Shown: positions 1-64,000 of the stretch, piece after piece | Numbering within the stretch: the first letter of the stretch is position 1 | Layout of the letters: the number at the start of each line of letters is the position of its first letter | Source of the DNA: Tabrizicola oligotrophica | GTDB taxonomy: Bacteria; Pseudomonadota; Alphaproteobacteria; Rhodobacterales; Rhodobacteraceae | Direction: 5' to 3' | Length of the DNA: 64,000 nt | Assembly: GCF_011008935.1 (NCBI RefSeq) | Contig: NZ_JAAIVJ010000001.1 | Location: forward strand, 558,001-622,000 | Made by a program: the position numbers and the translations under genes | Notes under the pieces: model-generated | Database searches by the model: none | What the model saw: the letters and a program-made list of their open reading frames with translations, nothing else | Told to the model about the DNA's origin: nothing

Positions 1-1002
1 CCGCCGCTCCCCCGCCGTATGCACGCCGCCGAAACTGGTGGCCTGCTCGATCAGCGGGCAGGCGCGCAGGAAGGCTTCGGCCTCCGCCTCGTCGGCCAGT
101 TCGAGCCCGATCAGGAAGCCGCCGTTCAGCATCTGGGTCCGCGCCACCGCATGGGACGGATCGCTGTCCAGCCCCGGATAGCGCAGCGCCCGGACCGCCG
201 GATGCGCCTTCAGCCGCGCAGCAATCACTGCCGCACTTTCGCACATCCGTGCAAGCCGCACTTCCAGCGTCTCGATGCCGCGATGCACCAGATAGGCCTC
301 GAACGGCCCCGGCACCGACCCCGTCTGTCGCCGCCCCTCGCGGATGCGCGCCATCAGATTGGCGTCGCGCCCCGCAACATGGCCGAAAAGCGCATCCGAA
401 TGCCCGGCCGGCGCCTTGGTATCGGCTGCCACCACCAGATCGGCGCCGAGGTCCAGCGGGCGCTGCAACAGGGGCGTCATCGTGGTATTGTCGGCAATCA
501 CCTTTGCCCCCGCCGCATGGGCGCGGGCGGCCAGCGCGGCAATGTCCAGCACATCCAGCCCGGGGTTCGACGGCGTTTCGATATAGATCACGTCAAAGCC
601 GGTGAAGTCCGCCACCGCCATCTCCAGCGTCGGCACCTCCACCACCTCCACCCCGTAGACCGCCAGAAGATCGCGCCCCAGAAGCCGGGTGACATAATAG
701 CCATCCGAAGGGATCATCACCTTCGCCCCGGCCCGCAGCGTGGCAATCAGCGCGGCCGAAATCGCCGCCATGCCCGAGGGGAAAGCCACCACCTCCGCCG
801 CCTCCAGCAGCGCAAGCTGCGCCTCCACCGCATCCCAGGTCGGCTGGCCCGAGCGGCCATAGTAATAGGCCGCGCCCTGCGCTTCGGGCAGATGAAACGT
901 GGTCGCCACCGAAATCGGCGGCGCCACCGGCTCGCCAAGGGCCAGCCCCGCCTTGCGGTGATGCAACACCTGCGCCATCCGCGCCTTCGCCACCTCGTCC
1001 AT
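1..1002 (-). CDS. Cys/Met-metabolism PLP-dependent enzyme (cystathionine gamma-lyase/synthase type), 3' end outside window
   Basis: The first 334 codons are present; the gene runs off the left edge. It shows the fold-type I PLP signature of the trans-sulfuration family: SNPG near residue 145, Asp171 in IADNTT (the cofactor-ring aspartate) and DTKAPAGHSD with the Schiff-base lysine at residue 196. The start is the ATG at 1002. Family members make or cleave cystathionine, homocysteine or methionine through beta- or gamma-elimination in the cytoplasm. It is the last visible gene of a minus-strand series (FAD/GcvT enzyme, MttB, dehydrogenase, this gene), so it may act on the carbon skeleton left after demethylation rather than in methionine synthesis. 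That role is inferred; the family is clear, the substrate is not. Confidence 0.85.
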   Translation of the reverse strand, partial: MDEVAKARMAQVLHHRKAGLALGEPVAPPISVATTFHLPEAQGAAYYYGRSGQPTWDAVEAQLALLEAAEVVAFPSGMAAISAALIATLRAGAKVMIPSDGYYVTRLLGRDLLAVYGVEVVEVPTLEMAVADFTGFDVIYIETPSNPGLDVLDIAALAARAHAAGAKVIADNTTMTPLLQRPLDLGADLVVAADTKAPAGHSDALFGHVAGRDANLMARIREGRRQTGSVPGPFEAYLVHRGIETLEVRLARMCESAAVIAARLKAHPAVRALRYPGLDSDPSHAVARTQMLNGGFLIGLELADEAEAEAFLRACPLIEQATSFGGVHTAGERR

Positions 1003-1016
1003 GCCCGTCCTCCTGC

Positions 1017-1077
1017 CTTTCATACTGGCTCAAATATCCTGCAGGGGGGTCCGGGGGGACGCAAAGTCCCCCCGAGG
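1017..1077. repeat. Dispersed intergenic repeat, copy 1
   Basis: TTTCATACTGG followed by CTCAAATATCC, then a GC hairpin GGGGGGAC (1053-1060) / GTCCCCCC (1066-1073). It fills the gap between two co-directional minus-strand genes. The same core recurs at seven other places in the window. Confidence 0.85.
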
Positions 1078-1092
1078 TCCGGCAGCGAAGCC

Positions 1093-1992
1093 TTACTCCA
1101 GCCTCGCCGGGAACCCCGGCGCGCGCAAGTCGGTGTCCAGCAAATCTTCCAGCAATTTCGCAATCATCGGCGATTGTGCCTGCCCGCCATAGGCCGCCTT
1201 CGCCGCGACATAGGTCTGTTCGGTCATGCTGGCCAGGTCCAAAGGCACGCCGAACTCGCGGCCGAACTCCAGCGCAAAACCCAGATCCTTCAGCGCCAGA
1301 TCGACGTTGAAGGCGATGTCGTAAGACCCGTTCAGAATGAGCGCGCCTTCGGTTTCATGCACAAAGGAATTGCCCGAACTGGCCCTGATCGCCTGCCAGG
1401 CCTGCCCCAGATCCAGACCGCCGCGACGCGCCAGCATCAGCGCCTCGGAGGTCGCCTTGAGGTGGATAAAAGCCAGCATGTTGGTGATGACCTTGATGAT
1501 CGAGGCAGAGCCCAAAGGCCCCATGTGGAAGATCCTGTCGCCCATGGCTTCCATCGCCCCATGGTGCAGATCAAACATGTCTCTGTCGCCCCCCGCCAGC
1601 ATGGTGATCTTGCCATGCTGCGCCAGATGCACCCCGCCGGTCACCGGCAGCTCCAGCATCCGCACGCCCGCTTCGGCCGCAACCCCGGCCAGCCGCAGCA
1701 CCTCGTCGCGCCCCAGCGTCGACATTTCCAGCCAATGCGCCCCCGGCTTCATCGCCGGCAGCATGGCGCGCAACACCCGCTCCGACACCGCCGGCGACGG
1801 CAGGCAGGTGAGGACATGATCGACCTCCGCTGCCAGCGCCTCGGCGCTATCGGCAAGGGTCGCGCCCATGGCCACCAACGGATCGGCAAGCCTCGGGTTC
1901 AGGTCATAAACCGTCACCTTGAAGCCCGCCTTCACCAGACACCCGGCACAGGCCGCCCCGAGATTGCCAAGGCCGATGTATCCATAATGCAT
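1093..1992 (-). CDS. NAD(P)-dependent beta-hydroxyacid dehydrogenase (3-hydroxyisobutyrate dehydrogenase family)
   Basis: The protein has 299 residues, the usual length for the family. It begins MHYGYIGLGNLG, a GxGxxG Rossmann nucleotide-binding loop, followed by the substrate-binding segment PVTGGVHLAQHGKITML and the region with the probable catalytic lysine in GSASIIKVITN. These enzymes oxidise 3-hydroxy acids (3-hydroxyisobutyrate, tartronate semialdehyde and relatives) in the cytoplasm. The ATG at 1992 was chosen because the nucleotide-binding motif starts there and GGAGG lies upstream; the open frame extends further without homology. It lies 34 bp downstream of the MttB-family gene and is probably co-transcribed with it. 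The substrate cannot be read from sequence. Confidence 0.85.
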   Translation of the reverse strand: MHYGYIGLGNLGAACAGCLVKAGFKVTVYDLNPRLADPLVAMGATLADSAEALAAEVDHVLTCLPSPAVSERVLRAMLPAMKPGAHWLEMSTLGRDEVLRLAGVAAEAGVRMLELPVTGGVHLAQHGKITMLAGGDRDMFDLHHGAMEAMGDRIFHMGPLGSASIIKVITNMLAFIHLKATSEALMLARRGGLDLGQAWQAIRASSGNSFVHETEGALILNGSYDIAFNVDLALKDLGFALEFGREFGVPLDLASMTEQTYVAAKAAYGGQAQSPMIAKLLEDLLDTDLRAPGFPARLE

Positions 1993-2026
1993 GGTCAAAC
2001 CCTTTGCCTCCAGAGCCTTGCAGGCC

Positions 2027-3586
2027 TTACTTGAAGTAGATGTTGAACTTCGCCCGGATCGCCCGGTCAATCTCCGGGTCCACCACGCAACCCGCCTTCG
2101 CCAGGATCTCGTTCTTGCGCGCAATCGCCCCGTCCAAGAGCAAGGGCTTGCCCGCCTCGTTCCACTCCTTCGGGCTCATCCGGTTGCCGACCTTGGGATA
2201 GACATATTCGGTCTGCATCAGCTTCAGCGTCTGCTCGGAACCGAGATAGTGCCCCGGCCCGCCCAGACAGACCTCCTTCATCGCCTCAAGCGAGGTCGAA
2301 TCCGGCGTCACGTCGATGCCCCGCACCAGCCGCATGGTCTGGCCCAGCAGGTCATCGCCCAGCACAAGGCTTTCCAGACAGAAGCCCAGCAGCGAGGCAT
2401 GCATCCCCACCGCCTCATAGCACATGTTGAGGCCCGCCAGCCCGGCCAGCGCATTGGTGATGCCCTGCTCCCAACCCGCCTGCATGTCGGGCAGTTTCGA
2501 ATCGGAAATCCCGCTCGCCGCGCCGCCCGGCAGGTCATAGAAGCGGTGCATCTGCGCACAGCCCGCCGTCAGCAGCGCCTGCTCGGCCGAGCCGCCAGAC
2601 ATCGCCCCGGTCCGCAGATCGCTGACGAAGGGCCAGGTGCCAAAGATCGCCGGCGCCCCCTTCCTGATGGCGTTGACATAGACCACCCCCGCCAGACATT
2701 CGGCCACCGCCTGAACGATGGTCAGCGCAATCGGCGCCGGCGCCGTCGCCCCCGCCTGCCCCGCGCTCAAGAGAAGCATCGGCATCCCCCGGCGGATGCA
2801 ATCCTCCATGGTGATGCAGCTTTCCTCGGCAAACTTCATCGGCGGCACGACGAAACAATTGGAATTGCTGACGAAAGGCCGCTCCAGCCACTTCTCCTCG
2901 CCGCCCGCCACCATATGCAGCATGTCGAAACAGTCGGCGACATGGGAGGGGTCCGAGAAAGAGGTGCCCACATGCTTCCTGGTGCCGGCAAGGCAACCAT
3001 AGAGCGTGTTCAGGTCCATCTCCTTGTTGTCCATCACATCGCGGCAAACCATGGTGCGTTGATAAAAGTGAATGTTATCAAGGTTATCCACCAGCCGCGC
3101 CGCATCATAAAGGTCCTGCGCCGTCGACTCGCGATAGTCGAGCGTGATCGGATCGACGATATGCACCGCTGCGCCCGCCGTGCCGTAATGCACATTTGTC
3201 CCACTCAGATGCAGGTCATGCTTCGGATCGCGGGCATGCAGCGTGATGCCCCGCGCCGCCACCGCCAGCATGTCCTCGACCAGCGCGCGCGGAAAGCGCA
3301 TCCGCCCGTCGCTGCCGTAAACCGCTCCGGCGGCGGACATGATCTCGACCCCCGATTTCGGCGCCTGGCTCAGGCCGATCTCCTCCAGCGCATCCAGCGC
3401 CGCCTCATGGATCTGCTTCACCCCGGCTTCGCTCAGCGGCTTGTACTGCCCGCCGGCCATGCCGCCGCGCACCGGGCGCACATCATCGGCCAAGGGCGCC
3501 GCCCGCAGCGCCACCCTTGCCTGCCGTCCCCCCGATCGCCCTGCCCGCGCCCGTGCCGGTTCGCAAACGTCGCCAATCTCGCTCAT
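2027..3586 (-). CDS. Trimethylamine methyltransferase (MttB) family protein, non-pyrrolysine type
   Basis: A 519-residue MttB-family (COG5598) methyltransferase with characteristic stretches such as HYGTAGAAVHIVDP and PSHVADCFDMLHMVAGGEE and a C-terminal half rich in GG(A/P) motifs. The frame is read without an in-frame amber codon, so it is not the pyrrolysine-containing TMA enzyme. Characterised non-Pyl members transfer a methyl group from glycine betaine, proline betaine or carnitine to a corrinoid protein. No corrinoid protein is seen here; the neighbours are GcvT-fused demethylating oxidoreductases. The ATG at 3586 has AAAGGG in front; an upstream in-frame ATG at 3601 lies inside the intergenic repeat and lacks a good ribosome site. 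The natural substrate is unknown. Confidence 0.88.
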   Translation of the reverse strand: MSEIGDVCEPARARAGRSGGRQARVALRAAPLADDVRPVRGGMAGGQYKPLSEAGVKQIHEAALDALEEIGLSQAPKSGVEIMSAAGAVYGSDGRMRFPRALVEDMLAVAARGITLHARDPKHDLHLSGTNVHYGTAGAAVHIVDPITLDYRESTAQDLYDAARLVDNLDNIHFYQRTMVCRDVMDNKEMDLNTLYGCLAGTRKHVGTSFSDPSHVADCFDMLHMVAGGEEKWLERPFVSNSNCFVVPPMKFAEESCITMEDCIRRGMPMLLLSAGQAGATAPAPIALTIVQAVAECLAGVVYVNAIRKGAPAIFGTWPFVSDLRTGAMSGGSAEQALLTAGCAQMHRFYDLPGGAASGISDSKLPDMQAGWEQGITNALAGLAGLNMCYEAVGMHASLLGFCLESLVLGDDLLGQTMRLVRGIDVTPDSTSLEAMKEVCLGGPGHYLGSEQTLKLMQTEYVYPKVGNRMSPKEWNEAGKPLLLDGAIARKNEILAKAGCVVDPEIDRAIRAKFNIYFK

Positions 3587-3596
3587 CTCATGCCCT

Positions 3597-3682
3597 TTCA
3601 TGCTGGCACAAATATCCCGGGGTTAGCCGGTGGTTTCGCCATTGGTTCAAGAAACCACCGGCTTGGGGGGCTGGCCCCCGGT
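3597..3682. repeat. Dispersed intergenic repeat, copy 2, with 13-bp stem and GC hairpin
   Basis: TTTCATGCTGG plus CACAAATATCC, then AGCCGGTGGTTTC (3625-3637), a 13-nt loop (3638-3650) and the perfect complement GAAACCACCGGCT (3651-3663), then a GGGGGCTGGCCCCC hairpin. It lies between the MttB gene and the FAD/GcvT gene, so it may attenuate read-through or mark RNA processing. The stem is matched in architecture, but not in arm sequence, by the copy at 19351-19438. Confidence 0.85.
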
Positions 3683-3688
3683 CGCCGG

Positions 3689-6142
3689 TTACCCGCGCAC
3701 CCTTTCCGATTTCGGATCATGCATCGGCGCCAGCGAGGCCACCGCCTCATGCCGCACTCCTGCAACTTCAATCTCATAGCGGCTGGCCAAGATCTCGGCC
3801 TCCGTCTCGCCCTTGCAGGGCACATAGCCCATGCCCACCGCCCCGCCGAGGAAATGGCCATAGGCGCCGCTGGTCACCGGACCGATGATCTTGCCATCGC
3901 GCACCAGCGCCTCGTTGTGGAAGAGGAGCGGTTCCGGGTCGGTCAGGCGGAACTGCACCATCCGCCGCTCGAGCCCCGCCGCTTCCTTGCGCAACACCGC
4001 CTCGCGGCCGATATAGCCCGGCTTCTTGCGGCTGGCGGTAAAGCCCAGCCCCGCCTCCAGCACATGATCTTCATCGGTGATGTCATGGCCCCAGTGCCGG
4101 TAGGCCTTCTCGATCCGGCAAGAATCCAGCGTGTGCAGCCCGCAGAGCTTCAGCCCCACCTCCGCCCCCGCCGCTTCCAGCGCCTCGAACACATGCGCGG
4201 TCTGGTCGGAACTCACATAAAGCTCCCAGCCAAGCTCGCCGACATAGGTCACGCGATGGGCGCGGGCCAGACCCATGCCTATCTCGATTTCCCGCATGGT
4301 GCCAAAGGGATGCGCCGCATTCGAGAAATCCGCCGGCGACACTTTCTGCATCAGATCGCGCGATTTCGGCCCCATGACACACAGCACCGATTCCGCCGCC
4401 GTCATGTCGGTGATGACGGCAAAATCCTCGCCGAGATGCTCCCGCATCCACGCCAGATTGCGCTGCAAGGTCGCCCCCGGCACCACCGCCAGATAGGCGG
4501 TTTCGGAAAGCCGCGTCACCGTCAGGTCGGCCTCGATGCCGCCCTTTTCGTTCAGGAACATGGTGTAGACGATGCGCCCCACCGCCACATCCATCTCGGC
4601 CGAGGAAATCCGGTTCAGGAATTTCACCGCATCCCGGCCCTCGATGCGGATCTTGCCGAAGGAGGTCATGTCGAAGAACCCGACCCCGTTCCGCACCGCC
4701 AGATGCTCGGCCTTCTGGTTGTCAAACCAGTTCTGCCGCTTCCAGCTATATTCATACTCCGCCTTCTGACCGGGATTGGCGAACCAGTTCGCCCGCTCCC
4801 AGCCCGCCACCTCACCAAAGACCGCGCCGCGGGCCTTCAGGTGGTCATGCAGCGGCGTCCGCCGCACACCGCGCGCGGTTTCCACCTGCCGATAAGGGAA
4901 GTGGTCGGCGTAGAGGAGGCCCAGCGTTTCCGACACCCGTTCCTTGAGATAAGCCTTGTTGCGCTGGAAGGGTTGCGCCCGGCGGATATCCACCTCCCAA
5001 AGGTCAAACGGCGCCTCGCCCTCGGTGATCCAATGCGCCAGCGCCATGCCGGCCCCGCCCGAGCCGGCAATGCCGACCGAGTTGTAACCGGCGGCCACCC
5101 AATAGCCTTTCACCTCGGGCGCCTCGCCCAGATAGTAGCGGTCATCGGGGGTAAAGCTTTCCGGCCCGTTGAAGAAGGTATGGATACCAGAGGTCTGGAA
5201 CAGCGGCATGCGGTGCATCGCGTGTTCCAGAATCGGCATGAAGTGATCCCAGTCCTCGGGCAACGTATCGAACTCGAAATCCTCGCGGATGCCGGCCATG
5301 CCCCAAGGCTTGGCCTTCGGCTCAAAGGCGCCGATCATCATCTTGCCGGCGTCGGATTTGTAATAGGCACATTCATCCGGCACCCGTAGCACCGGCAGAT
5401 GGCCCAGCCCTTCAACGGGTTCGGTGATGAGGTAGAAATGCTCGCAGGCATGCAGCGGCAGCGTAACCCCGGCCTGTTCCGCCAGATCGCGGCCCCACAT
5501 GCCGCCGCAGTTCACCACGACATCGGTGGCGATATGGCCCGGCTCGCCGTCGCGGCCCACATAATCCACCCCGGTCACCCGGCCATTCGCCCGGGTCACG
5601 CCGGTCACCTTGGTATATTCAAAGATCTGCGCGCCCTGCATCCGCGCGCCCTTGGCCAGCGCCATGGCGATGTTGGCCGGGTCGCACTGGCCATCCAGCG
5701 GTAGATGCACCGCCCCCACCACATCGCCGACGTTCAGATGCGGATACATCGCCTTGGCTTCCGAGGGCGAGATTTCCTGCACATCCACATCGAAAATCCG
5801 CGCCACCGTCGCCTGCCGCAGCAACTCCTCATGCCGGTGCTGGGTCAGCGCCACCGAGATCGAGCCCACCTGCCGCATCCCGGTTTCCACCCCGGTCTCG
5901 GCGGCCAGCTTGACATAAAGGTCGGCGGAATATTTCGCCAGCCGCGTCATGTTGGCCGAGCCGCGCAACTGCCCGATCAGCCCCGCCGCATGCCATGTGG
6001 TGCCGGAGGTAAGCTGCTTACGTTCCAGCAGCACGATGTCCTTCCAGCCCATCTTGGCCAGGTGATAGGCGACCGAGGCGCCAGAGACGCCGCCGCCAAT
6101 GATGACGGCCTGGGCTTTCGCGGGAATGGGGGCTGCGCACAT
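3689..6142 (-). CDS. FAD-dependent oxidoreductase fused to GcvT domains (dimethylglycine/sarcosine dehydrogenase-like) 1
   Basis: An 817-residue protein. The N-terminal FAD-binding DAO domain starts with VIIGGGVSGASVAYHL (residues 13-28), and TSGTTWHAAG places a histidine at residue 51 where this family attaches FAD covalently. The FAO central domain follows, then a GcvT aminomethyltransferase domain and GcvT C-terminal barrel from about residue 440 to the end. Enzymes of this build oxidatively demethylate dimethylglycine, sarcosine or related N-methyl amines and pass the formaldehyde-level carbon to tetrahydrofolate. The gene is followed by the MttB gene after 102 bp that contain a repeat. 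It is divergent from the XRE-cupin regulator at 6303, which is the likely local controller. Exact substrate not determinable. Confidence 0.9.
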   Translation of the reverse strand: MCAAPIPAKAQAVIIGGGVSGASVAYHLAKMGWKDIVLLERKQLTSGTTWHAAGLIGQLRGSANMTRLAKYSADLYVKLAAETGVETGMRQVGSISVALTQHRHEELLRQATVARIFDVDVQEISPSEAKAMYPHLNVGDVVGAVHLPLDGQCDPANIAMALAKGARMQGAQIFEYTKVTGVTRANGRVTGVDYVGRDGEPGHIATDVVVNCGGMWGRDLAEQAGVTLPLHACEHFYLITEPVEGLGHLPVLRVPDECAYYKSDAGKMMIGAFEPKAKPWGMAGIREDFEFDTLPEDWDHFMPILEHAMHRMPLFQTSGIHTFFNGPESFTPDDRYYLGEAPEVKGYWVAAGYNSVGIAGSGGAGMALAHWITEGEAPFDLWEVDIRRAQPFQRNKAYLKERVSETLGLLYADHFPYRQVETARGVRRTPLHDHLKARGAVFGEVAGWERANWFANPGQKAEYEYSWKRQNWFDNQKAEHLAVRNGVGFFDMTSFGKIRIEGRDAVKFLNRISSAEMDVAVGRIVYTMFLNEKGGIEADLTVTRLSETAYLAVVPGATLQRNLAWMREHLGEDFAVITDMTAAESVLCVMGPKSRDLMQKVSPADFSNAAHPFGTMREIEIGMGLARAHRVTYVGELGWELYVSSDQTAHVFEALEAAGAEVGLKLCGLHTLDSCRIEKAYRHWGHDITDEDHVLEAGLGFTASRKKPGYIGREAVLRKEAAGLERRMVQFRLTDPEPLLFHNEALVRDGKIIGPVTSGAYGHFLGGAVGMGYVPCKGETEAEILASRYEIEVAGVRHEAVASLAPMHDPKSERVRG

Positions 6143-6186
6143 GTCAGAGACCTTTCAGGATTGGGATACGCTGGTTCTGCGCTTCC

Positions 6187-6236
6187 TGAAATGAAATTTC
6201 AACGAATTCTTTCATTTTTGAGCCATCGAAATGAAA
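6187..6236. promoter_or_regulatory. Clustered inverted repeats between the FAD/GcvT gene and the XRE-cupin gene (candidate operator)
   Basis: TGAAAT-GAA-ATTTCA (6187-6201) is a perfect palindrome. TTTCATTT (6210-6217) pairs with AAATGAAA (6229-6236) across 11 nt. The half-site ATGAAA/TTTCAT occurs four times in 50 bp of an otherwise GC-rich divergent intergenic region. This is the expected place for the XRE-cupin regulator to bind; the assignment is inference. Confidence 0.5.
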
Positions 6237-6302
6237 ATCCTTCACCATTCCCCTTGCCAAGCGCCCCGGTTTCACCGCACCTTGCCGGTGAAAGGACCCG
6301 CC

Positions 6303-6854
6303 ATGACCGATCCCCTCGGCCCCGACATCCGCGCGCTGCGCAAGTCGCGCGGCCTGACGCTGCAAGAGCTTGCCTCGGCGCTTGACCGCTCGGTCGGCTG
6401 GCTGAGCCAGGTCGAGCGCGGCCAGACCACCCCCGCCATCCCCGACCTCGCCCGCATCGCCGAGGTCTTCGGCCTGACCATCAGCTTCTTCTTCCGCTCC
6501 GCCGCCCGCGAGGCCGCCGAGCGCGGGGTAATCCAGCGCGCCGGTGACCGCGTGGCGATTGGCGACCTCACCCAGGGCCTGTCCGAAGAACTCCTGTCCC
6601 CCAGCCTCACCGGCGGGTTCGAGATGATCCAGTCCACCTTCGCCCCCGGTGCGCGCGGCCAGGGCCAGCAATCGGACGCCCGCGAAGACGGCGGCGTGCT
6701 GATCTCGGGCCAACTGACCTTGACGCTCGGCGCGCTGACCACCACGCTGAACCCCGGCGACAGCTTTCAGTTCAAGGGGCAAAGCTATGGCTGGTCGAAC
6801 CCCGGCGCGATCCCCGCCGTGGTGATCTGGGTGATTTCCCCCCCGATCTACTGA
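6303..6854 (+). CDS. XRE-family transcriptional regulator with C-terminal cupin domain
   Basis: A 183-residue protein. Residues 5-65 form a helix-turn-helix (LRKSRGLTLQELASALDRS, then VGWLSQVERGQTTPAIPDL) typical of the XRE/SutR-PuuR class. Residues 110-180 form a small beta-barrel cupin (LNPGDSFQFKG) that senses small ligands in this family. Relatives often control amine, polyamine or sulfur-compound catabolism. The ATG at 6303 follows AAAGGA; an upstream in-frame ATG at 6231 would add a stretch without homology that overlaps the candidate operator. It is divergent from the FAD/GcvT-MttB operon and convergent with the second FAD/GcvT gene, so it probably regulates one or both, with an N-methyl compound as possible effector (inference). 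Confidence 0.88.
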   Translation: MTDPLGPDIRALRKSRGLTLQELASALDRSVGWLSQVERGQTTPAIPDLARIAEVFGLTISFFFRSAAREAAERGVIQRAGDRVAIGDLTQGLSEELLSPSLTGGFEMIQSTFAPGARGQGQQSDAREDGGVLISGQLTLTLGALTTTLNPGDSFQFKGQSYGWSNPGAIPAVVIWVISPPIY

Positions 6855-6878
6855 CCCGATCCCTCTCACGCCCTCGCC

Positions 6879-6924
6879 TTTCATACTGGTGCAAATATCC
6901 CGGGGTCCGGGGCTGGCCCCGGGG
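6879..6924. repeat. Dispersed intergenic repeat, copy 3
   Basis: TTTCATACTGG then TGCAAATATCC, followed by the palindromic hairpin CCGGGG-ctgg-CCCCGG (6907-6922). It lies between two convergent genes and is therefore placed like a bidirectional terminator, although no T-tract is present. Confidence 0.85.
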
Positions 6925-6928
6925 CTTG

Positions 6929-9370
6929 TCACGCGCGAATGCGCTCGTTCTTCGCATCCCACAGCGGCGCATCCGCCTGCACCACCGCCGGATAAAGTGT
7001 GCCGAAAATCTCCACCTCAACCTTGGTGCCGGGCTGATTGACCTCGGTCTTCAGCATCCCCAGCCCGATGCAGGCCCCGACCCGGTGGCCATAATAGCCC
7101 GAAGTCAGTTCGCCCACGATGGCCCCATCCTTCCAGATCGTCGCCATATAGGGCGGGTCCAGCTCGCCCGCCTCGATCACCAGCGTCGCAAAGCGCTTGG
7201 TCAGCCCACGCTGCTTTTCCGCCGCCAGCGCCGATTTCCCCCGGAACTCGGGCTTGGTCCAGTCGATGAACCGCTCCAGCCCGCCCTGCAACACGGTGTA
7301 ATCGGTCGACAGATCGCCCTTCCAGGCCCGGTAGCCCTTTTCGATGCGCAAGGAATTCAGCGCAAACATGCCGAAGGGGCGCAGCCCGTGGCCCTTGCCC
7401 GCGCGCATGACCGCATTCCAGATCGCTTCGGTATCGGCGACTTTCGAGTGGATTTCCCAGCCCAGTTCACCTGCGAAAGACACGCGGGCCAACCAGACTT
7501 CGGCCCCGGCGATGCGGGCGGTCTGATGCGTCAGCCAGCCCTTCGCCAGATCGGCGTCGGTGACTTCGCCCAGAATGGCGCGCGATTTCGGCCCGGTCAG
7601 GATCTGCGTCGACCATTCGGTGGTGTGGTCGGTCAGCGACAAGTCCGGCGCCAGATGGCGCTTCAGCCATTCCCAGTCATGGCTTTGCGCGGTGGCCGCG
7701 GTGATCAGCACCATCTCGTCCTCGGCCATCCGCGCCACCGACATTTCGGTCACGATGCGGCCCTTGTCATCGGCGAAATAGGCGAGCCCCAGCCGCCCGA
7801 CGCTTGGCAGTTTGCCGGTGATCTGGGTGGCAAGCCAGTCCGCCGCCCCGGCCCCTTTCAGGCCAAACCGCGAAAAGCCCGGCAGGTCGAGAATGCCGGC
7901 GGCATCGCGCACCGCCTGACATTCTTCCTTCACTGCGCCGAACCACGGGCCTTCCCGGTCCCAGGTGCGCTGCGCGTCCTCGCTCACATCATCGCCGGGC
8001 CGGGCGTACCAGGCCGCCCGCTCCCAGCCGTTATAGGGCGCATAGACCGCGCCGAGCGCCTTGGTCTGGGCATGCACCGCCGACAGCTTCTTGCCGCGCC
8101 CTTCCGGCCAGGAGTGGTGCGGGAAATGCATGGCGTATTCGTGGCCATAAACCTCTATCCCCTTCCTGACGCAATAGTCCGGGTCTTCAAAGCCGGTGAA
8201 GCGGCGCGGATCGCAAGACCACATGTCCCATTCGGTCGCGCCTTCCGTCACCCATTCCGCCAGCACCTTGCCCGCGCCCCCGGCCTGACAGATGCCGAAG
8301 GTGAAGACACAAGCCTCAAACGCGTTCGGCACGCCCGGCATCGGGCCGATCAGCGGGTTGCCGTCGGGGGTATAGGGGATCGGGCCGTTGATGACTTTGC
8401 TGAGGCCCGCCGATGCCAGCAAGGGCACCCGCGCCATCGCGTCATTGATGTGCCATTCCAGCCGTTCCAGATCGTCGGGGAACAGCTGGAAGCTGAAATC
8501 CTCGGGGAAGGGATCATCCTTCGTGACCCAATGCGCCTTGCAGTTGCCCTCATAGGGGCCAAGGTTGAAACCGTTTTTTTCTTGCCGCAGGTAATAGGAC
8601 GAATCCACGTCGCGCAGCAAAGGCAGCTTGTGGCCGACCTCTTTGGTCCAGCCCTCCAACTCCGGAACGGTGTCGAACAGCATGTACTGATGGCTCATCA
8701 CCATCATCGGCAGATCGCGGCCAAACCACTTGCCGACCTCGCGGGCATAATAGCCCGCCGCGTTCACCACGATCTCGCAGCGAATCTCGCCCTTCGGCGT
8801 TGAGACCACCCAGTCATCGCCCTCGCGCCGCACCCCGGTCGCCGGGCAAAACCGCTCGATCCGCGCGCCCATCTGGCGTGCGCCCTTGGCCAGCGCCTGC
8901 GTCAGCTGCGCCGGGTCAATGTCGCCGTCATAGGGGTCATGCAGCGCGCCGGTCAGATCATGGGTCTCGACAAAGGGATAGACCTCTTTGATCTCGTCCG
9001 GCGTCAGGATGTTCAGGTCCATCCCCTGATAGCGCCCCATGCCGACGACCTTCTTGAACTCCTGCAAGCGTTCCTTGGTATGGCCCAGACGCACCGATCC
9101 GGTGACGTTGTAATTCATCGGATAGTCGACCTCGTCGCCCAGACGGCGATACAACTCCGCCGAATAGCGCTGCATGTTCATGATCGACCACGAGGATGAA
9201 AACGTCGGCACATTGCCCGCCGCGTGCCAGGTGCTGCCCGCCGTCAACTCGTTCTTTTCCAGCAGAACGCAGTCGGTCCAGCCCGCCTTGCACAGATGGT
9301 ACAGGCTGGAGGCCCCCACTGCGCCGCCCCCGATGATGACCACGCGGGCATGGGTTGGAAAATCTGACAT
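6929..9370 (-). CDS. FAD-dependent oxidoreductase fused to GcvT domains (dimethylglycine dehydrogenase-like) 2
   Basis: An 813-residue paralogue of the enzyme at 3689-6142 with the same build: FAD Rossmann motif VIIGGGAVGASSLYHL at residues 11-26, the covalent-FAD histidine at residue 49 in AGSTWHAAG, the FAO middle domain, and GcvT plus GcvT-C domains in the second half. The start at 9370 has GGAGG about seven bases upstream. Two such enzymes close together suggest two successive N-demethylations, each feeding a one-carbon unit to tetrahydrofolate. It is transcribed separately from the first copy and divergently from the LysR gene at 9500, the probable regulator. It could be dimethylglycine or sarcosine dehydrogenase proper; substrate specificity cannot be read here. 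Confidence 0.9.
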   Translation of the reverse strand: MSDFPTHARVVIIGGGAVGASSLYHLCKAGWTDCVLLEKNELTAGSTWHAAGNVPTFSSSWSIMNMQRYSAELYRRLGDEVDYPMNYNVTGSVRLGHTKERLQEFKKVVGMGRYQGMDLNILTPDEIKEVYPFVETHDLTGALHDPYDGDIDPAQLTQALAKGARQMGARIERFCPATGVRREGDDWVVSTPKGEIRCEIVVNAAGYYAREVGKWFGRDLPMMVMSHQYMLFDTVPELEGWTKEVGHKLPLLRDVDSSYYLRQEKNGFNLGPYEGNCKAHWVTKDDPFPEDFSFQLFPDDLERLEWHINDAMARVPLLASAGLSKVINGPIPYTPDGNPLIGPMPGVPNAFEACVFTFGICQAGGAGKVLAEWVTEGATEWDMWSCDPRRFTGFEDPDYCVRKGIEVYGHEYAMHFPHHSWPEGRGKKLSAVHAQTKALGAVYAPYNGWERAAWYARPGDDVSEDAQRTWDREGPWFGAVKEECQAVRDAAGILDLPGFSRFGLKGAGAADWLATQITGKLPSVGRLGLAYFADDKGRIVTEMSVARMAEDEMVLITAATAQSHDWEWLKRHLAPDLSLTDHTTEWSTQILTGPKSRAILGEVTDADLAKGWLTHQTARIAGAEVWLARVSFAGELGWEIHSKVADTEAIWNAVMRAGKGHGLRPFGMFALNSLRIEKGYRAWKGDLSTDYTVLQGGLERFIDWTKPEFRGKSALAAEKQRGLTKRFATLVIEAGELDPPYMATIWKDGAIVGELTSGYYGHRVGACIGLGMLKTEVNQPGTKVEVEIFGTLYPAVVQADAPLWDAKNERIRA

Positions 9371-9433
9371 GAGGGCCTCCCGGTTATCTGCGCGGCAGTA
9401 TCCACCGCGCGAAAACCGCTTTCAATCGAGCCA

Positions 9434-9455
9434 ATCCCGGTCTATTGATCGGGAT
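9434..9455. promoter_or_regulatory. Inverted repeat between FAD/GcvT gene 2 and lysR (candidate LysR-type operator)
   Basis: ATCCCG (9434-9439) and CGGGAT (9450-9455) form an inverted repeat with a 10-nt AT-rich centre. The spacing fits LysR-type activator sites, and it lies in the 129-bp divergent region where such regulators usually bind. Confidence 0.5.
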
Positions 9456-9499
9456 AAACGATCAGGCCGCGAAGGCCCGGCAACCGACAGGCAGACCCG

Positions 9500-10351
9500 A
9501 TGCAGATCGAACTTCTCGACACTTTCCTCGATCTGGTGGAAACCCGCAGCTTCCATCGCACCGCCGAACGGCTGGAAATCACCCAGTCCACCGTCTCGGC
9601 CCGGGTGCTGGTGCTGGAGCAGGCGATCGGCGCGCGACTGTTCTCCCGCTCGCGCGCCGGCACGCAGCTCACCACCGAGGGGCTGAAATTCCTGCCCCAT
9701 GCCCGCGGCCTGCGCCATGCCTGGACCGAGGCGCAGCGCTCGGTCGCGCCCTCCGGCGATGCGGCGGTCTCCTTGCGCATCGGCATTCAGCACGACCTTG
9801 CCGCCGGGCGCATCGGCGGCTGGATGGCGGGCTTTCGCAAGACGCTGCCGGACTGCGCCTTTTATCTCGAACCCGACTATTCGGTGCAGATGTGCCAGGA
9901 CGTCGCCAAGGGCGCGCTCGATTTCGCCATCCTCTACTCGCCGCAACCGCAGCCCGACCTGCATTTCGCCTCGGTCGGCGAGGTCAGCTACCGGCTGGTT
10001 TCCTCGATCGGCACCCGGCGGGCCGACCTGAAACCCGACCGCTACATCCGCGCCAGCTATGCCGCCGCCTTCGATGCGGCCCATGCCCAGGCGCTGCCGG
10101 AAATGTCGGCCACCCCCTTTGCCTCCGGGCAGGAGGCGGCGGTGGCGGCACTTCTGCAATCGCTTGGCGGCGCCGGTTTCGTGCTGGACCGCACTGCAGC
10201 GGCGCTGATCGAAACCGGCAAGTTCGCCGCCGTCACCGATGTCGAGCCGATCACCCAGCCGGTCTATGTGGTCACCCACCAGCGCCACCGCACCCAGCGC
10301 ATGCACAAGCGGCTGACCAAGTCGGTGCTCAAGACCTTCGGCGCGCGCTGA
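9500..10351 (+). CDS. LysR-family transcriptional regulator
   Basis: A 283-residue protein with the LysR N-terminal winged helix-turn-helix (LLDTFLDLVETRSFHRTAE and the recognition region TQSTVSARVLVLEQAIG, residues 4-50) and a C-terminal periplasmic-binding-like effector domain from about residue 90. It is divergent from the second FAD/GcvT dehydrogenase and probably controls it, as is usual for LysR proteins and their divergent neighbour. The ATG at 9500 starts directly at the conserved domain. It ends five bases before copy 4 of the dispersed repeat and is convergent with hutC. The effector is unknown. Confidence 0.88.
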   Translation: MQIELLDTFLDLVETRSFHRTAERLEITQSTVSARVLVLEQAIGARLFSRSRAGTQLTTEGLKFLPHARGLRHAWTEAQRSVAPSGDAAVSLRIGIQHDLAAGRIGGWMAGFRKTLPDCAFYLEPDYSVQMCQDVAKGALDFAILYSPQPQPDLHFASVGEVSYRLVSSIGTRRADLKPDRYIRASYAAAFDAAHAQALPEMSATPFASGQEAAVAALLQSLGGAGFVLDRTAAALIETGKFAAVTDVEPITQPVYVVTHQRHRTQRMHKRLTKSVLKTFGAR

Positions 10352-10355
10352 GGCC

Positions 10356-10377
10356 TTTCATACTGGCTCAAATATCC
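10356..10377. repeat. Dispersed intergenic repeat, copy 4 (short)
   Basis: Core unit only: TTTCATACTGG plus CTCAAATATCC, directly after the lysR stop codon and before the convergent end of hutC. No strong hairpin follows within this copy. Confidence 0.8.
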
Positions 10378-10459
10378 ATGTCCCGCCGCTTGGCCCCGCC
10401 TGCGCGGCCGGCAGGTTTGTCCGCGACGCGGCAGCGCCAGCGCCCCGAGGAGCCCACCT

Positions 10460-11143
10460 TCACACCAGCGTCTGCACCCGGTAGCCGGAGCCATGGGCCA
10501 GCCGGACAAAGGTGATCGGGCTTTCCGCCGTCCAGGTCATCCGCTCGGTAATGAACAGCGCGGTGCCGACCGCCACCCCCAGCACCGCCGCCTCGCGCGG
10601 GCCGGCGCCCTCGGCGGTAAAGGCGATGTCGCCGGTGACATAGGCGACATGCGACACCAGCCATTCGTTCGCGCTCAGCTCCTGGAAATCCGGCATCGGG
10701 CGCGGCAGGATTTCTGAATTCAGCCAGCGGGTTTCAAAGGCAAAGGGCTTGCCGTCGGCCAGATGCAAGGTTTCAAGATACAAAAGCTTGATCCCCGGCG
10801 GCAGTCCCAGCCGCGAGGCGATGGGCACCGGCGGCTCCATGAAGGCCTGTTTCAGCACCTGAAAGCTGTGCGCCTGCCCGCGCGCCTCGATTTCCTGGCG
10901 GATCACCGGAATATCCAGCGTCGCCTTGCGCACCGGCAGGGCGGCCACCCGGGTTCCCGCCTTGCGCCGGCGCTCCAGCACCCCCGCCTCGGCCAGATCG
11001 CGCAGCGCCCGGTTTACCGTGGCCCGCGCCACGCCGAATTCGACCGCCAGTTCCTCCTCGGTCGGGATCAGGCCGCCGGGCTGCCAGTCGCGCACCCGGA
11101 TGCGGCGCAGCACCTCGGCCCGAATATCCTCCCACCCCTTCAT
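10460..11143 (-). CDS. hutC: Histidine utilisation repressor HutC (GntR/HutC family)
   Basis: A 227-residue protein with an N-terminal GntR winged helix (IPTEEELAVEFGVARATVNR, residues about 26-45) and a C-terminal UTRA effector domain. It ends the minus-strand hutF-hutC operon. Family members repress hut genes and are released by urocanate. The ATG at 11143 follows AAGGGG; a GTG five codons upstream (11158) overlaps the hutF stop codon and is the alternative start, so translation is probably coupled to hutF. The palindrome at 12540-12553 between hutF and hutI is the likely operator. Identification rests on domain type plus location inside the hut cluster. Confidence 0.9.
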   Translation of the reverse strand: MKGWEDIRAEVLRRIRVRDWQPGGLIPTEEELAVEFGVARATVNRALRDLAEAGVLERRRKAGTRVAALPVRKATLDIPVIRQEIEARGQAHSFQVLKQAFMEPPVPIASRLGLPPGIKLLYLETLHLADGKPFAFETRWLNSEILPRPMPDFQELSANEWLVSHVAYVTGDIAFTAEGAGPREAAVLGVAVGTALFITERMTWTAESPITFVRLAHGSGYRVQTLV

Positions 11144-11154
11144 GCCCGTCCCCT

Positions 11155-12513
11155 TCACAGCGCCTCTCTCAGCCGGGCCATCGCCGCCCGATAGCGGGCG
11201 ATGATCCCTGCCCGTCCGGCATGCCTGCCGCCCGTCACGATATGACGGCCCGCCGACCAGACTTCGGCCACCATGCGGTCATCGCCGGCAAAAAGGAAGG
11301 TGTCGAGCAGCATATCGCCCTGACTTGCCGCCAGATCCGGCCCCGAGCAATCCAGCGCCATCAGGTCGGCCCATTGGCCCGCCTCGATCCGGCCGCCCTG
11401 CCGCCCGCCCGCCAGCGCGCCGCCGCGGGCTGCGGTTTCATAAAGCACCCGACCCGTAGAGCGCCCCTCGGTGGCCAAGAGCGCCCGCCCCTTCAGCCCC
11501 AGCCGCTGCGAATATTCCAGAAGCCGCAACTCCTCGGAGAGCGAGATCCGCACATTGCTGTCCGAGCCCACGCCGTAAACCCCGCCATGGGCGGCAAAGC
11601 GCACCCCGTCGAAGATGCCGTCACCAAGATTGGCCTCGGTGATCGGGCAAAGCCCCGCCACCGCGCCGGATTTCGCCATGGCTTCGGTCTCGAAAGGCTC
11701 CATCTGGGTGGCATGGATCAGGCACCAGCGCGCCGACAGATCGGTGTTGCCGATCAGCCATTCGACCGGTCGCGCCCCGGTAGCGCCCAGAACCTCGGTC
11801 ACTTCCGCCACCTGTTCGGCGACATGGATATGGATCGGCGCGCCGAGGTTCAACCGCGCCGCCGCCGCGATCCCCTCCGGGCTGGCCGCGCGCAAGGAAT
11901 GCGGCGCGACGCCCAGCACCGTATCGGCCGGCAGGTGCGACAGCGCCTTTGCCGCGCCCTCCCACAGCCGGGCAAAGCGGTCGGGGTCATTGCCAAAGCG
12001 CAACTGCCCCGCCGTCAGCGCCCGCCCGTCACAACCGCCCCGCTCGTAAAGCACCGGCAAATGCGTGAGGCCCAGCCCGGTTTCCGCCGCCGCCGCCGCG
12101 ATGCGCGCCGACATCTCGGCCAGATCGTCATAGGTGCCGCCGCCCGGCGCGTGGTGCAGATAGTGAAACTCCGCCACCGCCGCATAGCCAGCTTCGGCCA
12201 TCTCCAGCATCACCATCGCGGCAATCGCCTGCACATCCTCGGGGCTGAGCCGGTCAAGGAAGCGATACATCAGCGTCCGCCAGGTCCAGAAACTGTCCTG
12301 CCCCGCGCTGCGGTATTCCGTCATCCCCGCCATGGCGCGCTGGAAGGCATGCGAATGCAGGTTGACCATGGCCGGCAACAGGCAATCCACCCGCTGCCCG
12401 GTCGGCGTGGCGCCGGGCGTGATGCGGTCAATCCGGCCCTCCGCGATCTCGACCCGCACGTCATGGGCCCAGCCTTCGGGCAGCAGCGCGGTCTTGGCAT
12501 GCAGAACGGTCAT
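11155..12513 (-). CDS. hutF: Formimidoylglutamate deiminase HutF
   Basis: A 452-residue amidohydrolase-superfamily enzyme that converts N-formimidoyl-L-glutamate to N-formyl-L-glutamate and ammonia in the five-step Hut pathway. Visible metal-site motifs are NLHSHAFQRAMAG (HxH metal ligands), IHIHVAEQ, and the aspartate in GVGSDSNVRI near the C-terminal part. The ATG at 12513 has GAGG six bases upstream and marks the start of homology, although the frame stays open far beyond it. It is divergent from hutI across 72 bp with the putative HutC operator. N-formylglutamate still needs HutG (deformylase), which is not in the window. Confidence 0.93.
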   Translation of the reverse strand: MTVLHAKTALLPEGWAHDVRVEIAEGRIDRITPGATPTGQRVDCLLPAMVNLHSHAFQRAMAGMTEYRSAGQDSFWTWRTLMYRFLDRLSPEDVQAIAAMVMLEMAEAGYAAVAEFHYLHHAPGGGTYDDLAEMSARIAAAAAETGLGLTHLPVLYERGGCDGRALTAGQLRFGNDPDRFARLWEGAAKALSHLPADTVLGVAPHSLRAASPEGIAAAARLNLGAPIHIHVAEQVAEVTEVLGATGARPVEWLIGNTDLSARWCLIHATQMEPFETEAMAKSGAVAGLCPITEANLGDGIFDGVRFAAHGGVYGVGSDSNVRISLSEELRLLEYSQRLGLKGRALLATEGRSTGRVLYETAARGGALAGGRQGGRIEAGQWADLMALDCSGPDLAASQGDMLLDTFLFAGDDRMVAEVWSAGRHIVTGGRHAGRAGIIARYRAAMARLREAL

Positions 12514-12526
12514 CGTCAGCCTCGTC

Positions 12527-12557
12527 TTGACAGGGTTATTATGTGCAGACATATTAC
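12527..12557. promoter_or_regulatory. Divergent hut promoters with putative HutC operator
   Basis: The palindrome TATGT-gcag-ACATA lies at 12540-12553. For hutI, a -35 TTGACA is at 12527-12532 with an AT-rich -10 region around 12550-12557. On the other strand, TTGGTT and TAATAA with 16 bp between them form a plausible hutF promoter whose spacer contains the palindrome. One repressor site would therefore block both promoters. HutC binding is inferred from position and symmetry. Confidence 0.65.
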
Positions 12558-12585
12558 AACCAAGCGCAGACAAAAGGCAAGCCAA

Positions 12586-13785
12586 ATGGCGATTCTCCTG
12601 ACCCATGCCACGATAGCCACTATGACGGCCGGATACGGCCTGATCGAGGACGGTGCCTTGGTGGCCGAAGGCGAGCGGATTGTCTGGATTGGACAGACGT
12701 CCGATATTCCGGCGCAGTGGCAGACCCTGCCCGCCCAGAATTGCGGCGGCCGCCTCCTCACCCCCGGACTTGTCGACTGCCACAGCCATATCGTCTTTGG
12801 CGGTCATCGCGCGGTTGAATTCGAAATGCGGCTGAACGGCGCCAGCTATGAGGAGGTCGCCCGCGCCGGGGGCGGCATTCTCTCCACCGTCACCGCCACC
12901 CGCGCCGCCTCCGAGGCCGAGCTTCTCGCCGCGGCGCTGGCCCGCGCCGATCTGATGATCGCCGCCGGCGCCACCACGATCGAGGTGAAGTCGGGCTATG
13001 GCCTGACCGTCGCGGACGAGCTGAAGATGCTGCGCGTCGCCCGCCAGATTGCCGCCCACCGCCGCTTGCGCGTGGTCACCACCCACCTTGCCGCCCACGC
13101 CATTCCGCCCGAATACAAGGGCCGCCCCGACGCCTATATCGACGAGGTGGCGATTCCCTCGCTGCACGCCGCTCAGGCGCAGGGCCTGATCGACGCCGTC
13201 GACGCCTTCTGCGAGGGCATCGCCTTTTCCCCGGCTCAGGTGGCGCGGCTTTTCCGTGCCGCGCAAGACCTCGGCCTGCCGATCAAGCTGCATGCCGAAC
13301 AGCTTTCCGACTTGAAAGGCGCAGTGCTGGCCGCCGGCATGGGGGCGCTGTCCTGCGACCATGTCGAATATATCGGTGCCGATGGCGTGGCGGCCATGGC
13401 GGCCGCCGGCACGGTGGCGGTGATCCTGCCCGGCGCCTTCTACACCCTGCGCGAAACCCGGAAACCGCCGATCGAGGCCTTCCGCGCCGCCGGCGTGCCG
13501 ATGGCGGTGGCGACCGATTTCAACCCCGGCTCCTCGCCGGTGGCCAGCCTGCCCTTGTCGATGAACATGGCCTGCACCCTCTTCCGCATGACGCCTTTGG
13601 AGGCGCTGCAAGGCACCACCACCCACGCCGCCCGCGCCCTTGGCCTGACCGACCGCGGCACCATCGCCCCCGGCCAGCTGGCCGATCTTTGCCTGTGGGA
13701 TGCCACCCACCCGGCCGAACTGTCCTATCGCATCGGGGCCACGCCCCTTCACACCCGCATCTTCGGAGGCCGCCTTGACGCCTGA
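12586..13785 (+). CDS. hutI: Imidazolonepropionase HutI
   Basis: A 399-residue amidohydrolase that hydrolyses 4-imidazolone-5-propionate to N-formimidoylglutamate. Seen motifs: [12 protein letters not shown] (HxH metal ligands, about residue 70), [19 protein letters not shown], and the aspartate in [11 protein letters not shown]. The length matches the family (about 400). The ATG at 12586 has AAGG eight bases upstream. It is the first gene of the plus-strand operon, and its stop codon overlaps the hutH TTG start region. Regulation is most likely by HutC at 12540-12553. Confidence 0.95.
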
Positions 13786-15328
13786 CACCCTCATCCCCGA
13801 AATTCTGGTTCCGGGCCAAGCCACGCTGGCGCAACTGGAACGGATCTGGCGCGACGAGGCTCCGGCCCGCCTGCACCCCTCGGCCCGCGCCGGCATCGAC
13901 CGCGCCGCCGGCATGATTGCCGCCGCTGCCAATGGCTCGGAGGCGGTCTATGGCGTCAACACCGGATTCGGCAAGCTTGCCAGCATCAAGATCGCCTCGG
14001 AAGATACCGCGACGCTTCAGAAAAACCTGATCCTCAGCCATTGCTGCGGCGTGGGCGAGCCGATGCCGCGTGCCACCGCCCGGCTGATGATGGCGCTGAA
14101 ACTCCTGTCGCTCGGCCGCGGCGCCTCGGGCGTGCGGCATGAGGTGGTGGCGCTGCTGGAGGCCATGCTGGACAAGGGCGTCACCCCGGTCATTCCGGCG
14201 CAGGGCTCGGTCGGCGCCTCGGGCGATCTGGCGCCGTTGGCGCATATGACGGCGGCCATGCTGGGCCATGGTCAGGCAGAGCTCAGAGGTCAGGTGAAGA
14301 ATTCTACTGATGCCCTTGCAGAAGCTGGACTTTCTCCCATCACGCTCGGCGCGAAAGAGGGCCTTGCCCTCATCAACGGCACCCAGTTTTCCACCGCCTA
14401 TGCCCTTGCCGGCCTGTTCGACGGCTGGCGCGCGGCGCAGGGCGCGCTGGTCACCAGTGCGCTGTCGACCGATGCCATCATGGGCTCCACGGCGCCCCTG
14501 CAACCCGAGATCCACACCCTGCGCGGCCACCCCGGCCAGATCGAGGCCGCCGCCACCCTGCGCGCTCTCCTGGACGGCTCGGTGATCCGCGAAAGCCACC
14601 GCACCGGCGACAGCCGCGTGCAGGACCCCTATTGCATCCGCTGCCAGCCGCAGGTCACGGGCGCGGCGATGGACGTCATGCGTCAGGCCGCTCGTACTCT
14701 GGAAATCGAGGCCAATGCCGCCACCGACAACCCGCTGGTGCTGACCGAAGCCGGGATGATCGTCTCGGGCGGCAACTTCCACGCCGAGCCGGTGGGCTTT
14801 GCCGCCGACATGATCGCCATGGCGCTTTCCGAAATCGGCGCCATCGCGCAGCGCCGCATCGCGCTGATGGTCGATCCGGTGCTGTCCTTCGACCTGCCGG
14901 CCTTCCTCACCCCGAAGCCCGGCCTCAACTCCGGCTTCATGATCGCCGAAGTCACCACCGCCGCCCTCATGAGCGAAAACAAGCACATGGCGCATCCGAC
15001 GGTGATCGACTCGACCCCCACCAGCGCCAATCAGGAGGACCACGTCTCGATGGCCGCCCATGGCGCGCGCCGCCTTGGCCGGATGGTGGCGAACCTGAAC
15101 GTCATCCTCGGCGTCGAGGCGCTTTGCGCCGCGCAAGGCATCGAGTTCCGCGCGCCGCTGCCCACCTCCACCCCGTTGCAAGGCGCCATCGCCCGGCTGC
15201 GCGCCGATGTGCCGGCGCTGGGCGATGACCGCTACATGGCGGACGACATCGCCGCCGCCGCCAGCCTGATCGGCGCCGGCGCGCTGGTTCAGGCCACGCA
15301 AACCCCGATGCCATTCATACTGGCCTGA
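13775..15328 (+). CDS. hutH: Histidine ammonia-lyase HutH
   Basis: A 517-residue enzyme that deaminates L-histidine to trans-urocanate. The tripeptide Ala-Ser-Gly that cyclises to the MIO electrophile is seen in [15 protein letters not shown], and [11 protein letters not shown] and the C-terminal HGARRLGRM region are typical. The start is a TTG at 13775 with CGGAGG five bases upstream, overlapping the hutI stop, which implies coupled translation. The last codons (PFILA and stop) are formed by the core of the dispersed intergenic repeat, so the native C-terminus appears to have been replaced or extended by repeat insertion. Confidence 0.95.
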
Positions 15329-15364
15329 ATATCCCACGGGGGTCCGGGGGTGTGAAACCCCCGG
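15313..15364. repeat. Dispersed intergenic repeat, copy 5, overlapping the hutH 3' end
   Basis: ATTCATACTGG plus CCTGAATATCC, then hairpin GGGGGT (15346-15351) / ACCCCC (15357-15362). The first part is translated as the hutH C-terminus and the TGA stop lies in the core. The hairpin is followed by the next gene of the operon, so it is not a complete block to transcription. Confidence 0.8.
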
Positions 15365-15393
15365 TCCCGCCCTCCGCGCCCCAGGACCGCCCG

Positions 15394-16536
15394 ATGAAAC
15401 CCTTGCAAGGCCTTCGCATCCTCGATCTGACCCGCGTCATGGCGGGGCCGTTCTGCACCGCGCTGCTGGCCGACCTCGGGGCCGAGGTCATCAAGCTCGA
15501 GCCGCCGCAGGGCGACGATTACCGCCACATCGGCCCCTTCGTGCAGGGCGAATCCGCCCTGTTCACCCTGATGAACCGCGGCAAGCAGTCGATCGTGCTG
15601 GATCTGAAAGACCCCGCGGCGCAGGCCACTGCCCGCGCGCTTGCGCTTGCCTGCGACGTGGTGGTGGAAAACTTCCGTCCCGGCGTGGCCAGCCGCCTTG
15701 GCCTTGGGCCCGAGTTGCGCGCCGACAAGCCCAGCCTGATCTATGCCTCGATCTCGGGCTTCGGCCAGACCGGCCCCGCCGCCCATCTGCCGGCCTATGA
15801 CCTTGTGGCGCAGGCCATGTCGGGGCTGATGGCGGCGACCGGCGAAGAGGGTGGCGCGCCACTGAAGGTCGGCGAAAGCTATGGCGACCTGATGGCGGGG
15901 CTTTACGCCTCCTGGGCCATTCTGGCGGCGCTGCACAAGCGTGCAAATACCGGCGAGGGCAGCACCATCGACGTCGCCATGTTCGACGCGCTGTTCTCGC
16001 TGCTGCCCACCTCCCACGCCGTGCAGTTCTACGCCGGCGCCGCGCCGCGCCGGGTCGGCAACCGCCACCCGCTCTCCACCCCCTTCGGCTGTTTCCAATG
16101 CGCCGATGGACAGGCGGTGATCGCCGTGCTGGGTGACCGGCAGTGGCAGGCGCTGTGCAGCCTGATCGCCCGGCCCGATCTGGCCGACGACAGCGGTCTT
16201 GCCAGCGATGACGGCCGCACGGCCCACGAGCCCAGGGTGAAAGCGGCAATCGAGGCCTTCACCCTGCCCCGCGCCACGGCCGAAGTCGTGGCCTCGCTGG
16301 CCGCCGCCGGCATTCCGACTGCCGAGGTGCAGACGTTGGCCGAAGCCGCCGCCTCCCCGCATGCCACCGCGCGCGGGCTGGTGGCCGACCTGCCGCATGT
16401 CACGCTCGGCGCGGCGAAAACCGTCGGCCAGCCGGTGCGCTTTGACGGGGACAAACCGATTGCCGCCACTTCGGCCCCGGCTTTGGGGGCCGATGGCCCC
16501 GCCATTCTGCACCGTCTGGGGATCGCACATGACTGA
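15394..16536 (+). CDS. Class III CoA-transferase (CaiB/BaiF family) within the hut operon
   Basis: A 380-residue family III CoA-transferase with the N-terminal LRILDLTRVMAGPFCTALLADLGAEVIK motif class (read here in parts as LDLTRVMAGPFC and LGAEVIKLEPP), the catalytic aspartate probably in AYDLVAQAMSG, and the dimer-forming GDLMAGLYAS region. These enzymes move CoA between organic acids. The ATG at 15394 follows AGGA; an earlier in-frame ATG at 15352 falls in repeat DNA. Its stop overlaps the acyl-CoA dehydrogenase start by 8 nt. The position between hutH (makes urocanate) and hutU (uses urocanate) suggests an imidazole-acrylate or imidazole-propionate substrate (inference); general acid activation is the alternative. 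Confidence 0.88.
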   Translation: MKPLQGLRILDLTRVMAGPFCTALLADLGAEVIKLEPPQGDDYRHIGPFVQGESALFTLMNRGKQSIVLDLKDPAAQATARALALACDVVVENFRPGVASRLGLGPELRADKPSLIYASISGFGQTGPAAHLPAYDLVAQAMSGLMAATGEEGGAPLKVGESYGDLMAGLYASWAILAALHKRANTGEGSTIDVAMFDALFSLLPTSHAVQFYAGAAPRRVGNRHPLSTPFGCFQCADGQAVIAVLGDRQWQALCSLIARPDLADDSGLASDDGRTAHEPRVKAAIEAFTLPRATAEVVASLAAAGIPTAEVQTLAEAAASPHATARGLVADLPHVTLGAAKTVGQPVRFDGDKPIAATSAPALGADGPAILHRLGIAHD

Positions 16537-17653
16537 CCTTTTCCACATGCTCCCCGAGGAAGAGCGCGCGTTTTGCGATATGTTGTCGCGGATATGTGCA
16601 GACAAAATCGCCCCGTTGGCCGCCGAAACCGATGAGTCCTCGACCTTCGTCCATCGCCAACTGGCGGTGCTGGCCGAGGCGGGCATGATGGGAGCGAACC
16701 TGCATGTGCTGTCGGCCCAAGGCCTCTTGCGCGCGGTGGAGATCGTTGCCGGGGCCTGCGCCTCCACCGCCTCGGCGCTGACGGCGCATTATCTGGCCAC
16801 CGACTCGCTTCTCCTCGGCGCCGATCAGGCCTTGCAGGACCGCTTCCTGCCCGCCGCCGCCGAGGGCAAGACCCTCGGCGCCTTCGCCCTGACCGAGCGC
16901 AATGCCGGCTCCGACCCCGCCGACATGCGGACAAAGGCCACGCGCGACGGCGACGGCTACTGGCTGAAAGGCTCCAAGTGCTTCATCTCGAACGGCGGGG
17001 TGGCGGATTTTCTGGTGGTCTATGCGGTGACCAACCCCGAGGCCGGGCACCGCGGCATTTCGGCCTTTGTGGTCGAGAAAGGCACCCCCGGTTTCACCCC
17101 TGGCCGGGCCGAAAACACCATGGGCCTGAAAGGCGGCCATGTCTGGGAACTGGAGTTTGACTGCCTGATCCCCGCCACGAACCGCCTTGGCGCCGAAGGC
17201 ACCGGCTTTCGCACCGCGATGCAGGTCTTGGACCGCGGGCGGCTGGAAGTGGCCGCCATGTGCATTGGCATCGCCCAAACCGCGCTGAATGCCGCGACCG
17301 ATTGGGCAAAGACCCGGATCATCGGCGGCGAGCCGCTGGCCGCTCGGCAAGGCATCCGCTGGCAACTGGCCGACATGGCGACCGACCTGCAGGCCGCGCG
17401 GCTTCTGGCGCTCGAGGCTGCCCGCCAGCGCCAGAATGGCAGCCGCTTCAGCCAAGCCGCCTCGATGGCCAAGCTTTACGCCAGCGAAATGGCCCACCGT
17501 GTCACCGACGCCGCGCTGCAACTGCATGGCGGCTACGGCTTTACCCGCGATTTCCCGCTTGAACGTCACGCCCGCGATTGCCGCATCATGCGGATCTACG
17601 AGGGCTCTTCCGAAATCCAGCGCACGATCATCGCTGGCCACCTTCTGCACTGA
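16529..17653 (+). CDS. Acyl-CoA dehydrogenase within the hut operon
   Basis: A 374-residue flavoprotein of the acyl-CoA dehydrogenase family: the FAD/substrate segment FALTERNAGSDPADMRTKA near residues 115-133, the C-terminal QLHGGYGFTRDFP, and RIYEGSSEIQRTI, which carries the usual catalytic glutamate. Enzymes of this type form or reduce an alpha-beta double bond in an acyl-CoA using FAD and an electron-transfer flavoprotein. It overlaps the CoA-transferase gene by 8 nt and ends nine bases before hutU, so it is a full member of the hut operon. Together the pair resembles CaiB/CaiA of carnitine metabolism. A role in imidazolepropionyl-CoA/urocanyl-CoA interconversion is a hypothesis. Confidence 0.9.
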   Translation: MTDLFHMLPEEERAFCDMLSRICADKIAPLAAETDESSTFVHRQLAVLAEAGMMGANLHVLSAQGLLRAVEIVAGACASTASALTAHYLATDSLLLGADQALQDRFLPAAAEGKTLGAFALTERNAGSDPADMRTKATRDGDGYWLKGSKCFISNGGVADFLVVYAVTNPEAGHRGISAFVVEKGTPGFTPGRAENTMGLKGGHVWELEFDCLIPATNRLGAEGTGFRTAMQVLDRGRLEVAAMCIGIAQTALNAATDWAKTRIIGGEPLAARQGIRWQLADMATDLQAARLLALEAARQRQNGSRFSQAASMAKLYASEMAHRVTDAALQLHGGYGFTRDFPLERHARDCRIMRIYEGSSEIQRTIIAGHLLH

Positions 17654-17662
17654 GGTATCCCC

Positions 17663-19345
17663 ATGAACTCCCGTCACAACACCCGCGACATCTATCCCCC
17701 GACCGGCACCGAGATCACCGCCAAAAGCTGGCTGACCGAGGCGGCGATGCGGATGCTGATGAACAACCTGCACCCCGATGTGGCCGAAAACCCGCATGAG
17801 CTGGTGGTCTACGGCGGCATCGGCCGCGCCGCCCGGACCTGGGAAGATTTCGACCGCATCGTCGCCACGCTGAAGACGCTGAATGACGATGAGACGCTTC
17901 TGGTGCAGTCCGGCAAGCCGGTCGGGGTGTTCCGCACCCACAAGGACGCGCCGCGCGTGCTGATCGCCAACTCGAACCTAGTGCCGCACTGGGCGACCTG
18001 GGAGCATTTCAACGAACTCGACAAGAAGGGTCTGGCGATGTACGGCCAGATGACCGCGGGTTCCTGGATTTACATTGGAACTCAGGGCATTGTGCAGGGA
18101 ACCTATGAAACCTTCGCAGAAGCCGGCCGCCAGCATTACGGCGGCGATCTGAAAGGCAAATGGATCCTGACCGGCGGTCTTGGCGGCATGGGCGGGGCGC
18201 AGCCCTTGGCCGCGGTGATGGCCGGGGCCTGCTGCCTTGCGGTGGAATGCGATGAGACGCGGATCGATTTCCGTATTCGCACCCGATACTTGGACGCCAA
18301 AGCCAAGACTCTGGATGAAGCGCTGGCGCTGATCGACGACTGGACCGCCAAGGGCGAGGCCAAGTCGGTCGGCCTGCTGGGCAATGCCGCCGATGTCTTC
18401 CCCGAGCTGGTCAAACGCATGAAGAATGGCGGCCATCGCCCTGATATCGTGACCGATCAAACCTCGGCCCATGACCCGCTGCATGGCTATCTGCCGCAGG
18501 GCTGGACCGTGGCCGAATGGCGCGCAAAACAGGAAACCGACCCCAAGGCGGTGGAAAAGGCCGCCCGCGCCTCGATGCGCACCCATGTCGCCGCCATGGT
18601 CGAGTTCTGGAACGCCGGCGTCCCGACGCTCGATTACGGCAACAACATCCGGCAGGTGGCGCTGGACGAGGGCCTTGAAAACGCCTTCGCCTTCCCCGGC
18701 TTCGTGCCGGCCTATATCCGTCCGCTGTTCTGCAAGGGCATCGGCCCGTTCCGCTGGTGTGCGCTCTCGGGCGACCCGGAAGATATCCGCAAGACCGACG
18801 CGGCGATGAAGAAACTCTTCCCGGAAAACACCCACCTGCACCGCTGGCTTGACATGGCGGGCGAGCGCATCGCCTTCCAGGGCCTGCCCGCCCGCATCTG
18901 CTGGATCGGGCTGGGCGACCGGCATCGCGCCGGGCTGATGTTCAACGAGATGGTGGCCTCGGGCGAGCTGAAAGCCCCGATCGTCATCGGCCGCGATCAC
19001 CTCGATTCCGGCTCGGTCGCCTCGCCCAACCGCGAGACGGAAGCCATGAAGGACGGCTCGGATGCCGTCTCCGACTGGCCGCTTCTGAACGCGCTTCTGA
19101 ACACCGCCAGCGGCGCGACCTGGGTGTCGCTGCACCACGGCGGCGGCGTCGGCATGGGCTTCAGCCAGCACTCGGGCATGGTGATCGTCGCCGACGGCAC
19201 CGAGGACGCGGCCCGGCGGCTGAACAACGTGTTGTGGAACGACCCGGCCACCGGCGTCATGCGCCATGCCGATGCGGGCTACGACATCGCACGCGACCAT
19301 GCCAAGGCGATGAACCTGCGCTTGCCGGGCATTTTGGGCAACTGA
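17663..19345 (+). CDS. hutU: Urocanate hydratase HutU
   Basis: A 560-residue enzyme (family usual about 555-560) that converts urocanate to imidazolonepropionate using tightly bound NAD+. Diagnostic stretches include [16 protein letters not shown], the [10 protein letters not shown] region, and [15 protein letters not shown], which contains the conserved active-site cysteine. The start at 17663 has GAGG (GAGGTATCCCC) in front. It closes the plus-strand hut operon. Downstream lies repeat copy 6 with two hairpins, then the convergent PHP gene. Confidence 0.96.
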
Positions 19346-19350
19346 CCAGC

Positions 19351-19438
19351 CTTCAATGTGGCTCAAATATCCCGGGGGTAGCCCATTGGTTACGCCATTG
19401 GTCCGAGTAACCAATGGGCCGGGGGGCTGGCCCCCGGT
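19351..19438. repeat. Dispersed intergenic repeat, copy 6, with 13-bp stem and GC hairpin
   Basis: CTTCAATGTGG plus CTCAAATATCC, then GCCCATTGGTTAC (19381-19393), a 13-nt loop (19394-19406) and its exact complement GTAACCAATGGGC (19407-19419), then GGGGGCTGGCCCCC. It lies between convergent hutU and the PHP gene. The stem arms differ from those at 3625-3663 at five positions, all compensated; the loop is nearly identical. Confidence 0.87.
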
Positions 19439-19452
19439 CCCACCATGACAAC

Positions 19453-20412
19453 CTAGCCCGCCACCCGCGGGTTCTTCCCTTCGGCGCCGGTCCAGATCGG
19501 GTTAGACCAGGCCCGCTTGCCGGCGGCATCAATCACCGCCGCCCGCACCCAGGGCGAGTTGTTCAGCCGCTCCAGCGGCACCTCGGCGCGGGTCATCGAA
19601 TGGCCATGCACCGCCTTGGCGCCGGTGCCGTGGCCAAGCGCCACCACCGAAACCGCCGCCGAGCAGTCGACGATCAGCTTGTCGCCCTCGATCCGCACAT
19701 CGCGCAGCTCCGGGCCTTGGGTGGAGTAGAAATGCCCGGCCTTGAGCGCCGCCAGCAGCGCCTCTGGCGTGTTGGCTTCCGCCTTCACCATCACCCAGCC
19801 GCCGAAATGGTCCGGTTCGGAGAAATGCGCATCATCGGTGGCGATGAGCGTCAGGCGGCGGCCCTCGGTCAGCAAGAGATCGGCAATCGCCGCCCCGTCG
19901 GGCCGGTCGCAGCCCATGGCGCAGCCGTGGTTGTAGATCTCGACGGCATGGGCGGCGGTGATGCTGCGGGCATCCGCCAGCGTCAGACCCGACCATTGCG
20001 GATGGGCGATGGCCACGAAAGCGCCGGCGGCAACGGCGCGGGCGGCAATTTCCGGGCCGGTTTCCTGCCCCGCGACCGGCACGAAGGACGGCGTCTGCGA
20101 GGGCGCGAAACCGGCGGGCAGGCCGACGGCGAGGATATGCCACAACTCGCCGTTCGCCATGGCGCCGGAATGCAGCTCGGCCCCGAGAATCGTGGTGAAT
20201 CCGGCATCGCGCATCGGGAGGGTATCGGTGATCGGATAGCCGAAGAGGCCGACGAAATGGTCGGTCAGCGCGATGAAATCATAGCCTTCGGCCTTGTAGC
20301 GCCGGCAGACCTCCTCGGGCGACAGCACCCCGTCCGACCGCGTCGAATGGGTGTGCAGGTTGCCCCGCCAGAAGCGGCCCGGGGCGGTGAAGGCGGGATC
20401 TTGGTGGCTCAA
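19453..20412 (-). CDS. PHP-domain metallohydrolase (CehA/McbA-like family)
   Basis: A 319-residue protein with the four PHP phosphoesterase motifs: GNLHTHSTRSDGVLSPEE (HxH metal ligands), ALTDHF, IAHPQWSG and LIATDDAHF. The PHP fold binds a two- or three-metal cluster and hydrolyses phosphoesters or related bonds. The gene has no nearby ATG; the TTG at 20412 with GGAG six bases upstream gives a protein starting six residues before the conserved domain. It is divergent from the SqrR-like regulator across 105 bp. The substrate is unknown. Confidence 0.8.
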   Translation of the reverse strand: MSHQDPAFTAPGRFWRGNLHTHSTRSDGVLSPEEVCRRYKAEGYDFIALTDHFVGLFGYPITDTLPMRDAGFTTILGAELHSGAMANGELWHILAVGLPAGFAPSQTPSFVPVAGQETGPEIAARAVAAGAFVAIAHPQWSGLTLADARSITAAHAVEIYNHGCAMGCDRPDGAAIADLLLTEGRRLTLIATDDAHFSEPDHFGGWVMVKAEANTPEALLAALKAGHFYSTQGPELRDVRIEGDKLIVDCSAAVSVVALGHGTGAKAVHGHSMTRAEVPLERLNNSPWVRAAVIDAAGKRAWSNPIWTGAEGKNPRVAG

Positions 20413-20517
20413 CTCGGTCTCCTTGGCGGGCAAATCCCGCTTGCGTCGTCGCGCACTATCGCAACGGCGCGAAAGCTGTGCTATTCCAAAGCCGACAGGC
20501 GAAGAAGGCTGGAAACG

Positions 20518-20877
20518 ATGGTCGCGCTCGGCAAACAGGCGATGGAACCCGGTGAGGCGGTGGGCTGCGTAAGCCTTCCGCCCGAAGAAATGGCGACCCG
20601 CGCGGCCGAGGCGGCGACCTTTCTCAAGGCGCTGAGCCATGAGGGCCGGCTGATGATCCTGTGCCACCTGTCCTCGGGCGAAAAGTCGGTGACAGAGCTT
20701 GAGGAACGCCTTGGCGCGCGTCAGGCCGCCGTCAGCCAGCAGCTGGCCCGCCTGCGCGCCGAAGGGCTGGTCGCGGCGCGGCGCGACGGCAAGGCGATCT
20801 ATTATTCGATCAAGGACCCGAAGGCGGGGGCGATCATGGAACTGGTCTACGACATGTTCTGCAAGCCGGGCGCGTGA
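20518..20877 (+). CDS. sqrR: ArsR-family persulfide-sensing repressor, SqrR/BigR type
   Basis: A 119-residue winged-helix repressor. The DNA-recognition region reads VTELEERLGARQAAVSQQLA. Cysteines fall at 17, 49 and 115. In Rhodobacter capsulatus SqrR the cysteines are at 9, 41 and 107, the same spacing with a constant offset of eight, and the 49/115 pair corresponds to the two that form the di- or tetrasulfide bridge. This makes a reactive-sulfur sensor more likely than a metal sensor. Known SqrR targets are sulfide-oxidation genes; none is adjacent here, so the divergent PHP gene or distant genes may be targets. The ATG at 20518 was chosen as the start nearest the domain. Confidence 0.8.
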   Translation: MVALGKQAMEPGEAVGCVSLPPEEMATRAAEAATFLKALSHEGRLMILCHLSSGEKSVTELEERLGARQAAVSQQLARLRAEGLVAARRDGKAIYYSIKDPKAGAIMELVYDMFCKPGA

Positions 20878-20945
20878 CGCCCGATCCCGCGCCCAATCCC
20901 GCACCCGGTGCCCGGCCTGCCGCCGTCGGCCCGGTGGCCGGGGTT

Positions 20946-20983
20946 TGAGGCCTCCGGCGGGGATATTTGCGCCACGTTGAAGG
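20946..20983. repeat. Dispersed intergenic repeat, copy 7 (inverted orientation)
   Basis: CCTCCGGCGGGGATATTTG then CGCCACGTTGAAGG, the reverse complement of the repeat core. It lies between the sqrR-like gene and the convergent end of the SDR gene. Confidence 0.8.
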
Positions 20984-20990
20984 CCATGGT

Positions 20991-21725
20991 CTATCCCCGG
21001 CCAAGGAAGGGCATGTCGCGGGCCATGATGGTCAGGAAGGGGATGTTGGTGGTCAGGGGCAAGCTGGCCATATGCAGCACTGCCGCCGCGACCTCGGCCA
21101 CGTCCATTGTGGGTTCGACCCGCGTGGACCCGTCGGCCTGCGGCACTCCCTTGGTGAAGCCCTGCGTCATCTCGGTCAGGGCATTGCCGATGTCGATCTG
21201 ACCGCAAGCGATGTTGAAGGCGCGGCCGTCAAGGCCGAGGGTCTTGGTCAGCCCGGTGACGGCGTGTTTCGACACCGTATAGGGCACCGAGCCGGGGCGC
21301 GGGGCATGGGCCGAGATCGAGCCGTTGTTGAGGATGCGCCCGCCCTGCGGGTCCTGATGGCGCATCAGGTGGAAGGCGGCGCGGGCGCACAGCACCATGC
21401 CCGAGATGTTGGTGTGCATGACCGCGAGCCAGTCCTCGACCGGGATTTCGTCCAACGGGGCCGGTTTCGTGGCGATACCGGCATTGTTGAACAGCACGTC
21501 GAGCCGGCCCCATTCGGCCGCCAGTCGGGCAAAGGCGCTGTCGACTTCGGCCGGTTGGCTCACATCGGCGGGCAGGATCAGCACGCCCGCGCCCTCGGCG
21601 GTTTCGCGCAAGGGTGCCTCGCGCCGGCCCATCAGCGCCACCCGCCAGCCGGCCGCCCGGAAGGCGCGCGCCGTGGCGCGGCCGATCCCGGCACCCGCGC
21701 CGGTGATGAGGACGGTCCTGTCCAT
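20991..21725 (-). CDS. Short-chain dehydrogenase/reductase (SDR) family oxidoreductase
   Basis: A 244-residue classical SDR: the NAD(P)-binding TGAGAGIG at residues 8-15, NNAG near residue 86, serine in NNGSISAHA, and the catalytic YTVSK. The start at 21725 directly follows the tautomerase gene (stop at 21727), so the two form an operon with the tautomerase first. SDRs oxidise or reduce alcohols and ketones; the pairing with a 4-oxalocrotonate-type tautomerase suggests handling of an unsaturated or keto-enol intermediate, but the substrate is unknown. Confidence 0.88.
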   Translation of the reverse strand: MDRTVLITGAGAGIGRATARAFRAAGWRVALMGRREAPLRETAEGAGVLILPADVSQPAEVDSAFARLAAEWGRLDVLFNNAGIATKPAPLDEIPVEDWLAVMHTNISGMVLCARAAFHLMRHQDPQGGRILNNGSISAHAPRPGSVPYTVSKHAVTGLTKTLGLDGRAFNIACGQIDIGNALTEMTQGFTKGVPQADGSTRVEPTMDVAEVAAAVLHMASLPLTTNIPFLTIMARDMPFLGRG

Positions 21726-21726
21726 G

Positions 21727-21918
21727 CTATTTCAGCCCGTCGGACATCAGCTTGCCGCCCGTCGCCCAATCGCTTTTGGCGATGTCGGTGAAGATCACAT
21801 GCACCGCCTCGGGCTTGCCGTTGCAGGTTTCGGCCCAGGCCCTTGTCACGGCCTCGGCGCAGGCGCGCTTCTGCGCCTCGCTGCGGCCTTCAAACATTTC
21901 GATGCGGATGATGGGCAT
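21727..21918 (-). CDS. 4-oxalocrotonate tautomerase-family small protein
   Basis: A 63-residue protein beginning MPIIRIEMFEGRS; removal of the initiator methionine leaves the catalytic Pro-1 that defines the tautomerase superfamily. The length (about 62) is that of the hexameric 4-OT class. It interconverts enol and keto forms of dicarboxylate-like intermediates in characterised members. First gene of a two-gene operon with the SDR. A palindrome at 21991-22002 lies upstream and may bind a regulator. Confidence 0.85.
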   Translation of the reverse strand: MPIIRIEMFEGRSEAQKRACAEAVTRAWAETCNGKPEAVHVIFTDIAKSDWATGGKLMSDGLK

Positions 21919-21990
21919 GGGGTTTTGACCTTTCGTTTCAGGGATTCAACGGCGCCGCGTCGGCAGGAGGCGGGGGCCATGTCGAGGTTG

Positions 21991-22002
21991 TACTAACGTA
22001 CG
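21991..22002. promoter_or_regulatory. Palindrome upstream of the tautomerase-SDR operon (candidate TetR-type operator)
   Basis: GTAC-TAAC-GTAC, placed 73 bp upstream of the tautomerase start and just after the end of the ATPase gene. Symmetric GTAC-type sites are common targets of TetR-family repressors. No regulator gene is adjacent. Confidence 0.35.
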
Positions 22003-22006
22003 ACTC

Positions 22007-23917
22007 TCATTCGGTCGCCCCACCGCCCCGCCGGATCGGGTCGCCGAGCAGCCGCAGGCCGTTCAGCACCACCAGCACCGTGCCGCCTTCATGGCCGATC
22101 ACGGCCAAGGGCAGCGGCAGCTCCCACAGGAGCGCGCCCAGCACCAGAACTGCCATGGCGCCAAGCGAAAAGGCCAGATTCTGCCGGATGATGGCGCGGG
22201 TGCGGCGGGCCAGCCGATAGGCGGCGGGAAGCTGGGTCATCTCTTCGGAGAGCAGCGCGACATCGGCGGCCTGCAGCGCCACCTCGCTGCCCGCCGCCCC
22301 CATCGCCACTCCGATATCGGCCCGGGCGAGCGCCGCGGCATCGTTCACCCCGTCGCCGACAAAGGCGACGCGTCCCTTGGCGGCGAGCTCCGCCACCAAC
22401 GCCACCTTGTCCTCGGGCAGAAGGTCGGCCAGCGTTTCCTCGGGTCGCAAGCCCAGTTCGGCCGCGATGCGCTGCGCCACGGGTTCCCGGTCTCCGGTCA
22501 GCATGGCAAGCGTCGCGCCCGTGGCGCGCAGCGCGGTCAGCGCATCGCGCGAGGTTGCGCGCGGCTGGTCGGCCACCGACAGCGCGCCGATCAGCCGCGC
22601 GCCCTGTCCGACATGAATCAGCGTGCGATCGTCGGCTTGCAGCCCGGCCAGCCAATCCACCTGAGGATCTGCCCTCATCTGTTTGACAAGGCGCAAGTTT
22701 CCGGCCCAGAGCATCGCCTCGCCCTGACCGCTGGCGATGCCCAGCGACGGCAGGCTGCGAACATCAGGCCGTTCCTCGACCTTCAGCCCGCGTTCGGCCA
22801 CCTCGCGGCGGATGGCGCTGGCGATGGGGTGTTCGGACTGCGCCTCGAGCCCCGAGACGAGACCAAGGAAGGCGTCCTCGGCCATCCCCGGCGCGACGAT
22901 CCGCGCCACTTCGGCCCGTCCGGTGGTCAGGGTGCCGGTCTTGTCAAAGGCAAAGGCGCGCACCTCGGCCAGCGTTTCCAGCGCCGCGCCGCCCTTGAAC
23001 AGCACCCCGCCACGCGCGGCCGCGGACAACGCGGACAGGATGGCGGCGGGCACTGAAATGACGATGGCGCAGGGGCTGGCGGCGACCAGCAGCGTCGCGG
23101 CGCGGTACAGCGCAAGATCCGGCGGCAGGCCCCAGCCCAGCATCACCGCCCAGGCCGCCAGCGCGCCGGCCAGCACCGCCACCGTATAGCGCTGGCCGAA
23201 CCATGCCGAGAAGCGCTCGGACGGCGCCCGCGCCGCCTGCGCCTCGGTCACCAGATGGATCATGCGCGCCACCGTGCTGTCGGAAAGCGCCCGCGTCACC
23301 GCCATGTCAAGCACACCGTCAAGGTTCACCGTCGCCTCGTAAAGCGCCGCGCCGGGGGTCTTGTGGCGTGGCTCGGCTTCGCCGGTCAGGGTGGATTCGT
23401 CCAAGGCCCCCTCGCCCGCGACGATCACCCCGTCGACCGGCACCCGCGCGCCGGGACGCAGCACCACCACATCGCCCGGCTGCAGGCTGTCGGCGGGCAC
23501 CTCGCGCACGCACGCCCCGTCGCGCAAGAGCGCGGTTTCCGGGCGCAGTGCCATCAGCGCCTCGAGCGCGCGGCGGGCGCGGCCCATGGCGCGATGTTCG
23601 AGCGCGCCGGCGAGGGTGAACAGGGTCAGGAGGATTGCGCCTTCCAGCGGCGCCCCCACCACCGCGGCGGCAAGGGCGGCCAGCACCATCAGGAGGTCGA
23701 TGTCCAGGATGTGGGCGCGGAGCAGGCTGCGCAGCGCCTCGAGCGCCGAGGGCACGCCGCCCGCCAGATAGACCAGCCCATAGCCCCAGAGATCCAGATC
23801 ATGCCGCCCGGCGAAATGCGCCGCAAGACCCGCCGCCATGCCCAGAACCACAAGGCCGGGCAGGATCAGGCTCTCCTCCGCCTCGGCGGCATGGTGGTGG
23901 GTATGGGCATGGGCCAT
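22007..23917 (-). CDS. P1B-4-type heavy-metal-transporting ATPase (Co/Fe/Zn class)
   Basis: A 636-residue P-type ATPase with the phosphorylation site DKTGTLTTG, actuator motif TGEAEP, nucleotide-domain SEHPIA, and hinge GDGVNDAAAL. Metal class is read from the membrane motifs: SPC in ASPCAIVIS and HEGGTVLVVLNGLRLL in the last helix, the SPC plus HEGxT pair of the P1B-4 group, which exports cobalt, iron(II) or zinc. No N-terminal HMA domain is present, as usual for P1B-4; instead the protein begins with a His-rich stretch MAHAHTHHH. The ATG at 23917 with GGAG seven bases upstream was preferred over a longer frame. It lies downstream of nrdJ on the same strand, behind a terminator. Confidence 0.88.
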   Translation of the reverse strand: MAHAHTHHHAAEAEESLILPGLVVLGMAAGLAAHFAGRHDLDLWGYGLVYLAGGVPSALEALRSLLRAHILDIDLLMVLAALAAAVVGAPLEGAILLTLFTLAGALEHRAMGRARRALEALMALRPETALLRDGACVREVPADSLQPGDVVVLRPGARVPVDGVIVAGEGALDESTLTGEAEPRHKTPGAALYEATVNLDGVLDMAVTRALSDSTVARMIHLVTEAQAARAPSERFSAWFGQRYTVAVLAGALAAWAVMLGWGLPPDLALYRAATLLVAASPCAIVISVPAAILSALSAAARGGVLFKGGAALETLAEVRAFAFDKTGTLTTGRAEVARIVAPGMAEDAFLGLVSGLEAQSEHPIASAIRREVAERGLKVEERPDVRSLPSLGIASGQGEAMLWAGNLRLVKQMRADPQVDWLAGLQADDRTLIHVGQGARLIGALSVADQPRATSRDALTALRATGATLAMLTGDREPVAQRIAAELGLRPEETLADLLPEDKVALVAELAAKGRVAFVGDGVNDAAALARADIGVAMGAAGSEVALQAADVALLSEEMTQLPAAYRLARRTRAIIRQNLAFSLGAMAVLVLGALLWELPLPLAVIGHEGGTVLVVLNGLRLLGDPIRRGGGATE

Positions 23918-23966
23918 GGCACTCTCCTCGCCCCACCCTGCCTCAGAGGCGCCCGAGCGCAAGGCC

Positions 23967-23999
23967 AAAACGAAACCGGGGGCCACGACGGGCCCCCGG
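23967..23999 (-). terminator. Rho-independent terminator of nrdJ
   Basis: Read on the minus strand, CCGGGGGCC - six-nt loop - GGCCCCCGG (23999 to 23976) is a perfect 9-bp stem followed by TTTCGTTTT. It lies 22 bp after the nrdJ stop and before the ATPase gene. Confidence 0.8.
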
Positions 24000-24021
24000 A
24001 TTGTCGATTTTACGCCGGGGC

Positions 24022-27000
24022 TTAGCTACACCCGCTCGTTCCGCCGCAAGTGTTGCACTTCATGCAGGTGCCGTTCCTGACCAGCGTGTAGTTGCCGCAT
24101 TCGCCGCAAGGATCGCCCTCGTAGCCCTGCATCTTGGCCTTGGTGCGGGCGTCCATCGAGACGGTACCCGAGGAGATCGCCGTGGCCGAGCTCATGCCGC
24201 CCGTGGGTTGCGCGGTGTCCGGCACCAGCATGTTCAAGGCTGTCACCGGGTCGCTGCCGGCAAGCGCGGTGGCCCCGGCGGCGCTGATGCCGCCCTGAAA
24301 CACCATCAACTCTTGCGGCAGGCGCTTGCGCAGGTAGCCGGTCGAGGAGATCGACTTCAGGAGTTCCACCGATTTCGAGGCCGCCCCGTCGCTGACTTCG
24401 CCGAAGTTGCGCTTGCCCTCGTTGTCGCCGCGCCCCAGATCGTCAAAGGCGGCGCCGGTGGGTTTGACATGCGCGAGATCGGTGCGGTCAAGGTAGGAGA
24501 TCGCCAGTTCGCGGAAGATATAGTCAAGGATCGAGGTGGCGTTCTTGATCGAGTCGTTGCCCTGCACCATGCCCGCCGGTTCAAAGCGGGTGAAGGTGAA
24601 GGCCTCGACAAACTCCTCCAGCGGCACGCCGTATTGCAGGCCCACGGAAACCGCGATGGCAAAGTTGTTCATCATGGCGCGGAAGCCCGCGCCTTCCTTG
24701 TGCATGTCGATGAAAATCTCGCCCAGCCGCCCGTCACCATATTCGCCGGTGCGCAGGTAAACCTTGTGGCCGCCGACGATGGCCTTTTGCGTGTAGCCCT
24801 TGCGGCGCTCGGGCAGCTTTTCGCGGTTGGTGCGGATGATTTCCTTGACGATGATCTTCTCGACGATCTTTTCGGCCAGAACGGCGGCCTTTTCCTGCGC
24901 CGAGCCGGTGGCGAGGATTTCTTCGGCCTCTTCGTCATCCTCGATCAGCGCGGCGGCAAGCGGCTGGCTGAGCTTGGAGCCGTCGCGGTAAAGCGCGTTG
25001 GCCTTGATGCCGAGCGAATGGCTGAGTTCATAGGCCGCCAGCGTTTCCTCGATCGTGGCCGAGTTCGGCATGTTGATGGTCTTGGAAATTGCCCCCGAGA
25101 TGAAGCTTTGCGCCGCCGCCATCATGTAGATGTGCGCGTTGACCGACAGATAGCGCGTGCCCTTCTTGCCGCAGGGGTTGGCGCAGTCGAAGACATTGTA
25201 ATGTTCGGCCTTCAGGAAGGGCGCGCCTTCCAGCGTCATCGTGCCGCAAACATGGTCATTGGCGGCGTCGATCTGCGCCTTGGTAAAGCCGAGGTGGCGC
25301 AGCAGGTCGAAGGTCGGGTCGTTGAGCTTTTCCGCCGGGATGCCGAGGGTCTGGGTGCAGAACTCCTCGCCCAGGGTCCACTGGTTGAAGACGAAGCGGA
25401 TGTCGAAGGCCGAAGGCAGCGCGGCCTCGACCTTTTCCAGCTCGCGCGGGCCGAAGCCGTGGCCGATCAGCGCGGTCGGGTTGATGCCGGGGCAATTGCC
25501 GATCGAGCCATGGCCGACGGCATAGGCGACGATCTCCGCCGACTGGCTGGTGGAATAGCCGAGTTTCTCCAGCGCCGCCGGAACCGACTGATTGATGATC
25601 TTGAAATAACCGCCGCCGGCCAGCTTCTTGAACTTCACCAGTGCAAAATCGGGTTCGATGCCGGTGGTGTCGCAATCCATGACAAGGCCGATGGTGCCGG
25701 TGGGCGCGATCACCGTGGTCTGGGCGTTGCGGAAGCCGTGCTTTTCGCCAAGCGCCAGCGCCTCATCCCAGGCCGAGCGGGCCAGCGTCACAAGGGTCTG
25801 GTCGGGGCAGTTGGCGGCATCCAGCGCCACCGGGGCGACGTTCAGATCCTCATACTTGCCCTTGTTCCAGGCGGCGGCGCGGTGGTTGCTAATGACGCGC
25901 AGCATGTGGTGCTTGTTGCGCGCATAGCCGGGGAAGGCGCCCAGCTCGGCGGCCATTTCGGCCGAGGTGGCATAGGAGATGCCGGTCATGATCGCGGTCA
26001 GCGCGCCGGCCAGCGCCCGGCCCTCGTCGCTGTCATAGCCAAGGCCCATGTTCATCAGGAGCCCGCCGATATTGGCATAGCCAAGCCCCAGCGTGCGGAA
26101 GTCGTAGCTGAGTTGCGCGATTTCCTTCGACGGGAACTGCGCCATCATCACCGAGATTTCCAGCGTGACAGTCCACAGCCGCGAGGCGTGGATATAGGCT
26201 TCGGCGTCGAACTTGCCGTTATGGAAGAAGGTCAGCAGGTTCATCGACGCCAGATTGCAGGCGGTGTCGTCAAGGAACATGTATTCCGAGCAGGGGTTCG
26301 AGCCGCGGATCGGGCCATCCGCCGGGCAGGTGTGCCAGGCGTTCACCGTGTCGTGGAACTGGATGCCGGGGTCGGCACAGGCCCAGGCGGCATGGCCGAT
26401 CTGGTCCCAGAGCTCGCGCGCCGAGACGGTCTTGGCGACCTTGCCATCGGTGCGGCGGATCAGCTCCCAGGGCTGGTCGTTCTTCACCGCCTTGAGGAAG
26501 GCGTCGGTGACGCGGACCGAGTTGTTCGAGTTCTGGCCCGAGACAGTGATATAGGCTTCCGAATCCCAGTCGGTGTCATAGGTCGGGAATTCGATGCTGT
26601 CGAATCCTTGGGCTGCGTATTGCAGCACGCGGTTGGTGTAGGTGTCGGGGATCATGGCCTTTTTCGCGCCGCGGATCGCCGCTTTCAGGCCGGGGTTCTT
26701 CGCCGGATCCACCGCGTCCTCGCTCGAGCCGTCCCAGGCCCGGATCGCCGCGAAGATCTCGTTCAGCTTCTGCTCATGCATCTTCGAGCCGGCGACGAGG
26801 CTCGCCACCTTCTGCTCTTCGATGACCTTCCAGTTGATGAAGGCCTCGATATCGGGGTGGTCCATGTCGGCGATGACCATCTTGGCCGCGCGCCGCGTGG
26901 TGCCGCCCGACTTGATCGCCCCCGCCGCGCGGTCGCCGATCTTCAGGAAGCCCATCAGGCCGGAAGACTTGCCGCCGCCCGACAGTTTCTCGCCCTCACC

Positions 27001-27717
27001 GCGAAGCGAGGAGAAGTTGGTGCCGGTGCCCGAACCGTATTTGAACAGCCGCGCTTCCCGCACCCACAGGTCCATGATGCCGCCGTCGCCGACGAGATCG
27101 TCTTTCACCGACTGGATGAAGCAGGCATGCGGCTGGGGATGCTCATAGGCCGAGGCCGATTTGGTCAGCTCGCCCGTCTTGTGGTCGACATAGTAGTGGC
27201 CCTGCGACGGGCCGTCGATGCCATAGGCCCAGTGCAGCCCGGTGTTGAACCATTGCGGGCTGTTCGGCGCGGCCATCTGGCGGGCCAGCATGAAGCGCAT
27301 CTCGTCGTAATAGGCGCGGGCGTCGGCCTCGGTCGAGAAATAGCCGCCCTTCCAGCCCCAATAGGCCCAGGCGCCGGCCAGACGGTCGAACACCTGCCTG
27401 GCCGAGGTTTCGCCCACCATCCGCGCGTCCAGCGGAAGTTTGGCCAGCGCCTCGTCATCGGGGACCGAACGCCAGAGGAACTCGGGCACGCCCTTTTCCT
27501 TGACGCGCTTCAACGCCGCGGGAATGCCGGCCTTGCGGAAGTATTTCTGCGCCAGAACGTCGGACGCCACCTGGCTCCAGCCGTCCGGCACTTCGACCGC
27601 CTCGTTGCGGAACACCACCTTGCCATCGGGATTGCGGATCTCCGATGTGGTGATCTGAAACGCCATTTCGCCGTAAGCCCCGGCCTCGGCCGTAGTGAAC
27701 TTCCGCTCGATTTTCAT
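24022..27717 (-). CDS. nrdJ: Adenosylcobalamin-dependent (class II) ribonucleoside-diphosphate reductase NrdJ
   Basis: A 1231-residue protein, the long bacterial NrdJ type. The active-site motif [20 protein letters not shown] carries the thiyl-radical cysteine region with the neighbouring Asn and Glu. [15 protein letters not shown] and [16 protein letters not shown] belong to the 10-stranded barrel. The C-terminus ends with a cysteine-rich zinc-ribbon/redox tail ([17 protein letters not shown]). It makes deoxynucleotides with B12 and without oxygen dependence. The ATG at 27717 has GGAG about seven bases upstream; the frame stays open above it. Two palindromes resembling NrdR boxes lie upstream (27879 and 27961). 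No class I or III subunit genes are in the window. Confidence 0.95.
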
Positions 27718-27878
27718 GCCCCGTCTCCGTCCCGTGCCTGGCGGGGATTTTCCCCTGCCGTTTTGGTTGCATTTCCCCTGCCCGCAAAACACATGCCCAC
27801 CGATCCTTCCCGCGCTTGGCAAAAAGGGCCGCGCCGGTGCTCTGGCGCTGATCTGGATCGGTGACCATCTGTCCGTCT

Positions 27879-27894
27879 CCACTATATCTTGTGG
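27879..27894 (-). promoter_or_regulatory. NrdR-box-like palindrome, proximal
   Basis: CCACTATATCTTGTGG, close to the NrdR box consensus (ACACTATATnTTGTGT type), 162 bp upstream of the nrdJ start. NrdR is the ATP-cone repressor that controls ribonucleotide reductase genes. Binding is inferred. Confidence 0.7.
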
Positions 27895-27960
27895 TTTGGC
27901 GGGCGACCTCATCAAATTGTCGGAATTCCGGCCGCGCGGCAATTGGATTTTTTAACTCAT

Positions 27961-27976
27961 CCACAAGATTTTGTGC
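27961..27976 (-). promoter_or_regulatory. NrdR-box-like palindrome, distal
   Basis: CCACAAGATTTTGTGC, a second copy of the same motif type (CACAA...TTGTG), 82 bp from the first. NrdR boxes usually come in pairs, but about three helical turns apart, so this spacing is unusual. The stretch between the boxes shows no gene. Confidence 0.6.
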
Positions 27977-28144
27977 TTGACCGCAGGCCCGCCGTCTAGG
28001 GGTGGCAAGGCCTGCCGACGACGGCCTCTTGCGGCACTCCTTCACAAGCCCTGTGAAGAAAGCGCTTTTCCCTTTGGAATCGGCCTGCTTGCCGGGCAAG
28101 GCCGATGCAGACTCTGAAGCAGACCCAGCCCCGGCCGGCCCGGC

Positions 28145-28620
28145 GGTTCACCGGAATGATTCCCGCCGCGACAAGCAGAAATGCCACAACCCGCGCCAGG
28201 GTAAGCGGTTCGTCATGGAACATGAGGCCAAGGCGAATGGCGAAGGCCGCGGCCAGCGAGGGAAAACCTGCCAGCGTGGCCGTCGGGTTGACCGACAAGC
28301 GCCATGCCACAAAGCCCCCCCCGCCACGACGACCGCCCGCAGGAACGGGCCGAAGCCAAGGCTCGCCCCCAAGAGAATCGGGGCGGAGACGGCGACCCTC
28401 CAGATCCGCTGCGCCACTGGTCCCGCCACGCGCAGGCTGGTCTTGCGGGCGAGAACGGCCGTGCCCACCAGATCTTGTGTCCCGCCCCCGCAGGCCGCGC
28501 AAGAATCGCCGCTGTGCAAGGGAAAGCCAGCGCCAGTCCTGCCGCATCCAGCCCGTCCCTGCACCTCCCTGCCCGCCCACCCGCCAGCCTGCCTTGCCTC
28601 TGGTCCTGCGGCCGCTGATG
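28145..28620 (-). pseudogene. Decayed EamA/DMT-family transporter remnant
   Basis: In one minus-strand frame the segment SVNPTATLAGFPSLAAAFAI continues with a GEPLT-like segment (HDEPLTLARVVAFLLVAAGI), the typical last two helices of an EamA/DMT carrier. Upstream sequence that looks membrane-like (VAVSAPILLGASLGFGPFLR) is in a different frame, and no frame gives a full-length protein with a start. This points to at least one frameshift. The region 27977-28654 holds no other gene I can support; the opposite-strand open frames look like random high-GC frames. Confidence 0.5.
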
Positions 28621-28654
28621 GCGTAAAGCGCCGGGAGAGAAAAGGACACCGCCC

Positions 28655-29067
28655 ATGCGCGACATCATCGCCCGATGCGAGGCCAAGGGCCTGCGGATGA
28701 CCGACCAGCGCCGGGTTCTGGCGCGCGTCATCGGCGAGGCCGAGGATCACCCCGATGTCGAGGAACTCTTTGCCCGCGCCGCGGCGGTGGATCCGAAGAT
28801 CTCGCTCGCCACAGTCTACCGCACGGTAAAGCTGCTGGAAGAGGCGGGGATTCTGGACAAGCTGGAATTCGGCGATGGCCGCGCCCGCTATGAGGATGCC
28901 GAGCGCGACCACCATGACCACCTGATTGATGTCTCGACCGGCGCGGTGATCGAATTCGTCGATCCCGAAATCGAGGCCCTGCAGGAAAAGATCGCCGCGC
29001 GGCTGGGCTACAAGCTGATCGGGCACCGGCTGGAACTGCTGGCGGTGCCGCTGAAGAAGGCCAAGGC

Positions 29068-29071
<4 letters not shown>
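28655..29071 (+). CDS. Fur-family metalloregulator (Fur/Mur group)
   Basis: A 138-residue Fur-family repressor. The winged helix contains SLATVYRTVKLLEEAGILD; the metal/dimer region shows RDHHDHLIDVSTG and VIEFVDPEIEALQE, characteristic of the true Fur/Mur branch rather than Zur, PerR or Irr. In alphaproteobacteria this branch often senses manganese (Mur) while iron is left to RirA/Irr, so the metal should not be assumed. AAAGGA precedes the ATG at 28655. Its stop overlaps the GTG start of the following transporter by 4 nt, so the two form an operon. Confidence 0.92.
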
Positions 29072-31322
<2,251 letters not shown>

Positions 31323-31341
31323 GGCGCTGACGCGGCGTCAA

Positions 31342-31376
31342 GCGCGCCCGGCTCTTGACGCCGGGCGCGCATCTTG
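31342..31376 (+). terminator. Terminator of eno
   Basis: GCGCGCCCGGC (31342-31352), 7-nt loop, GCCGGGCGCGC (31360-31370), followed by ATCTTG. An alternative stem GGCGTCAAG/CTTGACGCC (31334-31362) overlaps it. The T-tract is weak. Confidence 0.65.
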
Positions 31377-31413
31377 TAATGGTATTCCCGTCCAGGTTGA
31401 ATTTTCGGGGTCT

Positions 31414-32445
31414 ATGGTCGTGACGGTTTTTATTTATGGCGGTTCCAACTCGCTTCTTAAAACAGGCTGGACTGCGGGATTACAGGAAGATTTTCCGCCC
31501 CACTCCGTAGTCAATCACTCCATCGGGGCGACTACTTCGGTTACAGCAATCTACCAGATGCTTACCAATGCCAAGATCAGGCACGAACCTGGTGATGTGG
31601 TGGTCTGGGAATATGCCCTGAATGAGGCCAACCATATTACCAAAGGGTTAGACCCTGAAATAGCGTTGGGAAATACTGAAAGATTCATCCGGGAATGTGC
31701 GCGGCGTGAATTGAAACTTGCCGCCGCGGTGTTCACACCGCTGGACCAAGAAATGGCAGAAGAACGCATGCCGTACTATTCGATGTTGCATGCGCTGTTT
31801 CAACACTATGGTATTGAAATATTTGACGTATCACAGACTTGGCGCTTGCAGAATGACGTCCCGCGAGTTCCCCGGAGACTCTATCGCAACAAGGCACATT
31901 ATGCCGATGATCCGGAAATTCGCAACTTCATCATTGCTGGCGTGAAGACGGCACTTGGCAAGGCTCAAAGGCCAATGAATGTTTCACCCTTGCGGTGTGG
32001 CCCGGGGGAACTTCATGTCGAGCTTGCCAAGACTGGCGAGCGTTTCGAGAATTCCCGCATTTCGGCGCTTGTTGCGCCTATCAATTATCGAATGGAGTTT
32101 TCGCGCAAGGGCGCTGTGGTGGGGCTTGCCGCCTTGGTTCACCCCAATTCGCGCAGCGGACTTCATGTGCGGCTTGATCGACGGAATCGCGTCGAAAGCA
32201 TGGCCAATTTTTCGACGGCGGGCGCGAAATCCATGGGAAAGCCGATCATGAAAGTATATTCGGCCGAGGCTGCAAAAAACGTCACATGGGATGTAATACC
32301 CGGAGACGTCTTGGATATCGGCCCACTGAATTCTGCTGGTCTGCTATATTCCGAAACCTCATCGCGGGGTGAGCTCAAGCGGCTGGATGAAGTACAGCCC
32401 GCGTCTTTTATCGGCGTGGTGATGGAACTGTCTGAGACAGACTGA
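31414..32445 (+). CDS. SGNH/GDSL-like hydrolase, AT-richer orphan
   Basis: A 343-residue protein whose first half resembles an SGNH hydrolase: FIYGGSNSLLKTGW gives the block-I serine, VVWEYALNEAN the block-III-like Asn, and RNKAHYADD may hold the C-terminal His/Asp. The second half (from about residue 190) is a beta-rich region without a recognised family. Base composition and codon choice are clearly less GC-rich than both neighbours (many A/T third positions), pointing to transfer from another source. In other bacteria, similar proteins sit with surface-polysaccharide genes; none are near here. Function unproven. Confidence 0.6.
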   Translation: MVVTVFIYGGSNSLLKTGWTAGLQEDFPPHSVVNHSIGATTSVTAIYQMLTNAKIRHEPGDVVVWEYALNEANHITKGLDPEIALGNTERFIRECARRELKLAAAVFTPLDQEMAEERMPYYSMLHALFQHYGIEIFDVSQTWRLQNDVPRVPRRLYRNKAHYADDPEIRNFIIAGVKTALGKAQRPMNVSPLRCGPGELHVELAKTGERFENSRISALVAPINYRMEFSRKGAVVGLAALVHPNSRSGLHVRLDRRNRVESMANFSTAGAKSMGKPIMKVYSAEAAKNVTWDVIPGDVLDIGPLNSAGLLYSETSSRGELKRLDEVQPASFIGVVMELSETD

Positions 32446-32455
32446 CAACCGGCCG

Positions 32456-33523
32456 TCAGACCGGCCGCAGCAGCCGGTCCGGCCGGAAGGGCGCAGCCTC
32501 GGGCAAGATCCCCTGCCCGGTCATTTCGGCCGCCAGCGCCTCGGCTGCGATGGCCGCCAGCGTCACGCCGGAATGCATCACCGAAAGCCAGAGCCCCGGC
32601 ACGCCCGCCACCGCGCCGATGATCGGCAGCCCGTCGCCCGGCACCGGCCGGTCGGCCTGCATCACCGTTTCGACCCGCAGGTCCTTCAGGCCCAAGAGCG
32701 CCGAAATGCGCGCCAGCGCCGCGACCGCCTGACCGAGCGGGTCGGAAAGATCGTCGCCCGCGTCCGACTGATGGAACGCCGCCGCCGGGGCCAGAAGCCG
32801 GCCGTCATCCTCTTGCCGAAGTTCCTGTTCGGGGCCGGCAAGGATATGGGCCAGCCGCAGGCCGACCGGCGCGCTGCGCAGCAGCAGGCCGGGCCGGTGC
32901 AGCATCGGCAGCGCCAGCCCGAGCGGGGCCAGCAGGTCGGGCGCGCCAAGCCCCGCCGCGATCACCACCTGATCGGCGGCCAGCGGGCCGTGGGGCGTTT
33001 CGACGCCGGTGACGCGACCCTCCGCAACCCGCAGTTGGCCGCGCACCCCGCTCAGCACCCGCGCGCCCGAGGCGGCGAGCAGCGCCCGGCTCAGCTCCGC
33101 GGCATCGACCCAGCCTTCCGTCGGAAAGAACAGCGCCTCCTCCGGCGGGGCGGTCAGGGCCGGTTCGCGCCGGGCAATCCCGGCCCGGCCGAGCCGCTCC
33201 AGCGGATAGCCCGCCGCCTCGAGACGCGCGGCGGTGGCGGCAAGCGCCTCGCCCGCCTCCTCCCACCACAGGCAGCCACTGGCCCGGTGCAGCCCCGGCA
33301 GCGCCCGCGCCAGCCGCTCATGCGCGGCCATCCCGGCAAGGCGCAGCGCGAAATGCGCCTCCGACAGCGAGAAGCTGGCGTTGATCCAGCCGAAACTGCG
33401 CCCCGAGGCCATGGCGGCGGGCAGCCCGGCCTCGACCACGGTGACGTCGCGGCCACGGCGGGTCAGCTCAAAGGCCAGCGCGGCGCCGATCAGCCCGGCG
33501 CCGATGATGGTGATCTTTTCCAT
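32456..33523 (-). CDS. FAD-dependent amino-acid oxidase/dehydrogenase (DadA/ThiO-like)
   Basis: A 355-residue DAO-family flavoprotein. It begins with the Rossmann motif [18 protein letters not shown] followed by [15 protein letters not shown]. The C-terminal FAD region shows [14 protein letters not shown] and [13 protein letters not shown]. Such enzymes oxidise D-amino acids, glycine or N-methyl amino acids. The ATG at 33523 opens the FAD motif directly; the frame above it lacks homology and the ribosome site is weak. Divergent from rluE with 55 bp between them. The substrate cannot be assigned. Confidence 0.85.
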
Positions 33524-33578
33524 GCCGGCAGGCTGGCACGGCGTGGCGCGGGCGGCAAGGCCTGTGCTAGAAGGCGCC

Positions 33579-34109
33579 ATGCTGATTTGCCTGAACAAGC
33601 CCTATGACGTGCTGTGCCAGTTCACCGATGGCGAGGGGCGCGCCACGCTGGCCGATTTCGTCGGCGTGAAGGGGGTCTATCCCGCCGGGCGGCTTGACCG
33701 CGATTCCGAGGGGCTGGTGATCCTGACCGATGACGGGCGCCTGCAGGCCCGCATCGCCGACCCGCGGCACAAGATGGAAAAGACCTATTTCGCGCAGGTC
33801 GAGGGGCTGGCGGGCGAGGCGGCGCTTGCGGCGCTGCGGCAGGGGGTCACGCTGAAGGACGGCCCCACCCTGCCCGCCCGCGCCCGCGCGGTGCCGCCGC
33901 CGGACTGGCTCTGGCCCCGCGTGCCGCCAATCCGCGAGCGCAAGACGGTGCCGGACGGCTGGATCGAGCTGACCATCCGCGAGGGGCGCAACCGGCAGGT
34001 GCGCCGGATGTGCGCCGCTGTCGGGCTGCCCTGCCTGCGGCTGATCCGCTGGCGGGTCGGGGACTGGACGCTCGAGGGGCTCGCCCCCGGCAAGTGGCGG
34101 CAGGCATAA
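33579..34109 (+). CDS. rluE: 23S rRNA pseudouridine synthase RluE
   Basis: A 176-residue RsuA/RluB/E/F-type synthase lacking an S4 domain. It starts [16 protein letters not shown], has the catalytic aspartate in [17 protein letters not shown], and the RluE-typical segments [31 protein letters not shown] and [11 protein letters not shown]. RluE makes the pseudouridine at position 2457 of 23S rRNA in E. coli. The ATG at 33579 follows AAGG; the longer open frame upstream has no homology. Confidence 0.92.
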
Positions 34110-34360
34110 CCGAAGCGGCGCGGATCGTCGCGCCCCGCACGCTCGCACCGCATCCTGAGGGCGGCTGGCATCGGCAGGCCAGGGTCGACGCCGGCCTGCG
34201 CGATCATCTGGCCAAGTCACGCATCTAGCCAGGTCACGGCCGAGGGCTGTCCGACCTTCACCAGCGACCATCTGCAACGGGGCCGGCCATAACGCCGGCT
34301 TATTGTAGGGGTCACAAGATTGCATTGGCCGCCGCCGCCGCCCTGCGCTAGTCAGGGCGC
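34110..34360. other. Intergenic stretch without recognisable gene
   Basis: About 250 bp between rluE and rarD. No open frame with homology, no strong terminator. CGGGGCCGGCC and GCCGGC-rich short palindromes occur but nothing assignable. Confidence 0.5.
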
Positions 34361-35257
34361 ATGAGTGCAACATCCCCCCAGAACGTCGACACCCCCCGCG
34401 GCTTTGCCTTTGCGCTGGTGGCCTATCTCCTCTGGGGCTTCCTGCCGCTCTACATGAAGGCGCTGGCCGAGATCCCGACGCTGGAGGTGCTGGCGCATCG
34501 GGTGCTGTGGTCGGTACCGATCGCGTTGCTCATTCTGGCGGCACTTGGTCGTACCGCCGATCTGGCGGCGGCGCTCGGCAGCCCGCGGATGCTGGCAATG
34601 GCGGCCCTCACGGCGGCGCTGATTTCGGTCAACTGGGGGATCTATGTCTGGTCGATCCAGACTGGCCACGCCCTTGAGGCGGCGCTTGGCTATTACATCA
34701 ACCCGCTGTTTTCGATCTTCCTTGGTGCGGTTCTCCTCAAGGAGCGGCTGTCTGGGGCGCAGAAGCTTGCCATTGCGCTGGCGGCAACCGCGGTTGCCTT
34801 CCTGACATGGCAGGTTGGCAAGGTGCCGGTGGTGGCGCTGAGCCTGACGCTGACCTGGGGGTTCTACGCCTACTTCAAGAAGAGGCTGCCTATCGGGCCC
34901 AATCAGGGCTTCACGCTGGAGGTGATCCTGCTGCTGCCCTTTGCGCTGGGTTATGCGGTCTGGCTTGGGCTGCGGGGCGAGGCGATGTTCATGGCCTCGA
35001 CCCCCGCGAACACCGCGCTCCTGATGGGCTGCGGCGTGGTCACGGCAGTACCGCTGATGATCTACGCCAACGGGGCGAAGCTCCTGAAGCTCTCGACCAT
35101 CGGCATCATGCAATACATCGCGCCGACGATGATCTTCCTGACCGCGGTGTTCTGGTTCGGCGAGCCTTTCGACAGCGCGCGCCTGATTGCCTTCGGACTG
35201 ATCTGGGCGGCGCTGGTGATCTACACCATCTCGCTCCTGCGGCAGGCCCGGCGCTGA
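34361..35257 (+). CDS. rarD: RarD-type EamA transporter
   Basis: A 298-residue, ten-helix membrane protein of the RarD branch of the DMT superfamily. RarD-specific stretches: LWGFLPLYMKAL at the N-terminus, HRVLWSVP, SVNWGIYVWSI, ALGYYINPLFSI and GIMQYIAPTMIFL. The substrate is not known (chloramphenicol-sensitivity protein in Pseudomonas). The start at 34361 is the first ATG before homology. Convergent with phoB across a double hairpin. Confidence 0.9.
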   Translation: MSATSPQNVDTPRGFAFALVAYLLWGFLPLYMKALAEIPTLEVLAHRVLWSVPIALLILAALGRTADLAAALGSPRMLAMAALTAALISVNWGIYVWSIQTGHALEAALGYYINPLFSIFLGAVLLKERLSGAQKLAIALAATAVAFLTWQVGKVPVVALSLTLTWGFYAYFKKRLPIGPNQGFTLEVILLLPFALGYAVWLGLRGEAMFMASTPANTALLMGCGVVTAVPLMIYANGAKLLKLSTIGIMQYIAPTMIFLTAVFWFGEPFDSARLIAFGLIWAALVIYTISLLRQARR

Positions 35258-35260
35258 GCC

Positions 35261-35308
35261 TGCGAAAATCGCCCGATTTTCGCAGGGCGATTTTCGGATG
35301 AAAATCGC
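35261..35308. terminator. Double hairpin between convergent rarD and phoB
   Basis: Stem 1: TGCGAAAATCG (35261-35271) / CGATTTTCGCA (35274-35284) with a 2-nt loop. Stem 2: GCGATTTTC (35287-35295) / GAAAATCGC (35300-35308). The arm CGATTTTC is shared, so alternative pairings are possible. It works in both directions for the two convergent genes. Confidence 0.75.
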
Positions 35309-35998
35309 TCAGCCCAGCGAGTAGCCCGCGCCGCGCACGGTGCGCAGCGGGTCATCGCCGCCCGTAGCCATCAGCGCCTTGCGCAGGCGCCCGACATGGA
35401 CATCCACCGTCCGGCTGTCAACATAGATGTCGCGGCCCCAGACCCGGTCGAGCAGCTGTTCGCGTGAAAACACCCGGCCGGGGCGTTCCATCAGGCAGGA
35501 CAGGAGCCTGAACTCGGTCGGCCCGAGTTTCAGCGCCGCCCCGGCGCGCGTGACGCGATGGGTTTCGGGATCAAGCCGGATGTCCTGCCAGTCCAGCACT
35601 TCACCCGCCTGTGCGGGCCGCACGCGGCGCAGGTGGGCGCGCAGGCGGGCCATCAGTTCGGCTACCGAATAGGGCTTGATGACATAGTCGTCTGCCCCGG
35701 TTTCCAAACCGCGCACCTTGTCCACTTCCTCGGAACGGGCCGAGAGCATCAGGATCGGAATGCCCCGCGTCTCGGGCCGGGCGCGGATGCGGCGGCAGAC
35801 CTCGAGCCCGGAGACATGCGGCATCATCCAGTCCAGCAGGATCAGGTCGGGCAGGCCTTCGGCCACCCGCTCCATCGCCTCTTCGCCATTGGCGGCAGCG
35901 ATCACCTGAAAGCCCTCGGCCTCGAGGTTGTAGCGCAGGATCTCGCGCTGCGCCGGTTCATCCTCGACCAGAAGGACGCTGGGCCTTGGGGCGGACAT
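35309..35998 (-). CDS. phoB: Phosphate regulon response regulator PhoB
   Basis: A 229-residue OmpR/PhoB-type regulator. The receiver domain has the acidic pair in LLVEDEPAQRE and the phospho-accepting Asp in LILLDWMMPH; the C-terminal winged helix includes LGPTEFRLLSCLMERPGRVFSREQ (read as LGPTEFRLL and REQLLDRVWG) and VDVHVGRLRKAL. It activates pho genes at low phosphate. Start overlaps the phoU stop (TGATG). Last gene of the phoR-pst-phoU-phoB series. Confidence 0.95.
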   Translation of the reverse strand: MSAPRPSVLLVEDEPAQREILRYNLEAEGFQVIAAANGEEAMERVAEGLPDLILLDWMMPHVSGLEVCRRIRARPETRGIPILMLSARSEEVDKVRGLETGADDYVIKPYSVAELMARLRAHLRRVRPAQAGEVLDWQDIRLDPETHRVTRAGAALKLGPTEFRLLSCLMERPGRVFSREQLLDRVWGRDIYVDSRTVDVHVGRLRKALMATGGDDPLRTVRGAGYSLG

Positions 35999-36708
35999 CA
36001 GCCCTGCCCTCCCTGCCCCAGCACGGCATCGACCTTGGGCCGGGCGTCGCCCGGCAATTGCCCGGTGGTCATGTAGATCACCTGCTCGGCAATCGTCGTG
36101 GCGTGGTCGCCCACCCGCTCGATGTTCTTGGCGATGAAATGCAGCTGCATTGCCGGGGTGATCTTGCGGCTGTCTTCCAGCATATGGGTCAGCAGTTCGC
36201 GGAAGATGGCGTTGTACATCTGGTCGACCTCGTGGTCGCGCAGGCGCACTTCGGCGGCAAGGCCGGCATCGCGGGCAATGAAGGCGTCAAGCGCGTCCTT
36301 CAAGAGCAGGCTGACCTGCCGGCTCATCCGCTTGAGCGAGCCATGGGCCTCGGGCAAGGGCGCGAGATCGGCCAGCAACTTGGAGCGTTTGGCAAGGTTC
36401 TTGGCATAGTCGCCGCAGCGCTCCAGATTCGAGGCGATCTTCATCACCGACAGGACGGTGCGCAGGTCAGTGCCCATCGGCGCGCGCAGGGCGATCAGCC
36501 GGGCGCATTCGGTGTTGACCTGCTCTTCCAGCAGGTCGATCGCGGCGTCATTGGCGCGCACCTGATCGGCCAGCACCTCGTCGCGGCTTTCCAGCGCCCG
36601 CGCGGCATCGGCAAGCGCGGTTTCCACCAGTCCGCCCATCCGCATGATCATCGCCTGCACGGCCTCGAGATCGCGGTCAAAGGCCCGCAGGATGTGTTCG
36701 TTCGCCAT
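35998..36708 (-). CDS. phoU: Phosphate transport regulator PhoU
   Basis: A 236-residue all-helical protein made of two PhoU three-helix bundles, with the conserved acidic motif ISNLERCGDYAKNLA-type metal site (here IASNLERCGDYAKN) in the first repeat and KNIERVGDHATTIAEQ in the second. PhoU connects the Pst transporter to PhoR and keeps the regulon off at high phosphate. Nine bases separate it from pstB and it overlaps phoB by one base. Confidence 0.95.
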   Translation of the reverse strand: MANEHILRAFDRDLEAVQAMIMRMGGLVETALADAARALESRDEVLADQVRANDAAIDLLEEQVNTECARLIALRAPMGTDLRTVLSVMKIASNLERCGDYAKNLAKRSKLLADLAPLPEAHGSLKRMSRQVSLLLKDALDAFIARDAGLAAEVRLRDHEVDQMYNAIFRELLTHMLEDSRKITPAMQLHFIAKNIERVGDHATTIAEQVIYMTTGQLPGDARPKVDAVLGQGGQG

Positions 36709-36717
36709 GGTCGCTCC

Positions 36718-37512
36718 TTAGCCGATCCGGCCGGTGATGTAGGATTCCGTCCGCGGGTCCTGCGGGTTGGTGAAGATCTGCCCGGTCTCGCCGTATTCCA
36801 CCAGATGACCGAGGTGGAAGAAGGCGGTGTGCTGGCTGACGCGCGCGGCCTGTTGCATGGAATGCGTGACGATCACCACGGAAAAGGCGCTGCGCAGCTC
36901 GTCGATCAGTTCCTCGACCTGCGCGGTGGCGATCGGGTCAAGCGCCGAGCAGGGCTCGTCCATCAGCAGCACTTCGGGGCCGGTGGCGATGGCGCGGGCG
37001 ATGCACAGGCGCTGTTGCTGGCCGCCCGAAAGCCCGGTGCCGGGGGCATGCAGGCGATCCTTGACCTCGTTCCACAGCGCCGCCTTCTTCAGGCAGCTTT
37101 CCACGACCTCATCCAGCTCCGCCTTGTTGCGGGTCAGGCCGTGGATGCGCGGGCCGTAGGCGACGTTGTCATAGATCGACTTCGGAAAGGGGTTCGGCTT
37201 CTGGAACACCATGCCGACCTTGGCGCGCAACTGCACCGGATCGACGCGCTTGTCATAGATGTCCTCGCCTTCGAGCTGGATCAGGCCTTCCACCCGGCAG
37301 ACCGGGATGGTGTCGTTCATCCGGTTCAGGCAGCGCAGGAAGGTGGACTTGCCGCAGCCCGAGGGGCCGATGAAGGCGGTCACGGCCTTGTCGGGGATGT
37401 TGACGTCGACATCCTTGATGGCATGGTTTTCGCCGTAATAGACCTGCACCTTGCGGGCCTCGATCTTGTTGACTGCGCTTTGCACGCGGCTCTCCATTCG
37501 CATATCTTTCAT
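36718..37512 (-). CDS. pstB: Phosphate ABC transporter ATP-binding protein PstB
   Basis: A 264-residue ABC ATPase: Walker [11 protein letters not shown]-loop in [13 protein letters not shown], signature [14 protein letters not shown], Walker [14 protein letters not shown] and the switch histidine in VTHSMQQA. The [11 protein letters not shown] stretch is typical of PstB. It drives phosphate uptake at the inner membrane with PstA and PstC. The start at 37512 is upstream of [11 protein letters not shown], where homology begins, and an internal ATG at 37497 is possible. Confidence 0.96.
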
Positions 37513-37527
37513 GGCTTCCCCCGCCCC

Positions 37528-38883
37528 TTACCAGCGGCGCTCGAACTTGCGGCGCAGCAGGATCGCCAGAAGGTTCATCGTGACAAGGAACGCCAAGAGC
37601 ACGATGATCGCACCATTCGAGCGTTCCACAAAGGCCGGGTCTGACCTTGTGACCCAGGTGTAGATCTGCACCGGCAGGGCGGTCGCGGGGTCAAGGAACC
37701 CTTCGACCGGGACCGAGGGGTGGTTGTCGACAAAGGCCACCATGCCGATGAGCAGCAAGGGCGCGCTTTGGCCAAGGCCGGCGGCCAGCCCCAGGATGGT
37801 GCCGGTCAGGATGCCGGGCATGGCCAGGGGCAGCACATGGTGGAACACCGTCTGCATCTTCGACGCCCCCACCCCGAGCGCGGCATCGCGGATCGACGGC
37901 GGCACGGCGCGGATCGAGGCGCGGGTGGCGATGATGATGGTCGGCAGCGTCATCAGGCTGATGACCAGCGCCCCCACCAGCGAGGAGGATTGCGGCAGGC
38001 CGAGGACGTTGATGAAGATCGACAGGCCAAGGATGCCGTAGACGATCGACGGCACTGCGGCGAGGTTCGAGACATTGACCTCGATTGCGTCGGTCAGGGT
38101 GTTTTTCGGCGCGAATTCCTCAAGATAGATCGAGGCGGCAACTCCCACCGGCACGCACATCACGGCGACGAGGATCATCAGGTAAAGCGAGCCCAAGAGC
38201 GCCACGCCCAGACCGGCCGCTTCGGGCCGCTGGTCGGAGGCGTCGGGATTGGTGAAGAACTCCCAGTTCCAGCCGGAGCCAAGGAGCCCCGCCGCGCGCA
38301 TCCGGTCGGCCAGGTGCAGCTGTTCGGGCGAGATGTTGCTGTCGAGTTTCGCGCTTTCCAAGGTAACGCGGCCCTTGAGATAGCCGTCGATCCGGCCCGC
38401 GGCAAACACGCTGGCGTCGATCGTGCTGCCGATCAGCGCCGGGTCGGCCAGCACCATGGCACGCAAGGAGCCGGCGGCGTCCTTCGAGATCAGCTCGGCC
38501 ACTTCCTTGGGTTTCAAGCCGCCAAGGTCGATCTTCTGGCGCTCCAGCTCGGCCATCAGCCCCGCCGCCAGCACCTTGCCATAGCCAACCGTCGTGACCT
38601 TGGCCATTTCGTCGCGATTGCGGTTGCCCTTGGGGTCCAGCACCTTTTCGCTCAGCTCTACCGGATAGCCGAGGCGGGCCTGAAAGAACGACGAGGTGCC
38701 ATCGCGGAAGATCGTCACCAGCATGAGCGCCAGCATGGTCAGCGACAGCGCAATCGCCACCAGGCCATAGGCACGGAAGCGGGTTTCGGCGGCATTGCGG
38801 CGCTTCATCGCCGGGCTGGTGACGTAGATCGACTGCGCCGGGGACACTAGCGCCGGGCCGGGCTGGGCGGAAAGGTCGGTCAT
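37528..38883 (-). CDS. pstA: Phosphate ABC transporter permease PstA with DUF3333 N-terminal extension
   Basis: A 451-residue permease, longer than the roughly 300 residues of E. coli PstA. The N-terminal 150 residues match the DUF3333 extension common in alphaproteobacteria (one membrane helix near residues 35-60, then a soluble part). The C-terminal half is the binding-protein-dependent permease domain with the coupling-helix region EAALGVGASKMQTVF-like (here DAALGVGASKMQTVFHHVL). It overlaps pstC by 4 nt (ATGA). Confidence 0.94.
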   Translation of the reverse strand: MTDLSAQPGPALVSPAQSIYVTSPAMKRRNAAETRFRAYGLVAIALSLTMLALMLVTIFRDGTSSFFQARLGYPVELSEKVLDPKGNRNRDEMAKVTTVGYGKVLAAGLMAELERQKIDLGGLKPKEVAELISKDAAGSLRAMVLADPALIGSTIDASVFAAGRIDGYLKGRVTLESAKLDSNISPEQLHLADRMRAAGLLGSGWNWEFFTNPDASDQRPEAAGLGVALLGSLYLMILVAVMCVPVGVAASIYLEEFAPKNTLTDAIEVNVSNLAAVPSIVYGILGLSIFINVLGLPQSSSLVGALVISLMTLPTIIIATRASIRAVPPSIRDAALGVGASKMQTVFHHVLPLAMPGILTGTILGLAAGLGQSAPLLLIGMVAFVDNHPSVPVEGFLDPATALPVQIYTWVTRSDPAFVERSNGAIIVLLAFLVTMNLLAILLRRKFERRW

Positions 38884-40340
38884 TCGTATTGCTCCCGGTA
38901 TTTGCGCACGATGTAGAGGGCAAAGACGTTCAGCCCCAGCGTGATGAGAAACAGCGTCATGCCAAGCGCAAAGGCCACCAGCGTTTCGGGCGCGGCGAAA
39001 TCGGTGTCACCGGTCAGCTGGCCGACAATCTTCACCGTCATGGTGGTCATGGCGTCAAAGGGGTTGAGCGAGAGCTGCGCCGCCGCCCCTGCCCCCATGA
39101 CGACGACCATAGTCTCGCCAATGGCGCGGCTGGCGGCCATCAGCACCGCGCCGACGATGCCCGGCAGCGCGGCGGGCAGGATCACCTGCCGCACGGTTTC
39201 GGATTTCGTGGCGCCAAGCCCGTAGCTGCCATCGCGCAGGGATTGCGGCACGGCGTTGATGATGTCGTCGGACAGGGACGAGATGAAGGGGATGTTCAGG
39301 ATGCCGATCACCAGCCCCGCCGTCATCACCGACGAGCCGCTGTCGCCCAGACCCATCGGCGCGGCAAACCAGTCGCGCAGGAAGGGGCCGACAGTGACAA
39401 GGGCGAAGATGCCGAACACCACAGTCGGAATGCCGGCGATGACCTCGATCAGCGGCTTGACCCAGGACCGGGTGGCCCGCGAGGCGTATTCGGCCAGATA
39501 GATCGCGGTGAACAGCCCGACCGGCACGCAGACGATCAGCGCAACCAGCGTGACATAAAGCGTGCCCCACAAGAGCGGGATCATGCCAAGGTCCGAGTTG
39601 CCCTTGAAGTTCGGCGACCAGGTAAGCGAGAAGAAGAAATCCTTCAGCGGGTATTTTGTAAAGAAATCAGCGGTTTCCGTTATCATGGAGCCGACGATGC
39701 CAAGGGTGGTCAAAATGGCGATGGATGAGGCCGCCACCAGGAGGCCCAGCACCACCTTTTCCACCTCGTTGCGGGCGCGGAACTCCTTGTGCCCGCGCGA
39801 CACGCCGCGGAACAGCCCCGCCAGCGCCAATGCCAGAACCAGCGCCGACCGCGCCGCCGCACCCCAGGCCGTCATTGCACGATAGTCTTGTGCCGCGGCC
39901 AGCACCTCGGGCGACACCTCGTCGCCAAGGGCCACCCCGACACCGGCCAGAACTGCGCGGATGTCGGTGGTCTGGCTGTCGATCTGGCCCGAGCCGTCCG
40001 CACTGAGCGCGCCTGCCGCCACTGCAGTATCCAGCCCGCCCGCCACCCGGCGCACATCGGCCATGGTCAGCGCGCGCGCGGCGGCATCGGTCACCAGCTC
40101 GGCCGGAAGCGTGCCGGAGATGCGGCTTTCGACCACCATCGGCTGCACGACCAGCCACAGCACCAGCCCGGCCATGGCCGGCAGCAGCACCCAGATCGCC
40201 CCGTTCCAGCCGTAGTAGTTCGGCAGCGAATGCAGGTCGCGCGGATTGCCCCCGGCCGAAGCCAGCGCCCTGTGGCGCGCAAGGACGAAAGCGGCCAGCG
40301 CCAGCGCGCCAATCACCGCAAGAAGCATCAGGACGGACAT
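38880..40340 (-). CDS. pstC: Phosphate ABC transporter permease PstC
   Basis: A 486-residue permease, again with an extended N-terminal part compared with the classical about 320-residue PstC. Residues 1-25 form a membrane anchor, followed by a soluble region, then the permease domain with the coupling motif YGLGATKSETVRQVIL. The ATG at 40340 was chosen because the first helix starts there and AAGG lies upstream; the open frame continues upstream into the pstS-pstC hairpin. Pairs with PstA in the inner membrane. Confidence 0.94.
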   Translation of the reverse strand: MSVLMLLAVIGALALAAFVLARHRALASAGGNPRDLHSLPNYYGWNGAIWVLLPAMAGLVLWLVVQPMVVESRISGTLPAELVTDAAARALTMADVRRVAGGLDTAVAAGALSADGSGQIDSQTTDIRAVLAGVGVALGDEVSPEVLAAAQDYRAMTAWGAAARSALVLALALAGLFRGVSRGHKEFRARNEVEKVVLGLLVAASSIAILTTLGIVGSMITETADFFTKYPLKDFFFSLTWSPNFKGNSDLGMIPLLWGTLYVTLVALIVCVPVGLFTAIYLAEYASRATRSWVKPLIEVIAGIPTVVFGIFALVTVGPFLRDWFAAPMGLGDSGSSVMTAGLVIGILNIPFISSLSDDIINAVPQSLRDGSYGLGATKSETVRQVILPAALPGIVGAVLMAASRAIGETMVVVMGAGAAAQLSLNPFDAMTTMTVKIVGQLTGDTDFAAPETLVAFALGMTLFLITLGLNVFALYIVRKYREQYE

Positions 40341-40373
40341 CAGGGAGGCCTTCGTCTTGTCAGGAAAGGGAAA

Positions 40374-40393
40374 GCGGGGCCCGAAGGCCCCGC
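40374..40393 (-). terminator. pstS-pstC intergenic hairpin (partial terminator or mRNA stabiliser)
   Basis: On the minus strand GCGGGGCC-TTCG-GGCCCCGC, an 8-bp stem with a stable TTCG loop, followed by TTTCCCTTTCC. Such a hairpin directly after the binding-protein gene usually lets pstS mRNA accumulate above the permease mRNAs. Confidence 0.75.
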
Positions 40394-40404
40394 CCCTGTG
40401 GTTC

Positions 40405-41460
40405 TTATTCCAGCGGACCCATCGGGGTCTCGGCGGCAACCTCGGCCTGGGTCTTGGCCAGTTCCGGGTCCGACACCAGACCGTATTCCGCCAGCGGGCC
40501 GTCCGGGCCGGCCATCTCGTCCGACACGAAGAACTCGATGTATTCCTTCAGGCCGGGGATCACGCCGATATGCGCCTTCTTGACGTAGAAGTAGAGCGGA
40601 CGCGACACCGGGTAATCACCCGAGGCAATCGTCTCGGTCGCGGGCACGATGCCGTCGATGGTGGCGACCTTCAGCTTGTCGGTGTTGTTCTGGTAGAACG
40701 ACAGACCAAAGACCCCGACGGCCTTCTTGTCGGCATCCAGACGGGCCAGCGTTTCGGTGTAATCGCCGTCGATGTCGACCGATTTGCCGTCGGTGCGCAG
40801 CTCAAGGCACATCGCCTTGGCGGCCTTTTCCTTTTCCTTGTCATCCGCGCCCTCGGCGGTCGCCAGGAACAGGTCCAGCGCGCCGGTCGCCTTGCAGCCG
40901 GCCTCGATCACCTTGACGTCGAACACTTCGCGGGTGCCGTGCTTGGTGCCGGGGATCAGCGCCAGGATGTCCTGCGCGGGAAGGCTCGCGTTCACATCGG
41001 CCCAGGTCGCGGCGGCGTTGTCGACCAGCGCGCCATCCTTGGCAACCTTGGCCGCCAGCGCACCGTAGATGTCCGACGGCGTGAAGGCGAAATCGGCGCC
41101 GGCGACGTCCGAGGCGAACACGATGCCGTCATAGCCGATGCGCACTTCCATCACCTCGGCCACGCCGTTGGTGGCGCAAAGCTCCAGATCCGATTTCGAG
41201 ATGCGCGACGAGGAGTTGGCGATGTCGACGGTGGTCTCGCCCACGCCTTCGCACAGCTTCTTGCGGCCGGCACCCGAACCGCCGCCTTCCACCACCGGCG
41301 AGGGGAAATCGAAGTTCTCGCCAAAGGCCTCGGCGACGATGGTGGCATAGGGCAGCACGGTCGACGAGCCGGTGACCTGGATCTGGTCGCGCGCCGAGGC
41401 GATCACGGTCGAGGCGGCAAGGATCGCCACAGTCGAGGCGGAAAGTTTGAAGAAAGACAT
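40405..41460 (-). CDS. pstS: Periplasmic phosphate-binding protein PstS
   Basis: A 351-residue exported binding protein. The signal peptide (about 23 residues) ends at IASA. The mature start DQIQVTGSSTVLPYA holds the phosphate-contacting TGSSTV loop, and EGGGSGAGRKKLCEG and SSRISKSDLE complete the site. First gene behind the Pho box at 41539, so it is probably the most strongly induced gene of the operon at low phosphate. Confidence 0.95.
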   Translation of the reverse strand: MSFFKLSASTVAILAASTVIASARDQIQVTGSSTVLPYATIVAEAFGENFDFPSPVVEGGGSGAGRKKLCEGVGETTVDIANSSSRISKSDLELCATNGVAEVMEVRIGYDGIVFASDVAGADFAFTPSDIYGALAAKVAKDGALVDNAAATWADVNASLPAQDILALIPGTKHGTREVFDVKVIEAGCKATGALDLFLATAEGADDKEKEKAAKAMCLELRTDGKSVDIDGDYTETLARLDADKKAVGVFGLSFYQNNTDKLKVATIDGIVPATETIASGDYPVSRPLYFYVKKAHIGVIPGLKEYIEFFVSDEMAGPDGPLAEYGLVSDPELAKTQAEVAAETPMGPLE

Positions 41461-41538
41461 CTGTCACTCCAGTCTTGGATGCGAGGGGCCGGATGCCCTT
41501 CGTCTGGCGCTGGTCTAGGTCGCGTTGACCAAGCTTTT

Positions 41539-41567
41539 GCGACAGATGTGTAACAGCAACATGACAA
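41539..41567 (-). promoter_or_regulatory. Pho box upstream of pstS
   Basis: Read on the minus strand: TTGTCAT-gttg-CTGTTAC-acat-CTGTCGC. Three 7-bp repeats with 4-bp spacers match the PhoB box (CTGTCAT repeated every 11 bp). It is about 80 bp upstream of the pstS start, in the phoR-pstS gap. Confidence 0.88.
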
Positions 41568-41600
41568 TGCGCCGGACAGAGGGCAAAGCCAAGGAAAAGG

Positions 41601-42626
41601 TCAGGGCATAGGCAGCAAGATGCTGAAAACGCTTCCCTTTCCAAGTTCGCTTTCAATCACCAGCCGCCCGCGGTGGCGCTGGACGATGTGCTTGACGATG
41701 GCCAGTCCCAGCCCGGTTCCGCCCTTTTCGCGGCTTCTGTGACTGTCGACGCGGTAGAATCGCTCGGTCAGGCGCGGAATGTGCCGGGGGTCGATTCCCG
41801 CTCCCTGGTCGCTGACCGACACCCGCAGCACCGGCCCGCGCGGCCCGTCCTCGCGGCCAAGCGCCACAGTGACGGTCGCACCGGCAGGGCTGCCGTATTT
41901 GACGGCATTTTCGGTGAGGTTGGTCAGCACCTGCACCATCTGGTCGGGATCGGCGCGCAGGGTGATCTCCTGGCCAGCGCCCACAAGGTTCAGCCGCACT
42001 TCGCCCGCCCGGGCAACCGGTTGCAGGCTGTCCACCACCGAGCGCGCGATGCCCGCAATGTCGACGCGGCTTTCCGGTCGGTTGCGCTCTTCGGCTTCGA
42101 CCCGGCTGAGGTGCAAAAGGTCGCGCACCAGCCGGTTCATCCGCTCCGCCTCGGCGGCCATGATGGCCAGGAAGCGTTCGCGTGCCCTGGCATCCTCCTT
42201 GGCCGCGCCGCGCAGGGTTTCGATAAACCCGGAAATCGCAGTCAGGGGCGTGCGCAATTCATGGCTGACATTGGCCACGAAATCGCGGCGCATGCGATCC
42301 ATCTCCTCGGCCTCGGTCAGGTCGGTGAAGGCGAGCAGCACCCCCTCGTCCAGCGGTGTCACCGTCACCTCATGCACCCGGTCGGGACCGGAGGTCGGCG
42401 TCACCAGCCGCACCACCGCCGGCTCGGCCCGGGTCAGCGCCCGGTCGATGGCCTGCAGAAGGTCCGGCGCGCGGAACAGCAACCCGTGATGCCGCCCGAC
42501 CGGGCCTTCACCACCGGGAAACAGCGCCTGCGCCGCAAGGTTGGCCTCGATGATGAACAGATCGCGGCCGACAACCAGAAGCGGCATCGGCACACCCTGC
42601 AACAGGCGGGAAATCGGGCTGGGCAT
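41601..42626 (-). CDS. phoR: Phosphate regulon sensor kinase PhoR without membrane segments
   Basis: A 341-residue histidine kinase. The N-terminal 105 residues look like a PAS domain. The HisKA box is FVANVSHELRTPLTAISGF, followed by HATPase_c boxes (LTENAVKYGSP; VSDQGAGIDPRHIPRLTERF; GGTGLGLAIVKHIVQRH). No hydrophobic helix long enough to span the membrane is visible, unlike E. coli PhoR, so it is probably cytosolic or held at the membrane through PhoU/PstB. First gene of the minus-strand phosphate series; the Pho box lies after it, so its transcription may be independent. Confidence 0.9.
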   Translation of the reverse strand: MPSPISRLLQGVPMPLLVVGRDLFIIEANLAAQALFPGGEGPVGRHHGLLFRAPDLLQAIDRALTRAEPAVVRLVTPTSGPDRVHEVTVTPLDEGVLLAFTDLTEAEEMDRMRRDFVANVSHELRTPLTAISGFIETLRGAAKEDARARERFLAIMAAEAERMNRLVRDLLHLSRVEAEERNRPESRVDIAGIARSVVDSLQPVARAGEVRLNLVGAGQEITLRADPDQMVQVLTNLTENAVKYGSPAGATVTVALGREDGPRGPVLRVSVSDQGAGIDPRHIPRLTERFYRVDSHRSREKGGTGLGLAIVKHIVQRHRGRLVIESELGKGSVFSILLPMP

Positions 42627-42702
42627 CGGGCGTCCTGCGGCTGGCGTCGGGCTTGGCCGACAGGCTAGCCGCAGGATGTAACAATTGCCAGACAGTCAGC
42701 GC

Positions 42703-43188
42703 TCAGTGATCGGCCCCGCGCCAGTCGCGCAGCGCAGCGTTGTCTGCAGGCGGCGGGCTGGCCGGGCCGCTGGCCTCGGCCACCACCGGGGCGCGGTTGC
42801 GGAAATACCAAGTCTCGCGCGCGCCGAAGTAAAACGCCACCACCGCCCCCAGCAGCCACCAGAGCGGCTCGGGCACCGCGTTCAGCCCCACCATGCGGGC
42901 GGCAAAGCCCGTCGGGTCCTGCATGGCGTAGACGAAAAGCCCGATGGTGCCAAAGGCCAGCAACGGCCGCGGCAGGCGGTTGAGACCATTGACGAAACGG
43001 TCGAACCCGCCAGGCGCCGCCATCTGGTATTCCTCGCCCAGCTGGTTCAGCGCCGCCATCTGCGCCTCGGCCGACAGCTCCATCCGGCGCGTGGCGGAGG
43101 GGGTGAACACCTCGGCCACATCGCGCGCCGCAGTGCCGACGGCCGCAAGGCCGCCCGCCCCGCCGATCAGTTTGCCCATCAGCCCCAT
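42703..43188 (-). CDS. GTA-type holin (3TM holin family)
   Basis: A 161-residue protein with an N-terminal GLMGKLIGGAGGLAAVG segment and a hydrophobic pair around residues 77-92 and 107-122 (LLAFGTIGLFVYAMQDP; LWWLLGAVVAFYFGARETWYF), matching the 3TM holin family associated with release of gene transfer agents in Rhodobacterales. It would form membrane lesions that let the endolysin reach peptidoglycan. It overlaps the endolysin gene by 10 nt; an in-frame ATG at 43179 overlapping the stop (TGATG) is an alternative start. Confidence 0.82.
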   Translation of the reverse strand: MGLMGKLIGGAGGLAAVGTAARDVAEVFTPSATRRMELSAEAQMAALNQLGEEYQMAAPGGFDRFVNGLNRLPRPLLAFGTIGLFVYAMQDPTGFAARMVGLNAVPEPLWWLLGAVVAFYFGARETWYFRNRAPVVAEASGPASPPPADNAALRDWRGADH

Positions 43189-43790
43189 GCCGCCACCCGC
43201 GCCCGATGCTGGGCATCCGTCAGGTGATAGTGCGGCGCGATGAACTCCTCGGCCCGCGTGATCCAGCCGCCCTTGCCGCCATCCCGCCGGCAGGCATATT
43301 TGCGGCTGGCGGGCCGCGCATCTGCCAGCGCGTAGTAGAAATTCCGCCGGGCGATGCCATAGGCATCGGCCAGATGCGCCGGCGCCGCCTCATAGGCCAG
43401 TTGCGCCGCACGGATCGTCGCCGGGCCGACCGCGCCGTCATCGACGCAAGCAAACCCCATCTCGCTGCAAAGCCGTTGCAGGATCTTCACCGCACTGGCC
43501 CCGGCATTGACCTGCATGTCAAAGACCGCCGGCTGCACCACCTCGGGCAGCGCCCCGAGCCCCGGCCGGCGAAAGTAATGCTCGATGTAGATCTCCACCG
43601 CCTGCGCCGCACTCAGCCGCCGCACATCGCTGCCGTCGATCGTCCCGTCACCCGAGATGTCCAGCCCCAGCCGCCGCAGTGCCGCCAGCGTGACCCCGTG
43701 GTTCGTAGTCCCGCCCGGATCATCCGGGTCCTGCACAAACCCGCCCTCGCGGGCGACAATCTCCCGCGCCAAATCCCTGACCGTCTTCAT
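43179..43790 (-). CDS. GTA-type endolysin (glycoside hydrolase 108, N-acetylmuramidase)
   Basis: A 203-residue protein. The catalytic glutamate of GH108 is Glu15 in REIVAREGGFVQDPDDPGG, followed by TTNHGVTLAALRRLG. A C-terminal peptidoglycan-binding-type region (CVDDGAVGPATIRAAQLAY) follows. With the overlapping holin it forms the two-gene lysis cassette that releases gene transfer agent particles in Rhodobacter capsulatus, where it also lies away from the structural cluster. The ATG at 43790 follows GGGGGA. No phage structural genes are near, supporting GTA rather than a prophage. Confidence 0.87.
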   Translation of the reverse strand: MKTVRDLAREIVAREGGFVQDPDDPGGTTNHGVTLAALRRLGLDISGDGTIDGSDVRRLSAAQAVEIYIEHYFRRPGLGALPEVVQPAVFDMQVNAGASAVKILQRLCSEMGFACVDDGAVGPATIRAAQLAYEAAPAHLADAYGIARRNFYYALADARPASRKYACRRDGGKGGWITRAEEFIAPHYHLTDAQHRARVAAWG

Positions 43791-43865
43791 CGCAATCCCC
43801 CTTGCCCCTTTGGAAGGCCAAGAATTGCGGGCAAGGGTTAAGACCGGTCCACCGCAGCGCACGGT

Positions 43866-43953
43866 CTTTCATGCTGGCCCAAATATCCCCCGCGGAGCGT
43901 CCGCGGCCGGCCGGGGGAGCCTCCGGCGGGGATATTTGAACCAGTCTGAAAGG
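43866..43953. repeat. Dispersed intergenic repeat, copy 8: complete palindromic unit
   Basis: TTTCATGCTGG plus CCCAAATATCC at the left end and the reverse complement (GGGGATATTTG then AACCAGTCTGAAAG) at the right end, with GC-rich hairpins between. This is the only copy with both ends, and it suggests that the other copies are half units. It lies between ccmE and the endolysin gene. Confidence 0.88.
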
Positions 43954-43954
43954 C

Positions 43955-44434
43955 TCAGTCCTTGGCAGGTTCCTGATAGACGCCCTGTTCCTTGAGGCTG
44001 TCGATCACTTCCTTGGGCATGTAGGTCTCGTCATGCTTGGCAAGGATTTCGCTGGCAACAAAGGTGTCGCCCTGCATCTGGCCGGTGCCGACCATGCCCT
44101 GACCTTCCTCGAAGAGGTCGGGCAGGATGCCGGTGAAGGTGACGGCGACGCTGGCATTGGTGTCGGTGACGCGGAAGGTCACGGTCTCGCCCTGCCCGCG
44201 TGTGAGGCTGCCGTCCTCCACCAGACCGCCGATGCGGAAGATCTCGCCGGGTGCGGGGGGCTGTTCCAGCACCTGCGTCGGCGAGCGGAAGAAGTTGATG
44301 CCGTCCTTCATCGCATAGCCGACAAGCGCGGTCGCCACGGCGATGGCGAGGAACGCCAGCAGGATCACCTGAATCCGGCGCTGTTTCTTCAGGCCCTTCA
44401 TGCCGCGGAATCCGGGTTTTGCGGTGGCGTCCAT
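43955..44434 (-). CDS. ccmE: Cytochrome c maturation heme chaperone CcmE
   Basis: A 159-residue protein with a short cytoplasmic lead (MKGLKKQRRIQ), a membrane helix (VILLAFLAIAVATALVGYAM) and a periplasmic OB-fold. The heme-binding histidine is in ILAKHDETYMPKEV (about His134), the canonical CcmE motif. It passes heme from CcmC to CcmF/H. The ATG at 44434 follows AAGGAG. The other ccm genes are not adjacent. Confidence 0.95.
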   Translation of the reverse strand: MDATAKPGFRGMKGLKKQRRIQVILLAFLAIAVATALVGYAMKDGINFFRSPTQVLEQPPAPGEIFRIGGLVEDGSLTRGQGETVTFRVTDTNASVAVTFTGILPDLFEEGQGMVGTGQMQGDTFVASEILAKHDETYMPKEVIDSLKEQGVYQEPAKD

Positions 44435-44516
44435 CGTCTGTGCTCCTTCGGTCCTGCGCAGGGCATGCCCCATCCAGATGGGGCTTGCCTTGACCTCGGT
44501 CAACTGCGGCGGGGCG

Positions 44517-45545
44517 TCACGGGAAGACGGGGGCGAGCATCAGCCCCGTGGTCTCTTTGATGCCGAGCATGAGGTTGGCGTTCTGGATCGCCTGCCCCGA
44601 GGAGCCCTTGGTCAGGTTGTCGAGCACGGCTACGACGATGGCCCGGCCCGCGATGCGGTCGCCGATCACGCCGAGGTGGCAGAAGTTCGACCCCGCGATG
44701 TCACGGGTCGAGGGCAGCGCGCCAAAGGGCAGGACGCGCAGGAAGGGCTCGGTTTCATAGGCCTTCGCAAGGGTTTGATGGATGGTCTTCGCGTCGCCCC
44801 GGACATAGACGGTGGCGAGGATCCCCCGGTTCATCGGCAAGAGATGCGGGGTGAACTGCACCTTGACCGGCCGACCGGCGATGGCCGAAAACTCCTGGTC
44901 GAACTCGCCCAGATGCCGATGCTTGCCGCCCGCCGAATAGGTGTGCGTGCCGCCCGACAGCTCGGCATGCAGCAGGTTTTCCTTCAAGGACCGGCCCGCG
45001 CCCGAGACCCCGGCCTTCAGGTCGATCAGGATTTCGTCAAGGTCGATCACCCCGGCGGCGATCAGCGGGCGCAGCGCATATTGCCCGGTCGCGGCATTGC
45101 AGCCGGTGCCGGCAATCAGCCGGCCCTTGGCGATGGCGTCGCGGTAGAACTCGGTCAGCCCGTAGACCGCCTCGGCTTGCAGGTCGGTGGCGGCATGCGG
45201 GTTGCCATACCATTTCTCGTATTCCACCGGGTCGCGCAGCCGGAAATCGGCGGAGAGGTCGACGATCTTCAGATCGCGCGGCAGCCGGGCGATCACCTCT
45301 TGTGTCGTGGCATGCGGCAGCGCGCAGAAGCACAGATCGACGCCGGAAAAGTCGATCTCGTCGATCTTCACCAGGGTCGGCAGGTCAAGGTGGCGCAGGA
45401 AGGGAAAGACCTCGGCCATCGACATGCCCGCCTTGCGGTCTGCCGAAAGCGCCACGATCTTCATGTCGGGATGCGTGGCGATCAGACGGACAAGCTCCGC
45501 CCCCGTATAGCCCGAGGCGCCCAGAATTGCGATGCGATGGGTCAT
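44517..45545 (-). CDS. argC: N-acetyl-gamma-glutamyl-phosphate reductase ArgC
   Basis: A 342-residue NADPH-dependent reductase of arginine biosynthesis. Motifs: [15 protein letters not shown] (nucleotide binding), [10 protein letters not shown], the active-site cysteine in [15 protein letters not shown], and [15 protein letters not shown]. The ATG at 45545 follows AAAGGGG. It is upstream of ccmE with an 82-bp gap on the same strand. Confidence 0.96.
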
Positions 45546-45617
45546 GCTTTTCCCCTTTGCCGGATCTTCCGGCCCTTCTTTGCGGGAGAGGGCCGGGCCA
45601 TGCAAGAGGGAAACGCG

Positions 45618-47819
45618 TCACAGGATCACGACATCATCGGCCAGCGCCGCAACCGTGCAGTTCAGGACTGTCAGCCGGTCACCGGCGCCGAAATCGAAGA
45701 TGACATGCGCGCCGTCCTGCTGCGCCAGCGCCAGCGCCTCGGCAACCGTGGCCTGCCCGGCAAAGCCGGACAGGACGATCCGGTCGAGATCGTCCTGAAA
45801 GTCGCCGATCCGGTCGCTGGCATCGCCCGGGGCGAAGAGGAAGCGATCGGCCCCCGCCCCGCCGAACAGCAGATCCGCGCCGGCACGGCCCGCCAGCCGG
45901 TCCTGACCGGCCAGCCCGCGGATCGTGTTCGCACCTGCCCCGCCGGTGAGCCTGTCGCCAAAGGCCGAGCCGGTCAGGTTCTCGACCGACACAAAGCTGT
46001 CACCCATCGCCTCGCCCGCAGTCAGGATCGCAAGAACCCTGGACAGATCGACCTGCACGCCGCCCGCCGCCCGCGCGTAGGAGGCAAGGTCGACCCCGGC
46101 CCCGCCAAGCAGAACATCGCCGCCGCTGCCGCCTTCCAGCGTGTCGCGCCCGTCCAGACCGGCGAGCGTATCCGCCCCGGCCCCCCCTGTCAGCCAATTG
46201 GCCAGCGCGTTGCCGGTGCCGGCAAAGTCTGCCGATCCGACGCAGGACAGATGTTCCAGATTGGCGCCGAGCCCGTAGGCGGCCAGCGTGGTCTGCACCA
46301 GATCGCTGCCGAAACCCGTGTGTTCGGCAATCGCATCCAGTGCATCGCTGACAAGGTAGGTATCATTGCCCTGCCCGCCCGCGAGATAATCCCGCCCCTC
46401 GCCGCCGTCGAGCGTGTCCATCCCCCAGCCGCCGAACAGGTTGTCCGCCCCGGCCCCGCCGGTCAGCCGGTCATTGTTCTGCTGCCCGAACAGGAAGTCA
46501 TCGGCGGCAAGCCCGTCAAGCCGGTCATCGGCGCGGCCGCCGTAGAGGAAATCGTTGCTCTGGTCGCTGCCGTGCAGCGTGTCATCGGCACCGAAGCCAA
46601 AGGCAAAGCCGGCCTTGGTCACGGCGTCGAAATCGCCCTCGCCCGCGGCGATCTCATAGCTTTCGTTGCGCAGGCGGACGGTGATCTGGCTGACCCCAAG
46701 GCTTTCCGCCAGATCCGCCTCCAGAGAGGCGCGCCCCAGCGAAAAGGCGTTCAGCGCATGGGCCAGCGAATGCTGGTGGCGATAGGTCTCGGCGCCATTG
46801 CCTTCGAGATAGAGCAGATGCGAGGCCCCGGTCTGCAGCCCGGGATACCAGCCAAAACCGATGCCGCGATCGGCGAACCATTCGTAGGAGGCGGCAAAGA
46901 AATCGTCATAGCCAGCACCCGCCGCCGGATCATCGACCTGACCGTCGGCGTTGATCTCGGTAATCATCACCGCATCCCCGGCGACCGGGGCATAGACCGC
47001 CTCCAGCCGGGCGATCAGGTCGGCGGGAGTGCTGGCAAGGTCGGTGCCCATCCAGCCCGGGTAAAGATGTGCCGACCAGACCAGATCGGCCCCGACGCCG
47101 GCGCGCAGATAGTCCAGCGCGCTGGCGCCCTGGATCTGGGTCTGTTCCAGCGTCAGGAAGTCGCCGTTGTAGCCCCAGCCGCCGACAAGGATGCGGCCCT
47201 GGGCGCGGGCGTCGATCAATTGCGCCAGTTGCAGCGCGTGATCGGCGTAAAGCTGCACGAAATCACGCGTGGTCAGCCCGTCGCCGTCGCCGTTGGCGCG
47301 CACCGTGTTGCGATAGGCGGCGCTTTCGTTCATCAGCTCCCAGCCCCAGACACCCTGTGCCACCTCGGGATGCGCCGCCATCCAGCCCAGCATGGCCTCC
47401 CAGGCGCCGCTGACATCGGCAAGGTTTTCCTGCAGCGCGGCGAAAGCCTCGGCATTGGTCAGCGCTGGCCAGCGCCCCGAGCCGATGCCGATGTTCTGGG
47501 CATCGCCCTCGCCATAGCAGATCGTCAGGTCGAACCCCTGCGCCGCGGCGGCGACAAGGAAGGCCTCCATCTGCGGGTGCAGCGAGCCGTCGGCATTGAA
47601 GCTGTGTTCGTTGAACAGCACCCGCAGGGTGTTGACCAGGGGCAGCGCGTCGCGGATCCGGGTGACGAAACCCACCGGATCGTCATACATGCCCATCGGG
47701 ATCAGTTGCACCGGGTCCTGCCAGACCCCGCCCACCCCGTCGGCCCCGGTCATCACCAGATTGATCATGGCAACAGCAGAGGTCGGGTTCGCAAGCGACA
47801 CGGGGCGGGGTCCTGACAC
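45618..47819 (-). CDS. Secreted RTX protein with N-terminal glycoside-hydrolase-like domain
   Basis: A protein of about 733 residues. The first 340 residues look like a clan GH-A TIM barrel: WGWELMNESAAYR gives an Asn-Glu acid/base pair and AVMITEINADG a candidate nucleophile Glu. From about residue 395 there are many RTX nonapeptides (LTGGAGADNLFGG, LEGGSGGDVLLGG, LFGGAGADRF) that bind calcium. There is no N-terminal signal peptide, and the C-terminus is hydrophobic and acidic, as for type I secretion. The start is uncertain: GTG at 47819 has no good ribosome site, and an internal ATG at 47768 is possible. The polysaccharide target is unknown; no type I secretion genes are adjacent. Confidence 0.72.
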   Translation of the reverse strand: MSGPRPVSLANPTSAVAMINLVMTGADGVGGVWQDPVQLIPMGMYDDPVGFVTRIRDALPLVNTLRVLFNEHSFNADGSLHPQMEAFLVAAAAQGFDLTICYGEGDAQNIGIGSGRWPALTNAEAFAALQENLADVSGAWEAMLGWMAAHPEVAQGVWGWELMNESAAYRNTVRANGDGDGLTTRDFVQLYADHALQLAQLIDARAQGRILVGGWGYNGDFLTLEQTQIQGASALDYLRAGVGADLVWSAHLYPGWMGTDLASTPADLIARLEAVYAPVAGDAVMITEINADGQVDDPAAGAGYDDFFAASYEWFADRGIGFGWYPGLQTGASHLLYLEGNGAETYRHQHSLAHALNAFSLGRASLEADLAESLGVSQITVRLRNESYEIAAGEGDFDAVTKAGFAFGFGADDTLHGSDQSNDFLYGGRADDRLDGLAADDFLFGQQNNDRLTGGAGADNLFGGWGMDTLDGGEGRDYLAGGQGNDTYLVSDALDAIAEHTGFGSDLVQTTLAAYGLGANLEHLSCVGSADFAGTGNALANWLTGGAGADTLAGLDGRDTLEGGSGGDVLLGGAGVDLASYARAAGGVQVDLSRVLAILTAGEAMGDSFVSVENLTGSAFGDRLTGGAGANTIRGLAGQDRLAGRAGADLLFGGAGADRFLFAPGDASDRIGDFQDDLDRIVLSGFAGQATVAEALALAQQDGAHVIFDFGAGDRLTVLNCTVAALADDVVIL

Positions 47820-47974
47820 GGGATCAATTCAAGGTTTGGCCGTCACCAGCGTGACTCTGCCGAAAGCTGAATCCTCCTTCTCCCGCCAAGATGTCCGAAA
47901 TTCGGCAAGACCGTGCCCTTGGCAGGGAAGATGCCCTGAAGGCCTGCGGTCCTGTTGGCGCCAACCTGCCGGGG

Positions 47975-48727
47975 CTAGGGAGAAAGTTCTCCCGCAAGAA
48001 CCTGAAACGGCAGGATATTTTGCCGTGGCGGCAGCGGGCAGATGGCAAAGGGGGTAAAGCCGCAGGGCGGCGTGAAGGCGCGGTTGAAATCCAGCGTGAT
48101 CTCGGTGTCGGTCATGTCCTCGCCCATCAGGAAGCGGGCGGCTCCATAGGTCTCGCGCCCCGAGGTGGCATCGCGGATCACGAACATCGGCTGGCTTGCC
48201 TTCCAGTGCGTCGGCACAAGGGCGATCTCGTGGCCGGCAAAGCCAAAGCGCGCCACATGGGTCAGCGACACTTCGGTGTCGCCGCCGCCGCGCTGGCCGA
48301 TGGTGGTGGCCTCGGGGGTCGCCAGACGCTCCCAGCGGGCGCGGATCACGAAGGCCGGGTTCTCGGGGAAATAGCGCAGCTCGACATGGCGCGGCGCGGT
48401 CAGGTCGCGGACGCGCAGCGCGGAAATGCCGTCGACGGTGTGCAGTTCCAGCAGAAGCGGCGCAACCCGCAGCTTGGGAAAGTTGCCCGGGGTGGACAGG
48501 AAGGGCTGATCCGGGCCGCCGGGTGTCTGGAACCGCGCGCCGTCGGGTGTCAGGGTCAGAAGGCCCAGATGGTCGGGGCCAACCGACAGTTGCAGATCGT
48601 TGTCCGCCGCCTTGCCCACCCGTTGCGGACCAGCGGGGATATCCACCCGGTCGGTCAGGTTAAGCCAGCCGTCCTCTGCCACCAGCGCCGCCCGCCGCTT
48701 GGCCTTCCACGTCTCCAGATCGTCCAT
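47975..48727 (-). CDS. DUF1684 family protein
   Basis: A 250-residue protein with the C-terminal signature of DUF1684: YGAARFLMGEDM followed by ITLDFNRAFTPPCGFTPFA and CPLPPRQN. The conserved cysteines and FNRA/NPPC-type stretch are diagnostic of the family, whose biochemical role is not established. It lies 19 bp downstream of the phzF-like gene on the same strand, so murI, phzF and this gene may form one transcript. Confidence 0.82.
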   Translation of the reverse strand: MDDLETWKAKRRAALVAEDGWLNLTDRVDIPAGPQRVGKAADNDLQLSVGPDHLGLLTLTPDGARFQTPGGPDQPFLSTPGNFPKLRVAPLLLELHTVDGISALRVRDLTAPRHVELRYFPENPAFVIRARWERLATPEATTIGQRGGGDTEVSLTHVARFGFAGHEIALVPTHWKASQPMFVIRDATSGRETYGAARFLMGEDMTDTEITLDFNRAFTPPCGFTPFAICPLPPRQNILPFQVLAGELSP

Positions 48728-48746
48728 TGCCGCCCCTTGAATGACT

Positions 48747-49595
48747 TTAAAGAAATAATGTCCCCGCCATGGTGCGGACCGCCTGCCCCGCGACCGTCAC
48801 CCCCGCGGGACCGACGGAAACCGAAATCCGCGAGGGCCGCCCCATGTCGACGCCTTGCGAGATGGACAGCGCCTGCGGACCGCCCGGCAGGCGGGCGAGA
48901 TAGGCCGCCAAAGTGGCCGAGGCCGATCCCGTGGCCGGGTCTTCCGGCACATTGTCCAGCGGTGCGAACATGCGGGCCTCGACCTGCGCGCCGTCGCGGA
49001 CATAGCAGAAGATCGCGAAATCCAGACCGGCAGGGTAAAGCGCCGCGCCCTTGCGGAAGGCTTCGGTCTGCGGCCGGGCCTGCGCCAGATGCGCGCGGCT
49101 GTCGAGTTCCACCAGCACGAAGGCCAGCCCCAGCGAGGCCTGCACCGGCCCATGCCGGTCGCTGCGGATCGCCGCTTGCGGCAGGCCAAGCGCCTCGGCC
49201 ACCAGCGCGGCCGGCGGTTCGCCGAAGATCTGCAGCGGAACCGGCGTGGCAAAGGCCGCGCCCTGCGGCCCGACCGTGCAGCCAATCGGCCCGACACCCA
49301 GCTCCAGCACCATCTGTGCGCCGCGCCCCAGATCATGCAGCGCAATCGCCGTGCCGATGGTCGGATGCCCGGCAAAGGGCACTTCGCTGGTCGGCGTGAA
49401 GATGCGGACGCGGGCGGTATGGGCGGGATCGGCAGGCGGGTAGACGAAGGTCACTTCCGAGAAGTTGAACTCGCGCGCGATGCCCTGCAGGCGGTCCTCG
49501 GGCAGGCCCGCGGCATCGGGGAAAACTGCCAGCTGATTGCCGCCAAAGCGGGTATCGGTGAAGACGTCATAGACGAGGTAGGTCGCCTCACGCAC
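48747..49595 (-). CDS. PhzF-family isomerase/epimerase
   Basis: A 282-residue protein of the PhzF fold (two diaminopimelate-epimerase-like halves). The N-terminal [18 protein letters not shown] and [10 protein letters not shown] hold the family's catalytic glutamate region; [15 protein letters not shown] and the C-terminal [16 protein letters not shown] are typical. The natural substrate in bacteria without phenazine genes is unknown. The start overlaps the murI stop by 8 nt, so translation is coupled. Confidence 0.88.
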
Positions 49596-50400
49596 TTTCG
49601 AACACCACCCGGCGGCGCAGGAATTGCGTCGCCTTGGACGAAACGTAGGACGGATCGCCCGTGGTCAGGAACTTTGACTGCGCGCCCGGCCCCAACATCT
49701 CGGGCCGGCGGATCAGATAGTCGGCAAGGCTTTCGGCCACCAGATTGGCCTGGCTGTAAACCTTGACCTCCGCCCCGAGCGCGTCCTGAAACGCTTTTTG
49801 CATCAGCGGGTAATGCGTGCAGCCCAAGATCGCGGCCTGCGGATGCGGCATCCGCCGCTTCAGGCTTTCGACATGGGACCGCACCAGTGCCTCGGCCAGC
49901 ATCTCGTCGCCCTGTTCGATGGCATCGACCACGCCGGCGCAGGGTTGCGCCTCGACATCCACCCCGATGGCGCGGAAGGCCAGTTCGCGCTGAAAGGCGC
50001 GGCTGGCCACTGTGGCCGGCGTCGCAAACAGCGCCACATGCTTGACCGCCACTTCGCGCGGCGGCGAGTTGTCGCCCCAATGCCGCTCGGTCAAGGCCTC
50101 GATCAGCGGCACGAACACCCCCAGCACCCGCTTGTTCGGCGGAACCCAGCTTTCCTGCATCCGCTTCAAGGCGGCGGCGCTGGCGGTGTTGCAGGCGAGG
50201 ATCACCAGATCGCAGCCCTCGGCCCAAAGCCGCTCGACCGCGGCACAGGTCAGGTTGAAGATGTCGTCATGCGTGCGCACGCCGTAAGGTGCATGGGCGT
50301 TGTCGCCAAGATAGACGAACGGCACCTCGGGCAGCCGTTTTGCCACGGCGTCCAGCACCGTCAACCCACCCAAACCGCTGTCAAAAATCCCGACCGCCAT
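49588..50400 (-). CDS. murI: Glutamate racemase MurI
   Basis: A 270-residue enzyme that makes D-glutamate for peptidoglycan. It begins [17 protein letters not shown]; the two catalytic cysteines are in [15 protein letters not shown] and [12 protein letters not shown]. The ATG at 50400 starts at the homology; the open frame above extends into the divergent LysR promoter region without homology. Confidence 0.93.
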
Positions 50401-50586
50401 GCCCGCCCCCGTTATGTGGTTCTTGCCTCGCCCGCATCTTAGGCAGAATGCACCGCGGGGAAAAGCCGCTTGCATGCTCCTGCGGCAAAGCCGGTGCTTT
50501 TCGTCAGGCCTGTCGTTTACACGCCATTTTTTCTGACTACATAGGCGGTTCGCGTGCTAGGGTCGCGCGCGCATCGGAGGCGGGTA

Positions 50587-51480
50587 ATGGACTGGGACAA
50601 GCTGCGGATCTTTCATTCGGTGGCCGAAAAGGGCAGCCTCACCCATGCGGGCGACGTGCTGCACCTCAGCCAGTCCGCTGTCAGCCGCCAGATCCGCGCG
50701 CTGGAGGAAAGCCTGAATGTCACGCTGTTTCACCGCCATGCCCGCGGGCTGATCCTGACCGAACAGGGTGAGCTTCTGTTTGATGCCACGCAGGCCATGG
50801 TCAAGCGGCTTGATGCAACCGCCGCGCGCATCCGCGATTCGGAAGATGAGGTTTTCGGCGAGTTGCGGGTAACGACGACGACCGGCTTTGGCACGCTCTG
50901 GCTGGCCCCGCGCCTGCCGACGCTGTTCAAGCAATATCCCAGCCTGAAGATCGACCTGATGCTCGAGGAGCGGGTGCTGGATCTGCCGATGCGCGAGGCC
51001 GACGTGGCGATCCGCATGAAGGAACCCTCGCAGGCCGACCTGATCCGCAAGCGGCTGATGAACATCAAGATGCGGCTTTACGCGACACCGGAATATCTGG
51101 CCGAACATGGCACGCCGACGACAATGGAGGATTTCGCCCATCACCGGCTGATCTGCCAGCACGCCGGCACCGCACAGGTGGCCGCCGGCGCCATGCTGGT
51201 GGCCGAACTGATGAGCCATGACATCCCGTCAACCCTGACGGTGAACAACTATTTCGGCGTGCTGCAAGGCGTGCTGAACCACCTTGGCATCGGGGTCTTG
51301 CCCGACTACATCACCGAAGACTTCCCGCATCTGGTGCGGGTACTGCCCGAGACCGAAAGCAGCGAAGTGCCGGTGTTTCTCGCCTATCCCGAAGAGTTGC
51401 GGCACTCCAAGCGCGTCGCGGCCTTCCGCGAGTTCGTGACCGAAGAGATCTTCAACTATCGCAAGCGGCATCAAACATGA
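50587..51480 (+). CDS. LysR-family transcriptional regulator
   Basis: A 297-residue protein with the LysR N-terminal HTH (KLRIFHSVAEKGSLTHAGDV, then LSQSAVSRQIRALEESL) and a substrate-binding C-terminal domain. The ATG at 50587 follows GGAGG. Divergent from murI across 186 bp. A candidate small RNA gene follows downstream on the same strand. Target genes and effector are unknown. Confidence 0.9.
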   Translation: MDWDKLRIFHSVAEKGSLTHAGDVLHLSQSAVSRQIRALEESLNVTLFHRHARGLILTEQGELLFDATQAMVKRLDATAARIRDSEDEVFGELRVTTTTGFGTLWLAPRLPTLFKQYPSLKIDLMLEERVLDLPMREADVAIRMKEPSQADLIRKRLMNIKMRLYATPEYLAEHGTPTTMEDFAHHRLICQHAGTAQVAAGAMLVAELMSHDIPSTLTVNNYFGVLQGVLNHLGIGVLPDYITEDFPHLVRVLPETESSEVPVFLAYPEELRHSKRVAAFREFVTEEIFNYRKRHQT

Positions 51481-51609
51481 CTCTGGCTTGCCTGTTTTTC
51501 GTGCCGTTTCAGAAGCTTGGCCCGAAAAAGCCGCAAACCCTGCCCCTGCGCCATGCTTGCCATGCACCCAGCGCATAGCGGCAATGCTGCGATTGCAGCA
51601 TGATAAGTC

Positions 51610-51638
51610 TTGAGATGCCCATTTTGTGCGCATAGATA
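51610..51638 (+). promoter_or_regulatory. Sigma-70-type promoter of the candidate small RNA
   Basis: TTGAGA (51610-51615), 17-bp spacer, TAGATA (51633-51638). No open frame with homology begins downstream; a terminator follows about 80 nt later. Confidence 0.65.
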
Positions 51639-51644
51639 CGTCCT

Positions 51645-51724
51645 CGAAGCAGCAATCGAGTTCGCTCTTGCTGGTTCAACCTCCCTGTTGGACTTGGCCG
51701 AGCGTAAAGCTCGGCCTTTTTTTT
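51645..51724 (+). ncRNA. Candidate small RNA with CU-rich anti-Shine-Dalgarno loop
   Basis: An RNA of about 80 nt is expected from the promoter at 51610 to the terminator T-tract. It folds into three local stems: CTCGA/TCGAG (51643-51660), GTTCAAC (51674-51680) / GTTGGAC (51687-51693) with one G-U pair and the loop CTCCCT, and the terminator stem. A CCTCC-type loop exposed by a small hairpin is the hallmark of alphaproteobacterial small RNAs such as the CcsR group of Rhodobacter and the cuckoo RNAs of rhizobia. Similarity is by architecture only; expression is not shown. Confidence 0.65.
51696..51724 (+). terminator. Rho-independent terminator of the candidate small RNA
   Basis: GGCCGAGC (51696-51703), loop GTAAA, GCTCGGCC (51709-51716), then eight T. 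One of the strongest terminators in the window and not next to any protein gene end (216 bp after lysR). Confidence 0.9.
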
Positions 51725-51967
51725 GGCGTTTGCTCTGGCGGCGTTCCGGAGTTGGTCAGGCCTTGGGCAGATCGGCCGGGCCAAGGGCCAGAAAACCGGC
51801 AGCTTGTGGGCAGGCGTTTTCGCAGTGGCGCGAATTTGGTCACGCGTCGCGCGCTGGCCGGGCCGCGGGACGAAAATATTTCGCCCCCCTGCCCCCGCCA
51901 GCGCTTTCCCTTTCCCGCCCCTTGCCCTAAAGGGCTGGCAAACCGCCGCGCCTGATGGGAGACTGCC
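51725..51967. other. purL upstream region without recognisable gene
   Basis: About 240 bp before purL. No open frame with homology; short GC-rich inverted repeats (GGCCGGGCC type) near 51770 and an A/T-rich spot near 51885 (AAAATATTT) are the only notable items. It probably contains the purL promoter, but no clear -35/-10 pair was found. Confidence 0.4.
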
Positions 51968-54127
51968 ATGTCGGAACCCGAAATCACCCCGGAAATCGTC
52001 GCCAAGCACGGCATCAAGCCGGACGAATGGGAGCGGCTTCTGGGTATTCTCGGCCGGATGCCTTCGTTCACCGAGCTGGGCATCTTCTCGGCGATGTGGA
52101 ACGAGCATTGCTCCTACAAGTCGTCGAAGAAATGGCTGCGCACCCTGCCGACCACCGGGCCGCAGGTGATCTGCGGGCCGGGCGAGAACGCCGGGGTGGT
52201 GGATATTGGTGATGGGCAGGCGGTCATCTTCAAGATGGAAAGCCACAACCACCCCTCCTACATCGAGCCGCATCAGGGCGCCGCGACCGGCGTCGGCGGC
52301 ATCCTGCGCGATGTTTTCACCATGGGCGCGCGGCCGATTGCGGCGATGAACTCGCTTTCCTTCGGCGTGCCGGCGCATCCGAAAACCTCGCATCTGGTCA
52401 AGGGCGTGGTCGAGGGCATCGGCGGCTATGGCAACGCCTTCGGCGTGCCGACGGTGGGCGGCGAAGTGCGCTTCCACAAATCCTATAACGGCAACTGCTT
52501 GGTGAACGCCTTTGCCGCCGGTTTGGCCGATGCCGACAAGATCTTCTACTCGGTCGCCTCGGGCGTCGGCATGCCCGTGGTCTACCTTGGCGCCAAGACC
52601 GGCCGCGATGGCGTCGGCGGCGCCACCATGGCCTCGGCCGAGTTTGACGACACCATCGAGGAAAAGCGCCCCACCGTGCAGGTCGGCGACCCCTTCACCG
52701 AAAAGCGCCTCTTGGAGGCCTGCCTTGAGCTGATGGCGAGCGGAGCCGTGATCTCCATTCAGGACATGGGCGCGGCGGGTCTGACCTGCTCGGCCGTCGA
52801 GATGGGCGACAAGGGCGGCCTCGGCATCAAGCTGCAACTCGATGACGTGCCGCAGCGCGAAGCCCATATGACCGCCTATGAGATGATGCTGTCGGAAAGC
52901 CAGGAGCGGATGCTGATGGTCCTCAAGCCCGAGCTTGAGGATGTGGCCCGCGCGATCTTCGTCAAATGGGATCTCGATTTCGCCATCGTTGGCGAGACCA
53001 TCCCCGAGGACCGCTTCCTGATCCTGCATGGCAATGAGGTGAAAGCCGACCTGCCGCTGTCGAAACTCTCGTCCAGCGCGCCGGAATATGACCGGCCCTG
53101 GATCGAAACCCCTGCGGCGGCGCCCTTGGGCGTGGTGCCGGAAATCGCACCGATTTCCGGGTTGCGCGCGTTGCTGGCCTCGCCGAATTATGCCCAGAAG
53201 GCCTGGGTCTATGAGCAATATGACAGCCAGGTCGGCGCCGATACCCTCGTCGCGCCGGGGCTGGGTGCCGGCGTGGTGCGGGTGCATGGCACCGGCAAGG
53301 CGCTGGCCTTCACCAGCGACGTGACGCCGCGCTATGTAAAGGCCAACCCCTTTGAGGGCGGCAAGCAGGCGGTGGCGGAAGCCTATCGCAACCTGACCGC
53401 TGTCGGCGCAACGCCCCTTGCCACCACCGACAACCTGAACTTCGGCAATCCCGAAAAGCCCGAGATCATGGGCCAGTTCGTCGGCGCGATCAAAGGCATT
53501 GGCGCGGCGGTCGCGGCCCTGGACATGCCGATCGTCTCGGGCAACGTCTCGCTTTACAACGAAACCGACGGCTCGGGCATCCTGCCGACCCCGACCATTG
53601 GTGCGGTGGGTATTCTTGCCAGCCTTGACGATCTGATCGCCGGCCGCCCGGCCGAGGGCGATCTGGCGGTCATCATCGGCGCGACCAAGGGCCACCTTGG
53701 CCAATCCGCCCTTCTGGCCGAGGCCTTCGGGATCGAAGCCGGCGACGCGCCGCATGTCGATCTGGCGGCGGAAAAGCTGGCTGGCGATTTCATCCGCGCC
53801 AACCGCAAGGCCTTTGCCGCCTGCACCGACCTTGGCGATGGCGGGCTGGCGCTGGCGGCCTTTGAAATGGCCGAAGGCGCGGGGCTGGGGGTGAAGATTG
53901 ACGCCGCCGAAATCGGATTCCTGTTTGGCGAGGATCAGGCGCGCTACCTTGTCGCCCTGCCCCAGTCCGGCCTTGCTGCACTGACCGCCGCTGCGAAAGC
54001 CGCCGGCGTGCCGCTGGCGCTGGTCGGCCAGTTCGGCGGCAAGACGGTGAGCCTTGGCGGTGACAGCGCGGCGCTGGCGGACCTGTCGGCGCTCTACCGG
54101 TCGGCCTTTGCCGCCGCCGTCGCCTGA
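51968..54127 (+). CDS. purL: Phosphoribosylformylglycinamidine synthase subunit PurL
   Basis: A 719-residue small-type PurL. Motifs: [32 protein letters not shown] (ATP/Mg site), [18 protein letters not shown] and [12 protein letters not shown] in the second half. It makes FGAM in purine synthesis with PurQ and PurS, which are not in the window. The ATG at 51968 is close to family starts. The stop overlaps the next gene (TGATG). Confidence 0.96.
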
Positions 54128-54579
54128 TGCTGCGGCAGGCCCGGCTTTCGGACCTGCCGCTGATCGACGCCCTCTGGCGCGCGCCGGACAATGCCGCCTG
54201 GATCGAGCCGCCCGATGCGGGCGAGATCGAAGCCTCCCTCGCCGCGGGCCTGACCTATCTTTGGCAGGCCCCCGGCACGCCCGCCGGCTTTGCCGTGCTG
54301 ATGACCTGGGTGCCGCGCGTCTTTGGCCTGTCGGCCATCGCCTGCCCGCCCGGTCAGGGCACGCTGTTTCTGCGCGCCCTGCTGGCGGAAGTGTTCGGCC
54401 CGCTGGACGGCCACCGCATCGGCTTTGACGTCACCACCGACAACGCCCGCGCCATCGGGCTGTATCACAAGCTGGGCTTCCAGCGCGAAGGCCATATCCG
54501 CGAATGCTGGCAGCGCGCCGGCGGGGATTGGACCGACTGCTATCTGTACGGCCTTCTGGCCAAGGAATGGACATCATGA
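54127..54579 (+). CDS. GNAT-family N-acetyltransferase 1
   Basis: A 150-residue protein with the GNAT fold: a first strand-helix (LRQARLSDLPLIDALW) and the C-terminal region DNARAIGLYHKLGFQREGHIRE, typical of motif B. The acetyl-CoA loop is degenerate in appearance. The acceptor is unknown. It is overlapped by purL (1 nt) and by the next GNAT gene (4 nt, ATGA), forming a tight operon. Confidence 0.8.
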   Translation: MLRQARLSDLPLIDALWRAPDNAAWIEPPDAGEIEASLAAGLTYLWQAPGTPAGFAVLMTWVPRVFGLSAIACPPGQGTLFLRALLAEVFGPLDGHRIGFDVTTDNARAIGLYHKLGFQREGHIRECWQRAGGDWTDCYLYGLLAKEWTS

Positions 54580-55079
54580 GCCTGCGCCCCGCCACGCCCG
54601 CCGATTTCGCCTTCATCCGCGCGCTGGCGCAAGACCCGGCCAACGCCCCCTTCATCACCGATGAGGACGACACCGCGCTGGCGGCCTATCTCACCGATCC
54701 GGCCTCCCGGCTCTACATCTGGGAGGACGCGGCAGGACCCGCCGGTTTCGCGCTCTACTGCGAGATCGGCCACCCGGCCGGGCGGGTCGAGTTGCGCCGT
54801 CTCGCGCTGTCCCAGACCGGGGGCGGGCGCGGCATGGCCTTCATCACCGCCCTGACCGACTACGCCTTTTCCGGGTTGAACGCCGCCCGCGTCTGGCTGG
54901 ATGCCAGCGGCGAAAACCCCCGCGCCGCGCGGGTTTACGAAAAGGCGGGCTACCGGCTGGAAGGCACGCTGCGCGCCCATTGGTGGCGCCCGGCGCTTGG
55001 CCGCCCGGTGGACCTGCTGCTGTTCGGCATGCAGCGCGGGGAATGGCAGCGCCGCGACGCCCCCCGCGCCACGGCCTGA
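54576..55079 (+). CDS. GNAT-family N-acetyltransferase 2
   Basis: A 167-residue acetyltransferase with [19 protein letters not shown] at the N-terminus, the strand-loop [19 protein letters not shown] carrying the acetyl-CoA pyrophosphate loop, and [19 protein letters not shown]. The start at 54576 overlaps the stop of GNAT 1. Both probably arose by duplication, although similarity is moderate. Substrate unknown. Confidence 0.85.
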
Positions 55080-55148
55080 GGCCGACAGCCCCTTGCCCCT
55101 GCCCGCCCCCGGCCTTACATCTTGGGCAATACCCAAAGGAGCCCCCTC

Positions 55149-55391
55149 ATGGCCATGGAAGCCGAAGACATCGAAGCCCTGATCCGCGCCTCCTTCCCGA
55201 AGGCGAAGATCACCGTGATGGACACTGTGGGCGACAAGAACCACTGGGCCGCCGAGGTGATCGACGAGTCGTTTCGCGGCCTGAACCGGGTGCAGCAGCA
55301 GCGCGCGGTCTATGCCAGCCTGAAGGGCAAGATGGACGGCGCGCAAGGCGAGTTGCATGCTCTGGCGCTGACCACCAAGGCGCCGGATTGA
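55149..55391 (+). CDS. bolA: BolA-family protein
   Basis: An 80-residue BolA/YrbA protein: [18 protein letters not shown], then [27 protein letters not shown], with the conserved His and the FxG(L/K)xxVxQHxxVY-like helix in which QQQR replaces the usual QHQ. BolA proteins bind a [2Fe-2S] cluster with monothiol glutaredoxin; the following gene is that glutaredoxin (107 bp away). The ATG at 55149 has AGGAG seven bases upstream. Confidence 0.93.
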
Positions 55392-55498
55392 CAAGACCGG
55401 CCGTTGACTTTGGTCAATGGCACCCCTGCCCGCGAAGGGCAAAGAAACAGGACCAAAGCGCACCACCCCACCGGTGCCCGACGCAAGGAAACGCGACA

Positions 55499-55861
55499 AT
55501 GACCGCAGCCGACCAGATCCGCGAGACGATCTCGAAAAACGACGTGGTGCTTTTCATGAAGGGCACCAAGATGATGCCGCAATGCGGGTTCTCCTCGCGC
55601 GTTGCGGGCGTGCTGAACTACATGGGCGTGGACTATGCCGATGTGAACGTGCTGGCCGATCCGGAAATCCGTCAGGGGATCAAGGACTTCTCCGACTGGC
55701 CGACCATCCCGCAGCTTTATGTGAAGGGCGAGTTCGTCGGCGGTTGCGACATCGTGACCGAAATGGCGCTTTCGGCCGAGTTGGACGCCCTGTTCGACCA
55801 GAACGGCATTTCCTATTCGAAAGAGGCGGCCGACCGCATCCGCGAAGCCAACAACGGCTGA
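55499..55861 (+). CDS. grxD: Monothiol glutaredoxin Grx4
   Basis: A 120-residue CGFS-type glutaredoxin: active-site Cys29 in [13 protein letters not shown], glutathione-binding [20 protein letters not shown]. It forms and transfers [2Fe-2S] clusters together with BolA, encoded just upstream, in iron sensing and Fe-S assembly. The ATG at 55499 follows AAGG (CAAGGAAACGCGACA). A terminator follows. Confidence 0.96.
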
Positions 55862-55878
55862 TCCGCCTCTCCTCGGGG

Positions 55879-55932
55879 ACTTCGTCGCCTCGTCGGGCAA
55901 TCCCACGAGGAGCGCACGAAGTGCCCGACGAG
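55879..55932. repeat. Structured element after grxD
   Basis: Outer arms ACTTCGT (55879-55885) / ACGAAGT (55916-55922) and the longer arms CTCGTCGGGCA (55889-55899) / TGCCCGACGAG (55922-55932) are perfect inverted repeats that are mutually exclusive in part. It may be a degraded mobile inverted-repeat element or an alternative terminator. Confidence 0.5.
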
Positions 55933-55948
55933 AATGGGATGTGAACGG

Positions 55949-55971
55949 GGGGGCCGCTTTGGCCCCCTTTT
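55949..55971 (+). terminator. Rho-independent terminator of grxD
   Basis: GGGGGCC - GCTTT - GGCCCCC then TTTT. Lies between grxD and the convergent MliC-like gene. Confidence 0.85.
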
Positions 55972-55975
55972 GCGT

Positions 55976-56344
55976 TCAGTCCTTCCGCGCCCTGCATTCG
56001 GCCAAAAGCTGTTCTTCGGTCGCACCACCGGGTTCCTGCTTCAACAAAAGCACCTGATCGCCCTTGCTGTGCAGCCGATAGCCGCTTTGCGCGTCGGTAT
56101 CGACAAAGCGCACCCCGGAGCCGCTGACCTCCTGCACCATGGCATGCACCACGCCGGCAATCTGCACGGCGGCAAAGCTGGTGGCGTCCGGGGCGGTGAA
56201 ATAGGCCACCGACAGATCGTCCATCGCCGTGGAGCAGGTATAGGCCACGGTTTCCACCCGCGCGCCCTGCGCTTGCCACAGGCTTTGGGCAAGGGTCGCG
56301 GAAGGCAGAAGGCCAAGGGAAAGGGCAAGCAGTTTCAGCATCAT
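55976..56344 (-). CDS. MliC-like periplasmic lysozyme inhibitor family protein
   Basis: A 122-residue exported protein: a signal peptide of about 19 residues (MLKLLALSLGLLPSATLAQ), then an eight-strand barrel-type sequence with VAYTCSTAMDD, VQEVSGSGVRFVD and LHSKGDQVLLLKQ, matching the MliC/PliC family (SGSGxRY and the K/G-D motif). MliC proteins block C-type lysozymes at the cell surface. There is no lipobox, so it may be periplasmic. Cysteine residues at about 37 and 117 could pair. Confidence 0.7.
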   Translation of the reverse strand: MMLKLLALSLGLLPSATLAQSLWQAQGARVETVAYTCSTAMDDLSVAYFTAPDATSFAAVQIAGVVHAMVQEVSGSGVRFVDTDAQSGYRLHSKGDQVLLLKQEPGGATEEQLLAECRARKD

Positions 56345-56439
56345 GGGCCTGTGACAAGGGCGGGAAATTCCGCCCCTGATGGCCCAGAACCCGGGGAATG
56401 GAAAGGGGAAGAACGGTGCGGATTTCCCCGCCCCTGCCG

Positions 56440-56808
56440 TCAGGCGCCTTCTTCCACCCGGTCGGCCAGCGCCTCGGCCCGCGCGGCAAGCTCGGCCAGC
56501 GTCTCCACCACCTGCGGCGGGATCACCGGCACTTCCATCTTCTCGCGCTCGGGCGTCGGGCGGCCCTCGATCTCGGCCAGCTTCAGCTTCAGCTGGCGGT
56601 TCTCGTCCTCGATCGCCGCCGCCTTGTCGGCCAGCATCAGGCCCGACATCAACAGAAGCCGCGCTTCGGGCAGGCGGCCCATGGCGGCAACCAGCGGCTG
56701 CGCCTCGCTGTCGAGCATGGCGGCGGCGGCGCGCAGGAAGTGTTCCTCGCCCGGCTGGCAGGAAACCTGAAAGGCCCGGCCGCCGATGATGATGTCCAGC
56801 TCAGGCAT
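56440..56808 (-). CDS. zapA: Cell division protein ZapA
   Basis: A 122-residue ZapA: N-terminal beta-rich head (LDIIIGGRAFQVSCQPGEEHFLRAAAAM read as IIIGGRAFQVSC and EEHFLRAAA), then a coiled-coil (ADKAAAIEDENRQLKLKLAEIE). ZapA cross-links FtsZ filaments. It overlaps the upstream coiled-coil gene by 8 nt. Confidence 0.9.
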   Translation of the reverse strand: MPELDIIIGGRAFQVSCQPGEEHFLRAAAAMLDSEAQPLVAAMGRLPEARLLLMSGLMLADKAAAIEDENRQLKLKLAEIEGRPTPEREKMEVPVIPPQVVETLAELAARAEALADRVEEGA

Positions 56809-57232
56809 GCGTGGCCCCCGTCGTAGCTTCGGTCGTTGCTTCCGTCACAAGCGGCTCCAGCGCGGCGACGACCTCGGCCAGCTCGGCGGCCTCGGCGCTG
56901 CGGGCGGCGCGCAGCGCGGCGATTTCCTTGCCCGCCTCGGCCAGAACCCGGCGCAGGGTGGCGATCTCGTCGATCTGGGCAGCCAGCTGGGCCTGCAACT
57001 CCTCGACGGCCTCGGCGCTGCCCTGCCCGGCAATCTCACGCTCGCGCAGGACCCTGACCCGCTCGTTCAGCTGGGCATTGGCCATGCGCTCCTCGTCCAG
57101 AGCCTCGGTCAGCCGGGCGAGTTCATCTGCCCCCGCGCTGTCGGAGGCGCGGCCGGCAAACCGGTCAAGCCCGCTGCCGATCCGCTCCATCGCGGCGGTG
57201 ATCCGCCGCTCCAACTCGACGATGTCCTGCAT
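56801..57232 (-). CDS. Coiled-coil protein upstream of zapA (possible division partner)
   Basis: A 143-residue protein that is almost entirely predicted coiled coil (heptads such as ERRITAAMERIGSGLDRF, LTEALDEERMANAQLNERV, ELQAQLAAQIDEIATLRRVL). No enzyme motif. The start at 57232 begins the heptads; the frame continues upstream. The overlap with zapA suggests coupled translation and a shared role, comparable in idea to ZapB, but homology is not claimed. Confidence 0.65.
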   Translation of the reverse strand: MQDIVELERRITAAMERIGSGLDRFAGRASDSAGADELARLTEALDEERMANAQLNERVRVLREREIAGQGSAEAVEELQAQLAAQIDEIATLRRVLAEAGKEIAALRAARSAEAAELAEVVAALEPLVTEATTEATTGATHA

Positions 57233-57452
57233 GGGTCTTGCGCCCTTTCTGGTCTTTCCCGGCCCAAGGCAGCGCCCAAGGCCCATTTCCCGCAACCGTT
57301 GCGAATCGCACGGCCAGCGTCAAGCCCGATCATAGCCGCAGCCGCGCCCGCGGTCTTGTGTTTAAGCCCAAGAGCTTGCGGGCCGTGCTTGATCTTGCCG
57401 CCAAGGCTGATATGCACCCCGCAACGCCCCTTTCAGCCACAGGACAGCCGCC

Positions 57453-59468
57453 TTGGACATCGAAACCCTCCGCGCCCGCCACCCCGACCACTGGATGCGC
57501 GCCGCCGCGATCCGCACGCTTGCCCTTGACGCGGTGGCCGCCGCCAATTCCGGCCATTCCGGCATGCCGATGGGCATGGCCGATGTGGCCACCGTGCTGT
57601 TCGAAAAACACCTGAAGTTCGACCCCAAGGCGCCGCGCTGGCCCGACCGTGACCGCTTCATCCTGTCGGCCGGCCATGGCTCGATGCTGATCTATGCGCT
57701 CTTGCATCTGACCGGCTATGAGGATGTGACGCTGGACGAGATCAAGAACTTCCGCCAGTGGGGCGCCATCACCGCCGGCCACCCGGAATACGGCCATGTC
57801 GCAGGCGTTGAAACCACCACCGGCCCGCTTGGTCAGGGCATTGCCAACTCGGTCGGCTTCGCCATGGCCGAGGCGCATCTGCGCGCCCGCTGGGGTGCCA
57901 AGGTGCAGGACCATTACACCTGGGTCATCGCCGGGGACGGCTGCCTGATGGAGGGTGTCAGCCAGGAAGCCATCGGCATCGCCGGCAAGCACAAGCTGAA
58001 CCGGCTGATCGTGATGTGGGATGACAACGGCATCACTATCGACGGCAAGGTCTCGCTCTCGGACGCCACCGACCAGAAAGCGCGCTTTGCCGCGTCGGGC
58101 TGGAACGTGCTGGCCTGCGACGGCCACGACCCCGAGGCGATTGATGCCGCGATGGTGGCGGCGAAGAAGTCGGACCGCCCGACGCTGATCGCCTGCAAGA
58201 CCCATATCGCGCTTGGCCATGCCGCGCAGGACACCTCGAAAGGCCACGGCGCGCTGACCGACAAGGCCCAGCTCGAGGCCGCCAAGGCCGGCTATGGCTG
58301 GAACCACGGCCCGTTTGAAATTCCGGCGAACATCAAGGCCGAATGGGAAGCCATGGGTGCCCGCGGTGCTGCGGCCCATGCCGACTGGCAGGCCCGCGTG
58401 GCCGGGCTGTCGGCCGCCAAGCAGGCCGAACTGCGCCGCATCTTCACCGATGAGGCCCCGGCCAAGCTGCCGGCCGCCATCCGCGCCGTGAAGAAGGCCG
58501 CTGTCGAGGCCCCGGCGAAACTCGCCACCCGCTCGGCTTCGGAAAAGGTTCTGGCGGCGGTCAACCCGATCATGCCGGAAACCTTTGGCGGCTCGGCCGA
58601 CCTCACGGGCTCGAACAACACCAAGACCGCCGATCTTGGCGCGTTCAATCAGGAAACCCCCGCCGGGCGCTACATGTACTGGGGCATCCGCGAACATGGC
58701 ATGGCCAGCGCCATGAACGGCATGGCGCTGCATGGCGGCGTGCGGCCCTATTCCGGCACCTTCATGGCCTTCACCGACTATGCCCGCCCGGCGATGCGGC
58801 TGTCGGCGCTGATGGGCCTGCCGGTGGTCTATGTCATGACCCACGATTCCATCGGCCTTGGCGAGGATGGCCCGACCCACCAGCCGGTCGAGCATCTGGC
58901 GATCAGCCGCGCCACCCCGAATACGCTGGTGCTGCGCCCCGCCGATCTGGTGGAAGTGGCCGAATGCTGGGAAATCGCCTTCAGCCAGAAATCCACCCCC
59001 TCGGTGATGGCGCTGTCGCGCCAGAACCTTGCCGCGGTGCGCAAGACCCACACCAACACCAACCTGTCGGCCAAGGGCGCCTATGTGCTGGCCGAAGCGA
59101 CCGGCAAGCGTCAGGTGATCCTGATGGCGACGGGTTCGGAAGTGGAGATTGCACTGAAAGCCCGCGAGATGCTGGAAGCGCAGGGCATCGGCACCCGCGT
59201 CGTCTCGATGCCGTCGATGGAGCTGTTCGCCCAGCAGGATGAGGCCTATCGCAAGAAGGTTCTGCCCGCCGGCCCGGTGCGCGTGGCGATCGAGGCTGGC
59301 GTGCGCCTCGGCTGGGACCGCTGGCTTCTGGGCGAGCGCGGCCGCGACACCAAGGCCGATTTCGTCGGCATGTCGTCCTTCGGCGCCTCGGCCCCCTATG
59401 ACCGGCTCTACAAGGAATTCGGCATCACCGCCGAAGCCGCTGTCGAAAAGGCCAAGGCGCTGCTCTGA
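57453..59468 (+). CDS. tkt: Transketolase
   Basis: A 671-residue thiamine-diphosphate enzyme of the pentose phosphate/Calvin cycles. Motifs: [18 protein letters not shown], the TPP-binding [13 protein letters not shown]...WDDN run (GDG to N), [19 protein letters not shown], and [18 protein letters not shown]. It starts with TTG at 57453, preceded by AGGA. Two hairpin strands form a terminator behind it. Confidence 0.96.
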
Positions 59469-59506
59469 CGCGCAAACCTCTTCGAAGAAAATTGCCCCCG
59501 AAACCA

Positions 59507-59536
59507 AAACGGCCCGAGGTTTCCCTCGGGCCGTTT
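59507..59536. terminator. Bidirectional terminator between tkt and the substrate-binding gene
   Basis: AACGGCCCGAGG - tttc - CCTCGGGCCGTT with A-rich and T-rich flanks, able to terminate in both directions between the convergent genes. Confidence 0.85.
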
Positions 59537-59553
59537 CGCATTATTCCAACCGC

Positions 59554-60738
59554 TTACCGGTAGCCGACGGTTTCGATCTTGCCGTCCTTGATCTCGAACT
59601 CGCGGAAGTTGCCAGCACTTTCGCCGCCGCCGATCAGCTCGACCGAAGTCGCACCGACATAGTCGATGTCGGTGCCTGCCGCGATCAGCTCCAGCGCCTT
59701 GCCCAACTCGCCCGGCAGGATCACCTCGCCCGGCCCGTTGGCGATGTCCATCACCTTGGCGGTCCAGTCCGCACCCTTGGTCGAATTGGCCGCCGCCATC
59801 GACAGCAGCATCAGCGCCGCCGCGTCATAGGATTCGCCGGCATAGGACGAGGACGGGTCGAAATTCGCGGCCTTGGCCAGCTCGGCAAACGTCGCCGCCC
59901 CCTCGCTGTCGGTGCCCGGAACCGAGCCGTAGGAGCCGTTCAGCGCATCGCCGATTGAGGCGATCAGGCTTTCGCCATACATGCCATCGGGCAGGTAGAA
60001 GGTCGAGAAGGCGCCGGTATCGACCGCCGACTGGATCACGCCCTTGCCGCCCTGATCGACATAGCCCGCGACCACCAGCACCTCGCCGCCAGCCGAGGCC
60101 AGCGTCGCCACTTCCGCCGAATAGTCGCCCTTGCCGTCCTCATGCGGGACGGTCGCGGTCACGGTGCCGCCGCCAGCGGTGAAGGCCGCGGCGAAGGCGT
60201 CCGCCATGCCCTTGCCATAGTCATTGTTGGTGTAGGTCAGCGCCACGGTCTTGACGCCGCGCGCGGTCAGGATATCCGACATGATCTGGCCTTGCCGGGC
60301 ATCCGACGGCGCGGTGCGCAGGAACAGGCCATCATCCTCGGCGGTCGACAGCGCCGGCGAGGTGGCCGAGGGCGAGATCATGCCAATGCCCTGCGGACGT
60401 GCCACCGCCTGCAGCACGGCGCCCGTGACGCCCGAGCAATCCGCCCCGACGATCGCCTTGACGCCTTCGGCCGTCACCAGCCGCTCGGCCGCAGCCGTTG
60501 CCGCCGCCGCGTCAACGCAGGTCGAATCCGATCGCACCGGAGTCACGGTCGACCCGCCCAGAAACTTGCCCGAGGCCGAGACTTCGGCCATGGCGAGTTC
60601 GGCCCCTGCGGCCATAGTCGGGGTGATCGATTCCAGCGGCCCGGTAAAGCCCAGCAGCACGCCGATCTTCACCTCTTCTGCCACAGCCGCACCCGCCAAA
60701 AGGGTGAAGGCCGCCACGGTGCCCATCAAATGTTTCAT
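59554..60738 (-). CDS. ABC transporter substrate-binding protein (branched-chain amino acid/amide type), orphan
   Basis: A 394-residue periplasmic binding protein of the LivJ/UrtA type 1 fold. The signal peptide is about 20 residues (MKHLMGTVAAFTLLAGAAVA). The mature part begins EEVKIGVLLGFTGPLES with a typical binding-lobe start, and SPSATSPALS and TYTNNDYGKGMADAF are conserved. No permease or ATPase genes are in the window. The ligand (amino acid, amide or other) is not predictable. Confidence 0.87.
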   Translation of the reverse strand: MKHLMGTVAAFTLLAGAAVAEEVKIGVLLGFTGPLESITPTMAAGAELAMAEVSASGKFLGGSTVTPVRSDSTCVDAAAATAAAERLVTAEGVKAIVGADCSGVTGAVLQAVARPQGIGMISPSATSPALSTAEDDGLFLRTAPSDARQGQIMSDILTARGVKTVALTYTNNDYGKGMADAFAAAFTAGGGTVTATVPHEDGKGDYSAEVATLASAGGEVLVVAGYVDQGGKGVIQSAVDTGAFSTFYLPDGMYGESLIASIGDALNGSYGSVPGTDSEGAATFAELAKAANFDPSSSYAGESYDAAALMLLSMAAANSTKGADWTAKVMDIANGPGEVILPGELGKALELIAAGTDIDYVGATSVELIGGGESAGNFREFEIKDGKIETVGYR

Positions 60739-60860
60739 CTTGGTCTCCTTGAACGCGCCGCCAGATCTGGCGGCCTCAAGTACTTAGGTGAAAAGGGAAA
60801 TCCCGAAAAGCCCACGGGACATAACGTCACCGTGACCGCGCAGGAAGCCGCCGCTTGCGC

Positions 60861-61835
60861 CTAGTGCGTTGCCGTTTTCTTGCCGGTCATCGCCGCCCAC
60901 ACCGGCCCGATCAGCCGCGTCGCGACCGGGATCAGCGCCAGCCCCAGCGCCAGCCCGATGACCCCGTCAAGGCCCGCCTGCACCGCCCAGGCGACAAAGC
61001 CCGCCGCTTGCGGCACGGCATGGGCGGCGGTTTCGGCGAAGTGGTGAATGGTCTCATAAGGCCAGGCCCAGAGATGCGTCACCTCCAGCCCGTGCAGCAC
61101 GATCGAGCCGCCGACCCAGAGCATCGCCGCCGTGCCGACCGTGGACAGGACCGCCATCAGCTTCGGCATCCCCGCCACCAGCCCGCGGCCAAAGGCCCGC
61201 GCGGCGGCGGTCCGGCGGTTGGCCGCCATGTGCAGCCCGATGTCGTCCATCTTCACGATCAGCGCCACCGCACCATAGACCGCCACCGTGATCGCCACCC
61301 CCACCACCGCGAGCGTGATGGCCTGCATCCAGAACGACGGGCTTTCCACCGTGGCCAGCGCAATCGTCATGATCTCGGCCGACAGGATGAAATCGGTCTT
61401 GATGGCGCCGGCCACCTTTTCCTCTTCCAGATGCGCCGGGTCGCGGATGTCGAAATCCGTCTCCACCGCTGCGTCGCCATGCGGAAACAGCATGTGGAAC
61501 ACCTTCTCGGCGCCCTCGAAACACAGATAGGCCCCGCCCAGCATCAAGAGCGGCGTGATCGCGGCGGGCAGGAAATAGTTCAGCAGCAGCAGCGCCGGCA
61601 ACAGGATGATGATCTTGTTCTTCACCGAGCCCAGCGAGATGCGCCAGATGATCGGCAATTCGCGGTCGGCCTCAAAACCGTGGACGTATTTCGGCGTCAC
61701 GGCGGCATCGTCGATCACCACCCCCGCCGCCTTGGCCCCGGCCTTGGCCGCTGCCGCCGCGATGTCGTCCACGCTCGCCGCCGCCACCTTGGCAATCGCC
61801 GCCACATCGTCGAGAAGCGCCAGAAGTCCGCTCAT
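60861..61835 (-). CDS. DUF808 (YedI-like) membrane protein
   Basis: A 324-residue protein of the DUF808 family: SGLLALLDDVAAIAKVAAAS at the N-terminus, the VVIDDAAVTPKYVHGF stretch, and several hydrophobic segments (IIILLPALLLLNYFLPAAIT; ITLAVVGVAITVAVYGAVAL) with SAEIMTIALATV. Function unknown. The ATG at 61835 is preceded by GGAACGGGTG; a GTG one codon upstream would add one residue. It is upstream of, and divergent from, the gap gene. Confidence 0.85.
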   Translation of the reverse strand: MSGLLALLDDVAAIAKVAAASVDDIAAAAAKAGAKAAGVVIDDAAVTPKYVHGFEADRELPIIWRISLGSVKNKIIILLPALLLLNYFLPAAITPLLMLGGAYLCFEGAEKVFHMLFPHGDAAVETDFDIRDPAHLEEEKVAGAIKTDFILSAEIMTIALATVESPSFWMQAITLAVVGVAITVAVYGAVALIVKMDDIGLHMAANRRTAAARAFGRGLVAGMPKLMAVLSTVGTAAMLWVGGSIVLHGLEVTHLWAWPYETIHHFAETAAHAVPQAAGFVAWAVQAGLDGVIGLALGLALIPVATRLIGPVWAAMTGKKTATH

Positions 61836-61902
61836 CACCCACCCGTTCCTTGCCTGCCCCCCTGTCTAGCCGGGTCGGTGCCCGAAGGCAAAGCCTGTGA
61901 CT

Positions 61903-61935
61903 TGTTAGCGCGAACGGGCAATGTTTGCGATAACA
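61903..61935. promoter_or_regulatory. Two LacI-type operator candidates upstream of gap 1
   Basis: TGTTAGCGCGAACG (61903-61916) and TGTTTGCGATAACA (61922-61935) resemble the TGTTAnCGnTAACA site of CceR, the LacI-family regulator of central carbon metabolism in Rhodobacter sphaeroides. They are spaced 19 bp centre to centre and lie upstream of a possible promoter (TTGGCA near 61963, TATAGG at 61984). Regulator identity is inferred. Confidence 0.6.
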
Positions 61936-62025
61936 CGCTGAAAAACAGTCGCTTTTGCGCTTTTGGCAAGGGGTGGTCTGCGCTATAGGCTGCGCGGGCA
62001 TTCCATGGCTGCAAGGAACCACTAC

Positions 62026-63030
62026 ATGACCATCACCGTCGGAATCAACGGATTTGGCCGCATCGGGCGCTGCACGCTGGCGCATATCGCGGAATCGGGG
62101 CGCAACGATGTGCAGGTCGTGGCGATGAACGCCACCGGCCCGATCGAGACCAATGCGCATCTGTTGAAATACGACTCGGTGCATGGCCGCTTCCCCGGTT
62201 CGGTGAAGGTCGAAGGCAATACGCTGGATCTGGGCCGCGGCCCGATCCGGGTGATGTCGACCTACAACCCCGAGGAGCTGGACTGGGAAGGCGTTGATAT
62301 CGTTCTGGAATGCACCGGCAAGTTCAACGAGCGCGAAAAGGCCGCCGTCCACCTGTCGCGCGGCGCCAAGCGCGTGCTGGTCTCGGCTCCGGCCAAGCGC
62401 GCCGACCTGACCGTGGTCTACGGCGTCAACCACCGCAGCCTCCTGCCCGAGCATCTGGTGGTGTCGAACGCCTCCTGCACGACGAACTGCCTCGCGCCGC
62501 TCGCCAAGGTGCTGAACGACGCCATCGGCATCGAATCGGGCGTGATGACCACGATCCACAGCTACACCGGCGACCAGCCGACGCTGGACCGCCGCCACAA
62601 GGATCTTTACCGCGCCCGCGCCGCCGCCATGGCGATGATCCCGACCTCGACCGGCGCCGGCAAGGCGATTGGCGAAGTGCTGCCGGAACTGGCGGGCAAG
62701 CTGGATGGCTCGGCGATCCGCGTGCCGACGCCGAATGTCTCGGCGGTGGACCTGACCTTCGTCGCCGGCAAGAGCGTGAGCGTGGCCGACGTGAACGAGA
62801 TCGTCCGCGAAGCCTCGCTTGGCAAGATGAGCGCGGTTCTCGCCTATGACCCCGAGCCGAAAGTGTCGATCGACTTCAATCATACGCCGCAATCTTGCAT
62901 CTTTGCTCCGGATCAGACCAAGGTTGTCGGCGGCCGCACCGTGCGCGTGCTGGCCTGGTATGACAACGAATGGGGCTTCTCCTGCCGGATGGCCGATGTG
63001 GCCGCTGCGATGGGGCGGCTTCTGGGCTGA
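62026..63030 (+). CDS. gap: Glyceraldehyde-3-phosphate dehydrogenase, type I, copy 1
   Basis: A 334-residue enzyme: NAD-binding [15 protein letters not shown], the catalytic Cys/His region [15 protein letters not shown] with [11 protein letters not shown], and the C-terminal AWYDNEWGFSCRM. It oxidises glyceraldehyde-3-phosphate in glycolysis or reduces 1,3-bisphosphoglycerate in gluconeogenesis. The ATG at 62026 follows AAGGA; an earlier in-frame ATG adds nothing conserved. The following 47-codon gene starts 13 bases after its stop. It lies tandem with copy 2. Confidence 0.95.
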   Translation: MTITVGINGFGRIGRCTLAHIAESGRNDVQVVAMNATGPIETNAHLLKYDSVHGRFPGSVKVEGNTLDLGRGPIRVMSTYNPEELDWEGVDIVLECTGKFNEREKAAVHLSRGAKRVLVSAPAKRADLTVVYGVNHRSLLPEHLVVSNASCTTNCLAPLAKVLNDAIGIESGVMTTIHSYTGDQPTLDRRHKDLYRARAAAMAMIPTSTGAGKAIGEVLPELAGKLDGSAIRVPTPNVSAVDLTFVAGKSVSVADVNEIVREASLGKMSAVLAYDPEPKVSIDFNHTPQSCIFAPDQTKVVGGRTVRVLAWYDNEWGFSCRMADVAAAMGRLLG

Positions 63031-63042
63031 ACCGGAGGCGAC

Positions 63043-63186
63043 TTGAGCGACCGCATTGCATTTGTTCTTGCCGGGGTTCTTGCCCTGGCCGTGCTGGCCG
63101 ACCTTAGCCTGAATGGCGGGTCGGCCCTGCTGTTTCTGGCCCGCAAGATGCTCGACCTGATCGACCTGATTGCGATCTGGCGCTGA
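63043..63186 (+). CDS. Small membrane protein between the gap genes
   Basis: A 47-residue ORF with a TTG start, GGAGG five bases upstream, and one membrane helix (VLAGVLALAVLADL) followed by LARKMLDLIDLIAIWR. It is too short for standard ORF cutoffs but has an excellent ribosome site and sits 13 bases after gap 1, so it is likely translated with it. It may be a small conserved protein of the group; no function is known. Confidence 0.7.
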   Translation: MSDRIAFVLAGVLALAVLADLSLNGGSALLFLARKMLDLIDLIAIWR

Positions 63187-63262
63187 GGCCATTTCCCGCT
63201 ACCTTTTGCCGAATTGCAGCAGGCCGGTCCTTTTCGGCTTGATCTTTTGGCCGTTTTGCGGA

Positions 63263-63276
63263 TGTTAGCGCTAACG
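63263..63276. promoter_or_regulatory. LacI-type operator candidate upstream of gap 2
   Basis: TGTTAGCGCTAACG, containing the perfect palindrome GTTAGCGCTAAC, 37 bp before the gap 2 start. It matches the R. sphaeroides CceR motif. It could overlap the -10 region, consistent with repression. Confidence 0.65.
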
Positions 63277-63312
63277 CGCGCTGTGAGTCGCGCCCTAGCC
63301 GGGGGAAATGCC

Positions 63313-64000
63313 ATGGCCGTCAAGGTTGCCATCAACGGGTTCGGACGGATCGGCCGCAACGTGCTGCGCGCCATCATCGAATCCGGCCGTACCGACATTC
63401 AGGTCATCGCCATCAACGATCTCGGCCCGGTCGAGACCAACGCCCACCTGCTGCGCTTTGACTCCGTCCACGGCCGCTTCCCCGCCGAAGTGACCACCGG
63501 CCCGGACTGGATCGACGTCGGCCGCGGACCGATGCAGGTGACGGCGCTGAAGAACCCCGCCGATCTGCCCTGGGCCGGTGTCGATGTGGTGCTGGAATGC
63601 ACCGGCATCTTCACCTCGAAGGAGAAATGCCTGCCGCACTTGGAAAACGGCTCCAAGCGGGTGCTGATCTCGGCCCCCGGCGACGGCGCCGACAAGACCA
63701 TCGTCTATGGCGTGAACCATGGCACCCTGACCGCCGCCGACATCGTGGTCTCGAACGCCTCCTGCACGACGAACTGCCTCAGCCCGGTGGCCAAGGTGCT
63801 GAACGAGGCCATCGGCATCGAAAAGGGCATGATGACCACGATCCACAGCTATACCGGCGACCAGCCGACGCTGGACACCATGCACAAGGATCTCTACCGC
63901 GCCCGCGCCGCCGCGCTCAGCATGATCCCGACCTCGACCGGGGCTGCCAAGGCCGTGGGGCTGGTGCTGCCCGAGTTGAAGGGCAAGCTTGATGGCTTTG
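63313..64000 (+). CDS. gap: Glyceraldehyde-3-phosphate dehydrogenase, type I, copy 2 (3' end outside window)
   Basis: At least 229 residues are present: [16 protein letters not shown] (NAD site), [17 protein letters not shown] (catalytic Cys region) and [11 protein letters not shown], then the window ends after [17 protein letters not shown]. It is a close paralogue of copy 1 but with its own operator. The ATG at 63313 has GGGGGAA upstream. Two gap genes often divide glycolytic and gluconeogenic or Calvin-cycle duties; which is which cannot be read here. Confidence 0.93.

Follow-up and report, generated by a model that had tools for sequence, protein, structure and literature searches.

Introduction

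CEX (PDB 6hfz, 6hh9), an esterase that acts on acetylated mannans and that we take to be CE17 of Roseburia intestinalis, has two domains, an SGNH domain and behind it a beta domain. The SGNH fold is also used on polysaccharide acetyl groups by the O-acetyltransferases AlgX and OatA, proteins of a type that is exported or tethered to the membrane. Some known SGNH enzymes lack the Asp residue of the catalytic triad. Phages carry SGNH proteins as well: in Klebsiella prophages, SGNH receptor-binding proteins have esterase activity, and further SGNH proteins are found beside these receptor-binding proteins (PMC13123978, passages available). Prophages can furthermore carry capsule-modifying enzymes, as exemplified in E. 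coli K1 by NeuO, a capsule O-acetyltransferase encoded on a prophage (PMC3046976), and for capsule sugars acetylation can be a cytoplasmic step (PMC9558356, passages available).

The gene studied here resides in a stretch of 64,000 nucleotides from Tabrizicola oligotrophica, which is referred to as the window throughout. Like CEX, its product is predicted to consist of an SGNH domain and a subsequent beta domain and matches the CEX structure over the whole chain, but it is only 11% identical, carries Asn where the triad Asp would be expected and belongs to a family encountered in the context of glycan synthesis, in phages or in neither. The family resembles the SGNH esterases known from receptor-binding proteins of prophages (Klebsiella prophages; G7C gp63.1) in having an SGNH domain, in its carriage by phages close to tail genes and in a presumed surface-glycan target (PMC13123978, passages available), whereas its members are free-standing proteins of ~335 aa that do not form part of a tail fibre, and most copies found lie outside recognized phages. 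NeuO is comparable as a capsule-modifying enzyme on a prophage, but is a left-handed beta-helix enzyme and not an SGNH protein. AlgX and OatA are similar in employing an SGNH fold on polysaccharide acetyl groups and differ in that neither a signal peptide nor a membrane segment is apparent in the window protein. Among the papers listed by literature searches on this family and on SGNH proteins in capsules of Rhodobacter, Paracoccus and Rhodobacterales, none dealt with the family. What was formerly an unknown AT-rich gene becomes a testable member of an unmodelled family that is tied to surface-glycan synthesis and to temperate phages in Rhodobacterales.

An intact gene between enolase and a DAO oxidoreductase

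The open reading frame at 31414-32445 starts with ATG and runs as a single intact frame over 343 codons (Table 1). It is a real gene and beyond chance, because two relatives align with its product over nearly the full length at ~35% identity. Its location between enolase and an FAD oxidoreductase agrees with the original prediction. The distance to the enolase stop codon (31320-31322) amounts to 91 bp, and 10 bp separate the end of the gene from the stop end (32456) of the converging oxidoreductase gene.

Table 1. Position of the gene, its neighbours and its predicted protein features in the window
Feature	Position	Strand	Basis
Enolase, upstream neighbour	30045..31322	+	ORF call; matched in 40/41 genomes
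Perfect 11-bp hairpin, G+C-rich, in the spacer between enolase and window gene; possible enolase terminator	31342..31370	+	Repeat search; fold
Window-gene CDS, two-domain SGNH-like protein, 343 aa, stop included	31414..32445	+	ORF call; full-length relatives
Predicted SGNH-fold domain, residues 1-182	31414..31959	+	AlphaFold2; acetyl xylan esterase, TesA and OatA matches over ~1-185
S11 codon, presumed nucleophile (GGSNS, block I)	31444..31446	+	S in 48/52 rows
N70 codon, presumed oxyanion-hole Asn (block III)	31621..31623	+	N in 49/52 rows
N159 codon, position of triad Asp (block V)	31888..31890	+	D in 39/52 rows, N in 5/52 including window gene
H162 codon, presumed catalytic His (block V)	31897..31899	+	H in 49/52 rows
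Predicted all-beta C-terminal domain, residues 199-339, tentatively carbohydrate-binding-module-like	32008..32430	+	AlphaFold2 models; structure searches
FAD-dependent (DAO) oxidoreductase, converging downstream neighbour, start codon uncertain	32456..33523	-	PF01266, E 1.4e-43

The deviating base composition noticed originally was confirmed. The gene has a GC content of 0.523 and a GC3 of 0.557, and both of its halves are AT-rich (GC3 of 0.53 and 0.58). For the 46 other ORFs of at least 150 aa that a crude caller found in the window, mean values of 0.670 for GC and 0.836 for GC3 (sd 0.042, minimum 0.640) were obtained, such that the gene looks foreign in its surroundings. The lowest GC3 comes from an ORF antisense to the enolase gene, which is probably a calling artefact.

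Likewise in line with the original prediction, a repeat search of the flanks revealed no insertion sequence, clear flanking repeat or att-like repeat, and no phage gene, integrase or mobility gene adjoins the window gene. The short repeats present (9-21 nt) are mostly imperfect or internal, and the 91-bp spacer matches in full length only itself in the genome. Insertion by a known element was rejected given that flanking repeats or a repeated spacer were not found, and a prophage relic at the site was dismissed as there is no phage gene nearby. The region 31318-31400, which includes the spacer hairpin, has a fold z-score of -3.4; the hairpin was not scored as a terminator because it lacks a T-run, and no terminator-like site was found at the start of the window gene.

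Predicted fold and active site

Structure prediction with AlphaFold2 (8 sequences) resulted in a model with a pLDDT of 83.9 and a pTM of 0.87, in which an alpha/beta domain is followed by an all-beta domain (Table 1). Acetyl xylan esterase, GDSL proteins and TesA were among the matches when the model was compared with the PDB by Foldseek. In VIA-align the top match was 6hfz_B (Z 21.2, rmsd 3.9, 297 residues aligned, model residues 1-342), and the next rows covered the SGNH half only, with acetyl xylan esterase at Z 18.2, TesA at 17.5 and OatA at 16.1 and with many SGNH proteins that aligned over residues 1-185 at Z 14-18. A fold search against a viral library ranked esterases of phages and of tail fibres high. 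By its predicted three-layer alpha/beta fold the window protein falls into the SGNH/GDSL hydrolase superfamily, and the model has its SGNH and C-terminal beta domains arranged as in 6hfz.

The second half, originally thought to lack a recognized family, is thus predicted to form an all-beta domain that takes part in the whole-chain match to 6hfz; for this half alone matches are weak. When folded separately (pLDDT 70.7), its best match was a GH26-CBM35 mannanase (Z 8.6, rmsd 3.1 over 107 residues), tied with unrelated beta domains, and Foldseek returned no match at E 0.001. A firm assignment to CBM35 was dropped for this reason and is now only tentative.

Family models recover the protein poorly. 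Pfam Lipase_GDSL_2 (PF13472) matched the window protein at E 5.5e-4 with 20.9 bits, below the cut-off of 32.9, and five of 17 relatives at E ≤0.05, the best one at 3.2e-10. The weak match to Pfam ALGX (E 0.004) is also below the cut-off. NCBIfam and PHROGs returned nothing usable for the window protein and eight relatives. Sequence searches of the PDB gave no match with the window protein, and no SGNH protein was among the 60 rows listed for the profile, all of which were chance matches, to a protein kinase. The window protein belongs to an unnamed, unmodelled family, probably of SGNH glycan esterases or acyltransferases.

The SGNH-like character of the first half had been proposed on the basis of short motifs, and these are present: GGSNS (residues 9-13), YALNEAN (67-73) and NKAHYADD. 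Conservation was assessed in 52 aligned rows from which three duplicates had been removed (Table 1). The block I Ser, block III Asn and block V His of the SGNH superfamily are all found in the window protein, and the block V triad Asp is missing, its position being occupied by N159. By analogy with SGNH enzymes, S11, N70 and H162 are presumed to fill the corresponding roles and N159 to stand where the triad Asp would be. Assignment to the superfamily is unharmed by this exchange since it rests on the fold and the other blocks, but full activity of the window copy is less sure.

N159 would fit a decaying or inactive remnant kept by chance, and so would the unlinked position without partner genes and the result of a consensus scan, which found no promoter-like site on the + strand upstream of the gene. 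We nevertheless consider a remnant decidedly unlikely. The frame is intact, none of S11, N70 and H162 has been lost, Asn also occurs at position 159 in four other rows, and a consensus scan does not cover all promoters.

Distribution of the family

The gene is not an orphan, as had been assumed, but belongs to a patchily distributed family. With the window protein as query, five loci were found in genome contigs, two plasmid records and one phage carried relatives, and one locus was recovered from viral contigs. When searched with a phage copy, the same viral contigs yielded two loci, of which one lies on the contig already matched by the window protein; L119 as query gave one locus and L127 none. 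Among four whole genomes of its own genus the window genome itself is the only carrier. A single-protein search detected relatives in 17 of 394 genomes of the taxonomic family, and profile searches did so in 31 of 125 genomes of the genus Paracoccus, in one of 18 genomes of the genus of Sinirhodobacter hankyongi (Paenirhodobacter in the taxonomy table used) and in 14 of 292 genomes of an order-wide sample, all 14 from the same taxonomic family. Genes of the relatives were called with a crude script of our own.

Two family copies are interrupted by insertion sequences, with both halves still recognizable: one by an IS21-type element (L030:8173-11719, genome G388) and one by IS256 on the Cereibacter plasmid pORIO1 (L027:6415-8852).

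Glycan-synthesis neighbours and proposed function

At eight loci, seven in genomes of the genus Paracoccus and one on a Cereibacter plasmid, genes for a ~1250-aa and then a ~355-aa protein come after the SGNH gene. Pfam, applied to two of the eight large proteins (L129, L124), identified Capsule_synth and GT2 domains, and Capsule_synth was found in the two small proteins that were searched (L129, L131). The eight cassette copies form one group in the tree. Genes for a glycosyltransferase and a mannose-1-phosphate guanylyltransferase are located near three further copies (L026, L036, L037), with the guanylyltransferase identified by Pfam and GMD also present at L037. Genes for GT4, GT2 and an epimerase occur at L120, and close copies of these at L123. 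L126, a member of the seven-row tree group that includes the window gene (SH-aLRT 99), adjoins a gene for a Glyphos_transf+GT4 protein.

An unnamed free-standing protein of ~310-400 aa is encoded at five loci (L120:5146-6339, L121:2298-3227, L123:6754-7839, L126:9988-10941, L136:10230-11270); Pfam gave no match for the three of these proteins that were searched. It resembles approximately residues 827-1057 of the ~1250-aa Capsule_synth/GT2 protein, a similarity that for L121 and L126 was in part established through L120 and L123. L121 and L126, which belong to the tree group of the window gene, thereby carry a protein that resembles part of the cassette glycosyltransferases.

At L026:7224-9002, L036:8972-10696 and L037:8828-10582 a sulfotransferase-like N-terminal part (below cut-off) is fused to the SGNH part, and GDP-mannose genes lie next to the fusion.

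In total, capsule or other glycan-synthesis genes adjoin ~16 of 52 copies, and about two thirds of the copies, that of the window included, have no glycan gene nearby. A Pfam tally of 92 of the 129 listed neighbours, taken from 24 loci outside the cassette, guanylyltransferase and phage groups (L120, L121, L123, L126 and L136 included; L043 and L137-L144 omitted as distant, and likewise the two rows of L030 that are transposases), comprised mixed housekeeping families with Glycos_transf_1 in four and GT2 in two neighbours, these being raw counts without a background rate. The window copy itself lies outside any capsule cluster. Its genome contains eight matches to PF05159 (Capsule_synth) in ~5 open frames, among them a group on contig 5 that we assume to be a KpsC/KpsS-like pair, and these genes render a capsule-type substrate plausible.

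On these grounds we infer, with chances that appear evenly balanced, that the protein is a soluble two-domain SGNH O-acyl esterase or acyltransferase acting in trans on a capsule-type polysaccharide of its host. The protein would probably be soluble and cytoplasmic, judged from the lack of a visible signal peptide. A Ser-His centre of S11 and H162, whose oxyanion hole would contain N70, is presumed to cleave off or transfer an O-acyl group, most likely acetyl, on a capsule-type or other surface polysaccharide, while the C-terminal beta-sandwich may hold the glycan. Kin of the gene are located in capsule-synthesis clusters, in prophages or singly across Rhodobacterales; the window gene is an unlinked single copy, whose presumed target in trans would be the host's own capsule-type polysaccharide. 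The main points that speak against this function are the Asn at position 159 and the unlinked position.

That the protein is a common TesA-like esterase or thioesterase of the cytoplasm, unconnected with surface glycans, is very improbable in comparison. TesA is among the best SGNH matches and many family copies do reside among housekeeping genes, but the TesA match extends over residues 3-184 only, whereas for the entire chain the best match is a glycan esterase with two domains, and glycan-synthesis neighbours recur.

Phage-borne relatives

In the Paracoccus phage Pthi1 a relative is encoded between a tail-region gene and the holin gene, and two IMG/VR prophages carry relatives at a similar place. 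At L119 the gene lies behind a tail-fibre gene. The Pthi1 copy is not discussed in the passages found of the Paracoccus virome paper (PMC6536676). These copies raise the question of whether the window gene is stranded cargo of a lost prophage, in which it would have served as a lysogenic-conversion gene or as a separate tail-associated capsule deacetylase. The very low GC3 of phage copies relative to their neighbours (L146 -0.34, L004 -0.27), the phage and tail-fibre esterases listed by the viral fold search and the activity of the Klebsiella prophage esterases (PMC13123978, passages available) would agree with such an origin. We still regard it as unlikely: the window copy is not part of a prophage and has no phage gene, integrase or att-like repeat beside it, it is separate from the three phage rows in the tree, and its sister also resides behind enolase, which a random prophage relic leaves unexplained.

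History of the site behind enolase

The original prediction inferred a recent acquisition. In its favour, the gene is absent from all three congeners studied (two of them 81% and 88% complete), and in the complete one (G001, 100%) the enolase and DAO ORFs are only 51 bp apart, leaving a near-empty junction. On the other hand, the closest full-length relative, found in another genus in S. hankyongi and 35% identical, also lies directly behind enolase, starting 13 bp after its stop codon. Orthologues at the same place across the taxonomic family had been named as evidence to the contrary; a family member directly behind enolase was seen at two of 48 enolase loci (30 from 40 genomes with an enolase match plus 18 further loci), namely in the window and in S. 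hankyongi, and this neither refutes nor confirms a recent arrival cleanly. In a quick tree with long branches (43 rows; 12 of 55 omitted, three as duplicates and nine as distant), the two copies are sisters with an SH-aLRT of 83. In our view, this points to a common history of the enolase site that is old enough for 35% identity, through either transfer together with flanks or old inheritance with losses. A site common to two genera poses a small puzzle as to how single genes reach the same place.

The low GC3 was part of the argument for a recent arrival and is undisputed for the window gene, which with an offset of -0.28 from its neighbours is one of the most extreme cases next to the two phage copies and the chromosomal copies L138 and L135. 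However, of 51 loci without duplicates, 41 have a gene GC3 below the neighbour mean (median offset -0.054; p of 1.2e-7 in a Wilcoxon test, a value that is too small because the rows are related), and GC3 is also low in copies that keep their site across species (L005, L118, L125). The copy of S. hankyongi has a host-like GC3 of 0.865. Since low GC3 is general in the family, including copies with a common site, it is a family property and not proof of recent transfer; dating by GC3 was rejected, and a recent arrival of the window gene is doubtful. Overall, the original interpretation is partly supported: the foreign-looking composition, the SGNH-like first half and the lack of an adjoining mobility gene stand, as does the absence from the three congeners, whereas the orphan status and a second half without any recognizable fold do not.

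If the arrival was not recent, an old ancestor may already have had the gene behind enolase and passed it on, with fast evolution and loss in most lines thereafter and with low GC as the codon use of the family. The common site and nearest position in the tree of the window and S. hankyongi copies, the constant sites of L005/L118/L125 and of L038/L039 across species and the low GC3 in most family loci are in accordance with this course of events. It would require many losses, given the absence from three of three congeners and from 17 of 18 genomes of the other genus; moreover, the S. hankyongi gene occupies a place where its congeners mostly have another gene (see below), and the sister support is under 95. 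Such inheritance is possible but rather doubtful. It concerns history and is compatible with the capsule enzyme proposed above.

A broader and still more doubtful picture is that of roaming capsule-editing genes in Rhodobacterales, in which one family with SGNH and beta domains would provide a capsule-synthesis step, a conversion gene of prophages and free single copies entering favoured sites, for example behind enolase, without visible mobility genes. If this were true, a single gene could change the capsule acylation pattern of a strain and hence its phage sensitivity.

The slot behind enolase is filled differently in related genomes. Other genomes of the genus of S. hankyongi (L160-L177) mostly carry a small gene there, presumably cupin-like, which was not found behind enolase in S. 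hankyongi, the genome with the SGNH gene. Among the congeners of the window genome, what we take to be an SDR-like gene follows enolase in G002 and, presumably, a MarC-like gene in G003, where the DAO gene resides on a different contig from enolase.

What the first reader, a model, noticed from the sequence alone, without database searches (positions are those of the whole stretch)
51610..51724. Candidate small RNA with anti-SD loop between lysR and purL
A sigma-70 promoter (TTGAGA-17 bp-TAGATA), three hairpins, one with loop CTCCCT on a 7-bp stem, and a strong terminator with eight T define an RNA of about 80 nt with no coding frame. CCTCC-loop hairpins define the CcsR and cuckoo small RNAs of alphaproteobacteria, which can pair with Shine-Dalgarno sequences.
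Basis: partly seen in the sequence, partly recalled or inferred. Interest (0 to 1): 0.7.

Follow-up and report, generated by a model that had tools for sequence, protein, structure and literature searches.

The report
SorY stress RNA beside its LsrB-type regulator
The stretch encodes a real, roughly 80-letter regulatory RNA, the local version of the known oxidative-stress RNA SorY, and the comparisons made here suggest that the neighbouring LysR gene is the LsrB/VtlR regulator that switches on the related AbcR RNAs in rhizobia and Brucella, which would join two stress circuits that the papers searched here treat separately.

Summary
The feature is real. It is the syntenic ortholog of Rhodobacter sphaeroides SorY: same LysR gene upstream, same purL downstream, same promoter spacing, anti-Shine-Dalgarno core and terminator. 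Rfam labels it SorX, which is wrong by synteny: the genome's own SorX lies elsewhere, beside an OmpR-like gene. Two details fail: the promoter is RpoH-type, not sigma-70, and the 7-bp CTCCCT hairpin is a local accident (94 of 100 orthologs have only 2 contiguous pairs). The conserved design is a covarying 5' hairpin, an ACCUCCCUGUUGGAC linker and a terminator.

Beyond the finding: the adjacent LysR is, by reciprocal best hit, closest solved structure, synteny and regulon, the ortholog of LsrB/VtlR. A conserved box close to the published LsrB box sits 20-21 bp upstream of the sorY promoter; it is in 99 of 106 lysR-linked loci but 2 of 43 others. In this genome the box also precedes three DUF1127 genes, as in Brucella's VtlR regulon (AbcR2 plus three DUF1127 genes). 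In other families trxB-lysR is often followed by a related anti-SD RNA. A 2025 paper calls LsrB unique to Rhizobiales; this argues otherwise. Regulation and targets in this organism are inferred, not shown.

The parts
51562..51587 (+). Predicted LsrB/VtlR-type operator: ATGC-N7-GCAT (T-N11-A) followed by GCAT-N3-GG-N3-TGC
   Evidence: Conserved in 97 of 106 lysR-linked loci at 10 or more of 14 positions of its downstream half, usually 20-21 bp upstream of the -35; 26-bp form at 13 or more of 16 positions in 99 of 106 lysR-linked loci vs 2 of 43 others; resembles published LsrB box GCAT-N3-TG-N3-T (PMC8844928). Binding not shown.
51609..51637 (+). RpoH-type promoter, CTTGAG-N16-CATAGAT
   Evidence: Ortholog consensus CTTGAA-N16-CCTAAAT, spacer 16 in 101 of 106; published S. 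meliloti RpoH1 consensus CTTGAA-N16-CCTATAT (PMC8844928)
51644..51724 (+). SorY ortholog small RNA (predicted primary transcript, about 80 nt; 3' end within the T-run)
   Evidence: Start placed by alignment to the mapped R. sphaeroides TSS 1,632,642 (PMC6238624); Rfam hits; synteny
51646..51677 (+). 5' hairpin (covarying stem)
   Evidence: Fold; compensatory changes; own arms fold better than chimeras in 99 of 100 orthologs
51679..51693 (+). Anti-Shine-Dalgarno linker ACCTCCCTGTTGGAC
   Evidence: CCTCCCTGTTGGA present downstream of 29 of 30 LysR orthologs chosen without the motif
51696..51724 (+). Intrinsic terminator with T-run
   Evidence: covarying pairs
50587..51480 (+). lysR gene, LsrB/VtlR-type regulator (ORF open from 50554; homology starts at Met 50587)
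   Evidence: Pfam HTH_1 and LysR_substrate; best solved structure 9HH1, Agrobacterium LsrB, 241.8 bits vs 106 for next; reciprocal best hit 267.6 vs 97 bits
51968..54127 (+). purL, downstream syntenic neighbour
   Evidence: NCBIfam PurL equivalog

Best explanation
51644-51724 encodes the ortholog of SorY. [quoted passage not shown] The adjacent LysR protein, an LsrB/VtlR ortholog, most likely binds the box at 51562-51587 and also controls transcription, activation being the likelier sign. The RNA probably binds Hfq and uses its CCUCCC linker to cover Shine-Dalgarno sequences of transporter mRNAs (takP is the known R. sphaeroides target and an ortholog is present), lowering substrate import under stress. 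Supported here by comparison: orthology, promoter type, conserved box, RNA architecture, identity of the LysR, shared box upstream of DUF1127 genes. Inferred: LysR binding and its sign, Hfq binding, target repression in this organism.
For: R. sphaeroides SorY (RF02651, 115 bits, at the published TSS) has the same LysR (83.5%) and PurL (89%) neighbours (PMC6238624). 29 of 30 LysR orthologs are followed by CCTCCCTGTTGGA. RpoH-type promoter (PMC8844928; RpoH-family control of SorY in PMC8307010). Box in 99 of 106 lysR-linked vs 2 of 43 other motif loci; in 61 family genomes the strict box gives 59 sites, the reversed pattern none. In this genome three of the seven box sites other than sorY lie upstream of DUF1127 genes on the same strand, as in VtlR's published regulon (PMC12595884). 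LysR matches LsrB structure 9HH1 and is a reciprocal best hit. takP ortholog present.
Against: RF02651's cut-off (111 bits) is not reached (42.1). LsrB's conserved redox cysteines C144 and C273 are absent in this LysR, which has one cysteine, so the sensed signal may differ. At one position the box has mostly G where the published consensus has T. Box and promoter consensus were read from orthologs collected with the RNA motif, although the lysR-anchored sample agrees. Duplex energies do not single out takP among this genome's transporter genes. No transcript, binding or target data for this organism.
Confidence: 0.82

Rival explanations
1. It is a second SorX, the 3' UTR-derived sRNA, as Rfam's threshold hit says.
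For: SorX model 49.8 bits, over its cut-off of 46.6.
Against: A better SorX (63.1 bits) lies at C3:5877 beside an OmpR-like response regulator, the published SorX setting (PMC6238624). The window RNA has its own promoter and SorY's neighbours.
Confidence: 0.03
2. SorY ortholog under RpoH control alone; the upstream box serves something else, such as lysR mRNA 3' processing or an unrelated protein.
For: The box lies in the lysR 3' flank; RpoHI/RpoHII control of SorY is in the literature (PMC8307010).
Against: Near-fixed 20-21 bp spacing to the promoter; the box stays with sorY in a genome whose best LysR hit lies about 174 kb away; the same box lies upstream of DUF1127 genes.
Confidence: 0.13
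3. It is a CcsR or cuckoo-family RNA.
For: Shared CCUCCC core; weak mmgR/suhB match (27.5 bits, cut-off 41).
Against: CcsR RNAs are four RNAs processed from a transcript that begins with ccaF1, a DUF1127 gene (PMC10253847); here a single RNA with its own promoter after lysR.
Confidence: 0.02

Closest known systems
SorY of Rhodobacter sphaeroides (RF02651)
   Same: Same neighbours lysR and purL, same promoter spacing and predicted start, identical ACCTCCCTGTTGGACTT core, terminator; takP ortholog present
   Different: 5' hairpin sequence diverged; 42 bits against a cut-off of 111; the published work read here does not mention LysR control
LsrB/VtlR-AbcR circuit (alpha-r15 sRNAs) of Rhizobiaceae and Brucellaceae
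   Same: Ortholog of the LysR beside an anti-SD sRNA; similar operator; RpoH-type promoter as for S. meliloti AbcR2; box also upstream of DUF1127 genes
   Different: One RNA instead of two, shorter, one anti-SD core and no anti-SD 5' loop; LsrB-type box and RpoH promoter combined on one promoter; no trxB upstream; LysR lacks C144/C273
SorX (RF02784)
   Same: Shared CCUCCCUGUUGGA core and terminator; passes the Rfam cut-off
   Different: [quoted passage not shown] that locus is elsewhere in this genome
CcsR1-4 / cuckoo RNAs
   Different: CcsR1-4 are tandem and processed from a DUF1127 gene transcript

Membership tests
SorY | Reaches Rfam RF02651 gathering score (111 bits) | tested here: not met
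   42.1 bits; only 1 of 198 genomes of the family reaches it, so the model is narrow. Not a member of RF02651 as drawn; orthology is claimed on synteny.
SorY | Same locus as R. sphaeroides SorY (lysR-sRNA-purL) | tested here: met
SorY | Own RpoH-type promoter and unprocessed primary transcript | tested here: inconclusive
   Promoter pattern met; transcript not testable here
SorY | Lowers takP mRNA | not testable with these tools
   takP ortholog present; pairing possible but not discriminating
SorX | Reaches RF02784 gathering score | tested here: met
   49.8 vs 46.6 bits
SorX | Lies in the 3' UTR of an OmpR-like gene | tested here: not met
   Upstream gene is lysR; the SorX-type locus is at C3:5877
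CcsR / cuckoo | Tandem RNAs co-transcribed with a DUF1127 gene | tested here: not met
   Single RNA after lysR
alpha-r15 / AbcR | Adjacent to the LsrB/VtlR gene and carrying its binding box | tested here: met
   (box by sequence only; binding not tested)
alpha-r15 / AbcR | 5' hairpin loop exposing an anti-SD motif plus a second motif between hairpins | tested here: not met
   Only one anti-SD core; the 5' loop carries none. Positional and regulatory counterpart, not filed as a member.
LsrB/VtlR | Reciprocal best match and closest solved structure | tested here: met
LsrB/VtlR | Conserved redox cysteines C144 and C273 | tested here: not met
   Absent; single Cys201, present in 23 of 30 family orthologs. 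C144 and C273 are conserved among A. tumefaciens, S. meliloti and B. abortus (PMC11975290). So the regulator is called an ortholog, not a redox-switch LsrB.

The most novel reading that the evidence does not exclude
One ancestral circuit underlies two separately studied stress RNAs: an LsrB/VtlR-type LysR regulator with an adjacent anti-SD sRNA and DUF1127 genes. In Rhizobiaceae and Brucellaceae it is LsrB/VtlR-AbcR; in Rhodobacteraceae it is this LysR with SorY, where the LsrB-type box and an RpoH promoter (split between AbcR1 and AbcR2 in S. meliloti) meet on one promoter and the regulator lacks the known thiol switch. Related lysR-linked anti-SD RNAs in many other alphaproteobacterial families belong to the same group.
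Probability: 0.6. Interest if true: 0.75.

Novelty: new variant of a known kind. Interest (0 to 1): 0.6.

Why it matters
SorY is studied as an RpoH-driven photo-oxidative stress RNA and AbcR as an LsrB/VtlR-driven metabolic and virulence RNA; no paper in the held library mentions both SorY and AbcR1. If they are outputs of the same regulator, SorY work in R. sphaeroides, a harmless laboratory phototroph, becomes a direct model for the VtlR/LsrB circuit. It also contradicts the published statement that LsrB is unique to Rhizobiales (PMC11975290), predicts an untested regulator for SorY, and shows that Rfam can place a SorY-type RNA under SorX.

Tried and rejected
Sigma-70 promoter (none found). 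SorX identity (rejected on synteny). CcsR/cuckoo identity (locus structure). The 7-bp CTCCCT hairpin as a conserved feature. Ranking targets by duplex energy among DctP-type genes: in R. sphaeroides takP scored best at its presumed start (-27.1), in this genome three transporters were about equal, so not informative. RNAalifold on the MAFFT alignment recovers only part of the 5' stem because its arms are misaligned; the chimera test was used instead. Rfam gave no alpha-r15 match in the lysR-flanking loci of other families, so homology with AbcR proper was not shown by sequence. The original SorY paper is not held; the SorX paper was not requested.

Full report
Observation. The RNA folds much better than shuffles (z = -4.45). 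Rfam gives SorX above its cut-off at 51665-51722 and SorY below its cut-off over the whole RNA 51647-51724.

Identity. The two Rfam answers were separated by synteny. R. sphaeroides SorY has a mapped start at 1,632,642 (PMC6238624). The genome with SorY at 1,632,645-1,632,727 (115 bits, the only one of 198 over the cut-off) has there the same LysR (83.5% identity) and PurL (89%) as the window. The window's own genome has a better SorX (63.1 bits) on another contig beside an OmpR-like response regulator, the published SorX setting. The window RNA is therefore the SorY ortholog, labelled SorX by Rfam. By alignment its start is near 51644 and it is about 80 nt.

Conservation without circularity. 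Starting from the LysR protein instead of the RNA motif, 29 of the 30 best orthologs fetched from 61 family genomes carry CCTCCCTGTTGGA 125-232 bp after the aligned end of lysR. The exception (G034, L177) has its SorY elsewhere on the same contig.

Anatomy. Across 100 orthologs the 5' hairpin is rebuilt by compensating changes: own arms fold better than chimeric arms in 99 of 100 (-13.8 vs -8.3 kcal/mol on average), and RNAalifold lists double-sided changes in its inner stem and in the terminator. Individual folds leave on average 3.8 of the six CCUCCC bases unpaired, so the core is mostly but not wholly exposed in these predictions.

Promoter. In 106 lysR-linked loci the consensus is CTTGAA-N16-CCTAAAT, spacer 16 in 101. 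This fits the S. meliloti RpoH1 consensus CTTGAA-N16-CCTATAT quoted in PMC8844928, and RpoH-family control of SorY is reported (PMC8307010).

An upstream operator. A conserved noncoding block lies usually 20-21 bp above the -35: ATGC-N7-GCAT-A-N-C-N-G-N-N-W-TGC. The published LsrB/VtlR box is GCAT-N3-TG-N3-T (PMC8844928). At 13 or more of 16 positions it is present in 99 of 106 lysR-linked loci and in 2 of 43 motif loci without lysR; one of these two is the SorY of G034, whose best LysR hit is about 174 kb away. In 61 family genomes the strict pattern occurs 59 times and the reversed pattern never. In this genome eight sites were found at one mismatch or fewer: sorY itself, and three that lie within about 300 bp upstream, same strand, of DUF1127 genes at C15:29815, C6:179328 and C1:622512. 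One of the others is near an efp/DUF6280 region (C1:731980, L170); the remaining three were not assigned. In relatives the box again precedes sorY or DUF1127 genes, including one DUF1127 gene in R. sphaeroides (L218).

The regulator. The closest solved structure is 9HH1 (241.8 bits, next 106), which PMC11975290 identifies as Agrobacterium LsrB. A LysR from another alphaproteobacterial family finds the window LysR at 267.6 bits, next 97. In 26 best-hit loci from other families, 23 have an upstream ORF with a thioredoxin-reductase CATCDG-type motif; nine of nine tested are TrxB equivalogs. trxB-vtlR-abcR is the published order (PMC7486931). In 16 of 26 the LysR is followed by CCTCCCTG plus a T-run terminator, several matching the SorX model below its cut-off, and the ATGC-N7-GCAT type dyad is present in 12 of 26 against 0 for the reversed pattern. 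VtlR in Brucella controls AbcR2 and three DUF1127 genes (PMC12595884), the same kind of regulon. One difference is firm: LsrB's conserved cysteines C144 and C273 are missing, so that thiol switch is not shared.

Literature. PMC11975290 states that LsrB is unique to Rhizobiales, from a tree of a few chosen proteins. Here a close relative (E at most 1e-80) was found in 58 of 61 genomes of this family. The alpha-r15 family is described for Rhizobiaceae and Brucellaceae (PMC8844928, PMC3712013). No held paper has both SorY and AbcR1. Two held papers have SorY with LysR and R. sphaeroides; by title and abstract neither is about this regulation, and they were not read in full.

Mechanism and limits. 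By analogy with SorY-takP (PMC6238624, PMC8307010) and AbcR, the RNA should mask Shine-Dalgarno sequences of transporter mRNAs with Hfq. takP has an ortholog here (592.9 bits to 2HZK). Expression, LysR binding, its sign, Hfq binding and targets were not tested in this organism. Common descent of SorY and AbcR is suggested by position, operator and a similar 3' module but was not shown by alignment to genuine AbcR sequences.

Noticed in passing
G000:C1:622362-622622 (about 360-620 bp beyond the window's right end): LsrB-type box upstream of a DUF1127 small-protein gene, about 13 kb from sorY.
   Followed up: partly
L170 (G000:C1:731980); relatives L222, L239: The box also recurs near efp and a DUF6280 small-protein gene; a possible third conserved target.
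   Followed up: partly
G000:C3:4487-4561 and C3:5877-5954: Two SorX-like RNAs about 1.4 kb apart, the stronger beside an OmpR-like gene.
   Followed up: partly
window 2410-2509, - strand: Rfam PYLIS_3 (pyrrolysine insertion, mttB) hit; probably a coding-sequence match to an MttB-type gene, not checked.
   Followed up: no
L206-L212, L245-L259: A near-invariant ACGTCTCCCAGACGTGAAGCCTCCCTG stretch in lysR-linked RNAs of many alphaproteobacterial families; those that match Rfam at all do so only below the cut-offs (SorX, in one case each also SorY or mmgR).
   Followed up: partly
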